From: Acidiferrobacterales bacterium
GTDB taxonomy: Bacteria > Pseudomonadota > Gammaproteobacteria > Arenicellales > Poriferihabitantaceae
Length of the DNA stretch: 64,000 bases
Assembly (NCBI GenBank): GCA_019633985.1
Contig: JAHQWE010000011.1
Location: 1-64,000 of the forward strand
Direction of reading: 5' to 3'
Position 1 is the first letter of the stretch, and each line of letters starts with the position of its first letter. The notes below the pieces were generated by a model. That model was not told the DNA's origin. It saw only the letters and a program-made list of their open reading frames with translations, and did no database searches. This document shows positions 1-64,000 of the stretch, in pieces. A program made the translations under genes and the position numbers.

Positions 1-2
1 AA

Positions 3-431
3 TGGCAATCACTTGCCAGCCACCTTGGGTTGTCCCATCTACTAGATGATTCTCGTTTTGCGACACGCACTCAACGAAGGCGATATAGAGAAGAGTTGAA
101 ACGGTTAATAGAATCCGCCCTGGTTCTGCACTCCGCAGAGGAGTGGGAGTGCGAATTAAATGCCATTGGCGTGCCGGCGGGCAGAGTACTCAACGTCGAA
201 GAGGCCCTGGCATCAAAGCAACTGTTGGAGAGAGGCATGCTGTTTCAACAACGCTTAACTGCAAGTGAAGAAGAAATTGATTTGGTGGGATCCCCTTTTA
301 TGGTTGATCAGAGCCGTCCCGCTGTCGACATTGAGCCGCCGATGTTAGGGGCGGATAACGAGGCGATCTATTCCCAGTTGAATCTCTCGAAAACAGATCT
401 GGATACACTCAGGAAAGAGGCAGTGATATGA
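3..431 (+). CDS. CaiB/BaiF family CoA-transferase, C-terminal part (truncated by window start)
   Basis: Frame is open to the window edge (WQSLASHLGLSHLLDDSRFATRTQR...) and matches the family III CoA-transferase C-terminal pattern 'LADDPRFATNxxR ... GVPAGRV...'. Confidence 0.8.
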   Translation, partial: WQSLASHLGLSHLLDDSRFATRTQRRRYREELKRLIESALVLHSAEEWECELNAIGVPAGRVLNVEEALASKQLLERGMLFQQRLTASEEEIDLVGSPFMVDQSRPAVDIEPPMLGADNEAIYSQLNLSKTDLDTLRKEAVI

Positions 432-1222
432 CAGATGTTTCCGATTGGTGGCGTACTTCAATTATCGATATGACACCGGGGAAGATATCAATACGTGGAG
501 AGCCCATTGAGAATCTGATAGGCAACACCGGGTTTGTTGAAATGATCTGGTTAATGTTGCGTGGTGACAAGCCCGGCCAGGGTGAAGCAGCGCTTTTAGA
601 GGCAGCATTGGTTGCCGCTGTGGACCATGGCCCCCAGGCGCCATCCATCGCTACGGCAAGAATGGCGATAACCTGTGGTGTGCCTTTGAACAATGCCATG
701 GCGAGTGCTGTGAATATGTTGGGAGACGTGCATGGCGGCGCTGGAGAACAGGCGGTAGCGCTGTTTCAAACCATTGACGAGCGGGGCGGTGTGAGCGAGG
801 TTCCGGCGAGTGTTGCTGAATTCCGTTCCAGTGAAGGGGCGTATTTGCCCGGTTTTGGCCATCGTTTTCACAAACCTGAAGACCCGCGTGCACCAAAACT
901 GATGCAACTGGTCTCTGACGCGGTCGACAATCAGGTATGTGAGGGCCGGTATCTCCATATCGCCCTGGCATTGCAGGACTTTCTTGCGACAGAAAAAGGT
1001 AGGCCAGTGCCTATGAATATTGACGGGGCGACCGCTGTCATTTTTGCAGAACTAGGGTTTGCCGCACCCCTTGCGCGAGGGTTGTTTTGCTTGTCCCGTT
1101 CAGTGGGGATTCTGGCGCATGCCTGGGAACAAAGTCAGCAGGGCGGTCGCAACAAGGGGCCAACACCTCCGGATTACAGATGGACATACGATGCGGCGAG
1201 GCCTGACGCTAAAAAAAGCTGA
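428..1222 (+). CDS. Citryl-CoA lyase / short citrate-synthase-family protein
   Basis: 264 aa; citrate synthase-like active-site segments DVHGGAGEQ, PGFGHRFHKPEDPRA and NIDGATAVI; ATGA overlap with upstream CoA-transferase gene. Confidence 0.8.
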   Translation: MTDVSDWWRTSIIDMTPGKISIRGEPIENLIGNTGFVEMIWLMLRGDKPGQGEAALLEAALVAAVDHGPQAPSIATARMAITCGVPLNNAMASAVNMLGDVHGGAGEQAVALFQTIDERGGVSEVPASVAEFRSSEGAYLPGFGHRFHKPEDPRAPKLMQLVSDAVDNQVCEGRYLHIALALQDFLATEKGRPVPMNIDGATAVIFAELGFAAPLARGLFCLSRSVGILAHAWEQSQQGGRNKGPTPPDYRWTYDAARPDAKKS

Positions 1223-1817
1223 CTTCCCCTGTTTCGATCGAGTACTGAGCGCCAACAATTTGCAGACCGTCAGAAGCAATGAGTTTCTCCAGAATCTCGG
1301 AAGTATGGCGAAGGTGACTGACCGAAATCATGACATTGGCCCGGGTTGCATAAGACAGCAGCTTTTCCCTGTCGTTCGCTATTTCCGTGTCCAACAGTGG
1401 CTCCACCGCGGGTCTTATTCGATTGACGATGGAGGCCAGGTTGCGCGACTGTTCATGCGCAGGTTGCTGAAGCTCTGATACGCAGGCTTCCACCGCTCCG
1501 CACCGCGTGTGTCCAAGAACCACCACCAGGCGTACGCCAAATTTGGCTGCTGCGAATTCGATACTCCCGATCTGCGATGGAGCGACAATATTGCCGGCAA
1601 CCCGTATCACGAACAAATCACCCAGACCCTGGTCGAAAACCAGTTCCGCGGGTACCCTGGCATCCGAGCAACCCAGCACAATTGCGATAGGATGCTGTTG
1701 CTCTATAAAGGATTGACCACCACTTTCAGTGGTAAATCCTTTTAGTGAGGTATTGCCACTAATGTATCTGGCGTTACCTTCTTTGAGTCTCGAAAGCGCT
1801 TCTTCTGCCGGGATCAT
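1209..1817 (-). CDS. Beta-class carbonic anhydrase
   Basis: CSDARVPAE, RVAGN and HTRCGAV zinc/active-site motifs. Confidence 0.93.
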   Translation of the reverse strand: MIPAEEALSRLKEGNARYISGNTSLKGFTTESGGQSFIEQQHPIAIVLGCSDARVPAELVFDQGLGDLFVIRVAGNIVAPSQIGSIEFAAAKFGVRLVVVLGHTRCGAVEACVSELQQPAHEQSRNLASIVNRIRPAVEPLLDTEIANDREKLLSYATRANVMISVSHLRHTSEILEKLIASDGLQIVGAQYSIETGEVSFF

Positions 1818-2067
1818 TTTTACTCGAGTAGATTAGTTGCAACGGATATTAACAATTGGCGAAGGCGAGTGCAGTATAGACAGCCTTCTTACGAGTCAAT
1901 CTGCAGGATACCCTCTGGCAAGATCCGCATTGGATATTATTGGAATATGGTTTCGAGGACGACCTGAATCGTGCGAACCAACTTCCCGAATGTATGTGTT
2001 GCAAGAATATCATGTGGGTGTTCTGTTGAATTTTGTTTAACTGGTATAGCAGGGTAATTTTAAGTAT

Positions 2068-4131
2068 ATGACGAGAGACAAGCGCTACGACATCCTGTTT
2101 GAGCCGGTGCCAATTGGCCCAGTCACAGCAAAAAATCGCTTTTACCAGGTGCCACATTGCACCGGTCTCGGATGGCTTCGGCCGAGGATGGTGGCCGCAT
2201 TGCGGGGAATGAAGGCCGAAGGCGGCTGGGGTGTGGTGTGCACTGAGTATTGCTCGATTCACCCGGCCTCTGATGATCTGCCGCATCCCTATGCATCACT
2301 GTGGGACGAGGGGGATATCAAAGCCCATGCTCTGATGACGGAAAAGGTCCATGAACACGGTTCTCTGGCAGGGGTTGAACTATGGGTGAGTGGGTCGCGT
2401 TCTGCCAATTTGTTTACCAACGAAGTGGCGATGGATGTGTCATCGCGGCCCAATGCAGTGGGTATTCCCTATCAGACCCGGGCCATGGATAAGGCGGATA
2501 TCAGAGAATTACGGCGTTGGCATCGCAACGCCGCACTGCGGGCAATGGAAGCTGGGTTCGATATCGTTTACGTATATGTAACCCATGGGTATTTGCTCAG
2601 CCATTTTCTATCGCCCGATACCAATACCCGAATAGATGAATACGGCGGGTCACTGGAAAACCGAGTTCGCCTGATACGTGAGATTATCGAGGACACCAAA
2701 GAGGCAGTTGGTCATCGTTGCGCAGTTGCGGTTCGATTCTCCGCGGATCTGCCCGGGAGTATGCCCGGAACACCGCTGATCGGAGAGCGTCGAGATATGC
2801 TAGAAATGCTGGCGGAAATTCCTGACCTCTGGGATATTAATATCAGCGATTATTCCCAGGAAATGGGTGTCTCACGTTTCGTCAAGGAGGGTTCCCTCGA
2901 AGCCCATATGAACTACGTTAAGACTATCACTAGCAAGCCGGTGGTGACTGTGGGTCGCTTCACTTCTCCAGACACCATGGTGTCCCAGGTGAAACGGGGA
3001 ATAGTGGATTTTATTGGCGCCGCTCGTCCTTCCATTGCCGACCCGTATCTGCCGAAGAAAATTGAGGAAGGGCGGTTTGAAGATATCAGGGAATGTATTG
3101 GCTGCAACATTTGTTATACCGGTGACGCCAAAGGTACGCCCATTCGTTGTACACAAAACCCGACGATCAGCGAAGAATGGCGCAGGGGCTGGCATCCGGA
3201 AAGCATGGCGCCAAAAGGTTCTGACTCTTCAGTTCTGATCGTTGGTGGTGGCCCTGCAGGGTTGGAGGCTGCCCGCGGGTTGGGGTTACGTGGATACAAA
3301 GTGATGTTGGCCGATGCTGAACGCAATCTGGGTGGCAGAATCAACAGGGAAATTACCTTGCCCGGTCTCAGTGAATGGGTTCGGGTAAGGGATTACCGTT
3401 TGCAACAAATCGACAAACTGGACAATGTAGAAATTTTTCCGGAGAGTCAAATGCAACCAGAGGACATCATCGCACTGGGCGCAAATCATGTAGTGATCGC
3501 TACCGGGGCTCGCTGGCGATTGGACGGAATAGGTCTCTATCGTGACACGCCCTATAAGAATCTGCCTGAGGAACGGGTTTTCTCTCCGGATGACATTTTG
3601 AGTGGTCGAGTTCCGTCCGGGCCGACTCTGGTCTATGACGATGATCACTATTACATGGCTAGTGCAATCGCTGAAAAACTCCTGGACGAGAATATCCCTG
3701 TAATATTTGTGACACCAGAACCCATTGTGTCAGCCTGGGGGGAAAAAACGGCGGAGCAGCATCTGGTGCATCGGCGCCTGGCCGAGAAAGGGGCAAAAAT
3801 CATTACCGGCCATACGCTCGAATCCTTCGAGGGTGATCAGGCAACTCTTTCGTGTGTATATACCGAAGTCACCCTGACTTCAGACGTTGAAAATCTGGTT
3901 TTGGTTACGTCGCGTATTCCTAATGACGCGTTGTATCAATCGCTTATAAACAGACCTGCTGAAGCAAGCATCGAATATCCAAAGTCAATCACAAGAATTG
4001 GAGATTGTGAAGCGCCCGCTATTATTGCCGGGGCGATCTTTGCCGGACATCGCTATGCAAGAGAGTTGGACACGATAGTTGATCCAGACAATCGCATGAA
4101 GTACGACCGGGTATTTTTTGAAGACCGATAA
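2068..4131 (+). CDS. Trimethylamine/dimethylamine/histamine dehydrogenase-like FMN/[4Fe-4S] oxidoreductase (old yellow enzyme family), copy 1
   Basis: RFYQVPHC (cysteinyl-FMN site), EYGGSLENRVR, ARPSIADP, CIGCNIC-x11-C cluster motif, C-terminal GGGPAGLEAAR dinucleotide-binding domain; colinear with TMADH as recalled. Confidence 0.9.
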   Translation: MTRDKRYDILFEPVPIGPVTAKNRFYQVPHCTGLGWLRPRMVAALRGMKAEGGWGVVCTEYCSIHPASDDLPHPYASLWDEGDIKAHALMTEKVHEHGSLAGVELWVSGSRSANLFTNEVAMDVSSRPNAVGIPYQTRAMDKADIRELRRWHRNAALRAMEAGFDIVYVYVTHGYLLSHFLSPDTNTRIDEYGGSLENRVRLIREIIEDTKEAVGHRCAVAVRFSADLPGSMPGTPLIGERRDMLEMLAEIPDLWDINISDYSQEMGVSRFVKEGSLEAHMNYVKTITSKPVVTVGRFTSPDTMVSQVKRGIVDFIGAARPSIADPYLPKKIEEGRFEDIRECIGCNICYTGDAKGTPIRCTQNPTISEEWRRGWHPESMAPKGSDSSVLIVGGGPAGLEAARGLGLRGYKVMLADAERNLGGRINREITLPGLSEWVRVRDYRLQQIDKLDNVEIFPESQMQPEDIIALGANHVVIATGARWRLDGIGLYRDTPYKNLPEERVFSPDDILSGRVPSGPTLVYDDDHYYMASAIAEKLLDENIPVIFVTPEPIVSAWGEKTAEQHLVHRRLAEKGAKIITGHTLESFEGDQATLSCVYTEVTLTSDVENLVLVTSRIPNDALYQSLINRPAEASIEYPKSITRIGDCEAPAIIAGAIFAGHRYARELDTIVDPDNRMKYDRVFFEDR

Positions 4132-4136
4132 AAATC

Positions 4137-4613
4137 ATGAGTGCCAGTAAAAAATATCTCGATACCCTTCTTCAATACTACGAGGAGGAAATCTCCGGCG
4201 AAGCGTACTTATACGACTTGATCAATCACTTTGCGGAAAAGGAAAAGCTCACGCTACTGGCAAAAGTCGAACGGCATGCGGCCATAGCGGTTGCGCCTTT
4301 GTTAACCAAATATAAACTGGTGCCGAGAGCCGAAGACAAGCTGACCGAGGAGGGACTTGAACATGTCGCCCCCCACGCGGCGATGGAGTGGCGGGTATTT
4401 GGGCAATACATGGCCGATCGATACCCCAGGTATCTGGATGATTTTGCTGAACTGGAAAACATGGCGCCTCATGAAGACCGGACACTACTGCAATTTTTAA
4501 CCAGTCATGAGGTGGCAGCGATTGAATTTGCCAGACGGGAACTTGAAAATGATCCAGAGAGTTGCGCACCGTTAAGCCAGTACCTGGCGACTCCACATCC
4601 ACTACAGACATAA
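4137..4613 (+). CDS. Small all-helical protein, possibly ferritin-like
   Basis: 158 aa between two TMADH-like genes with very short gaps; glutamate/histidine-bearing helices (YYEEEISGEAYLYD, KVERHAAIA, LQFLTSHEVAAIEFARREL). Confidence 0.6.
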   Translation: MSASKKYLDTLLQYYEEEISGEAYLYDLINHFAEKEKLTLLAKVERHAAIAVAPLLTKYKLVPRAEDKLTEEGLEHVAPHAAMEWRVFGQYMADRYPRYLDDFAELENMAPHEDRTLLQFLTSHEVAAIEFARRELENDPESCAPLSQYLATPHPLQT

Positions 4614-4625
4614 CTCAATAGAAAT

Positions 4626-6692
4626 ATGACGAACCGAGATTCAAGATACGATATTCTTTTTGAGCCCGTTCAGATCGGCCCCAAGACAACAAAGAACCGT
4701 TTCTATCAGGTGCCGCACTGTAATGGCATGGGACACCGCTATCCCCAGGCGATGGCGGCAATGCGTGGTGTGAAGGCGGAAGGCGGTTGGGGCGTGGTCT
4801 GTACTGAAGAATGTTCTATTCACCCCTCCAGCGATCTCTCTCCCGCACCTTTGATGCGCCTGTGGGATGATAACGACTTGCCTGTGCACGAACTGATGGT
4901 AGAAAAAGTGCATGCCCATGATGCGCTGGCGGGGATCCAACTGGTGCATAACGGATTTGAAGTCGCGAACTATGTTTCCAGGCAGCCATCATTGGCGCCA
5001 TGCAATATTCCCACCGAAGCGTTTCCTCATGTGCAGGCGCGAGCGATGGATAAAGCGGACATTCGCGACTATCGAGACTGGCATGTTGCGGCGGCCAAGC
5101 GTGCCAAAAAAGCCGGCTACGACATCATCTATACCTACGCCGCCCACGGCACCATGACATTGCTTTTTCAGTTTTTATTAAGTCGCTATAACCAGAGAGC
5201 AGATGAATACGGTGGCAGCCTGGAGAATCGGGTGAGACTGGTGCGAGAGGTGCTGGAAGATTTAAAGGATGCGGTGGGTGACAGTTGCGCCGTGGCATTT
5301 CGATTCGCAGTGGATGAACTGCTCGGCAGCGGCGGCATGCAAAAATCAGAGGCGCAGGACATGGTTGGTTTGCTTGCAGAAATTCCCGATCTGTGGGATG
5401 TCAATGTTGCAGACTGGCATAACGATTCGATGCCTTCACGATTTGGTACTGAGGGCGGCCAGGAGGAATACATCGATTTCGTCAAACAAACCACAACCAA
5501 ACCGGTGGTTGGCGTGGGGCGTTTTACATCGCCGGATACCATGGTTAGCCAAATCAGGCGCGGGGTGATTGACTTGATCGGTGCAGCGCGGCCCTCTATT
5601 GCCGACCCATTCCTGCCAAACAAAATTGACCGCGGCGCTGTAGACGAAATTCGCGAGTGCATTGGTTGCAATATGTGCACGTCGGGAGACTATCTCGCCT
5701 ATCCCATGCGCTGTACCCAGAATCCAACCATGGGGGAAGAATGGCGACGAGGCTGGCATCCGGAACGCATCAGCAAAGCGGAATCAGACAGCACCGTGCT
5801 CGTTGTCGGCGGTGGTCCGGCGGGTCTGGAGGCGACCCTGGCGCTATCGCGGCGCGGTTACGAAACGACCTTGTCAGAAGCAAAGGGTGTTTTAGGGGGA
5901 AGGGTCATTCGAGAAAGCAGTCTTGCTCCTTTGAACGAATGGCGCCGCGTGGCTGACCATCGAAACTATATGTTGAGTCAGGCAGCCAATGTGCAGACCT
6001 ATACCGATTCTCCTCTAACCGCAGCTGACGTGCTGGACATGGGAGCAAATCATATTGCGATTGCGACCGGGTCGAAGTGGCGCACCGACTTTACTGGGTT
6101 GCAGCATCAGGCGCCGATACCCGTGTCTCACCCATCCAGTGTCGTGAGTCCCGATCGCGTTCTTTCTGGAGAGAAATTGAGCGGGGAGGTGATGATCTAT
6201 GATGATGACCACTATTATCTCGCTAGTGCCATTGCGGAACAGTTAGCGTGTGATGGAATGTCTGTCACGTTGGTAACCCCTGCTGCAGATATCGCGGAAT
6301 GGACACATCACACGCTGGAGAACGAGCACATACAGGTTCGTTTGCGGGAACTCGGTGTGGAAATCATCTGTAAAAAAGAAATGGTTTCCATACAGCAAGG
6401 TTTCGTCACACTGGGCTGCATTTATATGGAAACACCTTTGGAGTTGGCCGCTGATTTTGTGATCCCGGTAACTGCCCGCGATGCTGAGGATCAGCTGTAT
6501 CGTGATCTAACCGCAATGGAATCCGATTGGGCTGATGCTGGAATTCAATCGATTACCTCAATTGGCGATTGCTTCGCTCCTGCGACCATAGCGATGGCAG
6601 TACATGGAGGTCACGAATACGCGCGGCATCTGGATAAGTCCGAGGAAGAAAGGGCTTTCTTTAGAAGGGAGCTTGATTTGGGAGGTGAATAA
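4626..6692 (+). CDS. Trimethylamine/dimethylamine/histamine dehydrogenase-like FMN/[4Fe-4S] oxidoreductase, copy 2
   Basis: RFYQVPHC, EYGGSLENRVR, CIGCNMC-x11-C, VVGGGPAGLEATLALSRRGY; paralogous along its length to 2068..4131. Confidence 0.9.
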   Translation: MTNRDSRYDILFEPVQIGPKTTKNRFYQVPHCNGMGHRYPQAMAAMRGVKAEGGWGVVCTEECSIHPSSDLSPAPLMRLWDDNDLPVHELMVEKVHAHDALAGIQLVHNGFEVANYVSRQPSLAPCNIPTEAFPHVQARAMDKADIRDYRDWHVAAAKRAKKAGYDIIYTYAAHGTMTLLFQFLLSRYNQRADEYGGSLENRVRLVREVLEDLKDAVGDSCAVAFRFAVDELLGSGGMQKSEAQDMVGLLAEIPDLWDVNVADWHNDSMPSRFGTEGGQEEYIDFVKQTTTKPVVGVGRFTSPDTMVSQIRRGVIDLIGAARPSIADPFLPNKIDRGAVDEIRECIGCNMCTSGDYLAYPMRCTQNPTMGEEWRRGWHPERISKAESDSTVLVVGGGPAGLEATLALSRRGYETTLSEAKGVLGGRVIRESSLAPLNEWRRVADHRNYMLSQAANVQTYTDSPLTAADVLDMGANHIAIATGSKWRTDFTGLQHQAPIPVSHPSSVVSPDRVLSGEKLSGEVMIYDDDHYYLASAIAEQLACDGMSVTLVTPAADIAEWTHHTLENEHIQVRLRELGVEIICKKEMVSIQQGFVTLGCIYMETPLELAADFVIPVTARDAEDQLYRDLTAMESDWADAGIQSITSIGDCFAPATIAMAVHGGHEYARHLDKSEEERAFFRRELDLGGE

Positions 6693-6742
6693 AATTTCAT
6701 TGCCGATCAAGAGGAAAACCGTTTTTATAGGTGGAATGAGAT

Positions 6743-7741
6743 TTATTCGTAGCGCAAACTTGTCGCTTTACCCCAGAAAACCCTGTACGAGAATATGGTG
6801 TAAAGAAGAATCATGGGAAGTACAACCGCTGCTCCGTATAGAATCACTCTCAGTGATGCGGAAGCGCTGGCTGCCTCCCAGATGGTCATCTGATCCGGAA
6901 TGACATAAGGGTAGAAGCTGTAGGCGAGGCCGATAAACGAAGTCATAAAAACCATCGCGACACATACAAAGGGAACCCAGCACCATTCGTCGTTTGATCT
7001 CGGCAGACTCTTCAGAACAATGTGACTCCCTATCAGCAATCCGATCGCAATAACAGGAATGGGTGCGACCAGCAGTACATCTGGATAGGCAAACCAGCGT
7101 TCGAAAATTCGCTCGCTCACAAAGGGGTTCACGATCGAGACACAAAGTATTCCGGTCGCTGTGAAGATGAGAGTCGCCTTGGCCCATTTGATAGACCGCA
7201 GCTGTAGATCCTTTTCTGTTTTCATGATTAACCAGCAAGCGCCTACTAGTGCGTATCCGGCGGTGACGCAGATCGCACTCAACAGCGCAAACAACAGAGC
7301 GCTCGTCGTTTGTTCAAAACCAAGGATGTATCTACCCAGCATAAAACCCTGTGCACTGGATGCCATGAGTGAACCGATCCAGAACAAATTGTCCCAAAGT
7401 GCTTTGTATCCCGTTCGAGCTTTGGCTCGAAAGTCGAAAGATACCCCACGAAGAATGAGACCTAGCAACATCACTGCCACTGGAAAGTAGAGTGTCGTTA
7501 GTATGATTCCATGCGCCTTGGGAAACGCCACCAGTAACAATCCAACACCGAGAACAAGCCAGGTTTCATTGGCATCCCAGAACGGACCAATCGAAGCGAT
7601 CATTCTATCTCTGTGCTCAGCCGGTGCGGTTTTCAGTAGAATTCCTACACCGAGATCGTAACCGTCGAGAATCGCGTAGATCATCATCGATAGTCCCATC
7701 AGTCCAATGAACACCATCGGTAACCATTGATCTTCATGCAT
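6743..7741 (-). CDS. cydB: Cytochrome bd-type ubiquinol oxidase subunit II
   Basis: YAILDGYDLGVGIL, GPFWDANETWLVLGVG; overlaps cydA by one base. Confidence 0.93.
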   Translation of the reverse strand: MHEDQWLPMVFIGLMGLSMMIYAILDGYDLGVGILLKTAPAEHRDRMIASIGPFWDANETWLVLGVGLLLVAFPKAHGIILTTLYFPVAVMLLGLILRGVSFDFRAKARTGYKALWDNLFWIGSLMASSAQGFMLGRYILGFEQTTSALLFALLSAICVTAGYALVGACWLIMKTEKDLQLRSIKWAKATLIFTATGILCVSIVNPFVSERIFERWFAYPDVLLVAPIPVIAIGLLIGSHIVLKSLPRSNDEWCWVPFVCVAMVFMTSFIGLAYSFYPYVIPDQMTIWEAASASASLRVILYGAAVVLPMILLYTIFSYRVFWGKATSLRYE

Positions 7742-9093
7742 CAGGCGGTTCCTCCAATGGCGTTGAGCTGATTGAGCGCAGGTTTGGAAGTATGTTGATA
7801 CGCCGCTTTTCTCGCCATATAAAAAACTGTGGAAATATAGGCAATCAGCAGAAGCAAATACAAAAGAAGATACATCATTAAAGTGGTAAGAAGCGGGCCG
7901 CTCGCGACGTCGGAGGCGGCATCAGCGGTTTTGAGTATGCCGGCGACCAGATAGGGCTGTCTGCCAATCTCGGTGACGTACCAACCTGCGAGAGTTGCAA
8001 TCCATCCTGAGAAAGTCATCGCAACCAGGCACTTTGCGACGAATCGTGAAGGCATCCCTTTTTTCCAAAGCTGAAAGGTTGCCCACCAGGAAACCAGCAG
8101 CATCAATAAACCTATACCCACCATGACGCGAAAGCTGAAGAACACAGGAGCGACCGGGGGATGTTCACCCACAAACTCGTTCAGACCCTTGATTTCACCA
8201 TTCCAATCATGGGTCAGTATCAAACTCGCAACCTTGGGTATGCCAATGGCAGCGTGATTTTCTCGCAGGTCTTGATCAGGGAGGGCGAACAAGAGCAAGG
8301 GTGCACCTTTTTCGGTTTCCCACACACCCTCAATAGCGGCGATTTTTGCCGGCTGCACCTTCATTGTGTTCAAACCATGCAGATCCCCCACCAGGATTTG
8401 CAACGGAATCAGAATTGCGGCCGCAACTGCTCCAGTACGCAAAGAAACCCTCACTCCTGGACTGCGATCCTGTCTCAACCATCGATAGCTCGAGACCCCG
8501 GCGACTAAGAATGCTGCAGTCAGACCCGATGCGAGAAGCATATGTATAACCCGATACAGCAGTTGGGAATTCCACAGGATCGCTAACCAATCTGTGACAT
8601 GGGCTTCACCGTCGATCATGGTGTAACCTACGGGATATTGCATCCAGGTATTCAGGGCAAGAATCCAGTAGGCAGACAGAGAAGTGCCAACAGCAACAAG
8701 AAGCGTGGCAAAGGTGTGCAATCTCTCCGTTACCCGGCCAATACCAAATAGCATGATGCCCAGAAAGGTTGCCTCCAGAAAAAATGCCGTGAGTACTTCA
8801 TAAGCGAGAAGGGGACCGGCAATATTGCCCACGGTTTCCATAAACCCGGGCCAGTTGGTGCCGAATTGAAACGACATCGTAATTCCGCTCACAACGCCAA
8901 GGGCAAATGAAAGTGCAAAAATTTTGACCCAGAATCCATAAGCCGCCATCCATCTCGGGTCTCTGGTCCGATGAAATCGGACCTTAAAGAAAAACAGTAT
9001 CCACCCCAAAGCAATGGTGATTGTCGGAAACAGGATATGAAAACTAATATTGGCGGCAAACTGAATTCTTGCCAGAATCAATGCGTCGATCAT
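7741..9093 (-). CDS. cydA: Cytochrome bd-type ubiquinol oxidase subunit I, short Q-loop (Cio-like)
   Basis: RIQFAANISFHILFPT, NTWMQYPVG, GDLHGLNTMKVQPAKIAAIEG, GRQPY; 450 aa. Confidence 0.93.
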   Translation of the reverse strand: MIDALILARIQFAANISFHILFPTITIALGWILFFFKVRFHRTRDPRWMAAYGFWVKIFALSFALGVVSGITMSFQFGTNWPGFMETVGNIAGPLLAYEVLTAFFLEATFLGIMLFGIGRVTERLHTFATLLVAVGTSLSAYWILALNTWMQYPVGYTMIDGEAHVTDWLAILWNSQLLYRVIHMLLASGLTAAFLVAGVSSYRWLRQDRSPGVRVSLRTGAVAAAILIPLQILVGDLHGLNTMKVQPAKIAAIEGVWETEKGAPLLLFALPDQDLRENHAAIGIPKVASLILTHDWNGEIKGLNEFVGEHPPVAPVFFSFRVMVGIGLLMLLVSWWATFQLWKKGMPSRFVAKCLVAMTFSGWIATLAGWYVTEIGRQPYLVAGILKTADAASDVASGPLLTTLMMYLLLYLLLLIAYISTVFYMARKAAYQHTSKPALNQLNAIGGTA

Positions 9094-9116
9094 TTCTTTG
9101 TTCCTTTGTTGCCCGA

Positions 9117-9674
9117 TTAAGAGTTTGCGTTGGCTTTGGAAGACCAGTTTGCTTTTAGACCGACCAGTTTCTGTGTCACGTTGGCCAGTTTTAAAACTTT
9201 TTGAAGGCTATCCCGATCCATTTGCAGCAGTTTGTCTGACCACTTCGCTACCTGCTCCATCAGTTCACACATTTCCTGCATTCGGTTATAGGCGTAGGGG
9301 TTTGCTGGGGTTTCCTGAGAATCCAGTAGGGTATCTCTGAGCAGGGACAACGTCGGATCCAGCTCACGCTTGCGCCTTTCCTGGATGAGGGTCATGGCGA
9401 TATCCAGCGTATCTTCAGGCGTGGAGAAGTACTCTTTCCTGTCTCCAGGCAGATGTTGCAATTTCACGAGTTGCCAGGCCTGCAACTCTTTTAGACCCAT
9501 GCTGACATTGGATCGCGAGAGGTTGAGCGTTTCACTGATCTGATCTGCATTCAGCGGGTCTTCGCTAAGAAACAAGAGCGCGTACATTTGTCCGACAGTG
9601 CGATTAATCCCCCAGCGACTGCCCATTTCACCGAAGTGGAGTACGAAAGATTGTAAATCTGGAGAAAGATTCAT
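9117..9674 (-). CDS. GbsR/MarR family transcriptional regulator
   Basis: HTH segment LNADQISETLNLSRSNVSMGLKELQAWQLVKLQHLPGDRKEYF typical of GbsR-type proteins; first gene of the cydAB operon. Confidence 0.85.
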   Translation of the reverse strand: MNLSPDLQSFVLHFGEMGSRWGINRTVGQMYALLFLSEDPLNADQISETLNLSRSNVSMGLKELQAWQLVKLQHLPGDRKEYFSTPEDTLDIAMTLIQERRKRELDPTLSLLRDTLLDSQETPANPYAYNRMQEMCELMEQVAKWSDKLLQMDRDSLQKVLKLANVTQKLVGLKANWSSKANANS

Positions 9675-9686
9675 GATTTATTGTAT

Positions 9687-9704
9687 TTTCAGTAATTACT
9701 GAAA
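9687..9704. promoter_or_regulatory. Perfect 18-bp palindrome TTTCAGTAATTACTGAAA, candidate GbsR-type operator
   Basis: Read directly; lies between the divergent GbsR-cydAB operon and the kinase gene at 9763. Confidence 0.7.
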
Positions 9705-9762
9705 TTATAGAAAAAAGTGGAATATAAATCAATAAACGCTAATTAAGAGTTGACCGGAGATC

Positions 9763-10794
9763 ATGATATTGAGAGATTTCATGGTTCTTGCGCTTAGGGC
9801 GCTTAACCAAATAAAAGCGCAAATGTGGCCAACTGAACAACGTTTTCTTCACGATGATCAACGTAACACGCTCTTTTCGAAAGTCGTAAATACATTTGAT
9901 CAATGTGTGCGAGATCAGGCAATTGATGTAGATCTGTCGGCTTATCTCCGCGACCTTTATTTGCCGCTGGCTGCCTGGCTCATGGAAAAAAAAACCGAGC
10001 AGGAAAAACCTCTGGTGATCGGAATTTGTGGTGGTCAGGGATCGGGCAAATCCACATCAACGGCGCTGTTGGCCACCACGCTAAAGGAGGGGTTTCAGTG
10101 CCGAGTGGCGAATCTTTCGATTGATGACATTTACAAAACCAGAGCAGAACGCAAACGTTTGGCGGAGGAGGTGCATCCTCTTTTCTTAACCAGAGGGGTG
10201 CCCATGACCCATGATGTTCGCCTGGGAATCGATACCATCGAAACGCTGTGTCATCAGGGGCAGGAGGATTCCTGCTCGCTCCCTCTGTTTGATAAAGCGA
10301 TCGATGACAGAGCAGATCGTTCCAGGTGGCCACTATTCAAGGGTAAACCGGATGTCATCATACTCGAAGGGTGGTGTGTGGGAGCGATAGCGGAAAGTGA
10401 AGTGAGCTTGGGTGCGCCAATTAATTCTCTGGAGCGGGATGAAGATCCGGATGGATGCTGGAGGCGGTGTGTCAATTCTGCGTTGCAAGATGAGTACCAG
10501 ACACTTTTTGCCTACCTCGATGTGTTAATGCTGTTGAAAGTAGAGAGTATGAAAAAAGTGTTTACCTGGAGACGGCTTCAGGAGAGAAAGCTTGCGCAAA
10601 AAGTTGCAGCAGATCCTTCGCCTGGTAGCGACATTCGGGTGATGTCAAAAAAACAGGTTGACAGATTTATTATGCACTACGAAAGACTCACCAGGCATAT
10701 TTTGCAAGAGATGCCGGAGCGAGCAGACATTGTTTTACCAATCGATGATACGCATAACCCAGCGGCTGTGCGGATCAATCAACCGATAATCTGA
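9763..10794 (+). CDS. P-loop kinase, D-glycerate 3-kinase-like
   Basis: Walker A GGQGSGKST, SIDDIYKT, VIILEGWCVG; resembles the plant GLYK/YGR205W group. Confidence 0.75.
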   Translation: MILRDFMVLALRALNQIKAQMWPTEQRFLHDDQRNTLFSKVVNTFDQCVRDQAIDVDLSAYLRDLYLPLAAWLMEKKTEQEKPLVIGICGGQGSGKSTSTALLATTLKEGFQCRVANLSIDDIYKTRAERKRLAEEVHPLFLTRGVPMTHDVRLGIDTIETLCHQGQEDSCSLPLFDKAIDDRADRSRWPLFKGKPDVIILEGWCVGAIAESEVSLGAPINSLERDEDPDGCWRRCVNSALQDEYQTLFAYLDVLMLLKVESMKKVFTWRRLQERKLAQKVAADPSPGSDIRVMSKKQVDRFIMHYERLTRHILQEMPERADIVLPIDDTHNPAAVRINQPII

Positions 10795-10815
10795 TATTCG
10801 TCTTGCAGCAGCTTT

Positions 10816-11604
10816 TTAAGGAGTTGTTTGGTAACCCGCTAGCCAGCTTAATCCCTCATCCGTCGTAGAGGCGGGAATATATTCTGCGCCGATAAATCCC
10901 TGGTATCCCAATTTGTCGATGGCGTCCAGCAGCCAGGGGTAATTGATTTCGCCGCTGTCGGGTTCTCCTCTGCCGGGAACAGCAGCAATTTGAATATGGT
11001 CGACATAGGGTAGTGCGTTTGATAACTGACCTAAGATGTTTCCTTCTGTCATTTGTACGTGATAGCAGTCGAACATGAGCCCAATATTCGTGATCTGATG
11101 TTTGAGACGCAGCGCTTCAATAATTGCAATTCCTTGGGCGGTTCTGTGCAATACATAACCGGGTTTGTCTATTTGATTAATCGGTTCGATAAGAATGCTG
11201 ATCTGGTTTTCCGCCGCCCGTTTGCAGGCGTAGGTCAGGTTTTGCAGAAAACAAGCGTTCGCACACGCAGCATCTTGATGCAATCCGGCCATCACGTGGA
11301 CGCGACTGGCGCTGATTTTCATGGCGTAATCGAGCGCCTGATCGATCGCGGCCCGAGCCCGATCTTCTTCACCTGGAACAGCGCACAGGCCAAACTCGCC
11401 GTCCGAAATTTCTCCTGGATGCGTGTTGAGAGCTAGCATGACCAGTCCAGTTTCTCGGAGGGCTGCAGATACTTCATTGGGGTCTGAGTCATAGGGGAAG
11501 TGGCATTCTACTGCGGAAAATCCTGCTTTTTTCGCCGCAAGAATCCGTTCAGGTAAAGAGAGTTCCTGCCAGAGGAACCCAAGGTTGGCTGAAAATTGAA
11601 CCAT
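10816..11604 (-). CDS. Hydroxypyruvate isomerase family TIM-barrel protein
   Basis: FSANLGFLWQELSLPERI, LIEPINQIDKPGY, DCYHVQMTEG, HIQIAAVPGRGEPDSGEI. Confidence 0.85.
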   Translation of the reverse strand: MVQFSANLGFLWQELSLPERILAAKKAGFSAVECHFPYDSDPNEVSAALRETGLVMLALNTHPGEISDGEFGLCAVPGEEDRARAAIDQALDYAMKISASRVHVMAGLHQDAACANACFLQNLTYACKRAAENQISILIEPINQIDKPGYVLHRTAQGIAIIEALRLKHQITNIGLMFDCYHVQMTEGNILGQLSNALPYVDHIQIAAVPGRGEPDSGEINYPWLLDAIDKLGYQGFIGAEYIPASTTDEGLSWLAGYQTTP

Positions 11605-11801
11605 AGAGTTAGAGAAACATTTCGAAAGACGCCCGCATTCTAGAGTGTATTTGCCGTGGTTTGTACGGAGATTGTTGCAAGATGATGGAATGGTCTACAT
11701 TTCTTATCCTGGGGCTGTTTGGTGACGTATTTTGCGGAAGTGAGATCGGCTTGATGGATTGCTGCACTGTATAATCGCCACCCCAGAACTTCTCCAAATG
11801 C

Positions 11802-14066
11802 TTGATGTTCCAACCGGTTTTCCGTCTCTTCGTTACCGCTTTAATGACCGTGTTCCTCAGCACGGGTGGCGCCATGGTTTATGCGCAAGATTCGGAACAG
11901 AGCGCAGTAAAGAACGAACTGCAAGGCGCTATTGAGGCATATCAAAAGGGTAACCAAGGTGATGTGATCCGTTATTTCATGCAGCGAGGATATGAAGGAA
12001 ACGTCGCCGCACAGTTTAATTTGGGGGTGATCAACTATCAAAGAGAGGAGAGCAAGGTTGGTCTGCGTGAGGCAAGATTCTGGTTTTCTGAAGCAGCGGA
12101 AGAGGGCGATCTGGTTGCCCAGATGAACTTAGGATTGCTGGAAATCGATTTGGGTCTCGCTCAATCCGACAATGATCTGCTTGAATCAGGAACACGGTGG
12201 TTACGACGTTCGGCGGAGTCCGGATATCACCCTGCTCAGGTAAATCTGGGGGCGATGCTTGCTGCGGGGAAAATTGTTTCCCCCTATGAAAATGAAGGCG
12301 CGGCATGGTTGCGTGTGGCATCAAAAGCTGGTGATCCGCGTGCCGCTCAAATTCTGCAACTGCTTGCAGGTTCTGAGCCAGATGAATCAGTTTTGTCTCT
12401 GGCGTATCCGGTCGAGCTGCAGCTACGAGGGGCGCCCTATCGTGGTGGTAGCAAAGTGAAAATCGATAGTGCGCCGGTCTATGCGGAGCCTTCGCAGGAT
12501 CTTCCCCCTATTGCATCCATGACCGCAGGCGCGCTAGTTGAGGTGCTTGATCGGGATCGAGATTGGGTAAGCGTTAAGATTCCCGCGGGATTACCCGTTT
12601 GGATTTTCGCAAGTACCGTGGACATTGAGTCTGGATTCGTTCGAGTGAACCGCTTGGAGGTGCCGCTCTATACCGCACCCAACAACGAAGAGAACGCAAT
12701 CGGATTGGGTACGGTGACTAAAGGAGAGGTGCTGCATCTGATAGAAGAACGCGGTGACTGGCTCCTTGTGCGATCACCGGAGCGATTTGCCGGTTGGATG
12801 CGGTACGCGGATATTGAGTCAAAAATCGCTGATTTCATTGCTGACAGCGACGAGCCAATGGTGGATGGCAAACGCTACAGTTTGGAATCACTGGAAAAGA
12901 AGGGCCGGCACACTGCCGTTATGATCAGCGATGCAGAAGTATTGAAGCAACCTGATAGGAGCAGCGCTGTGGTTGGTGTTGTGGAGCGTAATCTAAAGGT
13001 GCAAGTGATCGAGCAAAAAAACGATTATGTTTTTGCCAAGAATATTCGCATCACCGGTTGGGTCAGTGCAGAGCTTCTGCGATTTGAAAATAGTCTCAAC
13101 GGTAGCGAACGAGTTGCCATTGTTGATACGGAAACCGCACGGGTCCGCAGCAGACCAAGTGTAGACTCAAAACAAATCGGTCAGTTAGTGCGAAATCAAA
13201 AAGTAGTCGTCGTCACTAAACGGGAAGGTTGGGTGCGAGTAGAGATCGGAGAAGGATCAGGCTGGATTCTGGCGCGACTGATTTCTGAACCAAGCACCGA
13301 AGAAAGCGCGGCCATTTCCAATGAGTCTGAGATCATCGCAACAGAGCTCGAAAAAGAAGTCGGTGAAGAAGAACAAATTGCGAGCTCGGACACTTCGCCA
13401 GACCTGGCAAGTATGCAATCTGAAACGTCCGCAGGGAATCTAATCGATGATAAAGAGGTGCTTGATCTTCAATCGAGTGTTGAGTATCTGGATTCCACAT
13501 CTGCTGGTTCCGAGAATATAGTGGTCGATTTATCTGTCGAGGCAGCGATAGTGCAAAAGAGGATTACGCGGGAAGTGGGAAAGGAAGAGCAGATTGCTGA
13601 GACCGAAGCCGAACAAACAACCGAAAATGACGAACAACCGGAGGTTCCTGCACAACCGTCCGGCGCCCAAGAGAATGGCGACAGCAACGTTCTTTATCGA
13701 ACAAACCAGGGCGCAATTTTATACGCGTCAGATAGCGTTGAGTCCCAGCCGCTCGGCAGGTTGCTTTCGGTAACAAAAGTGGAAGGAAAAGCCGATTTCT
13801 CGATGCTTCCATTGATCAATCCGGCGCCAGTTTACGGCTGGGTGTATGCCAGCTTAACCAGGTTAAATGCAGGAAAAGCTGAAATCATTACCGACGGTGT
13901 ACGTATTCGCCTAGATCCTACGACTGCACGTAAAAATATTATCGGAGCGCGTAATCAGGGGGATGAACTAACGGTACTGGAACAGCAGGGTGACTGGGTG
14001 AAGGTGGTCTTGGATCCCGTGGAAGGTTGGGTTTCCGCAGTGAACCTGGAGCGCATGGACAACTAG
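11802..14066 (+). CDS. Secreted Sel1-repeat and multi-SH3b domain protein
   Basis: N-terminal signal-like segment, Sel1-type repeats (AAEEGDLVAQMNLGLLEI..., SAESGYHPAQVNLGAML), then several SH3b modules (VRSRPSVDSKQIGQLVRNQKVVVVTKREGWVRVE...GWI). Confidence 0.8.
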   Translation: MMFQPVFRLFVTALMTVFLSTGGAMVYAQDSEQSAVKNELQGAIEAYQKGNQGDVIRYFMQRGYEGNVAAQFNLGVINYQREESKVGLREARFWFSEAAEEGDLVAQMNLGLLEIDLGLAQSDNDLLESGTRWLRRSAESGYHPAQVNLGAMLAAGKIVSPYENEGAAWLRVASKAGDPRAAQILQLLAGSEPDESVLSLAYPVELQLRGAPYRGGSKVKIDSAPVYAEPSQDLPPIASMTAGALVEVLDRDRDWVSVKIPAGLPVWIFASTVDIESGFVRVNRLEVPLYTAPNNEENAIGLGTVTKGEVLHLIEERGDWLLVRSPERFAGWMRYADIESKIADFIADSDEPMVDGKRYSLESLEKKGRHTAVMISDAEVLKQPDRSSAVVGVVERNLKVQVIEQKNDYVFAKNIRITGWVSAELLRFENSLNGSERVAIVDTETARVRSRPSVDSKQIGQLVRNQKVVVVTKREGWVRVEIGEGSGWILARLISEPSTEESAAISNESEIIATELEKEVGEEEQIASSDTSPDLASMQSETSAGNLIDDKEVLDLQSSVEYLDSTSAGSENIVVDLSVEAAIVQKRITREVGKEEQIAETEAEQTTENDEQPEVPAQPSGAQENGDSNVLYRTNQGAILYASDSVESQPLGRLLSVTKVEGKADFSMLPLINPAPVYGWVYASLTRLNAGKAEIITDGVRIRLDPTTARKNIIGARNQGDELTVLEQQGDWVKVVLDPVEGWVSAVNLERMDN

Positions 14067-14105
14067 TCGGGGTTCAAGGCGTTGGAGATCGATATCGCCG
14101 ATATC

Positions 14106-15977
14106 TCATAACTGGTAGTCAAGAAAACCACCTGATTGTCTGGACCATAAGCTCGCATATAACCCGCCATCTTTGACTAGCTCTGCATGCTTTCCCGATT
14201 CAACGATATGACCCTTATCCATAATAATCAGACGATCCATTTCAGCAATCGTTGACAGGCGATGGGCGATTGCAATAACGGTCTTACCCTGCATGAGCTC
14301 GTAAAGACTTTCCTGAATTGCCGCTTCGACCTCAGAATCCAGAGCGCTAGTGGCTTCGTCCAGAATGAGTATCGGTGCATTCTTGAGCAATACTCGGGCA
14401 ATTGCGATGCGTTGTCTTTGCCCTCCAGAGAGTTTGACACCACGTTCTCCAACATGGGCCTGGTAACCTTTTCGACCACTTAGATCTGTCAGATCGGGGA
14501 TAAAGTCATCCGCTTTGGCACGTCTGGCCGCCTCATAAACTTCGTCATCTGACGCTTCGGGTCGGCCATAGCGGATATTATCTATTACCGAGCGATGAAG
14601 CAGAGATGTGTCCTGCGTGACCATGCCAATTCGCGAGCGCAAACTAGTTTGGGATACAGCAGAAATATTTTGATTGTCGATAGAAATCACGCCTCGCTCA
14701 ACATCGTAAAATCGAATCAATAAATTAATCAGTGTGGATTTTCCAGCGCCTGACCGACCGACAACACCAATTTTTTCTCCACCTTCTACAGACAAGGAAA
14801 AATTTTCGATGATGCCGCCGCTGCCGAACGGTTTTTCCTGACCATAGTTGAATGTGACGTTTTCGAATTTGATGCGCCCCTGATCGACTTGCAGGGTGTT
14901 GGCGTTGTCTTTGTCGATAATAGATACGTCACGAGAGATTGTTTCAATACCATCTTGAATCACACCAATGTTTTCGAATAAGCCCGCTATCTCCCACAGA
15001 ATCCACTGTGACATTCCCTGCATACGCAGTACCAGGCCCATGGCAAACGCGATTGCGCCGACGCTGACCGCACTGATTTGCCACAAATAAATTGACGTTG
15101 CCGCGACGGAAAATAACAAAATCGCATTGAGTGAAACCAGCGCCATTGTCATAAAAGTCGATAGACGCATCTGTCGATAAACCGTTTCAAGAAACTCGTT
15201 CATCCCCTCCCGTGCGTAAAGATCTTCCGCATCACCATCTGCGAACATTTTGACCGTGGTGATATTGGTGTAACTATCGACAACCCGTCCAGTGACCATA
15301 GATCGAGCTTCGGCTTGCTCCATGGATATTTGTCGCAGCCTGGGAATAAAGTACCGCAAGGTGACAATATATCCCGCTAACCAAAATATCATTGGCGCAG
15401 TCAGGCGTATGTCGCTTTGGGCAAACAGAACGATCGCGGCGGTAAAGTAGACCGCGACATAAAGTAATACTTCCGTCACTTTAATCACCGCGTCCCGCAC
15501 GCCCAGCGACGTTTGCATCATTTTCGCGGCGACCCTGCCGGCAAAGTCATTTTGATAAAATTCGATGCTTTGTCTTAGCAAGTATCGATGAGCCTGCCAT
15601 CGCGTTCTCATCGCGAAGTTCCCCAGCAGGCCCTGATGACTCACGGCTTCGTAGATGTATCGAATTGTGGGGGCGATGACGAGCACCAGAAAGCCGGTGG
15701 CGATAAGTTGTGTTTCGTAGGTTTCCCAGAAAGTCTCGGGCTGTTCCTCTGCAAGCCAATCAACGAGCTCTCCGACGAACGCAAAGAGATAGACGTCTAT
15801 CACTGACCCGATCACAGACAAGATCGCACAAACCAAAATCAGGGGCCAGAAAGGTTTGGCATAGTGGGTGACAAAACCACTTAAGGTATTCGGCGGTCGT
15901 GAAGGAAGCTGTTCCGGAAACGGAGGGCAGTAGCTCTCGAGCCAGCTATGGAACCGCAGGACCTGAGCGTGGATCAT
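14106..15977 (-). CDS. ABC exporter, fused permease and ATP-binding protein
   Basis: VGRSGAGKSTLINLLIRFYD, LSGGQRQRIAIARVLLKNAPILILDEATSALD; start set at 15977, giving a TGATG overlap with the upstream gene. Confidence 0.9.
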   Translation of the reverse strand: MIHAQVLRFHSWLESYCPPFPEQLPSRPPNTLSGFVTHYAKPFWPLILVCAILSVIGSVIDVYLFAFVGELVDWLAEEQPETFWETYETQLIATGFLVLVIAPTIRYIYEAVSHQGLLGNFAMRTRWQAHRYLLRQSIEFYQNDFAGRVAAKMMQTSLGVRDAVIKVTEVLLYVAVYFTAAIVLFAQSDIRLTAPMIFWLAGYIVTLRYFIPRLRQISMEQAEARSMVTGRVVDSYTNITTVKMFADGDAEDLYAREGMNEFLETVYRQMRLSTFMTMALVSLNAILLFSVAATSIYLWQISAVSVGAIAFAMGLVLRMQGMSQWILWEIAGLFENIGVIQDGIETISRDVSIIDKDNANTLQVDQGRIKFENVTFNYGQEKPFGSGGIIENFSLSVEGGEKIGVVGRSGAGKSTLINLLIRFYDVERGVISIDNQNISAVSQTSLRSRIGMVTQDTSLLHRSVIDNIRYGRPEASDDEVYEAARRAKADDFIPDLTDLSGRKGYQAHVGERGVKLSGGQRQRIAIARVLLKNAPILILDEATSALDSEVEAAIQESLYELMQGKTVIAIAHRLSTIAEMDRLIIMDKGHIVESGKHAELVKDGGLYASLWSRQSGGFLDYQL

Positions 15978-18487
15978 CAGGCGCGTAAGGTTCTCAATGA
16001 CTGCATTGGCGGTTGCAACAAAATCTTTCGACTGCTGATCACACCAGCAAGACCAACCAGTAGTGCAGAGAACAGAGGAACAAACAACCACGCCCACCAG
16101 GTGGGTACGTAGCTCAATTCAAAAATTCTCTGGTAGAGCTGCGCAACAATGATCTCTGCGCCGGCAACACCTATCAGGCCACTCAGAAAACCCATGCCAG
16201 CAAATTCGCTCCATTGATTGATTTTCAAAAGCTTTCTATCTGCACCCAGGGTTCTCACCAATGCACCTTCTCGTAGCCGATCATTCATACTCGACTGTAT
16301 CGCAGAGAGCGTGACAACGAAACCCGCCGCCAATACGAACAAAAGAATCGATTCAATCGCCAGTGTCACCTGGGTGATGATGGTCTTCACTTGGTTTAAT
16401 ATGGCATCCATTTCGAGCAGAGTGATCGATGGAAACTGCTTAAGCATGTCAACGAGTTGCTTTTTTCGGGTCGGTTCCAAATAAAAACTGTTAATCCAGG
16501 TGGTAGGCAGATCGTCCAGGGCACCTGGCTGGAAGACCATGTAAAAATTGGGATTGAAATTATCCCACTTTACGGAGCGAATGCTGCTAACTACCGCTTC
16601 CCAGTCCCGATCCCCGGTAAAAAAAGTTAAGCGATCACCCACCCCGATCGCCAGGCGCTCTGCCAGTTGCTGCTCAACCGAGACTTTGGTGATTTGTCCG
16701 GAAGTGGCCTCTCCGTCCCACCATTCTCCTTCCAGCAGTTTGTTGTCTGGAGGTAGCGTCGGCGACCACGTGAGATTGAGCTCTCTGCTTAAGCTTTCAT
16801 GCCGTCGTTCTTCCTTGCTTACGTGCTCGACCATCGGTTTATCATTGACACGGGTCAACCTGCCGCGGATAACGGGGTAAAGTTGATCTGCCCGAATATT
16901 TTTGGATTGAATAAATTCCTCATAATCGGCTGTTTCGTCTTTTTGAATATTCAACACAAAATGGTTGGGGGCGTCATCAGGAATGGTGCCTTGCCAGGTG
17001 GTCACAAGCTCTGTTCGCAAAAACACCACCACGAGCATCGCCATAATAGTTAGCCCGAAAGCCATCGTTTGTGAAACCGCTTCCCGTCTGCGCCGCAGAA
17101 AATTACGTATCCCTGCTCGCAGCCTGAGGGGGAAGGAAGGCAAGAGCCAGGAAATCGCAGCGAATAGTAGGCGAATACCAATCATGGCGATGATAATGAC
17201 GATTGCGCTACCGATCAGAATACTTAGCGTCAGCGTAATATTGCCAGTATAAAACCACATCAGCATCATCACCATTACCGCCGCACCGCCGTAGACCAGC
17301 AGAGCGGAAAGTGGATATGGAGAAAGATCGTGTCGTAGAACACGCAAAGGTGAAACAGATTTCAGTCTCAAAACAGAGGGCAAAGTGAAGCCAAGGAGAA
17401 CAATGAAGGAAAGTGCCATGCCCGACGCCGCCGGTGTCAGTGTTGCCGAAGGCAGGTTTTCAGGTAGTAAATCGCTGATCAGCATAAACAACCCACCCTG
17501 CGCTGCCCATCCGGCAAGATTACCCAGAATGCCACCGATGAAGGCCAACAGACAAAGCTGGATCAAATAGATTCGCAATATGTCATTTTGTTGAGCCCCC
17601 AGGCATCGTAACAAGGCGCTGGTATCATAATGTCGCTCGCTGTAGTGACGACCACTGTTAGCAATCGCGACAGCGGCCAGCAGCAGAGCAAGAAGACTGG
17701 CTAGCCCCATATATTGCTTCGCCTTGGAAAGCGCTTCACTGACGGCAGGCCGGTCCTCATCCAAGTTACGAATTCTTTGGCCTGGTTCAGCGTGGTTTTC
17801 CAGCCACTCGCTTAGTGATTCAACCGCATCGCTATTTCCCGCAAACATCTGTCGATACCAAACCCGACTTCCGGGTTGCACAATGTTCGTCGCCGCAAGA
17901 TCTTCCTTGGCAATCATGACGCGCGGATTGAAACTGTAAAAATTATTTCCACGATCGGGCTCGTAGGTGAGGATACGGTTGGCGGTAAATGTACTGTCGC
18001 CAATTTGAATTTTGTCGCCGAGTTCCAGCTGCAGAGTTTGTAAAACCCGCGCTTCTAGCCATATATTTCCCCGACTTGGGCCCGAGGTTACCGATTTTTC
18101 GGGGCCAAACAGTTCATCCGTGATTCTGACAGCGCCTTTAAGGGGATATTCCGCGCTCACTGATTTGACCGATACCAGCACAATTTCGTCGCCCGCACTG
18201 GCTACGGTCATAAAACGCTGGGTCTCTGCAGATTTCAGGCCAAGTTGTTCAGCTTGTTGACGGACTTCAGCACTAATCGGTCTCGAGCTTGAGAAGACCA
18301 GATCTCCACCAATCAGGTTATTGGCATTGGTGACCATGGCACGGCTGATACGATCTGAGAAATGTCCAATGGCGGTGTGGCTCGCAATGGCTACAATGAG
18401 TGCGAGTAACAGAACAGTGAATTCACCGCTCTTCCACTCACGCCACATCAAACGGGGAGCAAAACGAAGCTGTTGCGCAAGCGTCAT
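15977..18487 (-). CDS. ybbP: FtsX-like ABC transporter permease (YbbP-like)
   Basis: Large MacB/FtsX-type permease repeats; ORF opens upstream but MTLAQQLRF start overlaps the end of ybbA. Confidence 0.88.
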   Translation of the reverse strand: MTLAQQLRFAPRLMWREWKSGEFTVLLLALIVAIASHTAIGHFSDRISRAMVTNANNLIGGDLVFSSSRPISAEVRQQAEQLGLKSAETQRFMTVASAGDEIVLVSVKSVSAEYPLKGAVRITDELFGPEKSVTSGPSRGNIWLEARVLQTLQLELGDKIQIGDSTFTANRILTYEPDRGNNFYSFNPRVMIAKEDLAATNIVQPGSRVWYRQMFAGNSDAVESLSEWLENHAEPGQRIRNLDEDRPAVSEALSKAKQYMGLASLLALLLAAVAIANSGRHYSERHYDTSALLRCLGAQQNDILRIYLIQLCLLAFIGGILGNLAGWAAQGGLFMLISDLLPENLPSATLTPAASGMALSFIVLLGFTLPSVLRLKSVSPLRVLRHDLSPYPLSALLVYGGAAVMVMMLMWFYTGNITLTLSILIGSAIVIIIAMIGIRLLFAAISWLLPSFPLRLRAGIRNFLRRRREAVSQTMAFGLTIMAMLVVVFLRTELVTTWQGTIPDDAPNHFVLNIQKDETADYEEFIQSKNIRADQLYPVIRGRLTRVNDKPMVEHVSKEERRHESLSRELNLTWSPTLPPDNKLLEGEWWDGEATSGQITKVSVEQQLAERLAIGVGDRLTFFTGDRDWEAVVSSIRSVKWDNFNPNFYMVFQPGALDDLPTTWINSFYLEPTRKKQLVDMLKQFPSITLLEMDAILNQVKTIITQVTLAIESILLFVLAAGFVVTLSAIQSSMNDRLREGALVRTLGADRKLLKINQWSEFAGMGFLSGLIGVAGAEIIVAQLYQRIFELSYVPTWWAWLFVPLFSALLVGLAGVISSRKILLQPPMQSLRTLRA

Positions 18488-19251
18488 GACGCGATTTTTT
18501 CTGAGAGACGTCCCGATTCCATACCCACCTGGCGGTCGCATCGAGCAGCGAGTCCACTATCGTGGGTTACCAGAACCAGTGTGGTGTTATTTTCCGCATT
18601 GAGTTCGAACAATAGATCGGCGACCAGATCTCCCGTATTTTTGTCGAGATTTCCAGTTGGTTCATCTGCGAACAATACTGCCGGCTTGGTGACGAACGCG
18701 CGAGCAATGGCGACCCGCTGTTGCTCGCCGCCAGATAGCTGATTAGGGTAGTGCGTTTGTCGTTCCTCGAGTCCGACTCTTTTTAAGATCTCAGCTGAGA
18801 GCGCTGTTGCTTCACCTTTACCAAGAATTTCCAGAGGCAGTGCAACGTTTTCAGCAGCAGTGAGGTTGGGCAACAGTTGGAATGATTGAAATACGAACCC
18901 GACATTACTGGCGCGAACAGCGGCTCTCGCATCCTCATCCATCGCTGATATCACTTCTCCTGCCAATTCGATCTTTCCGCTAGAAGGGAGGTCGAGTCCG
19001 GCTAGCAAACCCAGCAGGGTAGACTTTCCCGAGCCTGAACTCCCCACTATCGCAACGGTCTCACCTCTGGATACCCGAAGATCAACTTCGTGCAATATTT
19101 GAAGCGGCTCACCCGCGACATCGACAATCCGGTTCACGCCGTCAACCTGAATGATACGATGGTGATCCAAAGAGCTCGCAGCCTCTTTGGATTCAATATT
19201 TGCCTGGTTCTCGGCGTCCACTAACTGAAGGTTCGGTTTTCCTGGTTTCAC
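18484..19251 (-). CDS. ybbA: ABC transporter ATP-binding protein (YbbA/LolD-like)
   Basis: GSSGSGKSTLLGLLAGLD, LSGGEQQRVAIARAF, LFADEPTGNLD; divergent from tesA. Confidence 0.9.
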   Translation of the reverse strand: MKPGKPNLQLVDAENQANIESKEAASSLDHHRIIQVDGVNRIVDVAGEPLQILHEVDLRVSRGETVAIVGSSGSGKSTLLGLLAGLDLPSSGKIELAGEVISAMDEDARAAVRASNVGFVFQSFQLLPNLTAAENVALPLEILGKGEATALSAEILKRVGLEERQTHYPNQLSGGEQQRVAIARAFVTKPAVLFADEPTGNLDKNTGDLVADLLFELNAENNTTLVLVTHDSGLAARCDRQVGMESGRLSEKIAS

Positions 19252-19388
19252 TGATATGGTCTCAGAACAGAATGAATAAAAAGCAGCTTAGTAACAAGTA
19301 CCCTTCACAGACTCGCGTGAACAAACTGTGAATCATCCTCAATACCGCCGCATCCCTTTAGATATGGCAACATTGGCCCCAAATTCAA

Positions 19389-20150
19389 TTGCAACATTAT
19401 TCCAGTGAAGAACGAATGAATCACAGCAATGCATTTGAGCGTGTTTTGCCGAATTTTCGACTATACAGATTGAAGATGGTTGCAATCATTCATCAAACGA
19501 TCTTTTTGGCGACAGCAATACTGCTGATAGGCATGATGGTTTCTCCATCCTCTGCGGCTGTCGAAAATGAGTTCGATTTGTCTGTACTGCCGGATAAGGA
19601 AATCCGTATGCTGATTTTGGGAGACAGCTTGAGCTCTGGGTATGGTTTGCAAGAAGCGGGTTGGGTAGAACTAACAAACATTGCCTTCAAGGAAGCAGGC
19701 AAAAATATCGTGATTGTGAATGACAGTATCAGCGGTGATACCACCGCTGGCGGGGTCGCCCGGGTGGAAGGTAGTATTGAAAGAATCCGTCCTGATTGGG
19801 TGATCATTGAGTTAGGGGGTAATGATGGATTGCGCGGTTTGCCACCCAAGGTTATCGAGAAGAACCTGACCAGCATGGTTGAGAGGGCGCAGCAGGCCGG
19901 AGCGAAAACCATGCTTCTGGGGATCAAAATCCCACCGAACTACGGGCGTAGTTACACCGAAAAATTTGAACAGGTATTTGTCAAGGTATCTAAAAAAACA
20001 AACTCACCGCTGTTACCTTTTTTTATTGGCAGAGTCGGTGGAGATCCGGAGTTGAATCAATCAGACATGATCCATCCAAACGATGCGGCGCAACCCATCA
20101 TCCGTGACCTTGTCCTTGCCTTTCTAATTGAAGTCTTGAGTGCTGAGTAA
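19389..20150 (+). CDS. tesA: Arylesterase / acyl-CoA thioesterase I, SGNH hydrolase (start possibly 19416 or 19476)
   Basis: ILGDSLSSGYGL, IIELGGNDGLRG, SDMIHPNDAAQP blocks. Confidence 0.92.
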   Translation: MQHYSSEERMNHSNAFERVLPNFRLYRLKMVAIIHQTIFLATAILLIGMMVSPSSAAVENEFDLSVLPDKEIRMLILGDSLSSGYGLQEAGWVELTNIAFKEAGKNIVIVNDSISGDTTAGGVARVEGSIERIRPDWVIIELGGNDGLRGLPPKVIEKNLTSMVERAQQAGAKTMLLGIKIPPNYGRSYTEKFEQVFVKVSKKTNSPLLPFFIGRVGGDPELNQSDMIHPNDAAQPIIRDLVLAFLIEVLSAE

Positions 20151-20159
20151 AAATCCCTT

Positions 20160-20231
20160 TCATTGACCGAGATCGATATTGCCACCCGATAGACAGACGC
20201 GGTGATCGGCCGAGCTGTGAATTTCTTCCCC
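20160..20231 (-). pseudogene. Candidate 3' remnant of a threonine/serine dehydratase gene
   Basis: Minus-strand reading GEEIHSSADHRVCLSGGNIDLGQ-stop; LSGGNIDL matches the C-terminal motif of threonine dehydratase/serine racemase; no start and an in-frame stop a few codons upstream. Confidence 0.45.
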
Positions 20232-20272
20232 ATTTATGTGACTTTTACCTCATTAAACGGTATAACGCGGCG

Positions 20273-21031
20273 ATGAAAATTCTGCTCAGTAACGACGATG
20301 GATATCAGGCTCCGGGACTAGTGGCATTAGCCAAATCTATCGCGGAAATTGCAGAAGTCACAGTGGTTGCTCCTTCTGGTGACCGCAGTTGTGCAAGTAG
20401 CTCGTTGACACTTCGCCAGCCAATTCGGGTTCGACGCTCTGAAGATGGTGTCTATTACGTCGATGGTACACCTGGTGACTGCGTGCACCTTGCGCTAAAC
20501 GGAATGCTGGATTTCAAGCCTGATATGGTGGTGACTGGCATCAACGCCGGAGCCAATCTGGGTGACGATGTGATCTACTCTGGAACGGTCGCCGCGGCGA
20601 TTGAAGGACGCTTTCTTGGACTGCCCGCAATTGCTGTCTCGCTGGTTGGCCGAGAGTTAATCCATTATCCGTCTGCAGCGCGTGTTGTCAGAGACTTGGT
20701 GAGTCATCTCAATCGCACGCCACTTCCACAGGATACGATACTCAATGTAAATGTACCTGACATCCCGTTTGCCGAACTCAAGGGAACGCAAACAACTCGG
20801 TGCGGAGCCAGACATCCATCGCAGCCTATCGTTGCAGTTTCAGAAACTAGCGAAGATGATCGGATCTTTAAAATTGGCCCATCTGGGGGAAGCGCTGATG
20901 ACGGTCCAGGGACAGATTTTGCGGCGGTCGCCTCTGGCAAGGTGTCGATTACCCCACTACAAATTGATATGACTCGTTACAGCCGAATTCCAGAGTTATC
21001 GCACTGGGTTGACGCATTCGAACTTGCATGA
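20273..21031 (+). CDS. surE: 5'/3'-nucleotidase SurE
   Basis: [47 protein letters not shown]. Confidence 0.96.
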
Positions 21032-21699
21032 ACGAGTCGATTCAACGCGAGGGAATTGGCATGACCAGTTTGCGTACCCGTCGCAGACTGGTTGATCGAT
21101 TGCGATTGGATGGTATTCAGTCTGAAACGGTGCTCGCAGCTATACAGAATACCCCCAGGCATTTGTTTATTGATCAAGCATTGGCCCACAAAGCGTACGA
21201 GGATACTGCATTGCCAATTGGTCAAAATCAGACGATCTCTCAGCCATTCGTTGTCGCATTGATGACCGAACTGTTGATGCAGTCATCCATTCCGATGAAT
21301 AAAGTGTTGGAGGTCGGCACAGGCTGTGGATATCAGACCGCGATTCTTTCACAGCTGGTTAAGTGGGTGTTCACTATTGAGCGGATAGGCTCGCTACAAC
21401 AGCAAGCTCGGGAACGACTTCCTGGGCTCGGCTATCGAAATATCAGTTATTTGAATGGTGATGGCTTTGAAGGTTGGTCAAGTAACCAACCATTCGACGG
21501 TATTCTGGTTGCTGCTGCGCCTAAAGAAGTGCCTCAAACCTTGCTAGAGCAACTAGCTGTGGGAGGCCGTATGGTCATTCCGGTTGGAGATGGCGCCAGG
21601 CAGGATCTTCGCATTGTGACCAGAACGGAAGGTGGCTTTTCTGAAGAGATCCGAAATGGGGTTCGGTTCGTGCCGATGCTCAACGGACACAAAATTTAA
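21028..21699 (+). CDS. pcm: Protein-L-isoaspartate O-methyltransferase
   Basis: [13 protein letters not shown]-like segment, [18 protein letters not shown]; follows surE with ATGA overlap. Confidence 0.95.
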
Positions 21700-21707
21700 A
21701 AGAGTCG

Positions 21708-22289
21708 ATGAAAATTTTTGAACCGCTTTACGACAGAGTACTCCAGTGGTCGAGGCATCGTCTCGCCGAGCGATATCTCGGTTTCGTAAGTTTTATTGAA
21801 TCCTCATTTTTCCCCATTCCCACTGCCTTTATGCTGGCTCCCATGGTGATGGCAAAACCCGATCGCGCTTGGTGGTTAGCGACGCTTGCGACCGTTACTT
21901 CTGTAGCGGGCGGATTATTGGGTTATCTGATTGGGTATTTTTTGTTCGAACAAATCGGACAAACCATTATAGACGCGTTAGGCAAACAGGCGGCTTTTGA
22001 TGAAGTCAAGGCGAGGTTCCTGCAAGATGGAGTCTGGATTGTTTTACTCGCAGGAGTAACGCCGTTACCGTATAAGCTTTGTACGATTACTTCCGGACTG
22101 CTTGGGCTCGCGATCATTCCATTTACCATTGCGTCAGTAATTGGAAGAGCGGGCCAATTTTTCATTATTGCTGGCGTACTCAAGTGGGGAGGACCCAGGA
22201 TCGAACCGCAACTTCGTCGCTGGATGGAAGTTCTGGGATGGTTATGCATTGCTCTTGCGGTAGCAGCTTATCTTTACTTTAGAACCTAG
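21708..22289 (+). CDS. YqaA/DedA-like SNARE-associated membrane protein
   Basis: FIESSFFPIPTAFMLAPMVMAKPDRAWW, GVTPLPYKLCTITSGLL. Confidence 0.88.
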   Translation: MKIFEPLYDRVLQWSRHRLAERYLGFVSFIESSFFPIPTAFMLAPMVMAKPDRAWWLATLATVTSVAGGLLGYLIGYFLFEQIGQTIIDALGKQAAFDEVKARFLQDGVWIVLLAGVTPLPYKLCTITSGLLGLAIIPFTIASVIGRAGQFFIIAGVLKWGGPRIEPQLRRWMEVLGWLCIALAVAAYLYFRT

Positions 22290-23165
22290 ATGAAAATTCA
22301 TCGCGTTAAGATTCAACGTTTGCGGCAAAGCTTCAGGCATTCGACTATGGGGGGTATGTATCGCTCCCTGGCGTTGATTGCGTGTGCTGCATTGCTCGCT
22401 GGTTGTGTGAGCCAGGCACCGGCTCCGGTGATCAACAAATCGCCAAACCGAAAAATTCCAGTAGAACGTGTAGTAAAGCCTGGTGAGAGTATCTATGCGA
22501 TCTCTTGGCAATATGGTATCGACTTTCTGGATATCGCCAAGTGGAACAGCATTCAACCGCCGTATCAGCTGCAATCGGGGCGTCGTCTGGTGTTGCGGCC
22601 CGGTTCCAAGGCATCTGCGTCAGCTTCGAACAGTGGTGTAGTCGTAAAGACGCTTCCACAGGTAGCCACTACACCAACCGCACTAGGGACTCCCCTTCCT
22701 GCCGCGAACCCTGCCCCACCGAAGCCGGTAGCGTCGAGTCAATCAGGCCTAAAACCGAAACCCGCGAAGAAAGCAGCTTCGAATCTACCTGTGCTTTCTT
22801 CCCCTGGACGTTGGCAATGGCCTGCCAAGGGAAAAGTCATTGCCAAATATTCTCCCAAGAGTGGGGTAAACGGCATTCGAATTTCAGCAGAAGCTGGAAC
22901 TGCGGTGCGGGCCAGTGCGGCAGGGGATGTGGTCTATGTTGGTGAAGGCTTGCGGGGTTATGGAAAGTTAATCATTGTGAAACATTCAACAGAATACCTG
23001 AGCGCCTATGCCCATAATCGGCGTATTCTGGTTACAGAAGGGGAGCGAGTGAAATCGAGCCAGCAGATTGCAGAAATGGGAGACAGCGGGGCGACTTCGA
23101 CCATGCTGCATTTTGAGATTCGGGTAAATGGTAAACCCGAAGATCCGCTAAAGTACCTTCGATAA
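22290..23165 (+). CDS. nlpD: LysM/M23 peptidase-domain lipoprotein NlpD
   Basis: Lipobox-like LLAGC, LysM VKPGESIYAISWQYGIDFLDIAKWN, M23 domain YSPKSGVNGIRISAEAGTAVRASAAGDVVYVG. Confidence 0.93.
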   Translation: MKIHRVKIQRLRQSFRHSTMGGMYRSLALIACAALLAGCVSQAPAPVINKSPNRKIPVERVVKPGESIYAISWQYGIDFLDIAKWNSIQPPYQLQSGRRLVLRPGSKASASASNSGVVVKTLPQVATTPTALGTPLPAANPAPPKPVASSQSGLKPKPAKKAASNLPVLSSPGRWQWPAKGKVIAKYSPKSGVNGIRISAEAGTAVRASAAGDVVYVGEGLRGYGKLIIVKHSTEYLSAYAHNRRILVTEGERVKSSQQIAEMGDSGATSTMLHFEIRVNGKPEDPLKYLR

Positions 23166-23175
23166 AGATCGGCGG

Positions 23176-24222
23176 ATGATTGCTGACGACAAACGTATTG
23201 CCCTAGACGCTGCGCTTTCTCGATGGCCTTCTGAGAGGCTAGGACATTTTCCAACACCTTTGGAGCAGCTGCCAAGACTTCTTGGTGAAGGTGCGGCGCA
23301 TCGCTTGTGGATCAAGCGGGATGACTGCAGTGGGCTAGGGTTAGGAGGAAACAAAGTCAGGCAGCTTGAGTTTTATATGGGTGACGCAGTTGCAAAAGGA
23401 TGTGATAGTGTTTTGAGTACGGGGGCGGTTCAGTCCAATTATATGAGAACCCTTGCAGCCGCAGCGGCTCGTCTTGGATTTGAATGCCATATTCAGTTAG
23501 AGAATCGCGTGCAGACAGACGATCCTGACTATGCCAATTCAGGGAATGTGTTACTAAACAAACTATTTGGTGCGCATCTACACGAGTATGGGGAAGGCGA
23601 GGACGAGCATGGCGCTGATGCGGCCCTGGCGGTAATCGCCGATAAGTTAACGCAGCAGGGGAAACGACCATATATCGTTCCGCTAGCACCGGTGCCTGAG
23701 CCCAAGGGCGCATTGGGTTATGTTTCCGCTGCTGTTGAGCTTGCAAAACAGTGTGACGAGCAAAGTATAGAGCCCGATCTGATCGTAGTGGGTAGCGGCA
23801 GCAGCCTTACTCATGCTGGATTGTTGACCGGTTGCAGAGCATTGGATTGGCAGGTGCCGGTGTTGGGCGCATGTGTAAGACGCGCAGCACAAATACAGCG
23901 TTCTAGGGTGGCTGAAACCTGCATAAAAATAGAGCAGATGCTGGAACTTCCCAGACTGGTAAAGGACGATGACATCTGGGTCAGTGATATCGCGCTTGCA
24001 CCTGGGTATGGGAAGGCCTCTGATGAGGTGCTAAGCGCGATTTCTGCGATGGCGAGTAGAGAAGGAATCATTGTGGACCCAGTGTATTCGGGCAAAATGG
24101 TTTCTTGTACCTTACAGCTGATTGAAAACCGGGCGCTCGATAACTTCCAAAACATCATCATGATTCATACTGGAGGGACTCCGGCGGTTTTTGCCTATCG
24201 CAAAACCTTAGCTGCGATCTGA
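23176..24222 (+). CDS. D-cysteine desulfhydrase / ACC deaminase family PLP enzyme
   Basis: LWIKRDDCSGLGLGGNKVRQLEF, STGAVQSNYMRTLAAAAA, YSGKMV, IHTGGTPAVFAY. Confidence 0.88.
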   Translation: MIADDKRIALDAALSRWPSERLGHFPTPLEQLPRLLGEGAAHRLWIKRDDCSGLGLGGNKVRQLEFYMGDAVAKGCDSVLSTGAVQSNYMRTLAAAAARLGFECHIQLENRVQTDDPDYANSGNVLLNKLFGAHLHEYGEGEDEHGADAALAVIADKLTQQGKRPYIVPLAPVPEPKGALGYVSAAVELAKQCDEQSIEPDLIVVGSGSSLTHAGLLTGCRALDWQVPVLGACVRRAAQIQRSRVAETCIKIEQMLELPRLVKDDDIWVSDIALAPGYGKASDEVLSAISAMASREGIIVDPVYSGKMVSCTLQLIENRALDNFQNIIMIHTGGTPAVFAYRKTLAAI

Positions 24223-24348
24223 GACCTGCCAAAGCTGATAACGGGTTAGCTACTTCCCTTTTCGTCACTCTGCTTCGGCCCACTGAAGCAGGGAGATGCG
24301 CTTATAATCTCGACCGTCACATTAAAGAATAATTATCACGAGGTTTCT

Positions 24349-25377
24349 ATGGACTTACAGTCTGCCAATCGGCATTTGGCCGCGGGAAATGATCTCAATC
24401 GCGATCAAATGCAGGATGTTATGCGCTTAATCATGCATGGTGAGGCAACGCCTGCACAGATTGGGGCGTTTCTGACCGCTTTGACAATCAAAGGGGAGAC
24501 GGTTGAGGAGATCGTGGGTGCGGCGATTATGATGCGGCAATTAGCGGCGAAAGTAGAAACCCGCGCGCAAAAAATTGTAGATACCGTTGGAACGGGCGGA
24601 GATGGTGCAAAGCTGTTTAATGTCTCTACCGCGAGCGCGCTAGTTGCTTCGGCAGCGGGGGCTAATATGGCCAAGCATGGGAACCGAGCGGCAACGGGAA
24701 ACTCGGGCAGCGCCGATGTATTGGAAGCGGCGGGGGTGAATATTGCGATCACACCCGAACAGGTTGGTCAGTGTATCGACCAGGTGGGGATTGGATTCAT
24801 GTTCGCACCAACTCATCATGCAGCCACCCGCCATGCGATCGGTCCTCGACGTGAAATCGGTATTCGCACCATTTTTAATTTGCTCGGTCCGTTAACAAAC
24901 CCAGCCGACGCGCAGTGTCAATTGGTGGGTGTATTCGATCAAAAGTGGGTGCGACCTCTCGCAGAGGTGTTTGCGGAACTTGGTAGTCGTCACACTATGG
25001 TTGTGTGCTCTGACGATGGAACTGACGAGATCTCAATTGCTGCGGGTACCGAAGTGGCAGAGTTTAAAGACGGTGCTATTTCGACCTACCGTATCGAACC
25101 AGAACAATTTGGTATTGAAAAAACGCCACTCGATACAATAATTGTGGAAGATGCCGGGCATAGTTTGCGCTTGATCAAAGAAGCATTGTCGGGAGTGGCA
25201 GGACCGGCTTTTGATATGGTCGCCATCAACGCCGGAGCAACCATTTACGCCGCGGATTTGGCTGAGGATTTGACAGCTGGCGTAGAGCTTGCGAAAGAGG
25301 TTTTAACAAGTGGTAAGGCGCTAGATAAGTTGAGCGCATTGGTAAAACTCACCGCTAACTTTGAGGAGACGAACTGA
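24349..25377 (+). CDS. trpD: Anthranilate phosphoribosyltransferase
   Basis: DTVGTGGDGAKLFNVSTASALV, KHGNRAATGNSGSADVLEAAG. Confidence 0.96.
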   Translation: MDLQSANRHLAAGNDLNRDQMQDVMRLIMHGEATPAQIGAFLTALTIKGETVEEIVGAAIMMRQLAAKVETRAQKIVDTVGTGGDGAKLFNVSTASALVASAAGANMAKHGNRAATGNSGSADVLEAAGVNIAITPEQVGQCIDQVGIGFMFAPTHHAATRHAIGPRREIGIRTIFNLLGPLTNPADAQCQLVGVFDQKWVRPLAEVFAELGSRHTMVVCSDDGTDEISIAAGTEVAEFKDGAISTYRIEPEQFGIEKTPLDTIIVEDAGHSLRLIKEALSGVAGPAFDMVAINAGATIYAADLAEDLTAGVELAKEVLTSGKALDKLSALVKLTANFEETN

Positions 25378-25616
25378 TGCAAACGATTTTTGTGCAGTTG
25401 AAATGTGATCTGGGAGAGGCCTATGACGTCGCGGCGTCGTTGGTAGAGCAAGAAGGTGTGTCCGAGGTGTATTCGATTTCAGGGCAATACGATCTGCTTG
25501 CGAAGTGTTATCTTAGCGATGGCGAAGATATCGGTCGATTCGTCGCGCAGCGGATTCAAACCCTGTCCGGAGTTCGAGATACCTACACAACGATCACTTT
25601 CAATGCGTTTACCTGA
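25377..25616 (+). CDS. Stand-alone Lrp/AsnC ligand-binding (RAM) domain protein
   Basis: 79 aa, EVYSISGQYDLLAKCY pattern; no HTH; TGATG overlap with trpD. Confidence 0.85.
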   Translation: MQTIFVQLKCDLGEAYDVAASLVEQEGVSEVYSISGQYDLLAKCYLSDGEDIGRFVAQRIQTLSGVRDTYTTITFNAFT

Positions 25617-25790
25617 TCAGTCTCTCGACTGCTGAGTTTGTGAGAATCGCAAACGAATGTGGTTGACGGCTGAAATGCACCGAATCCTGTTTGAATTCAA
25701 TTGCCGCTCCTGTTTCTCACAAACGTGCATGCACTGGTGAACCTGTGGCAAATAGTTCAGAGCAAAATGACATCTTGAACCAAAAGTATT

Positions 25791-26603
25791 GTGTTAGAGC
25801 GAATTAAAAGCCTGATCGAGAGCAGGAGCTTTGAATCCATTATTCTCGTACTAATCGTGATTAATGCGATCACATTGGGATTAGAAACTAACCCCAATGT
25901 GATGCAGAAGTTTGGTTCGCTTCTGATTGGTCTCGACCGATTGATTCTGGCGGTGTTTGTGTTGGAATTAGTTCTACGACTAATGGTTTACCGGTTCAAT
26001 TTCTGGCGAGACCCGTGGCGAATTTTCGATTTCATCATTGTCGCTATTGCAATCATGCCTGCAACCGGAAACCTGTCGGTACTGAGGGCGTTGCGCATTT
26101 TGCGTGTGTTGAGGTTGATCAGCATTGTGCCATCACTCCGCAAAGTGGTTGGCGGTCTCGTTGCCGCATTGCCGGGTATGGGGTCAATCACGGTGTTGCT
26201 GTGTCTGGTCTTTTATATTTTTTCTGTTATGTCGACCAGCATGTACGGTGAATCATTTCCGGATTGGTTTGGCTCGATTGGCAACTCTGCATACAGTTTG
26301 TTCCAAATCATGACACTGGAAAGCTGGTCGATGGGGATTGTCCGGCCGGTGATGGAAGAGTTTCCCTTTGCCTGGATATTCTTTATCGTGTTTATCCTTT
26401 GTACCTCGTTCACTGTACTTAACCTTTTTATTGGCATTATTGTGTCCGCGATGCAAGCGGAGCACGAAGACGAGGCAACGGCAGAAAGAGACGCCCTTAG
26501 ACGCGACCAGCTTGAAATTCTCAATGAAGTTCGGTCACTTCGCCGCGAACTGGAGGAAAAAACGTCGCAGATTGAGGCAATGCAAGGTCAGCATTCGAAG
26601 TAA
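25791..26603 (+). CDS. Voltage-gated ion channel, NaChBac/NavAb type (GTG start)
   Basis: S4 segment SVLRALRILRVLRLISIVPSLRKVV, selectivity filter FQIMTLESWSMGIVRPVME, C-terminal coiled coil. Confidence 0.92.
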   Translation: MLERIKSLIESRSFESIILVLIVINAITLGLETNPNVMQKFGSLLIGLDRLILAVFVLELVLRLMVYRFNFWRDPWRIFDFIIVAIAIMPATGNLSVLRALRILRVLRLISIVPSLRKVVGGLVAALPGMGSITVLLCLVFYIFSVMSTSMYGESFPDWFGSIGNSAYSLFQIMTLESWSMGIVRPVMEEFPFAWIFFIVFILCTSFTVLNLFIGIIVSAMQAEHEDEATAERDALRRDQLEILNEVRSLRRELEEKTSQIEAMQGQHSK

Positions 26604-26612
26604 TATGGCGCT

Positions 26613-27482
26613 ATGAAGAATCTGCCTACTGATCTACTGCGCGCTTTTGTTACCGTGGTTCAGGAAAAAAGTTTTAGTCAGGCTGGCAAAAAGTTGGGAC
26701 GCTCTCAACCGGCCGTCAGTCTTCAAATCAATCGCCTGGAAGAACTCGCTGACGTACCGTTAATGGTGCGCAAGAGTCGATCGTTTTCTCTAACGGAAGA
26801 AGGCGAGGTGATGCTGGATTATGCCAAGAGGATACTTCGTCTTAACGATGAGGCCGTTCTGAGGCTAAAAAAGCCCGACGTCAGTGGCAAGGTGCGATTG
26901 GGTCTACCCCACGAATTTGCCAGTTCCTATCTGTCGGAATTTCTCGCAGGTTTTGCTCAGACATACCCCGGTGTAGAGCTCGAGGTGATAAGCGAGTTAT
27001 CCCAGGATTTATTAGGGCGACAACAACGCGGGGAGCTTGATCTGGTGATTGCCATACACCGTGACCCCTCGATGACAATTTCTGACGAAGGTTGGAGAGA
27101 GAAACTGGTTTGGGTCACTGGTGGAGATGACACCAGACAGTTAAAAGAACGGGTGCCGTTGATCGTTGCTCCTCATGGCTGCGTGTATCGATACCGTATG
27201 TTGCGTCTGCTTGATGCCCATTCCATTCCCTGGCAGATCGTCTACACGGGTACCAGCTACGGAGGAATTTGCGCGGCGGTTTCCGCAGGCTTGGGTGTGA
27301 CAGTTCTCGCTGGCAACACTGTGCCAGTTGATCTGGAATCTCAAGCTAGCACCAAGCGCCTGCCCGCTCTAGAGGATGCCTGTGTTGACCTGCATTATGA
27401 TCGATTGCAAACCGACCCGGCGGTTGTCAGGCTAGCGGAATACATTACCCGGGTTAGTCGCCAGGCTCCGTCTATAACTTAG
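26613..27482 (+). CDS. LysR family transcriptional regulator
   Basis: LLRAFVTVVQEKSFSQAGKKLGRSQPAVSLQINRLEE HTH. Confidence 0.93.
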   Translation: MKNLPTDLLRAFVTVVQEKSFSQAGKKLGRSQPAVSLQINRLEELADVPLMVRKSRSFSLTEEGEVMLDYAKRILRLNDEAVLRLKKPDVSGKVRLGLPHEFASSYLSEFLAGFAQTYPGVELEVISELSQDLLGRQQRGELDLVIAIHRDPSMTISDEGWREKLVWVTGGDDTRQLKERVPLIVAPHGCVYRYRMLRLLDAHSIPWQIVYTGTSYGGICAAVSAGLGVTVLAGNTVPVDLESQASTKRLPALEDACVDLHYDRLQTDPAVVRLAEYITRVSRQAPSIT

Positions 27483-27500
27483 TAAGCCCTCATCACCCGA

Positions 27501-28400
27501 CTATGGTATTGGTAAAGACGAAGGTCGGCGAGGAGGTTGTATAAAATAAATTCCAGCGAGCACCAGCCCTAGAGCAGCCCAGGTGTTCCAGCCAATGATC
27601 TCGGAAAGCAGGAGCACGCCCCAAATGCTCCCGAGAATGGGAATCAGATAATTGATATGTGCGAACGTGACCGCTCCCAATCGGTGAATGATGCGAAAGT
27701 AGATCAAGGCCGCTATTGCGGTATGAAAAATGCCAAGAGAAAGCGTCGCAAAAATGGCAGTTTGATCGGGGTTGTACTCGAGCGGACTCTCGAATGCGAA
27801 TGCTAAAGGCAAGCAGGTAACAGCAGCAACCACCGTTGCTCCAGTCGCCATTTGAATGCCATCAAAGGAAGGCTGCTTTCGAACAAATATGGTGGTGACG
27901 GAATAGCAGAGCGCTCCTGAAAGCACCACTAATTGACCCCCGAGATGACTGCCAAGGCTGGAAAATGCGGAGAGACCTACCAGCGTCACCAGTCCGGCGA
28001 TACCGAGAGAAACACCAAACACTTTTCTGCGATTCATCGATTCTGACGGGATAAAGAAGTGGGCCATAACAAAGGTGGAGATTGGCATGATCCCCATGAG
28101 GATCGCCGCCAACGAGCTGTCGATATATACTTCGCCCAAACTGATTAAGCAAAATGGCAACGTGTTACCCAGGATGCCTACAACTAAATAAAGTTGGAGC
28201 GCATTTTTGTGAAGGGGTAATTTTCCTCCCGATAGCAGCATCAGGGCCATAAGTAACGCAGCTGCGATTAATAACCGCACTGCAGTAAGGGTGAAGGGGC
28301 CTAACGTCGGTAATGCAATCTTGATCAGTAGGAATGAGGTTGACCAGATTAGCGCGAGCAAAAACAGCAACGCGTAGTCTTGGGTTTTGTTTGAATGCAT
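27501..28400 (-). CDS. EamA/DMT family transporter
   Basis: Ten hydrophobic segments, LIWSTSFLLIKIALP, FHTAIAALIYFRIIHRLGAVTFAHINYLIPILGSIWG. Confidence 0.92.
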   Translation of the reverse strand: MHSNKTQDYALLFLLALIWSTSFLLIKIALPTLGPFTLTAVRLLIAAALLMALMLLSGGKLPLHKNALQLYLVVGILGNTLPFCLISLGEVYIDSSLAAILMGIMPISTFVMAHFFIPSESMNRRKVFGVSLGIAGLVTLVGLSAFSSLGSHLGGQLVVLSGALCYSVTTIFVRKQPSFDGIQMATGATVVAAVTCLPLAFAFESPLEYNPDQTAIFATLSLGIFHTAIAALIYFRIIHRLGAVTFAHINYLIPILGSIWGVLLLSEIIGWNTWAALGLVLAGIYFIQPPRRPSSLPIP

Positions 28401-29240
28401 GAAATAAACGAGAACACGATGGGTGTGGATTGTCAGGAAGGGTCAACAGAAGTGCTACCAGAGATCGATGAAATGCCCATTTACAATGTGCTCAACGCCG
28501 AAGGCAAGAGTCCGTTAATGATCGCTTGCGACCACGGTGGTAATGCGCTTCCGTCTCATCTGGATGGTCTCGTTTGCTCGCCCGAACAAATGGAGCTGCA
28601 TATTGCCTATGATATTGGAGCGCGGCAAGTGGCGAAGATATTGTCGAAGCGATTCGATGCGGCGACGCTGATTGCCAATTATTCGAGGTTACTTGTGGAT
28701 TTAAATCGCTATCCCAGTGACCCGAATCAGATGCCCACGGTAAGTGGCGGCCACCGAGTGCCGGGGAATGAGAGTATCGGGCAAGAGGAGATTGATCGGC
28801 GACTGGAAAAGTACTTTCATCCTTACCACGATCAGCACGCGAGAATGGTGGATCAGTTGAAGTCGGCGTTTCACAAACCCATCATACTGTCGATTCATAG
28901 CTTCACACCGGAGTTAAAAGAAATTCCCAGGCCATGGCATTTTGGGGTGCTTTGGGAGGAGGATGAACAACTGGCGATTGCGCTATTGGAAGGCTTTCGG
29001 AAACAAGCCGTGAAGGAAATTCCGCAATTGAGTATCGGCGATAATCAACCCTACAGCGCTTCTACTCCGAGGGGCTACGCGATCAATGAACACGCTGCAA
29101 AAAAAGATGTGGAGATGGCGTTGATCGAAATTCGTCAGGATTTACTGCTGGATAAAGCTGGACAGGAGTGGGCCGCTGGAATCATCTTTGATGTCGTGGA
29201 ACCGTTGCTAGATTATCGTCAGCTGGAACAATCTGCCTAG
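28395..29240 (+). CDS. N-formylglutamate amidohydrolase family protein
   Basis: MIACDHGGNALP, DIGARQVAKIL, LIANYSRLLVDLNRYP, ILSIHSFTPEL. Confidence 0.9.
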   Translation: MHEINENTMGVDCQEGSTEVLPEIDEMPIYNVLNAEGKSPLMIACDHGGNALPSHLDGLVCSPEQMELHIAYDIGARQVAKILSKRFDAATLIANYSRLLVDLNRYPSDPNQMPTVSGGHRVPGNESIGQEEIDRRLEKYFHPYHDQHARMVDQLKSAFHKPIILSIHSFTPELKEIPRPWHFGVLWEEDEQLAIALLEGFRKQAVKEIPQLSIGDNQPYSASTPRGYAINEHAAKKDVEMALIEIRQDLLLDKAGQEWAAGIIFDVVEPLLDYRQLEQSA

Positions 29241-29244
29241 GCAT

Positions 29245-29916
29245 ATGCAACTAATCATCGGTAACTATAACTATTCAACCTGGTCGATGCGACCGTGGTT
29301 GTTTGTCGATTTTCACAGCTTGCCGGTTGAAATTATTCAGATGCCGCTATTTTCCGACCAATTGGCATCCTGTTTGCAGCCCCGTTTCTCCAATGGCAAA
29401 GTGCCGCTACTGCTGGACGGCGATGTCGAAGTATGGGATTCCATCGCGATACTCGAATACCTCGGCGAGTGTTACCCTGATTCGGGAGCGTGGCCGGCTG
29501 ATCGAACGGCTCGTGCTGTTGCGAGGGCGGCTTGTGCCGAAATGCACTCGAGTTTTCATGCTCTTCGCAGCGAACTCCCGATGAACTGCAGACGGTATTT
29601 CCCTGATTACCGGTTAAGCGCAGAAGCGTTGGCGGATATCCATCGAGTGACTGCAATCTGGGCATATTGCAAAACACGCTTTGGTACAGGTGGTCCCTGG
29701 CTATTCGGCTCATTTTCCAACGTGGATGCGATGTTTGCGCCTGTTGTGATGCGGTTTCGGAGTGTTGACGTCAGCTTGAGCGATCTGGCAATGGAATACT
29801 GCCATACGGTCAATGCTTGCCCATCGGTAAAGAAGTGGGTGTCTCTTGCTCTGGGAGAACAAGAAGTCGTCCCGGTAGACGAAATCGATGCACCGTCAGA
29901 ATTGCTTTCGCGCTGA
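29245..29916 (+). CDS. Glutathione S-transferase family protein
   Basis: IIGNYNYSTWSMRPWL, GKVPLLLDGDVEVWDSIAILEYL. Confidence 0.9.
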   Translation: MQLIIGNYNYSTWSMRPWLFVDFHSLPVEIIQMPLFSDQLASCLQPRFSNGKVPLLLDGDVEVWDSIAILEYLGECYPDSGAWPADRTARAVARAACAEMHSSFHALRSELPMNCRRYFPDYRLSAEALADIHRVTAIWAYCKTRFGTGGPWLFGSFSNVDAMFAPVVMRFRSVDVSLSDLAMEYCHTVNACPSVKKWVSLALGEQEVVPVDEIDAPSELLSR

Positions 29917-29975
29917 TCCCATCTGATCGTTCTCTGGGCTACAATCTGCCGCCAATTTGATTTCTACTAATTATT

Positions 29976-31049
29976 GTGACCGGTAATACTTTCGGACAAC
30001 GCTTCAGCATAACGACATTTGGCGAGAGCCATGGCTCTGGTTTGGGCGCCGTAATCGACGGCTGCCCTCCGGGGCTAGAACTCAGTGCCGCGGATATGCA
30101 GCACGATCTGGATCGACGCAAACCGGGACAATCTCGCTACACTACCCAGAGAAAAGAGCCGGATGAAGTCGAGATTCTCTCTGGCGTATTTGAGGGTGTC
30201 ACAACCGGTACACCAATTGGTTTGTTGATACGAAACACCAATCAAAAATCCAAAGACTACAGTACGATCAAGGATCGCTTCCGACCAGGTCATGCGGACT
30301 TTACCTACCAAAAAAAGTACGGTATCCGCGACTATCGGGGTGGCGGCCGATCGTCGGCACGAGAGACGGCATTACGGGTTGCGGCAGGTGCAGTTGCTAA
30401 AAAGTATCTGAATCAAACCTTCGGTACTCAAATCCGTGGATGCATCTATCAGATCGGCGATATCGCGGTCGCACAGAAAGACTGGTCTGTGGTGAATCAG
30501 AACCCATTCTTTGTGGCAGATCCTGATGCCATTGGATCTCTAGAGAACTTGATAAAAAGTATTAGAAAGCAGGGCGACTCTATCGGCGCAGGAGTGCTTG
30601 TGGAGGCACTGTCAGTACCAGTCGGCCTGGGAGAGCCTGTCTTTGACCGGCTGGATGCAGACATCGCCAAAGCGATGATGAGCATCAATGCAGCGAAAGG
30701 TGTCGAAATTGGCGCAGGTTTTAACTGTATCAAGCAGACGGGTTCGGCACATCGTGACACCATCACTGCCGAGGGGTTTATCGGGAATCAGGCCGGGGGC
30801 ATCCTTGGCGGTATTTCCAGTGGGCAGGATATTGTTGCCCGCGTGGCTTTTAAACCAACCTCCAGCATTCTTGTAACCGGTGAGACGGTCAACCTAGACG
30901 GCGATACGGTCGAAATTTCTACCCCGGGCAGGCATGATCCCTGTGTGGGCATCCGTGCTGTGCCAATTGCCGAGGCAATGCTTGCCCTGGTTTTGATGGA
31001 TCATGTGTTGCGTGATCGAGCGCAGAATGGTGATTCTTCTAAACGTTAG
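29976..31049 (+). CDS. aroC: Chorismate synthase (GTG start)
   Basis: [60 protein letters not shown]. Confidence 0.97.
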
Positions 31050-31124
31050 CAAATAGGGCGTTTTGGCCGCCTTGACTATGTGCAATGTGCTATTATCCGC
31101 CCCCGTTTTTTCCACCGTTGGGCT

Positions 31125-32525
31125 ATGGCACAGACTCTATACGACAAACTTTGGGAGCAACATGTCGTCCATACCGAGGACGACGGCACGTCACTGATCT
31201 ATATTGATCGGCATCTGGTTCACGAAGTCACTTCACCGCAAGCTTTCGAAGGATTGCACCTGGCCAAAAGAACCCCTTGGCGATCTGAGAGCATGCTCGC
31301 TGTACCAGATCACAATGTCCCAACGACCACTGACGGTGCGGGAATAGACGATCCAGTTTCCAGGCTTCAGGTCACAACACTGGAGCAGAATTGCCGACAT
31401 TTTGGTATTACCGAGTTCGGTATGTCTGATCCGAGACAGGGCATCGTGCACGTGATAGGCCCTGAGCAAGGTGCGACTCTGCCAGGAATGACGATCGTTT
31501 GCGGCGACTCCCATACTTCAACCCATGGCGCGTTTGCTGCGTTGGCATTCGGCATAGGGACTTCGGAAGTTGAACATGTGATGGCAACACAATGTCTGAT
31601 TCAGCGAAAGTCCAAAAATATGCGGGTTTGGGTTGATGGTGAGTTGCGTCAGGGCGTTACAGCGAAAGATGTTGTGCTCGCGATTATTGGCGAAATCGGA
31701 ACCGCTGGAGGAACTGGTTACGCGATCGAATTTGCGGGCCCTGTCATTTCCGGCCTCTCAATGGAGTCTCGAATGACGGTTTGTAACATGGCTATTGAGG
31801 CGGGAGCCCGTTCTGGAATGATTGCGGCAGATCAAACAACTTTCGATTATCTGGAGGGCCGACCTGGAGCCCCCAAGGGAACGCTCTGGGATCAAGCCGT
31901 TGACAACTGGCGAAATCTGGTTAGTGACGCTGGCGCGCAGTTTGATCACGAAATTACTATCGACGGCAATGCAATTTTGCCCCAGGTCACTTGGGGTACG
32001 TCACCAGAAATGGTGGGAAGTATCGATGGGAATGTGCCAAATCCAGATGAAATGGCTGATCCCGTTGCTCGAGACGGTACTGCTAGGGCGCTGGAGTACA
32101 TGGGTTTAGAGCCTGGAATTGAGATCCGAAAAATTCAGCCTGACCTCGTATTTATAGGATCCTGTACCAATAGCCGAATTGAGGACCTACGACAGGCAGC
32201 AGATGTTGTACGAGGTCGACAGGTTGCCGCCAATATCAAGCAGGCGCTGGTGGTTCCTGGCTCAGGTCTGGTTAAAAGACAGGCCGAGGAAGAGGGGCTG
32301 CACCAGGTGTTTATCGATGCCGGCTTTGAATGGCGCAATCCGGGATGTTCAATGTGCCTGGCGATGAATGCAGATCGACTGGAACCTGGTGAACGTTGCG
32401 CTTCTACCTCTAATCGAAACTTTGAAGGCCGGCAGGGGCAGGGTGGACGGACTCATCTTGTTTCTCCCGCAATGGCCGCTGCTGCTGCAATTGCAGGCCA
32501 TTTCACAACGCCGGAGGACCTGTAA
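31125..32525 (+). CDS. leuC: 3-isopropylmalate dehydratase large subunit
   Basis: [69 protein letters not shown]. Confidence 0.97.
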
Positions 32526-33161
32526 ATGCAAGCTTTTACTCAGTTGGAAGGCATTGTCGCGCCAATGGATCGAGCCAATGTAGACACCGATGCGATCATA
32601 CCGAAACAATTTCTTAAATCGATTAAGCGATCGGGATTTGGGCCAAACTTGTTTGATGAATGGCGCTATTTGGATCATGGAGAACCGGGCCAGGACAATA
32701 GCAAACGACCTTTAAATGAAGAGTTTGTGCTGAATCAGCCGCGTTACCAGGGTGCAACCATTTTGCTGGCACGGGAGAACTTTGGATGTGGTTCATCCAG
32801 GGAACATGCTCCCTGGGCGCTGCTTGATTATGGCTTTCGCTGCGTCATCGCCCCGAGTTTTGCGGATATCTTTTTTAATAACTGTTTCAAAAATGCTATA
32901 TTACCTGTTGTTTTAAATGACAAAATAGTAGATGATCTGTTCTCTCGGGTAGCGTCGGTCGATGGATACACTATTTCGGTTGATCTTCCAGAGCAAAAGA
33001 TCATCACACCTGAAGGTGATCAAATAGATTTTGAAGTGGAAACTTTTCGTAAGCACTGTCTAATCAATGGCCTGGACGACATAGGTCTGACGTTGGAAAA
33101 GTCCGATGCGATCAAGAACTATGAACTTCGAAGGAAAACTGAAGCACCGTGGCTGTTTTAG
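32526..33161 (+). CDS. leuD: 3-isopropylmalate dehydratase small subunit
   Basis: [32 protein letters not shown]. Confidence 0.97.
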
Positions 33162-33174
33162 TGGTGCAAACCAA

Positions 33175-33239
33175 ACCGATAAGGTAATGCTGAGGGGAAA
33201 CAAGGGGAACCCTACTATTGGGCTTTTTACCTTGTCGGT
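33175..33239 (+). other. Large hairpin between leuD and fimV (13-bp stem with one G-U, about 39-nt structured loop)
   Basis: Arms ACCGATAAGGTAA (33175-33187) and TTACCTTGTCGGT (33227-33239). Confidence 0.6.
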
Positions 33240-33265
33240 ACAGATAACAAAACCATAGAATCAAC

Positions 33266-36200
33266 ATGCGTAAATTGACTCCATTGGTTGCGGCATCAAG
33301 CTTCGCAACATTGTTAGCAACAATTCCACAGTCTGGTTATGCGCTGGGCTTGGGGAAGCTGAGTGTCGAGTCTGACCTCGGAGAACCACTTCAACTCGTT
33401 ATCCAGCTGGATTCTGTTTCTGCTTCTGAAGCGGAAACGCTCGACGTGACTTTGGGAAGTCGATCAGATTTCACCCGTGCAAACGTGGAATATCCAGTGT
33501 TAGGGGATCAACTGGTTTTTGAGCTTGTCGAGGGAGATGACGGGCGGTATCAGGTCATCATTACGACCTCTGATCCAGTGCAAGAGGCCTATTTGCACTT
33601 CCTGGTTACGGCAAACTGGTCTGGTGGTAAAGCGGTTCGCGAATACACAGCGTTACTGGATCCGCCTTTATATACTGGCAACACGGGTGCTGTGGTAAAT
33701 CTTGCAGGAGATACTGCAGTGGCAGATGCTGACGAAGCGCCTGCTGCAGATGAAGGGGAAAGCCAAACGCTTGCGGAGATCAATGCAAGCACTACAGACA
33801 CTGTTGTGACCAGCAGTACCCCAGCCGCTCGAAACGCATCTGCCGGTGAAACTATCACCGTGTCGCGGGGAGATACTCTTTCGCAGATCGTCAACGATAT
33901 GAGCAAACCTGGTGATGTGGATTATTTCCAGGCTCTGGAAGCAGTCTATCGCAAGAATCCAGGTGCGTTTATTGATTCCAACATGAACCTGCTGCGATCT
34001 GGCGCAACGCTCGAGGTGCCGAGCTTTGAAGAAATGCGGGCAGTATCTCGAAGCGAATCTGTTGCATCATTCAGTGAACAACTGGCGCGTTTTAACGAAT
34101 ACCGAGGTGTTGTTGCACAGCAGCAGGAAGAAGAGTCGAGCGACACCCTCAATGAATTAATCGAAGAAGCCGAGACCGAGGCTGTTGAAGAAGAAGTAGC
34201 GGCTTTGACCACCGAAGAACCCGCTGTTGAAGTGGCAACGGAAGAGACCGCTCCGGAAATAGATGAGTCGGATCTCCAAGCAGCTGTGGAAGAAGCTGTT
34301 GAGACGGAAGCGACCCTAACAGTTGGGCAAGATGTAGAACCGGATGCGGTGGTAGAGGCCGATGACAATGCGGCGCAGATCGAAGCGCTTAAACTGCAGC
34401 TCGCTCAGCTTGAGGAGAGCGTGCTTTCTGATAGCGCTGAAAGTGAGAATACTACTGGTCAACTGGAAGAGTTGCAGTCAGCGACAGATCGAATTTCAAC
34501 ACTGATTGAGGTCGAAGATACCAATCTGGCCAATCTACAGAATAACTTGACTGGGGAAGAAGTGGCGCAAGATTTGGCCGATCCCGAGTCTGGAGAAGTT
34601 GTTGCCGAGTCAATTGAAGAGAGTTTGAGTGAGCAAGACGAGTCTGCAGTCGCTGCCGCCGAAGAGGCCCTGGCCGCTATTGATCAGAGTGTGATTGAGT
34701 CTTCTCAGGAGGCAGCGGACGCGGCGATCGAATCAGTAGAAGACGCCGTCGAAGAGGCCGTTAGTCAAACCGCCAACATTGCCTCAACGGAAGATGATGT
34801 GACCGGTACAGAATCTGAGGCTAGCGTAGAGGAACAGGTTGCTATTGAAGCTGAGGAAAATGTTGGAGAGGATGACTCCAATCAGGAAGTGGCTGCGGTT
34901 GCTGCCGTTCCCGCTAGTGACACCGACTCTACCGGAACAGACGGAGATGGAGCTGAAACTACCGAGGCAGGCGTTGACGATAGTGGTAACGCCATCGAAT
35001 CTGCGGTTCGCAAAGTTTCCGAATCCAGTCTACTTGATTCAGTAAAGAGCATGTTCTCTGCGCTGCCCGAATACGGACTAAAAATTGCGGCAGGTTTGCT
35101 CGCGCTTCTGCTCGGTTTGTTCGTCTGGCAGCGACAAAAGACGCGCCGAGAATATGATGCCAGTATGCTGGACATCGAAACGGAAGAAGTTTCACTGAAT
35201 TCTGAAGCCTCTATCCAACGTATGAGTGACGCCTCCGGTATTGATCTCGCAAGTGCGAATGACAGTGCCCTTGAGCTGACGATCGGTGGTGGTATGTCGT
35301 ATCTGAGTGAACAAGGAATCACCGGAGTCAATGAAGAAGAAAACGAAGTTATTAAAGCAGGTGCGGTAGACCCACTTGCGGAAGCTGATGTCTACCTGGC
35401 TTACGATCGAGATGAGCAGGCGATCCAGGTGCTAAAAGAAGCATACGTTGATGCACCGGAGCGCGGTGAACTCGCCGAAAAGCTGCTGGAGATTTACCAT
35501 AAACAGGATGACAGAAGAGCTTTCGATGAGCTCGCAGCGGAACTCCATCAACAGAGCGATTCCACCCAGAACTTTAACTGGGAACGCGTTGTGTCGATGG
35601 GGCGCGAAGTGAGCCCGGATAATCCTCTCTACACTGGAGATACGCCCCCCCAGGCCGCAGCACCGACAACATCTTCTGACTCAGAATTAGATCTCGACGA
35701 TGATCTGATGATGGAGACGGAAAAACCCGCTACACCAGCCGTTGGCGCAGGTATGGCAAGTACCAATGATCTGGATATGTTGAGCCTTGGCGCAGACACC
35801 TCTGCTACCGCGGTCAACGCCCTAGAGATTGATGATCTGGATATCGACCTCACTCCGCCCAAGTCAGATGGTGCAGACCCGGCCGATGCCCCAACGCTGA
35901 GTCAGATAATCAACGAGAATGTTGAAGGTAAGCTATCCATGGATGACGATTCAGATGAGAAGGAGGTGACTCTTGATACCGGTTCTTCACTGGATTTGAA
36001 TCTGGGCAGTGACGACGATTTGCAGTTCAATCGCATCGAAGAAGAGTCGAAAAAAGCAGTGGAAGAACCTGCAGAGGCAGATTCTGAACTCGTTATCAGC
36101 GGGTTGGATCAACAATCAGTAATGACTCAGGAGACTGATTCGTCAATGAGTCAACTTGAACCCTATCATGAATCAGAGACCGCCCTTGAACTGGCAAAGG

Positions 36201-36319
36201 CCTATATGGAGTTGGGCGAGCAGGAAATAGCGAAAGGGTTTATTGAAGAAGTGTTGAACGAAGGCAGTGAGAAACAGAAAGGAAAAGCCCGCTCCCTGAT
36301 TAAGGAGCTCACGAGTTAA
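33266..36319 (+). CDS. fimV: FimV-like pilus/polar assembly protein
   Basis: GLGKLSVESDLGEPLQLVIQL N-terminus, LysM ITVSRGDTLSQIVNDM, long acidic region, TM segment, C-terminal FimV motif ALELAKAYMELGEQEIAKGFIEEVL. Confidence 0.93.
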   Translation: MRKLTPLVAASSFATLLATIPQSGYALGLGKLSVESDLGEPLQLVIQLDSVSASEAETLDVTLGSRSDFTRANVEYPVLGDQLVFELVEGDDGRYQVIITTSDPVQEAYLHFLVTANWSGGKAVREYTALLDPPLYTGNTGAVVNLAGDTAVADADEAPAADEGESQTLAEINASTTDTVVTSSTPAARNASAGETITVSRGDTLSQIVNDMSKPGDVDYFQALEAVYRKNPGAFIDSNMNLLRSGATLEVPSFEEMRAVSRSESVASFSEQLARFNEYRGVVAQQQEEESSDTLNELIEEAETEAVEEEVAALTTEEPAVEVATEETAPEIDESDLQAAVEEAVETEATLTVGQDVEPDAVVEADDNAAQIEALKLQLAQLEESVLSDSAESENTTGQLEELQSATDRISTLIEVEDTNLANLQNNLTGEEVAQDLADPESGEVVAESIEESLSEQDESAVAAAEEALAAIDQSVIESSQEAADAAIESVEDAVEEAVSQTANIASTEDDVTGTESEASVEEQVAIEAEENVGEDDSNQEVAAVAAVPASDTDSTGTDGDGAETTEAGVDDSGNAIESAVRKVSESSLLDSVKSMFSALPEYGLKIAAGLLALLLGLFVWQRQKTRREYDASMLDIETEEVSLNSEASIQRMSDASGIDLASANDSALELTIGGGMSYLSEQGITGVNEEENEVIKAGAVDPLAEADVYLAYDRDEQAIQVLKEAYVDAPERGELAEKLLEIYHKQDDRRAFDELAAELHQQSDSTQNFNWERVVSMGREVSPDNPLYTGDTPPQAAAPTTSSDSELDLDDDLMMETEKPATPAVGAGMASTNDLDMLSLGADTSATAVNALEIDDLDIDLTPPKSDGADPADAPTLSQIINENVEGKLSMDDDSDEKEVTLDTGSSLDLNLGSDDDLQFNRIEEESKKAVEEPAEADSELVISGLDQQSVMTQETDSSMSQLEPYHESETALELAKAYMELGEQEIAKGFIEEVLNEGSEKQKGKARSLIKELTS

Positions 36320-36345
36320 TGGATTGAGCTCGGAAAGTGATCTAA

Positions 36346-36377
36346 ATTAAAAAAGCGGGCTAAGCCCGCTTTTTTTT
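36346..36377 (+). terminator. Intrinsic terminator after fimV
   Basis: AAAAAGCGGGC-taa-GCCCGCTTTTTTTT, stem followed by T-run. Confidence 0.9.
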
Positions 36378-36423
36378 GCTGTCTACATGTTTAACAGTAT
36401 TAAACTTTCTGAACTGGTAATAG

Positions 36424-36651
36424 TTAATGATTGTAAGCGACCATGACTAGGCCAAGTTTCTGTTCAGCTTCGCGGATTGCAGAGAGCTCTTCGGCAGTCA
36501 AAGACGCATATTCGGGAGTAGGTTCAACCGCAACAATGACTTTACCTAACTGCTGTTCCAGTTGTTTGATCTCTTTTAGCTGCTCCGCATCAACTGCGGC
36601 AGGTGCGTATTCAGGGCTCATGGTTCGACCTCTAACGATAAATTGACTCAT
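36424..36651 (-). CDS. Small protein with internal duplication
   Basis: 75 aa; two related units AEQLKEIKQLEQQLGKVIVAV and AEELSAIREAEQKLGLVMVAY, each preceded by PEYA. Confidence 0.65.
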   Translation of the reverse strand: MSQFIVRGRTMSPEYAPAAVDAEQLKEIKQLEQQLGKVIVAVEPTPEYASLTAEELSAIREAEQKLGLVMVAYNH

Positions 36652-36705
36652 TTAAACCACTATATCATGTCAACATAACGATACTGTGAAGATGTGAACT
36701 ACGTC

Positions 36706-37224
36706 TCAGATTTCTTTAAGTGATTGATATTTAGAGATTTTATCGATATAAGACTGTGAGGCGTAGGCGAGGTCGTCGATCTGTTCTGCGGAAAGCGGAC
36801 GAATCGCCTTCGCCGGGGAGCCAATGATCAGGGATCCATCGGGGAAAGACTTTCCCTCTGTGATGAGTGATCCCGCCCCAACGATACAGTTTTTACCGAT
36901 TACGGCACCATTCATCACGGTGCTTCCAATACCAATCAGACTATTGTCGCCGATGGTGCAGCCGTGCAGCATGACGCTATGCCCGACTGTCACTCGTTGA
37001 CCTATTGAAATAGGGTAGCCAGGGTCGGTATGCAATACTGAGTTATCTTGTACATTAGACCCCTTACCGATTTCTATTTGATCATTATCGGCTCTGATCA
37101 CCACGCCAAACCAAACGCTGGCTTCGCCAGCCATCACCACCGAGCCTATGAGGACAGCACCCGGTGCGACATATGCACTAGCGTCTATGGCAGGGGATTG
37201 TTCGTCTATTTGATAAATTGCCAT
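36706..37224 (-). CDS. Gamma-carbonic anhydrase family / left-handed beta-helix protein (YrdA-like)
   Basis: GAVLIGSVVMAGEASVWFGVVIRADNDQIEIGKGSNVQDNSVLH, VTVGHSVMLHGCTIGDNSLIGIGS. Confidence 0.92.
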   Translation of the reverse strand: MAIYQIDEQSPAIDASAYVAPGAVLIGSVVMAGEASVWFGVVIRADNDQIEIGKGSNVQDNSVLHTDPGYPISIGQRVTVGHSVMLHGCTIGDNSLIGIGSTVMNGAVIGKNCIVGAGSLITEGKSFPDGSLIIGSPAKAIRPLSAEQIDDLAYASQSYIDKISKYQSLKEI

Positions 37225-37239
37225 ATATTTTGGGTACCT

Positions 37240-38298
37240 CTACATGAGAAAGGGTTTATCCAAATCACGCACCGCTTTTTCTTTCACACTCATTGCACCA
37301 GAGAATAGATCCGACAACTTTTCTTGAAACGATTTCTTTCTTTTATATTCGATTTTTAAAAGATCGGCATCTTGGCGATTTTGCATGAGGTAGTCATCGC
37401 TGGTTTGCAACACATCCACCAGACCAAGCTCCAGTGCTTTGGTGCCCAGCCAGTGTTCCCCTGTTGCGACTTTTTCAATATCTAAATCTGGTCGTTGTTC
37501 CCGAATGAATTCCTTGAACAAGGTGTGAGTCTCTTCCAGCTCAGCTTGCATTTTCTCTCGGGCTTTGTCGGTGTTTTCTCCAAACATGGTGAGTGTCCGT
37601 TTATATTCCCCCGCAGAGAGCTGTTCAAAATCAATTTTGTTGTCCTTCAACAATCGATGCAAGTTCGGGATCTGGGCCAGCACACCGATTGAACCAATAA
37701 TAGAAAACGGTGCCGCCAAAATTTTGTTGGCAACACAGGCCATCATGTAACCACCGCTCGCGGCGACCTTGTCTACCGCAATAGTGAGGGGGATTTTGTG
37801 ATCGCGGATTCTCTGCAACTGACTAGCGGCGAGACCGTAGCTGTGCACCATACCACCGCCGCTCTCCAGCCTCAGTAGAACCTCATCAGAAGCGGAAGCA
37901 TTGGTTAAGATAGCGCTGATCTCGTGGCGCATGGCTTCGGTATCGCTAGCCCGAATGTCACCATCGAAATCGAGTACAAAAATTCGTTTCTTCTCCGGCT
38001 TCTCCTCTTCACTTTTCGATTTTTTGCGATTCTTTTTCTCCTCCTTTGCTTCCTTCTTCTCAGCTTTTCTTTTCTCCTTTGCCAGAAGTTTCTGCATTTG
38101 AGGGCTCATCGAGGCATGCCCGAGTGCCTGCTCCATTTGTTCGAACTCCTCGTTGAGAAGTGTCAGTTCTATTTCTGCCTCCCCTCCTTTTTTCTGTTTG
38201 GCGACCGTGGCAAAAATGCTGCCAAATACCACCATTAGCGCCACAACAATAGTGATGGCTTTTGCCAAAAATAGACCGTATTCGTGTAAAAATTCCAT
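37240..38298 (-). CDS. sohB: SohB-like S49 peptidase
   Basis: VLLRLESGGGMVHSYGLAASQL, VDKVAASGGYMMACVANKILAAPFSIIGSIGV; N-terminal TM and Lys/Glu-rich linker. Confidence 0.93.
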   Translation of the reverse strand: MEFLHEYGLFLAKAITIVVALMVVFGSIFATVAKQKKGGEAEIELTLLNEEFEQMEQALGHASMSPQMQKLLAKEKRKAEKKEAKEEKKNRKKSKSEEEKPEKKRIFVLDFDGDIRASDTEAMRHEISAILTNASASDEVLLRLESGGGMVHSYGLAASQLQRIRDHKIPLTIAVDKVAASGGYMMACVANKILAAPFSIIGSIGVLAQIPNLHRLLKDNKIDFEQLSAGEYKRTLTMFGENTDKAREKMQAELEETHTLFKEFIREQRPDLDIEKVATGEHWLGTKALELGLVDVLQTSDDYLMQNRQDADLLKIEYKRKKSFQEKLSDLFSGAMSVKEKAVRDLDKPFLM

Positions 38299-38321
38299 AG
38301 AGATTGAGTCGTCGAGGTGAG

Positions 38322-39989
38322 TTACTTGCTGTTATTTGCCCAACTGTCACGTAATGTAACGATTCTATTGAATACGGGCTGATTTACGGAGCTGTCGGGA
38401 TCCTGGTAAAAATACCCGACGCGCTCAAACTGAAATCGCAGGTCAGGAGACGCCTCAGCGAGAGAAGCCTCAAATTTACAATTCTTCAGCGTAATCAGAG
38501 ATTCATCGTTTAAATGATCGGTAAAGGCAACTGATTTATCTTCTAACGGGTTTTCAACTTGGAACAAGCGGTCGTATAGTCTGACTTCGCCAGTCACCGC
38601 GTCGGCCGCATTGACCCAGTGGATAATACCTTTTACTTTTCCTTCCTCAGGTTGTTTTCCATTTCTTGTTTCGGGTAAGTATTTGCATCGCAGGGTGATG
38701 GCATTGCCCTCTTGATCCCTCTCGATTTCGCTGCACTCGATCACAAACGCATTTCTTAAGCGGACTCTCCGGCCAGGCCCGAGGCGGAAAAACTTGGCTG
38801 GTGGATCTTCCATAAAATCATCCTGGTCAATATACAAGGTACGGGAGAGTGAAACAGTTCTCTTGCCCAGAGACTCATCTTTAGGGTGATTGGAAACGGT
38901 AAATGCCTCTGTTTCGTCTTCCGGATAGTTCTCGAGAATGACTTTCAGCGGCTTAAGCACTGCCATAGCTCTTGGCGCTTTGGGATCGAGGTCTTCTCTC
39001 ACCGCGTTTTCAAGTACCAGCATATCGATTACGTTTGCTTTTTTTGTGATTCCCACTTGGCTAATAAAGTGGTTCACCGAAGCGGGAGTGAAACCGCGTC
39101 GTCGCAACCCGGATATTGTCGGCATTCGAGGGTCATCCCAACCGCCGACCAGGTTTGATTCAACCAGCTGTGTAAGCAAGCGCTTGCTCATTACTGTGTA
39201 GTTAAGGTTGAGTCGGGAAAACTCAATTTGACGCGGTTGGGAGGGTGCCGAGATATTATCGATAAACCAGTTGTACAAGGGCCGGTGATCCTCAAACTCT
39301 AGCGTACACAGGGAATGGGTGACGCCCTCAATTGCGTCACTCAATCCATGGGTAAAATCGTACATTGGATATATACACCATTTATTTCCCGTACGCTGAT
39401 GATCGTGATGGCGTATTCGGTAGATCACCGGGTCTCGCAGATTGATATTCGGAGACGCCATATCGATCTTGGCCCGAAGCACACGTTCTCCATCGGCATA
39501 TTCTCCCTTACGCATGCCTTCGAATAGCGCTAGATTGTCAGCGACCGTTTGATCGCGATCCGGGCTGTTTTTACCGGGTTCAGTCAGCGTGCCGCGATAC
39601 TCACGAATTTGGTCTGCGGGTAAGCTGTCAACATAAGCCAATCCTTTTTCGATCAGCTCAACAGCAAAACGATACAGCTGATCGAAATAATCTGATGCAT
39701 GGGCGATATCACTCCACTCATACCCTAACCAGCGCACGTCTTCTTCGATCGCCTCAACAAACTCGATGTCCTCTTTGACCGGGTTGGTATCGTCGAACCG
39801 GAGGGTGCATTTACCGCCGTAGTCACGCGCAATACCGAAATTTAACCAAATAGACTTCGCATGTCCGATATGCAGATAGCCATTGGGTTCTGGAGGAAAG
39901 CGAGTAATGATCTCCTCGTGTTTGCCGTTTTCCATGTCTTCATCGATGATTTGACGGATGAAGTTGCTCGGTGTTGATGTGTCGTTCAT
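38322..39989 (-). CDS. glnS: Glutaminyl-tRNA synthetase
   Basis: [17 protein letters not shown] (HIGH), VMSKRLL (KMSKS-like). Confidence 0.97.
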
Positions 39990-40085
39990 GCCTTAAATGG
40001 GCCGGGCTGTGGTTCGGGTAGAACAGCGTGTCAAAGGGTGGCGGAGTATAGCTCAAACCATTGCCAGGGAATATTCTGCAGCGTC

Positions 40086-41243
40086 CTATTCCTTTATTAA
40101 CAACCGATCTAATACGCCTTCGTAACAGTGAGTGAGCAATTCAAGATCTTCTATAGATATGCACTCGTTCACTTTGTGGATAGTGGCATTGATCGGCCCC
40201 AGCTCGACCACCTGAGCGCCTGTCGGTGCAATAAAGCGACCGTCTGAGGTGCCGCCAGAAGTAGAGGTTTCTGGGGAATAACCGGTTACTCCCCGTATAC
40301 TTTCTGATACTGCTTTTATCAGCTCTCCATGCTGGGTTTCAAAAGGCTGACCGCTGAGTCGCCAGTCAATCGAGTACTCAAGATTTTGCCTGTCAAACAA
40401 GGCTTCTGTGGTCTTGCGTAAATAGTCTTCTGTGACTTCGGGGGAAAATCGGAAGTTCATGGATACTTCCAATGATCCTGGAATCACATTGCTTGCACCG
40501 GTACCGCCATGAATGTTGGAAAGTTGGAGGCTGGTAGGTTGGAAATTATCATTTCCTTGATCCCATTCGATTGCAATCAGTTCCTGCAGCGCAGGCAGCG
40601 CTAGGTGAATCGGATTGCGGGCCAGATGAGGGTAGGCGATATGCCCTTGAACACCGTGGAATATGATTTTCGCGCCCAGTGAGCCCCTTCTGCCTACCTT
40701 GATAACATCCCCCAGGCGCTCGGTGCTGGTTGGTTCGCCCACGATACAGTGATCGATTATCTGGCCTCGTTCCGCCAGGACGTCGAGTACCGCGACAGTA
40801 CCGTCGGTCGCTGGCCCCTCCTCATCACTGGTAATTAATAGGCCGATAGCGCCACGATGCTCCCTGTTCTTTTTCAGAAAAGATTCGCATGCACAAATAA
40901 ACGCGGCGATACTGCCCTTCATATCGGCCGCACCACGGCCATGCAGCATACCCTCTCGAATCTCACCCTGGAAAGGGGGTATTTGCCATTGTTCCAACGG
41001 CCCGGTTGGTACGACGTCGGTGTGGCCGGCAAAAACTACTAGAGGCTCCGTGGAGCCTTTGGTTGCCCATAAATTAGTGACGCTTCCTCGATTTATTTGC
41101 TCACAATGAAAACCCAAGGGCTGTAAGCGCTTAGTGAGTAATTGTTGGCAGCCTTCATCGGCAGGTGTGACCGAGGGTTTTTGAATCAGTGCTTGTGCAA
41201 GCTGGGTAGTTGGCGATAGGTCAGAAGCAGTTGCTGGAGCCAT
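40086..41243 (-). CDS. dapE: Succinyl-diaminopimelate desuccinylase
   Basis: VVFAGHTDVVPTGPLEQW, GRGAADMKGSIAAF, TSDEEGPATDGT, STSGGTSDGRFI. Confidence 0.95.
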   Translation of the reverse strand: MAPATASDLSPTTQLAQALIQKPSVTPADEGCQQLLTKRLQPLGFHCEQINRGSVTNLWATKGSTEPLVVFAGHTDVVPTGPLEQWQIPPFQGEIREGMLHGRGAADMKGSIAAFICACESFLKKNREHRGAIGLLITSDEEGPATDGTVAVLDVLAERGQIIDHCIVGEPTSTERLGDVIKVGRRGSLGAKIIFHGVQGHIAYPHLARNPIHLALPALQELIAIEWDQGNDNFQPTSLQLSNIHGGTGASNVIPGSLEVSMNFRFSPEVTEDYLRKTTEALFDRQNLEYSIDWRLSGQPFETQHGELIKAVSESIRGVTGYSPETSTSGGTSDGRFIAPTGAQVVELGPINATIHKVNECISIEDLELLTHCYEGVLDRLLIKE

Positions 41244-41362
41244 AGGAGTGTATGCTGAAATGTTGCGTTTAACGGGAGAAAGCCTTATCCTGATTGTATA
41301 TCAATGATCACAATACCCTTGCGATCGTAGGGTCATGAATCTTCACCTTTCCGCAGTTTACT

Positions 41363-42181
41363 GTGCCAAATAAAGACTGGTTTCAATCTTCTCTCGGGCT
41401 CTGGTTGTTAGACCAGGAAATGACGCAATGCCAGCAGCTTGTTCCTGACGGGTATTACCCTAGCGCACTTCAACTTGGGCTCTCCGGTCACAATTTTCTA
41501 TCCGGTATCGAAATCGGCAGCCGGTTTCAGGCAGTGTTACCCTCGGATGTCTCGGTAGAGAAATCCGATCATGTGGATGAGCAAAGTGGTGCCCATCAGG
41601 TCTTTGCTAGAGCAAGTGCACTGCCTTTCTCTGATAAAACCCACAGTCTGATTGTGCTTCCCCATGTTCTTGATTCCTGCAGTGATCCCCACGCGATGCT
41701 GAGAGAGGTCAATCAGATACTGATTCCAGAGGGCTGTTTGGTGATGACCGGATTTAACCCAATGAGCCTTTGGCGTGCCCCATGGCAACGTCGACATCAC
41801 TTCGAAAATGCCCCATGGAGTGGTCAATACTATCGGGTTCGCCGTGTACAAGATTGGCTGTCATTGCTGGGGTTCGACATTGTCGGTGGCAGCATGATGG
41901 CGTACTCCCCCCCAATACAAAACGAGAAGTTACGTAATCGATTCGGGTTTATGGAAAAAATGGGAGACCGTTGGTGGCCGGCTCTCGGCGCAAGCTGGAT
42001 CATCGTGGCGCGTAAGCGGGAAATTATCACCAGCGGTGAACATAAGCGTCGGGCGTGGCAAAGATTTATCCCGGCTATCGCAAGGCCAGCGGTCTCTTCT
42101 GGAGGACTGCGCAGTGCTAGCAAAGAGTCGAATGCGGTGAATTTGCGCTTGGTCGTCAGCAACTACAGTCACGAAACGTAG
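41363..42181 (+). CDS. Class I SAM-dependent methyltransferase (GTG start)
   Basis: SLIVLPHVLDSCSDPHAMLREVNQILIPEGCLVMTGFNPMSLW; gene adjacent to rnhA. Confidence 0.88.
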   Translation: MPNKDWFQSSLGLWLLDQEMTQCQQLVPDGYYPSALQLGLSGHNFLSGIEIGSRFQAVLPSDVSVEKSDHVDEQSGAHQVFARASALPFSDKTHSLIVLPHVLDSCSDPHAMLREVNQILIPEGCLVMTGFNPMSLWRAPWQRRHHFENAPWSGQYYRVRRVQDWLSLLGFDIVGGSMMAYSPPIQNEKLRNRFGFMEKMGDRWWPALGASWIIVARKREIITSGEHKRRAWQRFIPAIARPAVSSGGLRSASKESNAVNLRLVVSNYSHET

Positions 42182-42197
42182 ACGACGCGTTTAACTA

Positions 42198-42653
42198 ATG
42201 GCTCGACAAAAAATGGTGACCATCTACACAGATGGTGCCTGCAGAGGCAATCCTGGGCCCGGAGGTTGGGGTGCAGTGCTCATGTCAGGGGGGCATGAAA
42301 AATCATTACTGGGTGCGGAAGCCTTGACTACGAATAATCGAATGGAGCTCAAAGCCGCCATTGAGGCACTTTCTGCGCTGAAAGGTCGATGTGATGTCTC
42401 ATTGTTTACCGACTCAGAATACTTACGCCGCGGTGTGTTGGAGTGGCTGGAGGGCTGGAAAAAAAGGGGTTGGCGAAACGCGGCGAAAAAACCTGTGAAA
42501 AACAGGGATCTTTGGGAGCAACTCGACGCGTTGTTAACAGCGCACGACATAGAGTGGCATTGGGTCAAGGGGCACTCTGGCGATCCTGGTAATGAACGCG
42601 CGGACCAGCTGGCAAATCAGGCCATCGATAACATGGCTGAAGGAACGCCATAA
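42198..42653 (+). CDS. rnhA: Ribonuclease HI
   Basis: [54 protein letters not shown]. Confidence 0.98.
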
Positions 42654-42685
42654 ATACCATTCAATATGCGAGCGAATAGAATCCA

Positions 42686-43417
42686 ATGAGACAAGTCATT
42701 CTGGACACCGAGACAACAGGTTTAGAGCCCAAACAGGGGCATAAAATCATTGAAATTGGTTGTATCGAAATGGTGAATCGTCGAATGACCGGCAATACCT
42801 TCCACCACTATGTGCACCCGCAACGAGAAATCGATGAGGCCGCCATTGAGGTGCATGGCATTACGTTGGAAAAGCTCGAAGGTAAGCCACTGTTTGCGGA
42901 TCTGGCGGAGGAGTTATTGTCGTTTCTCCGAGATAGCGAGCTGATCATTCACAACGCGCCATTTGATGTGGCATTTCTCAATCATGAGTTCAAGTTAGCA
43001 GGTTATTCTGATGGGGTGATTGAAACCCATTGCGAAGTTTTGGATTCGCTGGTGATGGCGCGACACAAACACCCGGGACAGAAAAATAATCTAGATGCGT
43101 TATGTCGTCGCTATGAAGTCGACAACAGCCAGCGCGAGCTGCATGGAGCGTTGCTGGACGCAGAAATTCTGGCGGATGTCTACCTGGCCATGACGGGAGG
43201 ACAGATCTCATTGATTGGCGAGTCTGAGGATATCACCCAGTCAGGCAGAGATCATGGGGGAACAAATGAAATTGATGGTTCGCGGCCTTTGGTCAAAACG
43301 CCGCTGATACCTGCTTCTGCAGAAGAGCTGGAAGCGCATGAAAAATGGCTGGCGCTGCTAGAGCAGGAAGCGCCGGGTAGAGTGGTCTGGAATCAAACCG
43401 ATGAATCCGCGTACTAA
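42686..43417 (+). CDS. dnaQ: DNA polymerase III epsilon subunit
   Basis: RQVILDTETTGLEPKQGHKIIEIG, IHNAPFDVAFLNHE, LHGALLDAEILADVYLAMTGGQ. Confidence 0.98.
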   Translation: MRQVILDTETTGLEPKQGHKIIEIGCIEMVNRRMTGNTFHHYVHPQREIDEAAIEVHGITLEKLEGKPLFADLAEELLSFLRDSELIIHNAPFDVAFLNHEFKLAGYSDGVIETHCEVLDSLVMARHKHPGQKNNLDALCRRYEVDNSQRELHGALLDAEILADVYLAMTGGQISLIGESEDITQSGRDHGGTNEIDGSRPLVKTPLIPASAEELEAHEKWLALLEQEAPGRVVWNQTDESAY

Positions 43418-43448
43418 CCAGCGGGTTTCTTAACCCCAGGGTTGGCAG

Positions 43449-44252
43449 ATGAAGGAGCTGGTCGATCTGGCGCATGATGCGATCAGAACGGGAGATATCT
43501 CGAAAAAAGTGGCGCTCATCAGTGAGATGCGATCGCTGTGCCAGTCATCGTCAGCAGTCTCGCTGTCCCACCGAGAGTCAGCTGCGCTTATAGATCAGCC
43601 TGGAATGCCGTCTGGTTTGCGGTTAGTCCATCCCAGAGACCTTCCTCGAAGGAGCTTGCAGTCGATTGAAGGTAAAGCGGGTTTCTTGCACGCGATCGCA
43701 CATATCGAATTTAATGCAATCAACCTCGCCCTGGATGCAATCTACCGATTTTCAGAGATGCCTGATGAATTTTACGCTGACTGGTTGCTGGTGGCTGAGC
43801 AAGAGGCAGACCATCACAATAGAATTGCCGCTTGCCTTGAGCGAATGGGTTATCGATATGGTGATTTCCCGGCGCACAATGGGCTTTGGGATATGGCGTT
43901 GAAAACCGCGAATGACCTAATTAGCCGTATGGCAATGGTTCCCTGTGTGTTTGAAGCCAGAGGGTTGGATGTGACCCCACCGATGATCGATAAGCTCAAG
44001 AGGGCGGGTGAGATCGAAAGCGCAAAGGTTTTACAGTTTATCCTTGAGGAAGAAATCGGCCACGTGAGAATTGGTGTAAGGTGGTATCAATACGCCTGTC
44101 GACGTGCAGGGTTGGATCCAATCGATACGTTTCTTTCACTATTACAAAAATATCTGCCCAATAAAAAACAGGGGCCATTTAACCTGCACCATCGACGGGA
44201 AGCGGGATTCAGCGAAGAATGGCTGTCGAAACTTGAGGGGTTGTCAGGGTAG
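43449..44252 (+). CDS. DUF455 ferritin-like protein
   Basis: [47 protein letters not shown] metal-ligand helices. Confidence 0.88.
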
Positions 44253-44543
44253 AACCTTTTTATATGGCTTGACCTCCACGGATTCATAAACGCCAGCGGC
44301 GATATAAGGATCCGCATCGGCCCAGGACTGGGCATCCGCCAGGGAATTAAATTCCGCGATAATCAAACTGCCGGTAAAGCCGGCAGGACCGGGGTCTTCG
44401 CTGTCTACCGCTGGGGATGGCCCCGCGACGAGAAGGCGGCCTTGGTTAACGAGCAGCTTTAAACGTTCCACATGAGCTGGTCTGGCAGCCAATCGAGCCT
44501 CCAGACTGTTTTGCGAATCGGTGGCATAAATCGTGTAATACAT
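44244..44543 (-). CDS. YciI-like protein
   Basis: [66 protein letters not shown]. Confidence 0.92.
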
Positions 44544-44679
44544 ACGTGTTTTTCTAATGAGATTGTCGTTAGTGCGAAGTGTAATATCTTCGCAGGTTGG
44601 TTAGTATAGTGGCATCAGAATGGGATCGAAAATCGGGCGCTGAAATGGTTGCGATTCTCAGTCTGGTCCATAAACAGAT

Positions 44680-45345
44680 TTGTATAAAAAGCCCCGCGAG
44701 ACTAGAACAATTAAAGAAAAGAAATATATTGTCGTAGAAGGCCCTATTGGTGTGGGTAAAACAACCCTGGCGCGCAAAATGGCGGCTTCCATTGGCGCGG
44801 GCCTCATGTTGGAGCAGCCAGATGACAACCCTTTTTTAGAGCGCTTTTATCGTTCTCCAACGCAATACGCATTGCAAACCCAGTTATATTTTTTATTTCA
44901 ACGGGTCAAACAGCTTACTGGGCTTCGTCAGGGAGATTTGTTTTCGCCGATTCATATCGCCGATTTTATGCTGCAAAAAGACCCGCTATTCGCGCGGTTG
45001 ACGCTGGATGAGGACGAGCTGTATTTGTATGAGCAGGTTTACAAACAATTAGCCCCTGAAGTGCCGACACCTGATCTGGTTATTTATCTACAAGCACCCA
45101 CGGATGTGCTGGTGAAACGCATCCGCAAACGAGGTATCTTGTTCGAGCGTAATATGGAACGAGATTATTTGGAGGAATTGTCCGAAGCCTATACCCGCTT
45201 CTTTTTGGGATATCATGATTCAGCATTATTGATGATCAATGCTGAAAACATCAATTTTCTCGACAACGAAGAACACTATGAACTCTTGCTGGATCAGGTG
45301 AAGTCTATTCAATCTGGTAGGCACTATTTTAATCCGGCGATCTAA
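44680..45345 (+). CDS. Deoxynucleoside kinase family protein (TTG start)
   Basis: YIVVEGPIGVGKTTLARKMA, LEQPDDNPFLERFY, DLVIYLQAPTDVLVKRIRKRGI. Confidence 0.88.
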   Translation: MYKKPRETRTIKEKKYIVVEGPIGVGKTTLARKMAASIGAGLMLEQPDDNPFLERFYRSPTQYALQTQLYFLFQRVKQLTGLRQGDLFSPIHIADFMLQKDPLFARLTLDEDELYLYEQVYKQLAPEVPTPDLVIYLQAPTDVLVKRIRKRGILFERNMERDYLEELSEAYTRFFLGYHDSALLMINAENINFLDNEEHYELLLDQVKSIQSGRHYFNPAI

Positions 45346-45356
45346 TTCCTATTTCC

Positions 45357-45761
45357 ATGAATCAATCCGCAGCTGACTTAAAACATAAACAACCCTCCCT
45401 CCGAACTGTTGCCATGCCGGCAGATGCCAACCCCGCAGGGGATATATTTGGCGGATGGATCATGGCGCAAATGGACTTGGCGGGTGCTATTTACGCCAGC
45501 TATGAGGTGAAAGGAAGACTAGTAACCGTGGCGGTGGAATCTATGAACTTTCACCTTCCGGTTTTTATAGGAGACCAGGTAAGCTGCTACTGTGATACAA
45601 CTCGCATAGGGACAACTTCGATTTCAATTCATATTGAAGCATGGGTGCGAAGGCGAGCTTCGGATGTAGAGCTTCTGAAAGTGACCGAAGCGACCTATAC
45701 CTTTGTTTCGATAGACGAGAACCGGCGACCGATTCCGATCAAGCGGCATAAGGGGGACTAG
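45357..45761 (+). CDS. Acyl-CoA thioesterase, YciA-like hotdog fold
   Basis: LRTVAMPADANPAGDIFGGWIMAQMDLAGAIYA. Confidence 0.92.
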   Translation: MNQSAADLKHKQPSLRTVAMPADANPAGDIFGGWIMAQMDLAGAIYASYEVKGRLVTVAVESMNFHLPVFIGDQVSCYCDTTRIGTTSISIHIEAWVRRRASDVELLKVTEATYTFVSIDENRRPIPIKRHKGD

Positions 45762-45982
45762 ACAACATAGGATTTATACCGCCTTAACACTCAGTTGCTG
45801 ATCACTGGGCATTGTCTGTCAAGCCTTTTATGCGGGTTGTCCCAATGAAACTTTAGGTACCTATCCGTTTGAAAAGTTATCCGTAGTGCAATGCAGAAAC
45901 GTGTCTCGACGACAAAAATGTATTAGCCGTAGGTGCCTGTTACCCCTCCGCCCATTGCTTAAATCGAGATAGTATTTATCCT

Positions 45983-46807
45983 TTACCCTCGACCTGTTCC
46001 CCTGGCGAGTTCTCCGACAAACTTATGAACGTTGTTGACGAGGTCTGCAGAGGGGATTCCCGCGTCTATCCCTTGCGCAATTATATTAACGATTGCAGAA
46101 CCTACGACTGCACCCTCTGCTACCGATAATATTTCCGCCACTTGCTCAGCTGTTTTAATACCAAAGCCGACTGCAATCGGAAGATCCGTGTGACGCTTTA
46201 GTCGCGCCACCGCTTCTTCCACCGAGTTTTGTGCGGCTGATTGCGTGCCAGTGATGCCCGCGATGGAAACGTAATAGACGAAGCCAGAACTGTTTTGCAA
46301 TACAGTCTCAAGACGGTGATCATCAGAGGTAGGGGTAGTCAAACGAATCCAGTTAAGACCTGCAGTCATACAGGGGTGACATAACTCCTCATCCTCTTCG
46401 GGAGGCAGGTCTACAATAATGAGACCGTCGACGCCAGCGACAATGGCTGCATCGATAAATCCTTGTACACCGAAGTAGTGAATGGGGTTGTAATAGCCCA
46501 TTAAGATTATCGGCGTATCAGTATCTTGCTCTCTGAATTTGGCGACAGAATCCAGTGTCTTTTGTAACGTCATGCCATTCCCAAGAGCGCGTAGGTTCGC
46601 AAGCTGTATGGCAGGACCATCCGCCATGGGATCAGAGAAAGGCATGCCTAACTCAATAATGTCCGCCCCGGCCCTAGGAAGACCAAGCAGGATTTCCGTT
46701 GCCGTCTCGAGATCGGGGTCACCTGCAGTAAGGAAAGTAACCAGTGCTCCACGCCCTTCTTGTTGAAGCTTGGCGAAACAGCGATTTAGTCTATCTGGTT
46801 TATTCAT
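45983..46807 (-). CDS. trpA: Tryptophan synthase alpha chain
   Basis: [14 protein letters not shown] start with TGATG overlap to trp[29 protein letters not shown]. Confidence 0.97.
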
Positions 46808-48045
46808 CAGGCTTTCTCTGTCTCGGTGGCAATATTCACTCCTAGAGCTTCGGCGACGGCAAAAACATCTTTGTCGCCCCGACCACAGAGATTCATCAAG
46901 ATAGTTTTGTCTGAGCTCATTTTTGGAGCAATTTTGGCGACATGCGCTAAAGCATGAGAAGGCTCCAATGCTGGAATTATCCCTTCCGTTCGACAGCATA
47001 ACTGGAAGGCATCTAGCGCTTCGCTGTCGGTGACCGAGATATATTTCACTCTTCCGGTTTCATGCAACCAGGAGTGCTCGGGTCCGATACCAGGGTAATC
47101 CAGTCCAGCCGAGATGGAATGTGCGTCGATAATTTGGCCGTCGTCGTCCTGCAGTAGGTAAGTTCTGTTACCGTGCAACACGCCCGGCTGTCCGCCGGTT
47201 AGGGATGCCGCATGCTCGCCGGTATCGATGCCGTGCCCTGCGGCCTCCACACCAATAATTTCTACCGATTCATCGTCGAGGAATGGGTGGAACAAACCGA
47301 TCGCATTGGAGCCGCCTCCAATGCAAGCGATGATAGTGTCTGGCAGATTCTCCTCGCGTTTAAGAAACTCTTCTCGCGCTTCTAAGCCAATCACCGATTG
47401 GAAATCTCTCACCATCTCTGGGTAAGGGTGCGGGCCCGCTGCGGTACCGATAATGTAAAACGTGTCTTCCACATTCGCCACCCAATCACGTAGAGCATCA
47501 TTCATGGCGTCTTTCAGAGTGGCGGTGCCACTGGTAACAGGCACAATTTCCGCACCTAGCAGCTTCATCCTGAACACATTGGGTGCCTGACGCTCGATAT
47601 CCTTTGCACCCATGTATACCACGCACGGTAAGTCAAACAGCGCACAAACAGTCGCTGTTGCTACACCATGCTGACCCGCCCCGGTTTCCGCGATAATGCG
47701 TTTTTTGCCCATTCGTTTCGCAAGCAGAATCTGCCCAAGGGTATTGTTGATCTTATGGGCGCCCGTGTGGTTGAGCTCATCGCGTTTGAAGAATACTCTC
47801 GCTCCCCCCAATTCTTCGGTGAGCCGCTTAGCAAAATAAAGTGGACTTGGTCTACCGACATAATCCTTAGAAAAATAGGCTAGTTCTTCACGAAACTCTT
47901 CGTCATCCCGGTATTGGTAGTAAGCCTTCTCCACCTCCAATATCAGTGGCATCAGGGTTTCAGCCACATAACGACCGCCAAAGATGCCGAAATGCCCTTT
48001 GGCATCGGGTCCGGAGCGGTAAGATTCTAGTGCGGGACGGTTCAT
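46807..48045 (-). CDS. trpB: Tryptophan synthase beta chain
   Basis: [38 protein letters not shown]. Confidence 0.98.
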
Positions 48046-48100
48046 ATGTTTTTGTGCTTTTGATCGCGTGGGCGGCAGATTATACCTATCGGGTAGATTG

Positions 48101-48130
48101 TTGACATACTCTGAATGCCTCTAATATCAT
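48101..48130 (+). promoter_or_regulatory. Sigma70-type promoter for metZ leader
   Basis: TTGACA - 18 bp - TATCAT; predicted start lands at the 5' edge of the SAM-II-like aptamer. Confidence 0.7.
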
Positions 48131-48136
48131 CGGGTT

Positions 48137-48190
48137 TGCGCCGATTTGAGTTTCAGCTTGCGGGCGCGTTAGAAATACGGCTAAAGAGAA
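48137..48190 (+). ncRNA. SAM-II (SAM_alpha) riboswitch aptamer
   Basis: TGCGCCGATTTGAG...CTTGCGGGCGCGTTAGAAATACGGCTAAAG matches the recalled SAM-II consensus GCGCyGATTTra..TTGCaaGCGCGtgAtAAAtgtaGCTAAA; P1 GCGCC/GGCGC; upstream of metZ. Confidence 0.85.
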
Positions 48191-48199
48191 CACCGGCAA

Positions 48200-48268
48200 C
48201 CTGCCTGTGCGAAGCGATGGGCTTCAACTCCTTTAGTTCGTAAAGGGGTGCACAAGGCGGGTTTTTTT
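48200..48268 (+). terminator. Three-way-junction intrinsic terminator in the metZ leader
   Basis: Outer stem 48200-48210/48250-48261, inner hairpins GAAGC/GCTTC and CTCCTTTA/TAAAGGGG, followed by T7. Confidence 0.75.
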
Positions 48269-48317
48269 ATGCCCGCTCTGTATTTCCTCGAATTGAATCA
48301 CTGACAAGGTAAATACA

Positions 48318-49538
48318 TTGAGTAGAGTTAGTCATGGGTGTAGTTTGAGCACTGATGCCAATCTGGTATCCCCAGATTATGCAATGGAAACAAGGGCGGT
48401 TCGCAGTGGTCAGCTCCGCACGGCGGAAGGCGAACACAGCGAACCAATATTCGTAACATCGAGCTTCATTTTTTCTAGTGCCAGGGAAGCCGCTGCTAGA
48501 TTTAGTGGTGATGAAGACGGCAATATCTATTCACGATTCACCAATCCTACTGTGCACGGTTTCGAGCGCAGGTTGGGGGCCATGGAGGGTGCAGAATTCT
48601 GTATCGCCACCAGCTCTGGTATGGCGGCAATTACCGGCTTAGTGCTCAGTAACCTGAGACCTGGAGACCATATTATTGCTTCTTGGGAGATGTTTGGTTC
48701 TACGGTCTCATTGTTCAGCAAGGTATTCGACCAATTCGATATCAAATTAACCCTGGTGCCTGTCGCAAATACTGAAGCCTGGAAGAGTGCGATTCGACCA
48801 GAAACCAGAATGTTATTTCTCGAAACACCTTCCAATCCGCTTTGTGAGATTGCCGATATCGGTGCGTTGGCCGATATCGCCCGGGAGCAACAGGCCTTGC
48901 TCGTTGTAGATAACTGTTTTTGTACCCCGGTTCTGCAGCAGCCACTGGCGCTGGGTGCGGATGTGGTGATACACACTGCCACTAAGTATATCGATGGCCA
49001 GGGGCGCTGCGTCGGTGGTGCAATGCTGACCAATGACGAATCAATCCACGACGCATTTTTCGCCATGTTACGCACCACCGGGCCCACTATGAGCCCTTTC
49101 AATGCCTGGGTCTTTCTGAAAGGCCTGGAAACCCTACCGCTGCGGATGGCGCAACATTGTAAAAACGCCAGTGATATTGCGTTCTGGCTACTCGAACAAG
49201 ACAAGATAGATCAAGTGTTTTATCCTGGTCTGCCAGGGCATCCTGGGCACAGCCTGGCGAAACGACAGCAGTCTGATTTCGGCGGTGTGGTATCTTTCAA
49301 AATCAAGGGGGACCAAGAAGCGGCTTGGGAACTAATCGATGCCACCAGAATGCTTTCGATCACAGCGAATCTTGGAGATGCCCGCACAACCATCACGCAT
49401 CCAGCTACCACCACCCACGCGCGAGTTACTGCTGATCAACGAAAGCGCGCTGGAGTAGGGCCCAATTTGATTCGAATTTCCGCTGGACTGGAAGACTCTG
49501 GTGACATTATTGAAGACCTTGCTCGCGGATTGAAATGA
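48318..49538 (+). CDS. metZ: O-succinylhomoserine sulfhydrylase (Cys/Met metabolism PLP enzyme)
   Basis: IYSRFTNPTVHGFERRLGAMEGAEFCIATSSGMAAI, HTATKYIDGQGRCVGGAML. Confidence 0.93.
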   Translation: MSRVSHGCSLSTDANLVSPDYAMETRAVRSGQLRTAEGEHSEPIFVTSSFIFSSAREAAARFSGDEDGNIYSRFTNPTVHGFERRLGAMEGAEFCIATSSGMAAITGLVLSNLRPGDHIIASWEMFGSTVSLFSKVFDQFDIKLTLVPVANTEAWKSAIRPETRMLFLETPSNPLCEIADIGALADIAREQQALLVVDNCFCTPVLQQPLALGADVVIHTATKYIDGQGRCVGGAMLTNDESIHDAFFAMLRTTGPTMSPFNAWVFLKGLETLPLRMAQHCKNASDIAFWLLEQDKIDQVFYPGLPGHPGHSLAKRQQSDFGGVVSFKIKGDQEAAWELIDATRMLSITANLGDARTTITHPATTTHARVTADQRKRAGVGPNLIRISAGLEDSGDIIEDLARGLK

Positions 49539-49674
49539 CCGTTGCTCCAGTAGCCAGCAGAGCTTCGCTGGCTTGGCGGCAGGTTGCAATGGCCTCAAAC
49601 CCCTTTAGGACATACTGACGGCAGAGTTCCAGTCCGATGCCGCGATTGGTTCTGGTGATAAGAATTCGGTTCAC
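49507..49674 (-). pseudogene. N-terminal remnant of a short-chain dehydrogenase/reductase (C-factor-like)
   Basis: Minus-strand reading VNRILITRTNRGIGLELCRQYVLKGFEAIATCRQASEALLATGATV then loss of similarity inside metZ; compare SDR pattern 'VLITGANRGIGLE..RQY...G..VIATCR'. Confidence 0.75.
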
Positions 49675-49802
49675 AGTGGGAAGTTCGCGATTTTTCCGAT
49701 TGTATGACAGGATGAGGCTGATTTAGTCGCTGGTGAGTTTGACGGGATGGCGGAGTCAATTTATAGTTCCCCTCCCTAACTGAGGTGATACCCTGAAAAG
49801 TC

Positions 49803-50003
49803 ATGGAGCAGTCCATTGAAAAACTGGAGAGGCGCGTCTCTGAGCTCATCAAACTGGCGGAGTCCATGAATCGAGACAATGAAATCTTGCGAAACGATCA
49901 ACGCATGTTAAGACAAGAGTTCAAAGCCCTTCAGGAAAAGAATAAAATTGCGCGTGGTCGGGTGGAGCAGATTGTGGCGAGACTCAAATCGCTAGAAGCT
50001 TAA
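49803..50003 (+). CDS. TIGR02449-type small coiled-coil protein (ZapB-like)
   Basis: MEQSIEKLERRVSELIKLAESMNRDNEILRNDQRMLRQE coiled coil directly upstream of zapA. Confidence 0.88.
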   Translation: MEQSIEKLERRVSELIKLAESMNRDNEILRNDQRMLRQEFKALQEKNKIARGRVEQIVARLKSLEA

Positions 50004-50072
50004 TCATACTGACTGCGCCTCACCAACCCATTGAAACACTGATTATCAACCCGATTTCTAATCTCTTGATTT

Positions 50073-50384
50073 ATGTCCGCAAATAAAAAAAGCGTTAAGG
50101 TCAATATCATGCAACGTGAATTTACGATCGCATGCACCGATGAAGAAGCGTCGGGAGTGATGAGAGCGGCGGAGTATTTGGACAATCAAATGCGCCAAAT
50201 CGTTGAAAACAATCAGGCCCTTGGGGCTGATCGATGCGCCATCATGGCAGCATTGAATATCAGTCACGAGCTTCTCGAAGCGCGAGAGAATATCGGCGAA
50301 GATAGTGACGTGAGTGATCGCCTTGAAAAGCTGCATGACCAGATTGATGATGCGATGGGGGCAATACGCCAAGTCGCTATTTAG
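50073..50384 (+). CDS. zapA: Cell division protein ZapA
   Basis: KVNIMQREFTIACTDEEASGVMRAAEYLDNQMRQI, RCAIMAALNISHELL. Confidence 0.95.
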   Translation: MSANKKSVKVNIMQREFTIACTDEEASGVMRAAEYLDNQMRQIVENNQALGADRCAIMAALNISHELLEARENIGEDSDVSDRLEKLHDQIDDAMGAIRQVAI

Positions 50385-50493
50385 ATCGCGGTCTCTGCCA
50401 CGAGTTTTGAATTCACACTCTGGTGCAGACCACAGTCGGAAACAAATTTCAAGCTACGAAAAGTGGCATGCAGTCTGATAAACTCCCACACGC

Positions 50494-50678
50494 GTTGCCT
50501 GCAGTACTCGAGGTGTTCTCCGAATCCCTTAGAACCTAATATACAATTTCGGGTGCTTCTATGGACGGCGGGCGTGTATGAACACGGTGCAAACCGGTGG
50601 GAATCCCGAAGCTGTCTTTTGTGCCCACTTGAACCTTCCGGTTCAAGGTAAAGCGAACACACGATACAGGTGGGTAAC
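50494..50678 (+). ncRNA. ssrS: 6S RNA
   Basis: Located after zapA as in other gammaproteobacteria; closing pairing GTTGCC/GGTAAC and GTGTTC/GAACAC; 3' hairpin ACTTGAACC-ttcc-GGTTCAAGG matches the CTTGAACC..GGTTCAAGG hairpin of E. coli 6S; about 185 nt. Confidence 0.85.
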
Positions 50679-50783
50679 GCAACTAACTTTTCCAGGCGTG
50701 GACATCCACGTTTGGTCTAAATGTCAGGTAAAAATGGGTCTTAAAATTAGATCTAAGTGTTCTGAATTTCACAGCGATATTCC

Positions 50784-51746
50784 CTAAAACAGGAAATCGG
50801 CGAGGGCTTTTAGAGAGTCCTCTGCTTCGGGTATCTCTTCATAGCACTCAAAAACATGGCAGAGATCTGGGTAAATCCTCAGCGCAGTATCGACTCCCGC
50901 CTGAGACAAACGCTGCGCCAATCGGATTGCCTGCGGCATGAGAATATCCCGAGTTGCGGTGCTTATCATGGTCGGCGGAAATTTTGGATCGAATGCGCCG
51001 TAAAGAGGAGAAATTTCTGGCGTGTTTAACCGATGACGCGGCGCATAATGCATTGCGTAGTGGTCGAGATCATCGCGATGGAGAGTCGGATCCGAGGGAA
51101 AGTTCATCCCATTGTTTTTCAGCTGTTGCTGCCATGGGGTCAGATCGCACCAAGGTGACAGCAACGCGACACGTGACGGCATTGTGAGGTTGTCTTTTCT
51201 AGCTCGCTGAAGCGTAGATAACGCTAAATTTCCCCCCGCTGATTCTCCTGCAATAGCAATTTCGCAAGGGTCAATTTGTCGGAGCAATGATAGGTAAACT
51301 TGAAAGCCATCGTTGGTCGCAGCAGGGTAGGGGTATTCCGGTGCAAGCCGATACTGAGGTGCGATCACTCTAGCGCCTGTGAATGCGCAAAGCACGGCGC
51401 TGATGCACATATCATCTTCCGCACCGCCGTAAACATATCCTCCTCCAAAAAAATACAGCAGCGTGTGAGCAGAAAACGTCGTGGCTTGTTTGGGTAACAA
51501 TTCCAAACAGGGAATGCCCCCTACTTCGATCCATTTGCTCGTCACATTGTGTTTGCTTGCGGCACGGTTCGCCCGTGGTAAATATTCTGCATGTCCCTGG
51601 TCACGAATTTTGGCAACTGCATCCGCGTTTATCAGTTGTGGTGTGACTTCAGGGCGCATCGACATAAATCGCTTTCCTTCTTCCGAAACAGCATCTTTAA
51701 CTGTTCTACCCGGATCGAACTTACGCATTGCGTCTAGGCAGGTCAT
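50784..51746 (-). CDS. Alpha/beta hydrolase, HSL/acetyl-esterase type
   Basis: FFGGGYVYGGAEDD (HGGG-like oxyanion region), IAGESAGGNLAL nucleophile elbow; start at MTCLDAMRK. Confidence 0.88.
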   Translation of the reverse strand: MTCLDAMRKFDPGRTVKDAVSEEGKRFMSMRPEVTPQLINADAVAKIRDQGHAEYLPRANRAASKHNVTSKWIEVGGIPCLELLPKQATTFSAHTLLYFFGGGYVYGGAEDDMCISAVLCAFTGARVIAPQYRLAPEYPYPAATNDGFQVYLSLLRQIDPCEIAIAGESAGGNLALSTLQRARKDNLTMPSRVALLSPWCDLTPWQQQLKNNGMNFPSDPTLHRDDLDHYAMHYAPRHRLNTPEISPLYGAFDPKFPPTMISTATRDILMPQAIRLAQRLSQAGVDTALRIYPDLCHVFECYEEIPEAEDSLKALADFLF

Positions 51747-51753
51747 GTTAGCT

Positions 51754-53187
51754 TTAACTGGCCCAAGTCGGCGGACGCCTGCATTGCCAATCCAGTAACG
51801 GTTCAAGCTCAGCGGCCAGTTGCAAAACAATATGATCCTGAAGCGCGTGTCCCGCCAGCTGCACACTAGACGGCATTTCGTCATCCGGTAAAAAAACAGG
51901 TAGCGCAGCTGCAGGTTGCCCCGTGATATTACAAAAGCTGGAAAAAGCAGCAAAATCCCAGCCCTGCTTGGTCCATGTTTCATAATCAAAATTTTCAGTT
52001 CGGCTATCGAAGCTGCCGACCGCTACAGGATCGCTGGAAAGTGCAGGCGTGAGAAGAATATCGAACTCCGCCATGGACTGCATCAGTATGCGACTGCACT
52101 CATGGGCTTTTTGCCTTGCCAGGTAATAATCCATCGGATGCATTTTTGATACTTTTTGACGCACCAAGTGGGTAAGTGCTTCCAGTTCATGACGGGCGGG
52201 TTCGCGCCCTGTAAGCTGGATTTGTTGCCTCAGTTCATACGCGATGTCGAACATCCAAAGAACATCAAACCACTCGCCAAAATCTGTATTTGAAGGAAAC
52301 CGATAGTCGATGAGTTCATGACCATTATTTGCGAGTAAATCAGAAACATGCTGCACCGTATTTTGCTGTCGGACCGGAGTTTGGCCTCCTATCGGCGTGG
52401 TTGTACATACGCCAATTTTAAGAGATTGACGGTGATGCAAAGTATCCAGATAACTCTGAACGGGCTTGTGTTGTGGATAACGCGCTCCCAATATCGGTTG
52501 CGCTGTGATATCCAATGACGCCGCAGAATCGCGTACTGTTCTGGAGATTACATGGTCGGAATTGAGACCCCCCGATAGCTCAGGTTGCGTTGAGTTTGTG
52601 GGGCTTAGGCCTGACGTTGGTTTCAATCCAAAAACTCCACAGCATGCCGAGGGAATGCGGATGGAGCCACCGAGGTCGGTGGCATGAGCTAGAGGAACCA
52701 TCCCGCTGGCGACCGCCGCCGCGGCACCGCCGCTGCTCCCCCCAGTTGTAGCATGATGCGCCCAGGGATTGCGGGTCGGTCCTCGAAAGCTGGGTTCACA
52801 AACGAAGTCGCCAGCAAACTCAGGTGTATTTGACTTACCTAAAAACCAGACACCGGCCTGGCGCCAACGTCGAACAATTTCGCTGTCCGATTTAGGTAGC
52901 GCATTTTCAAAGTACCTGCAGGAAAAAGTTGTCGGCATGTCCTTACTAAATACGTTGGCATCTTTTAGCAGGAAAGGTGCGCCGGAGATGGGGCTTGCAT
53001 TGATATCGATCTGACTCAGTGCGTACTGTACGTCTGGATTATGAATGGTCACGGCATTGAGAACCGGGTTTAGTGTTTCAAGAGCGTGACATGCCAAAAC
53101 ACAAACTTCCTCCAGTTTAATTTCTCCCAAGCGCAATTGCTGGTTCAGGGAGATGGCGTCGTGTGTAACGTATTCGTCTAAGGTCAT
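51754..53187 (-). CDS. Amidase signature family protein
   Basis: FLLKDANVF, TTGGSSGGAAAAVASGMVPLAHATDLGGSIRIPS; start at MTLDEYVTHDA. Confidence 0.92.
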   Translation of the reverse strand: MTLDEYVTHDAISLNQQLRLGEIKLEEVCVLACHALETLNPVLNAVTIHNPDVQYALSQIDINASPISGAPFLLKDANVFSKDMPTTFSCRYFENALPKSDSEIVRRWRQAGVWFLGKSNTPEFAGDFVCEPSFRGPTRNPWAHHATTGGSSGGAAAAVASGMVPLAHATDLGGSIRIPSACCGVFGLKPTSGLSPTNSTQPELSGGLNSDHVISRTVRDSAASLDITAQPILGARYPQHKPVQSYLDTLHHRQSLKIGVCTTTPIGGQTPVRQQNTVQHVSDLLANNGHELIDYRFPSNTDFGEWFDVLWMFDIAYELRQQIQLTGREPARHELEALTHLVRQKVSKMHPMDYYLARQKAHECSRILMQSMAEFDILLTPALSSDPVAVGSFDSRTENFDYETWTKQGWDFAAFSSFCNITGQPAAALPVFLPDDEMPSSVQLAGHALQDHIVLQLAAELEPLLDWQCRRPPTWAS

Positions 53188-53462
53188 TGGAAAATGGCGT
53201 TTTAGCGTGGGAGCTAATTTTGATACACTCAGGGTACTAAAAATGACCTTAAAAATGCAGTATGGCATCCTCTAAATGGCGCGCAAAAATATCAGTGTCA
53301 GCGTCCTGGAATTTGCCTGGCAGCTAGCACGAGCGGTCGATCAGGTTTTTCGAGATCTTTTCACAATACAGCGAAAGGTTAGCTGTGAAACCGATCTAAC
53401 CCAGTCGAACAACTTCTCAAAACACGGCCACACTTCTCTTATATTTGGAGCACGTTTCTGCC

Positions 53463-54068
53463 ATGCAGACTACCGATAAAACCATATTGCGCAAGTCTTT
53501 GCGCGCTAAGCGTCGTGCTTTGAGCAATGCAGAGCAGAGTGCAGCAGCAGATGGGTTGCTACAACAGCTTCTTACTATTGAACCGTTTTTGAATAGCCAA
53601 AAAGTGGCCATGTATTTGGCCAATGATGGCGAAATCGCGCCATCTACAGTGATGTCCTGGATGCACGCGCAAAAGAAACAACCATTCTTGCCTCTGGTAC
53701 GACAACACAATGGCCGGAATACGTTGGTTTTTGCTGAAGCGAAAAAAAATATTCGCTATGTCGAAAACCGGTATGGGATTTCAGAACCAGTTGTCGACGA
53801 AGCCGATCTTTTGCAACCAGAGAACTTGGATATGGTGTTGTTACCTTTGGTCGGGTTCGACCAGTCAGGAAACCGCATCGGTATGGGAGGTGGTTTTTAC
53901 GATACGACCTTCGAGTTTCTACACGGGATTGCGCCGGAGCATCGAAAACCGGTTTTGATCGGTTTAGCGCATGAGTGCCAAAAGGTAGAAAAAATTGAAG
54001 CGGAGAGCTGGGATATACCACTGAATATCGTGGTGACAGATCAACACGTACATCAGCTAAGTCGATGA
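53463..54068 (+). CDS. fau: 5-formyltetrahydrofolate cyclo-ligase
   Basis: LRKSLRAKRRALS, MVLLPLVGFDQSGNRIGMGGGFYD. Confidence 0.94.
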   Translation: MQTTDKTILRKSLRAKRRALSNAEQSAAADGLLQQLLTIEPFLNSQKVAMYLANDGEIAPSTVMSWMHAQKKQPFLPLVRQHNGRNTLVFAEAKKNIRYVENRYGISEPVVDEADLLQPENLDMVLLPLVGFDQSGNRIGMGGGFYDTTFEFLHGIAPEHRKPVLIGLAHECQKVEKIEAESWDIPLNIVVTDQHVHQLSR

Positions 54069-54847
54069 AAATATTAATCATTGGCGATGTTGTGGCGAGA
54101 CCCGGCCGACGTGTGCTGATTGATCATCTGGATGAGTTACGTGATGATACTGGCGCAGATTTTACGATCGTGAATATAGAGAATGCGGCGGGTGGTTTTG
54201 GCATAACTGAAAAAATATTCCATGAATTCCTGGCATTGGGTATCGACGTGATGACCTCGGGGAATCATGTCTGGGACAAGCGAGAAGCATTGGAGTTTAT
54301 TCAGCATCAGCCAAACTTATTGCGTCCGCATAATTATCCTCTTGGCACACCAGGTTCTGGTTGGGTCGTGGTGGAATCCTGCGGAGTGAAAGTTGGCGTT
54401 CTCAATGTGATGGGGCAGGCGTTTATGCATCCCGTCCTTGATTCGCCATTCGAAAGTGTGGAGGGAGTGCTTAAGGAACTGGGCAAAGAGGTGGATGTGA
54501 TTGTGGTCGATTTTCATGCAGAAACAACCAGCGAGAAGGTCGCGATGGGGTGGCATTTAGATGGTCGCGTTGCTGCGGTGGTGGGTACCCACACGCATAT
54601 TCCAACCGCCGACGAGCGTGTTCTACCTCAAGGAACGGCGTATATCACCGATCTTGGCATGACCGGCTGTTATGATTCCGTTATCGGTAGCGATACAACC
54701 TCAGTGGTAAACCGGATGGTTCACAAAATTCAGTCACGTCTCGAGCCTGCGACGGGGCCAGGGTCTTTATGTGGAGTGGTCGTTGACGTAGATACGACCT
54801 CAGGACGAGCTACTTCTATCGAACGGGTACGTGTTGAGCAGAGATGA
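54065..54847 (+). CDS. YmdB-like metallophosphoesterase (TIGR00282)
   Basis: ILIIGDVVARPGRRVL, NIENAAGGFGIT, TSGNHVWDKRE, VVGTHTHIPTADERVLPQGTAYITDLGMTG. Confidence 0.94.
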   Translation: MKILIIGDVVARPGRRVLIDHLDELRDDTGADFTIVNIENAAGGFGITEKIFHEFLALGIDVMTSGNHVWDKREALEFIQHQPNLLRPHNYPLGTPGSGWVVVESCGVKVGVLNVMGQAFMHPVLDSPFESVEGVLKELGKEVDVIVVDFHAETTSEKVAMGWHLDGRVAAVVGTHTHIPTADERVLPQGTAYITDLGMTGCYDSVIGSDTTSVVNRMVHKIQSRLEPATGPGSLCGVVVDVDTTSGRATSIERVRVEQR

Positions 54848-54902
54848 GAGCAATTAATGCGTCAATCGTAGGTGGCAACACTAAGTAGAATGGATAAATG
54901 AC

Positions 54903-55355
54903 ATGCAATACTGGTTAATGAAAAGCGAACCTGATGCGTTTTCGATCGATGATTTAAAGGCGGTGAAGGTAGAACCATGGGACGGCATTCGCAACTACCA
55001 GGCACGCAACTTTATGCGCGATCAGATGCGAGTTGGGGACAAGGTGTTTTTCTACCACTCGAGTTGCGCTGAACCTGGCATCGTTGGCATTATGCGGGTT
55101 CACAGTAAGGCGTATCCCGACCACACCGCGTTTGATCCATCTGAGAAGTACTTTGACGCTAAGAGTGACCCTGAAAGCCCTCGATGGATGATGGTTGATG
55201 TGAAGTTTAGTCGTAAACTAAAAAATCCAGTGACGCTGGCAGAGCTGAAACGTCATCCAGAGCTGCAAGATATGAAATTGCTTCAAAAGGGGAACCGTCT
55301 GTCAATTATGCCGGTCGAAGAAAAACACTGGAAATTTATCGAAAGTCTGCTTTAA
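54903..55355 (+). CDS. EVE domain protein
   Basis: YWLMKSEPDAFSIDDL, WDGIRNYQARNFMRDQMRVGDKVFFYHSSC. Confidence 0.95.
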   Translation: MQYWLMKSEPDAFSIDDLKAVKVEPWDGIRNYQARNFMRDQMRVGDKVFFYHSSCAEPGIVGIMRVHSKAYPDHTAFDPSEKYFDAKSDPESPRWMMVDVKFSRKLKNPVTLAELKRHPELQDMKLLQKGNRLSIMPVEEKHWKFIESLL

Positions 55356-55459
55356 AACTCAGAAATTTCTTAGAAAAATATTGCGCAATGAGGGAAGCCT
55401 TTAAATCCTTTTGCTTTGATACTGGCTTCCATGGACTAAATCAAACTCTGAAGATAAAA

Positions 55460-56092
55460 ATGAATATGAATCTGTTATCCAATGTGCACCGAGGACTTGT
55501 CGTCTCAGTGTTCCTATTTTTCGCAAGCGTGTTTTCTCTGCCCGCTTTCTCTGATGCACACAGTAATTCTGAAACAAACGGTACTAAATCCATGATTAAA
55601 ATGACCACCAGCAAGGGCGAGCTTTTAATAGAGCTTTATGAAGACAAGGCGCCCGAAACGGTGAAAAACTTCCGCCAGTATGTCGAATCCGGCTTCTTCG
55701 ATGGACTGATTTTCCATCGCGTCATCAAGGGCTTTATGATTCAAGGTGGTGGCTTTATGTCCGATATGACAGAAAAGCCCAATGGTACGCCAATACAGAA
55801 TGAGGCAGACAACGGACTTAAGAATGAGGTAGGAACGCTGGCAATGGCGCGTACCGGTGATCCTCACTCTGCCACTTCCCAGTTTTTTATTAATCTGGTC
55901 GACAATGACTTTCTCAATCATACTGGAAAGAACTCCCAGGGCTGGGGCTATGCCGTGTTCGGTAAAGTGGTGGATGGCTTGGATGTTGTGACAGAGATTG
56001 GCGATGTTGCCACCGGGCAATCTGGTCGCTATAGCGACGTACCCCTCGAGGCGGTTGTGATCGAAAAAGCGGAAATGATTGACAGTGAGTGA
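55460..56092 (+). CDS. Exported cyclophilin-type peptidylprolyl isomerase
   Basis: Signal-peptide-like N-terminus; FHRVIKGFMIQGGGF, LAMARTGDPHSATSQFFINL, YAVFGKVVDGLDVV. Confidence 0.94.
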   Translation: MNMNLLSNVHRGLVVSVFLFFASVFSLPAFSDAHSNSETNGTKSMIKMTTSKGELLIELYEDKAPETVKNFRQYVESGFFDGLIFHRVIKGFMIQGGGFMSDMTEKPNGTPIQNEADNGLKNEVGTLAMARTGDPHSATSQFFINLVDNDFLNHTGKNSQGWGYAVFGKVVDGLDVVTEIGDVATGQSGRYSDVPLEAVVIEKAEMIDSE

Positions 56093-56139
56093 ATCTCAGT
56101 TTCATTGAGCGAATTGTAACGATGTAGTCACTCTGTTGA

Positions 56140-56172
56140 GCTCTGCCAGGCTAGTTGTTTTTCTGGCAGAGC
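56140..56172. repeat. Perfect 10-bp inverted repeat GCTCTGCCAG/CTGGCAGAGC, 13-nt loop
   Basis: Read directly at 56140-56149 and 56163-56172; no T-run follows it. Confidence 0.8.
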
Positions 56173-56268
56173 CCCAACCATACAAAAAAGGTTGAGAAAG
56201 GCAGTTTGGGAACTTGGTAATTTTCTCTTCGAGTCGTGCTCACCTGAGCATCCCACTATCATGATTCC

Positions 56269-59200
56269 GTGAGCTCGCTACGACAGGAAATGGAAGCGAA
56301 TAATTCCGCAGCCGCTGATCTGAACTCACTCTCGGCAATACGCAGAGCGATCAACTCCTGCATGGTGTCTGATCAGCATAAACTGCGTCAGTCGCTAAAT
56401 CGATTCACAAATGGAAAGCCGGCGTCTGCGGATGCGTTGCTGAAACTACAGGCTTCCATTGATCGATCCAGAGAAATCCGCGCGTGGAGGGAACAAAACC
56501 TACCCAAGGTGTCTTTCCCTGAACAACTGCCGATCAGTGCGCATGAGGCAGAACTGGTACAGTTGATTCAGACCCACCAGGTTCTGGTAATTTGTGGAGA
56601 AACTGGTTCGGGTAAGAGCACACAGATTCCCAAACTTTGTCTTGCCGCTGGGTATGGCAAGGGCGGCATGATTTGCCAAACTCAACCAAGACGAATCGCA
56701 GCGCGTTCGGTTGCCGAGCGAATTGCGCAGGAATTGGGAAGTCCGGTCGGGGATCGCGTCGGATACCGTGTGCGATTTAGCGAGCAAGTCAGTGATCAGA
56801 ACTATATTCGGGTTCTCACAGATGGCATGTTATTGGCCGAATTTGAAAGTGATCGATTTCTTAACCGCTACGAAGTTATTATCATTGATGAGGCTCATGA
56901 GCGCTCACTCAATATCGATTTTCTTCTTGGCCTGGTTAGTCAGTTAGGGAAAAAACGTCCTGAGCTTCGATTAATTATTACGTCGGCAACGCTGGATAGC
57001 GAGAAGTTCAGCAAGCACTTTGACAATGCGCCCAGCATGGCTGTTTCGGGTCGTACATTTCCTGTTGAGCAGCGATATCGACCGTTGGATATCTCTCAAC
57101 GCGCCACCGAAGGGCTGGCGCCGGCAATCCTGGAAGCAATTGAAGAATTGCATACAGAAGCACCAGGAGATGTTCTGGTTTTTTTGCCGGGGGAGAGAGA
57201 AATCCGCGAAGCTGGGGCCTGGATCCAACGTCGAATTAAACCAGGTGTTGAGGTACTGCCACTATACGCAAGACTCACTCCGAAAGAACAGCATCGAATA
57301 TTTCATCCATCGGGCAACACTCGAGTCATACTTGCGACCAATGTCGCTGAAACTTCTCTCACAGTGCCTGGCGTGCGCTACGTGATCGACAGCGGATTAG
57401 CTCGAGTCAGCCGCTACAGTCCGTCGAGGAAAATTCAGCGTCTGCCAATGGAAAAGATTGCGCGCTCTGCTGCAGATCAACGCGCCGGTCGCTGCGGGCG
57501 CGTTGCAGATGGTATTTGCATTCGACTTTACGACGAAGAAGATTATCTCAATCGTTCTGAATACACTGATCCGGAAATACTCCGAACTTCGTTGGCCGAC
57601 GTCATACTTCGAATGAAGTCCATGCGTTTGGGAGACGTCGAGCATTTTCCTTTTGTGGATCGACCCTCTAGAAAGCAAATCAATGATGGAATGCAGCAAT
57701 TGCTGGAGCTGGGCGCGCTGGACAAAAAGAATGATTTAGCCCATATCGGCCGCCAGATCGCCAGAATGCCGGTTGACCCGCGTATTGCGCGGATGCTGCT
57801 GGCGGCGGAGAAACTCCATTGTCTGAACGAGGTGATTGTGATCGCTGCGGCACTTTCGGTGCCTGATCCGCGACAAAGTCCTGCCGATAAGATTCAACAT
57901 GCTCGGCAGCAACATCGGACGTTGAGCGAAGAAGAATCAGATTTTATGGTGTTTCTCGATATCTGGCGCCAGTTTCGGCATCTACAAAAAACCGAGTCGA
58001 AGCGTCGCGCCTATAAATGGTGTGAAGAACACTTTCTGTCGGTCTTTCGCATGCGCGAGTGGGGTGCGTTACAGGCAAGTATCCGGCTGGTAATCAAGCA
58101 AATGAAATTGAAGTTGAATGATCAGCCAGCAGATGCGGACGCCATTCATAAAGCCATGCTGTCGGGGCTGCTGGCAAATGTCGCTCAGTTGACCCCGCTA
58201 AAGGAAAAAAAGCCTCTACGTCAATCTGTCAAAGGCAAAGGACCCAAACCGCGTAAAGGTGTGGATTATGACGGTACATTTGGCAAGACGCTGCAATTGT
58301 TCCCCGGTTCCGCATTGCAAGGAAAAACGCCGAAATGGATTGTGTCTGCGGAGCTAATGGAGACCGCCCAGCTTTTCGCCCGGACGGTGACTAGAATCGA
58401 CCCAGCGTGGATAGAACCCGCAGCGAAGCACCTGTTGCAGTTTCACTATAGTGATCCTCGTTGGGATCGGAAGCAGGAAAGAGTGATCGCCAAGAAGCGC
58501 GCCACTCTGTATGGTTTGACCATATACAGTGGACGTCGATGTGACTACAGCAAAATAAACCCCCAGGATTGTCGGATGATATTCATCCGTTCTGCGTTGG
58601 TTGACGGAGAGCTGGAAGCCGGCGTAGCGTTTTTCAATCAAAACCGCGCATTGGCAATCGAATTGGAGGCGCTGGAACATAAAACCCGAAGACGCGATGT
58701 CCTGGTTGACGACAATGTTATCTACGATTTTTATGACCAGAGGCTACCGGATTTCATTTGCAGTGCGAGCGATTTGCGTAAGTGGTACAAGGGTCTGGAG
58801 CCGCAGCAACGCGCGGAACTGGTCATTCCAAGAGAGCTGCTGATGTTGGAAGAGCAAGCTGCATCGATGCATCATTATCCGGACCAAATCGAGAACAACG
58901 GTATTTCGGTTTCACTGAATTACCTGTTTGATCCGCGTTCAGAAAATGATGGCGTAACGGCGTCAATCAAGTTACCTCTTCTCAATCAGATGAACGCGGC
59001 CGTGTTTGACCGATTGGTACCTGGCATGCTGAAGGAAAAGCTGGTAGCGATGATGCGCACTCTACCAAAACCATTGCGACGACACTTTGTACCTATTCCT
59101 GATTCCATCGATCAGGTCATTGAGGAAGTTGCCGAAGACCGATCCTCTATTCGTATCGCGCTTGCAAAGGCGCTGTCTCAACTCAAGGGTGTGCAAATCG

Positions 59201-60243
59201 AACCCGCGCATTTCGACTTGTCACAACTACCCGCTTATCTGACCACTGGCTATTCACTGATTGATGAAAATGGTCGAGAGATGCGCTTCAGCCGTGACCT
59301 GGAGGCCTTGCAGCGTCGTTATCAGCATCTCGCGCATCAAAGCTTTGTGGAGGGAGGTGATACCACTATAGAACGCAAAGGTTTGAAGAGCTGGGATTTT
59401 GATCACCTTCCGGTTTCCATCCCGGTGACGATCGATCAATTCGAAACGGAGGCTTTTCCTGCCTTGGTAGACTGCGAAGATAGTGTGTCGATCGAGGTTT
59501 TTGACGACCCGACGGAAGCCGAACAAGCGCACAGGGAGGGGGTTCGTCGGTTGCTTTGGTTCGGGAATCCTGCACATCGAAAACTGAGCAAAAAGCCACT
59601 TCCGGAATGGCAAAAAATCAGTTTGATGTATGCCGCGATCGGTGACTTGTCGACGTTGCAACAATCCATGATTGAAAAAGCTCAGGATCAGGTGTTTTTT
59701 CTTGATCGACCGTTACCAAGGGATAAACGAACTTTCGAGCGGTTATTGGATGCTGAATCTGGGCGCTTGCCAGGCGTTCTCGTTGAGATCGCCGATCAGG
59801 TGGCCGGCAGTCTTTCACTGTATCGGCAAATCTTACGGTTTCTCGAAGACCATAATGATGCGTTGGATAAAGGAACGATATCTGATGTGAAGCAACAGCT
59901 AGAGTGGTTGGTGTATGAGGGTTTTGTCGATGATATTCCAGTAGAGTGGCTGGTTCATCTGCCACGATTTCTACGCGGAGTTTCGGTTCGTCTGGAACAG
60001 GCGAGATTGGACCCGTCCACTGATCAGCTGCGCCAGAACAAGGTGAAACCGTATTGGCATCAATTTCTTTACAGCGAATATGAATACACTGCCAGCTTCG
60101 AACGTTGGCGATGGATGCTGGAAGAATATCGTATCTCGGTATTTTCTCAGGGAGTCGGCACCAGCGTTCGAGTCTCTCCTAAGCGCCTGGACCAGCTTTG
60201 GCAAGAGGTGGAGTACGAGAACCGAAACGAAGTTGCAGGGTGA
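56269..60243 (+). CDS. hrpA: ATP-dependent RNA helicase HrpA (GTG start)
   Basis: ICGETGSGKSTQIPKL, IIIDEAHERSLN, SATLD, QRAGRCGR; 1324 aa. Confidence 0.96.
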   Translation: MSSLRQEMEANNSAAADLNSLSAIRRAINSCMVSDQHKLRQSLNRFTNGKPASADALLKLQASIDRSREIRAWREQNLPKVSFPEQLPISAHEAELVQLIQTHQVLVICGETGSGKSTQIPKLCLAAGYGKGGMICQTQPRRIAARSVAERIAQELGSPVGDRVGYRVRFSEQVSDQNYIRVLTDGMLLAEFESDRFLNRYEVIIIDEAHERSLNIDFLLGLVSQLGKKRPELRLIITSATLDSEKFSKHFDNAPSMAVSGRTFPVEQRYRPLDISQRATEGLAPAILEAIEELHTEAPGDVLVFLPGEREIREAGAWIQRRIKPGVEVLPLYARLTPKEQHRIFHPSGNTRVILATNVAETSLTVPGVRYVIDSGLARVSRYSPSRKIQRLPMEKIARSAADQRAGRCGRVADGICIRLYDEEDYLNRSEYTDPEILRTSLADVILRMKSMRLGDVEHFPFVDRPSRKQINDGMQQLLELGALDKKNDLAHIGRQIARMPVDPRIARMLLAAEKLHCLNEVIVIAAALSVPDPRQSPADKIQHARQQHRTLSEEESDFMVFLDIWRQFRHLQKTESKRRAYKWCEEHFLSVFRMREWGALQASIRLVIKQMKLKLNDQPADADAIHKAMLSGLLANVAQLTPLKEKKPLRQSVKGKGPKPRKGVDYDGTFGKTLQLFPGSALQGKTPKWIVSAELMETAQLFARTVTRIDPAWIEPAAKHLLQFHYSDPRWDRKQERVIAKKRATLYGLTIYSGRRCDYSKINPQDCRMIFIRSALVDGELEAGVAFFNQNRALAIELEALEHKTRRRDVLVDDNVIYDFYDQRLPDFICSASDLRKWYKGLEPQQRAELVIPRELLMLEEQAASMHHYPDQIENNGISVSLNYLFDPRSENDGVTASIKLPLLNQMNAAVFDRLVPGMLKEKLVAMMRTLPKPLRRHFVPIPDSIDQVIEEVAEDRSSIRIALAKALSQLKGVQIEPAHFDLSQLPAYLTTGYSLIDENGREMRFSRDLEALQRRYQHLAHQSFVEGGDTTIERKGLKSWDFDHLPVSIPVTIDQFETEAFPALVDCEDSVSIEVFDDPTEAEQAHREGVRRLLWFGNPAHRKLSKKPLPEWQKISLMYAAIGDLSTLQQSMIEKAQDQVFFLDRPLPRDKRTFERLLDAESGRLPGVLVEIADQVAGSLSLYRQILRFLEDHNDALDKGTISDVKQQLEWLVYEGFVDDIPVEWLVHLPRFLRGVSVRLEQARLDPSTDQLRQNKVKPYWHQFLYSEYEYTASFERWRWMLEEYRISVFSQGVGTSVRVSPKRLDQLWQEVEYENRNEVAG

Positions 60244-60288
60244 TGGATAGGGCGAGTTGTTGGGTGAAAACCTACTGATGAAAAAACT

Positions 60289-61101
60289 GTGATGCTACTC
60301 ATTGCCAAAATAGCTTCCCTGTTGATCTATCCCCTGGGGATTTTTACCTTAGTTTGCTTGGCTGCTGTTTTTCTGTGCATTATTGGTCGGCGGCGACTTG
60401 CGATGGCCAGCATTCTAACTGGTTCGTTGTTACTACTTGTTGCGGCGATTCCTCGGGTTGCCCATCTGTTCGCCGATAGTCTGGAGAAACAATACCCAGC
60501 TCAAGATATTCAAAGTTTGCCAGAGGTGGAGCTAGCGATTGTTTTAGGTGGATTGCTCGACGCGCCAGTAGATCCCAGGCTCGAAATAGAACTGTCTGGA
60601 ACCACTGATCGGCTCCATCATGCATTTCGTATCTGGAAAGCAGGGAAAGCCAAGCAGATTTTTATCACGGGCGGAAATGTTTACGATGGATATCTCGCTC
60701 AAAGTGAGAGCGAGTACGCAAAACAGTTACTCGTCGAATGGGGAGTTAATCCGAGCGCGATTCGAATTGGCACCATGGCGAAAACAACGCAAGAAAATGC
60801 CGAAGAAGCCGTTGCGTTTTTGCGTAAGCAAGGGATAAAACCACTGAAGTTTTTTCTAATCACTTCCGCTCTGCACATGCCGCGATCTGTGGCGTTGTTT
60901 GAAGCTGAGGGCCAAACGGACTCGGCTACGCGGCGTTGGGAGCTCATACCTGTGAGTACCGATATTTTAGCAACGTCCGCGATCAAACCAGCATTATTTG
61001 ATTGGATTCCATCTGCTGCAGCGTTATCTTTAACGACACGTGCATGGCATGAGAAAGTAGGCCTTTGGGTTTCTGGAGCGCGTGCCTCGTCCACGGATTA
61101 G
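60289..61101 (+). CDS. YdcF/ElyC-like DUF218 membrane protein
   Basis: N-terminal TM segments, AIVLGG, ITGGN, TTQENAEEAVAFL, LITSALHMPRSVALFEAEG. Confidence 0.92.
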   Translation: MMLLIAKIASLLIYPLGIFTLVCLAAVFLCIIGRRRLAMASILTGSLLLLVAAIPRVAHLFADSLEKQYPAQDIQSLPEVELAIVLGGLLDAPVDPRLEIELSGTTDRLHHAFRIWKAGKAKQIFITGGNVYDGYLAQSESEYAKQLLVEWGVNPSAIRIGTMAKTTQENAEEAVAFLRKQGIKPLKFFLITSALHMPRSVALFEAEGQTDSATRRWELIPVSTDILATSAIKPALFDWIPSAAALSLTTRAWHEKVGLWVSGARASSTD

Positions 61102-61336
61102 CTTGGATATGTCATCAACATTTCAAATTTTTAGTGAATGAGACTATCAAGTTCGGATGCGCAGCAGATCCCTTAACCTGGCACCAATCTGGTACGGATC
61201 GTCTAAGAGACAAACCTCATAGGCTTTTTGGCTCGGAGAAAGAATAGGCATTGGCAGGTTTGTCTAAAATCCAAAAAATTATACGAGCTCGAGGGTGCCC
61301 TTGCCGCCGGTTACCGATCGGAATGAACTATTCAGA

Positions 61337-62512
61337 TCAACATTGTTTGAGTCGCGTCGCGATCATTGCACTGGTCGCTAAAAAGCACATCAAGGCAGCG
61401 ATGATCACAAACCAGGAAAAGTGTTGGTATGCGACAACGGGTAGCCAGGAGCCCAGAGTGCCACTGACGTAATACACGCAAACGTAAAGCCCGTTTACTA
61501 CTCCTTTATCAACAGCTTGATCACCTGACGTTTTTACTCCCGCGCAATGATTGATATATCCGCTCAGGGTGGAGTGGATCAAAAACATGCCCCCAGCTAA
61601 TGGCAGCATGATGAAAAATGGCGCCCATACAGATTCATTGAGTAACCCGAGTATCCCCATCGCGACGAAAATCAAACCAAATAATAAAACGCGGCGCTCT
61701 TCACCAAAAAATTGCACCAAACGACCACTGTATATTGCTGCTGGTACCCCAATCACGTATCCAAGATAGACTAGTGAGATGGTGAGTGAGCTGATGCCCG
61801 GATGAACTTCGTACAAACGGAACGGTATCAGTGCCAATATTCCGCCAAAGGCAAAGAACGAAAAAATCAGAGTGAGATAGGCATTGGTATAAGTTGGCTG
61901 GGAGATGACCCGCTTTATCGCCTTGGAATCTACGCGAGCAAAATTCACCTCTGCATCTGCAGCAATCTTCCGAGTGAGGAAAAGTGGGATAATCAGCGCG
62001 ATGCCTAAGATAAGAAAAATCCATTGCCAATGAAATGAAGTTGCCAGCATGCCGCTTAATGCTCGACTCAGACAACCGCCAACAATGGTGCTCGCAACAT
62101 ACCACCCCATCATGCTCCTTACTCGATCAGGGACCGCCATTTTGCTGCAATACGTCATCAGAGCAGTGAACAGTGCGGGCAAGATTAAACCCTGAAGTAA
62201 ACGTAAAACGACCAGTTGCCAGTACTGGCTGGCGAAAAACAAAGCGATCTGATCCAGTATCAGAAAAAATAATGCCAGCCGTAACATGGTTTTGGCAGGT
62301 ATGGCCTGTAAAAAGAAACCGTAAAAAACAGGCACCAACCCCATGGGGATCAGTGTGACAGTCACTAGAAGGGCAGCCTCGCCAGCAGAAATGTCTAATA
62401 CCTCAACCAGCTGTGGCAACAATGGTTGCAGAGTATATAAGGTGCAAAAGGCCAAAAAGGTGGTAAGCAATACCACCCTGGACTGAATAGGATTAATCGA
62501 TTGTGAGTTCAA
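61337..62512 (-). CDS. MFS transporter
   Basis: Twelve hydrophobic segments; FCTLYTLQPLLPQLVEVLDISAGEAALLVTVTLIPMGL. Confidence 0.92.
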   Translation of the reverse strand: MNSQSINPIQSRVVLLTTFLAFCTLYTLQPLLPQLVEVLDISAGEAALLVTVTLIPMGLVPVFYGFFLQAIPAKTMLRLALFFLILDQIALFFASQYWQLVVLRLLQGLILPALFTALMTYCSKMAVPDRVRSMMGWYVASTIVGGCLSRALSGMLATSFHWQWIFLILGIALIIPLFLTRKIAADAEVNFARVDSKAIKRVISQPTYTNAYLTLIFSFFAFGGILALIPFRLYEVHPGISSLTISLVYLGYVIGVPAAIYSGRLVQFFGEERRVLLFGLIFVAMGILGLLNESVWAPFFIMLPLAGGMFLIHSTLSGYINHCAGVKTSGDQAVDKGVVNGLYVCVYYVSGTLGSWLPVVAYQHFSWFVIIAALMCFLATSAMIATRLKQC

Positions 62513-62695
62513 AGCCCCGTCCCCGCACGTAACTCCGAGCGGCTGATGCGGTCGATAAGATGCTTATCCCAAGTCAATACCGCCTTTTGCGAGAGTTTGG
62601 CTCGTCTGATAGAGAAAGGTGATTGAGATTCATTGGGCGTGCTCGACACCGCTTTTAATTGCACGAAGGTGATGATTCGCCTTTTGGGAAACAGG

Positions 62696-63556
62696 TTAAA
62701 GATCGATGCTGGTCCAGACCGGAAAATGATCAGAGCCGGTAGCGTCTGCATCGACCCGGCAAGAGCGAATTTTATCTCTGAGATCGCTGCTGACGAAACA
62801 GTAGTCGAGCACCGCGGGAATCTGGTTGACGTCTGAAGTCGCCCCCAGCGATCGATCGTGACCCGCTTCGCACCAGGCATCAACAAACCCGTCAGGGCTT
62901 GATATTCGTCCGCCATAGTCACTAATTGGGCCAACTATCTCCTGGTATTCTGGAGAGTCGGGTTGAGCGTTAAAATCTCCCATCATAATGGCGTGGGTAG
63001 GGATACGCTGATCGTTAAACTGATCCGGCATGTTCAACACTGATATGTCTCCACTTACCGGAGCGCCTTCATGCACCGCAGAGCGATGAATATCTAGCAA
63101 TTTTCTGACTTGCGGCAAGCGTGTTTCCGAGGACAAATGAGTAAGATGCACGGAGGTAATACGAACCCGTGCGCCCTCAATCTCGACTGTTGCTTCAATC
63201 GCCGATCGTTGAATACTTGTGGGGCCGGTGCTGCCTCGCTTGGGCAATAAATGGTGCCTGCTGAAGCAGATAGGAAATCGACTCAAAATCATATTCCCAA
63301 ACTGGCAGCGATGATTATCCAACGGGGTAGAACCTGGAAGATGTGCGTCAACCCCGGGGCCGTAGACCCAATAATGCTGACTTATTAGCTTGGTAAGCGA
63401 TGCAACCTGATCGACCATGTCAGAGCGCGGCCAGAAGCGTTCTACTTCCTGTAATGCGATAATATCGGCTCCAGATACTTCCGAGGCAATGCGTTCAAGA
63501 TCGATCCGGTCATCCTGACCTTTCCCGTACTGAATATTGTAGGTGACCAGTTCCAT
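62696..63556 (-). CDS. Endonuclease/exonuclease/phosphatase family protein
   Basis: VTYNIQYGKG, IIALQEVERF, MGDFNAQPDSPEY, GSDHFPVWTSI. Confidence 0.92.
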   Translation of the reverse strand: MELVTYNIQYGKGQDDRIDLERIASEVSGADIIALQEVERFWPRSDMVDQVASLTKLISQHYWVYGPGVDAHLPGSTPLDNHRCQFGNMILSRFPICFSRHHLLPKRGSTGPTSIQRSAIEATVEIEGARVRITSVHLTHLSSETRLPQVRKLLDIHRSAVHEGAPVSGDISVLNMPDQFNDQRIPTHAIMMGDFNAQPDSPEYQEIVGPISDYGGRISSPDGFVDAWCEAGHDRSLGATSDVNQIPAVLDYCFVSSDLRDKIRSCRVDADATGSDHFPVWTSIDL

Positions 63557-63569
63557 TTTGTAGTTTTAG

Positions 63570-64000
63570 TTAGATGGTTATGCGGTGCTGGTACATCATT
63601 TCGTAATACGGTGTAGCCTCTTTCGCTACCGCTTTCAGTTCAGCAGACAGTGACAAAGGTCTGTCATTGGCTGGAGCAAAACCGGTGGAGCGCCAAACCG
63701 AGTCGTACCAGTGTTTCCCCCAAACGCCGTCGCTTTCTCTCTGTCCTTCTGGCCAGGCGATCATATCCGTGCGATAGGGAATACCAAGTTGTGCGCACAT
63801 TGCAATCAGCATCTCTTCCGGAGCGAAGAGGAAGTCTCGACTATCAATTACCATCGGCAATGTTCCCGTCACCTTAATGACATAGTCAAATAGCTCTGCT
63901 TGCTGGACGAATCCAAGGTCTTCCAGGGAAGGGCGCTCTCGAACCGCATTGTAAGATGCTGCCACTCGCTCTGGTTCCCTAATAAGAAAGCAATTAGTCA
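63570..64000 (-). CDS. Sulfotransferase-like P-loop protein, C-terminal part (truncated by window end)
   Basis: Frame is open beyond the listed ORF start: NCFLIREPERVAASYNAVRERPSLEDLGF...; resembles PAPS-binding LIRxPxxVAASY segment. Confidence 0.65.
   Translation of the reverse strand, partial: TNCFLIREPERVAASYNAVRERPSLEDLGFVQQAELFDYVIKVTGTLPMVIDSRDFLFAPEEMLIAMCAQLGIPYRTDMIAWPEGQRESDGVWGKHWYDSVWRSTGFAPANDRPLSLSAELKAVAKEATPYYEMMYQHRITI

Follow-up and report, generated by a model that had tools for sequence, protein, structure and literature searches.

A three-gene unit on the + strand

The window, that is, the whole stretch of 64,000 nucleotides analysed here, carries near its beginning three consecutive genes on the + strand that are predicted to encode two flavoenzymes and a small protein between them. 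The first gene (2068..4131) encodes P0001, a protein of 687 aa assigned to clade A of the histamine-dehydrogenase-like amine dehydrogenases (Oxidored_FMN E 1.5e-70; nearest structures 3k30 and 6de6). Its FMN-binding domain, delimited by the Pfam match and the residue columns, covers residues 10-336 (2095..3075), and its 4Fe-4S cysteine motif, CIGCNICYTGDAKGTPIRC, was located at 3094..3150 from the sequence and the alignment with histamine dehydrogenase (HDH) and trimethylamine dehydrogenase (TMADH), the nucleotide limits being set by eye. A spacer of 5 nt (aaatc; 4132..4136) separates the stop of P0001 from the start of P0002 (4137..4613), a ferritin-like protein of 158 aa whose family is unclassified. 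The spacer between the stop of P0002 and the start of P0003 is 12 nt long (ctcaatagaaat; 4614..4625), and P0003 (4626..6692, 688 aa) is a clade B member of the same HDH-like group (Oxidored_FMN E 1.4e-71; nearest structures 6de6 and 3k30).

These coordinates and spacers agree with an earlier note on this DNA, which had also described the outer genes as full-length paralogs, and the two proteins are 51-52% identical. The note had further proposed one operon; a single operon is likely, with all three genes on the + strand and spacers of only 5 and 12 nt. The unit is isolated between its flanking genes in the window, a carbonic-anhydrase-like gene upstream on the opposite strand (1209-1817) and, downstream, cytochrome-bd-type genes in convergent orientation (6743-9093). 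Within the window it has no adjoining transporter gene akin to those of the homologous clusters, a promoter and terminator scan of 1800-6800 gave no signal exceeding that of shuffles, and base composition shows no island-like step.

Family and active-site residues of P0001 and P0003

Both P0001 and P0003, of about 690 aa, contain an Oxidored_FMN domain and, after it, dinucleotide-binding domains of the pyridine-nucleotide type according to Pfam, and both display the RFYQVPHC and CIGCNxC-x11-C motifs, as the earlier note had reported. In the alignment columns the flavinylation Cys30 (FYQVPHC) and the four cluster cysteines are kept in the two proteins. The score against the histamine dehydrogenases 3k30 and 6de6 is 682-778 bits, compared with 529-539 bits against TMADH (1djn), and the identity of clade A is about 50% to HDH and about 40% to TMADH. 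Judged by sequence, P0001 and P0003 are covalent-FMN/4Fe-4S amine dehydrogenases nearer to HDH than to TMADH. The placement in the TMADH family made in the earlier note is thus right for the covalent-FMN/4Fe-4S family as a whole but not for TMADH in the strict sense.

TMADH has the superfamily and the cofactor motifs in common with the window enzymes, and P0001 retains its Tyr60 as well as its Asp where HDH has Ile69. However, the cluster spacing of TMADH is CIGCNVC-x12-C, whereas P0001 and P0003 have the x11 spacing of HDH. The aromatic bowl of TMADH, which we take to be Tyr60/Trp264/Trp355, is incomplete: Trp264 is replaced in P0001, Tyr60 is replaced in P0003 and Trp355 is absent from both, which leaves only Tyr60 in the former and only Trp264 in the latter. 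TMADH proper was rejected on these grounds and on the placement in the tree. The structure 6l6j, named in the PDB as an Oxidored_FMN domain-containing protein and presumably the pseudooxynicotine dehydrogenase of nicotine degraders, resembles the window enzymes in overall family and with a similar score, but has Ala in place of the flavinylation Cys and forms its own branch.

The histamine dehydrogenases of Nocardioides simplex (3k30) and Rhizobium sp. (6de6) share with P0001 and P0003 the domains, the flavinylation Cys, the x11 spacing, the catalytic Tyr171 and His174 and Asp354. The differences lie in the other pocket columns. Among the residues studied in the Rhizobium enzyme (Gln60, Asn110, Trp263 and Asp354; PMC10180351), Gln60 and Asn110 are missing from both window proteins; P0001 has Tyr60, Arg110, Tyr263 and Asp354, and P0003 has Glu60, Glu110, Trp263 and Asp354. 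The Asp of the triad, found in NsHDH and TMADH, is kept in P0003 but is Glu in P0001 and in every clade A member. Neither P0001 nor P0003 matches HDH proper in the full set of studied pocket residues. A true HDH ortholog (64% identity to 6de6) is encoded elsewhere in the source genome.

Clade A, which includes P0001, was recovered in the tree with SH-aLRT 100 (40 rows), and the combination of Tyr263 and Glu266, exclusive to this clade, is found in P0001 and in 39/39 other members. From its sequences, clade A qualifies as a new HDH-like subfamily with its own active-site signature. Clade B is separate and rare, comprising P0003 and three other loci (SH-aLRT 100). Orthologs of P0003 with 65-69% identity are present in the genomes G857 and G700, and within the taxonomic order of the window a P0003-type enzyme was found in just one other genome.

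The ferritin-like protein and its association with clade A

The AF2 model of P0002 (pLDDT 94.5, pTM 0.88) was compared with known structures by Foldseek. The top match was MJ0754 (3q4r; probability 1.00), followed by ferritins, Dps and aldehyde-deformylating oxygenase; almost all top matches were ferritin-like, with probabilities mostly of 0.9-1.0, a best E of 0.0036 and 18% identity. We are confident from this modelling that P0002 adopts a ferritin-like four-helix bundle, the fold of MJ0754, ferritins, Dps, rubrerythrin and the cyanobacterial aldehyde-deformylating oxygenase, in agreement with what the earlier note had offered as a possibility. At the sequence level the relation to this superfamily is undetectable: P0002 has no family match in Pfam or NCBIfam, and searches against solved proteins, with the single sequence and with a profile, returned chance-level matches only. 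A search by fold for viral relatives gave generic ferritin-like matches only.

Homologs of P0002 were found at 61 loci. Residues E18, E22, E45, H124 and E125 are conserved, and G21, E45, D114, H124 and E125 are invariant, even in the homologs of 26-32% identity from Paraburkholderia, Phyllobacterium and Rhodococcus. As in the ferritin-like superfamily, helices 1, 2 and 4 each have a Glu close to their midpoint; helix 3 has no conserved Glu in its middle. When the canonical di-iron ligands (E, ExxH, E, ExxH) were sought in P0002, both ExxH motifs were absent, with E45xxA48 and E125xxA128 in their place, and a classic di-iron site is doubtful for this reason. The E18/E22-E45-H124/E125 cluster nevertheless probably binds metal, the geometry of the site being argued from helix positions. 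Rubrerythrin was rejected as an identity for P0002, which has a single Cys and lacks the rubredoxin-type cysteine domain; rubrerythrin/DUF2383 matches were weak and confined to a few homologs.

The small protein occurs beside, or fused to, a clade A enzyme in dozens of other bacteria, mostly marine. Its gene directly follows a clade A gene at 39/56 loci with usable context, and at 17 loci the two form one continuous ORF with a short linker; isolates of Ruegeria, Shimia, Cognatiyoonia and Roseovarius are represented among these fusions. (Reverse-strand ORF families f11, f14, f37, f39 and f187, apparent overlaps of real genes, were disregarded in the neighbourhood lists.) Fusion and fission require a minimum of 7 changes on the tree, 4 of them forced by well-supported branches. 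Among 299 genomes sampled without bias, clade A was present in 21, the small protein in 14 and both in 9, compared with about 1 expected (Fisher p 1e-8), and all 9 pairs were adjacent. The conserved unit is clade A plus the small protein. The neighbourhood comparison proposed in the earlier note thus bears out this adjacency but not the full arrangement: the order clade A/small protein/clade B is rare and, among the genomes read, exact only in the source genome. The flavoenzyme/small protein/flavoenzyme layout occurs again in G857, where a P0003 ortholog (69%) belongs to the cluster.

The association is not obligatory. About 29 further clade A orthologs were listed in the taxonomic order of the window, and among the loci read only one has a complete small protein adjacent; one more clade A locus with the small protein is L030. 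The small protein is thus dispensable for clade A.

Gene neighbours, substrate and proposed function

Genes for PotABCD-type transporters accompany 20-28 of the 39 clade A plus small protein loci. Other neighbours of the homologs encode class III aminotransferase, amine oxidase, PuuC-like aldehyde dehydrogenase (ALDH), BetI-like TetR, agmatine-deiminase-like and histone-deacetylase-family proteins, and some clusters include DMG-dehydrogenase/GcvT-type proteins and GbcA-like Rieske oxygenases. These clusters look built as an uptake and oxidation route for polyamine-like compounds. Our best guess from the neighbours is a polyamine-type or methylated amine, the substrate classes that the earlier note had named. 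The potFGHI genes of Ruegeria pomeroyi (SPO3466-3469) encode a spermidine/putrescine/cadaverine transporter (PMC10130141); the related clusters resemble them by type, in that they encode a Pot-type ABC transporter along with aminotransferase, amine oxidase and ALDH. Like the earlier note, which knew of no such system, we found no described cluster with HDH-like enzymes and a ferritin-like protein in the open-access literature searched.

We give about an even chance to a cassette of two separate HDH-type amine dehydrogenases with a ferritin-like partner dedicated to P0001. By the chemistry of the family, P0001 would use its covalent FMN to oxidise a C-N bond in a cationic amine that is polyamine-like and may be N-methylated, and electrons would leave through the 4Fe-4S cluster; the residues for both cofactors are present. 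Recurrent adjacency and fusion argue for a close association of P0001 and P0002, the latter as a putative subunit or tethered accessory; in the AF2 model of a fused clade A-small protein (pTM 0.67) the linker is of low confidence and no docking is demonstrated. P0002 might most readily handle electrons, O2/peroxide or a reactive product of the dehydrogenase. P0003 would be an independent enzyme for a second amine in that pathway, and the uptake and downstream aldehyde steps, encoded beside homologs elsewhere, would sit at other sites in the source genome.

An alternative that concerns the substrate only, and is compatible with the cassette just described, is that the enzymes are N-demethylating dehydrogenases of N-methylated or quaternary amines. 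We consider it possible, though doubtful: clade A keeps the TMADH pattern Tyr60, Asp69 and Tyr176, and BetI-like regulators, DMG-dehydrogenase/GcvT-type proteins and GbcA-like oxygenases fit such substrates, but the aromatic bowl is broken by Tyr at Trp264 and by the HDH-like Asp in place of Trp355, and the Pot-type, agmatine-deiminase-like, histone-deacetylase-family and PuuC-like neighbours favour polyamines.

It is rather unlikely that the small protein is a general ferritin-like protectant against peroxide or iron, accompanying amine-oxidising enzymes that produce H2O2 or radicals and taking no catalytic part. Besides being optional for clade A and having the fold of Dps, ferritin and rubrerythrin, it is found without clade A where its gene follows that of a flavin amine oxidase (L039, L040 and L096) or of a molybdopterin enzyme (L051, L052 and L056), and in unrelated plasmid contexts. 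Repeated fusion specifically to clade A and strict adjacency are, however, hard to square with a free-acting protein, and P0002 lacks the canonical ligand motifs of those three families.

A bolder version, which we hold to be improbable, makes clade A and the ferritin-like domain a self-contained two-component catalyst degrading methylated or long-chain polyamines in marine bacteria. The ferritin-like metal site would then receive electrons from the flavoprotein, or act on its aminoaldehyde or iminium product, in a second step such as O2 reduction, deformylation or N-dealkylation.

The heteromeric amine dehydrogenase suggested in the earlier note, with P0001 and P0003 in one enzyme and P0002 as an assembly or bridging subunit, is very unlikely. 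The two genes are neighbours in the window, an HDH-like paralog lies directly upstream of the clade A gene in 24/39 related loci, and G857 repeats the layout. Yet any of the three, be it clade A, clade B or the small protein, can be found apart from the other two: many genomes of the window's order have clade A with no clade B or X neighbour, and G700 has clade B without clade A. Moreover, the clade of the second paralog varies between clusters, being a different one (X) in other bacteria, and the 3k30 and 6de6 entries hold two chains of a single sequence with no second kind of subunit. A chance neighbourhood in a fragmentary genome, suggested by the exact order being confined to the source genome among those read, is highly implausible overall; it is refuted for clade A plus the small protein by the adjacent co-occurrences and the fusions, and possible for P0003.

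Repeated fusion to an enzyme class of well-known chemistry gives a functional context to a ferritin-like family that neither Pfam nor NCBIfam includes, and the cluster becomes a concrete, testable candidate for an undescribed route of amine degradation. Roseobacter-group bacteria draw on polyamines as one component of dissolved organic nitrogen. The fused or adjacent genes are also present in cultured strains.

Flavoenzymes of the cassette

The three open reading frames lie on the forward strand where the earlier note had placed them (P0001, 2068..4131, 687 aa; P0002, 4137..4613, 158 aa; P0003, 4626..6692, 688 aa), with spacers of 5 nt and 12 nt. P0001 and P0003 match Oxidored_FMN strongly and, as the earlier note claimed, both keep the FMN-linking Cys along with the cysteines of the cluster motif. 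Their description as trimethylamine dehydrogenase (TMADH)-like holds for these covalent-FMN and cluster cysteines but not for the nearest relatives: the closest solved structures are the histamine dehydrogenases (HDHs) 3k30 and 6de6, and TMADH ranks behind. The cluster spacing of both proteins is x11, as in HDH, whereas TMADH has x12.

A maximum-likelihood tree of 77 proteins placed P0001 within a clade of 40 members (clade A) and P0003 within a small separate clade (clade B), each with support 100. In the pocket of clade A, Trp263 is replaced by Tyr and the triad-position Asp by Glu in 39/39 members and in the window protein, two differences that separate the clade not only from HDH and TMADH but also from clade B and the paralogs of a further clade (X); Tyr60 of TMADH and Asp354 of HDH are kept (for the roles of pocket residues in HDH, see PMC10180351). 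Since the substrate-pocket columns differ from those of all these groups, clade A is predicted to be a distinct specificity class. The third paralog of the genome, on contig C63, is a real HDH ortholog (64% identity to 6de6). In L037 (1-7504) its gene shares a strand with an HpaB-family 4-hydroxyphenylacetate-3-hydroxylase-like gene, 15 nt away, and PotABCD-type transporter genes adjoin the two, possibly forming a histamine or aromatic amine utilisation locus.

Adjacency and fusion of clade A and the small protein

When 84,980 species genomes were scanned with the small protein (P0002 and its homologs) as the starting point, 61 loci were returned, mostly from the Roseobacter group. A clade A gene ends no more than 150 bp before the small protein in 39 of the 56 loci with enough upstream sequence, and a further HDH-like paralog stands directly upstream of it in 24 of these 39. 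In 17 loci, counting the partial contig L088, the two form one continuous frame with a linker. Fused and separate states require at least seven changes on the tree, four of them forced by well-supported branches, so joining or splitting happened repeatedly. Because that scan started from the small protein, both genes were also counted in an unbiased set of 299 genomes, one per genus, from one family of Rhodobacteraceae type: 21 carry clade A, 14 the small protein and nine both (Fisher p 1e-8), and the pair is adjacent or fused in 9/9. Of the three genes that the earlier note proposed to search together, that pair shows recurrent adjacency. The clade A genes of two relatives are reported with in-frame stop codons: in L105 (G001) the stop stands at the very end of the gene, whereas in L129 (G013) the gene is broken internally.

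The partnership is not obligatory. About 29 further clade A orthologs were detected among 109 genomes of the window's order, mostly without the small protein and often with a gene for a Tat-type flavin amine oxidase, or with Pot genes, beside them. Where clade A is absent, the small protein comes directly after a flavin amine oxidase of this Tat type in L039, L040 and L096, and after a molybdopterin enzyme in L051, L052 and L056. A histone-deacetylase-family gene (acetylpolyamine hydrolase-like) lies next to it in L039 and L096. Around 7749-12127 in L051, L052 and L056 the order is molybdopterin oxidoreductase, small protein and GMC-type oxidoreductase, a different partner. The combination of an HDH-like enzyme with a ferritin-like partner was not found described in the open-access literature searched; we rate the enzyme family as known, and the clade A subfamily with its partner family as new.

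Fold and conserved residues of the middle protein

P0002 matched no family in Pfam or NCBIfam, and no sequence relative was found among solved structures. Its AF2 model is confident (pLDDT 94.5, pTM 0.88), and nearly all Foldseek matches are ferritin-like (MJ0754, ferritins, Dps, aldehyde-deformylating oxygenases), which supports the ferritin-like helical protein suggested earlier. In the alignment of P0002 with 58 homologs, Y7, Y14, E16, E18, G21, E45, P97, F103, P111, D114, H124 and E125 are invariant (59/59) and E22, W85, E107 and E135 nearly so; G21, E45, D114, H124 and E125 stay invariant when homologs of 26-32% identity from Phyllobacterium, Paraburkholderia and Rhodococcus are added. 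Neither ExxH motif of the classical di-iron proteins is present in the family alignment, so a normal di-iron site lacks support; positions 48 and 128 are mostly Ala. A divergent metal site is plausible from the conserved residues. Distant members (26-33%) are found on Phyllobacterium, Paraburkholderia and Rhodococcus plasmids (L100, L101, L102, L103) with no adjoining amine dehydrogenase, and those of L100 and L102 are annotated as hypothetical protein.

Gene neighbours and proposed pathway

PotABCD-type transporter genes are present in 20-28 of the 39 loci that pair clade A with the small protein. Recurrent neighbours are a BetI-like TetR, a class III aminotransferase (NF005447, score above cut-off), a PuuC-like ALDH, an FAD amine oxidase, a cupin and a DMGDH/GcvT-type protein, and some clusters add agmatine-deiminase-family, histone-deacetylase-family, M24 creatinase-like and GbcA-like Rieske genes. 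Taken together, these neighbours suggest that polycationic amines, possibly N-methylated ones, are taken up and broken down.

In such a pathway, C-N oxidation would occur at the FMN of the clade A enzyme and electrons would exit via the 4Fe-4S cluster; ETF is presumably the electron acceptor of these dehydrogenases. The ferritin-like partner may have a supportive role or perform a second catalytic step, and peroxide/O2 handling, electron acceptance and product processing are all compatible with it. What the analysis shows directly is the cofactor motifs and the clade-specific pocket of the enzyme, the ferritin-like fold of its partner, and the adjacency and fusion of the two. A model of one fused protein had a low-confidence linker and gave no interface.

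The window cassette is bordered by a carbonic-anhydrase-like gene in opposite orientation and by convergent cytochrome bd-type oxidase genes, which lie with a MarR/GbsR-like regulator directly downstream (6743-9674); no transporter akin to those of the homologous clusters was found adjoining it. P0003 orthologs are rare at the threshold used (2/299 genomes; 2/109 including the window). In genome G700 one occurs with PotDABC and the aminotransferase, clade A being absent. The nearest parallel to the window cassette is genome G857, where PotDABC, clade A, the small protein, a further HDH-like enzyme and an aminotransferase are clustered, and the P0003 ortholog (69%) lies across the transporter genes, on their other side.
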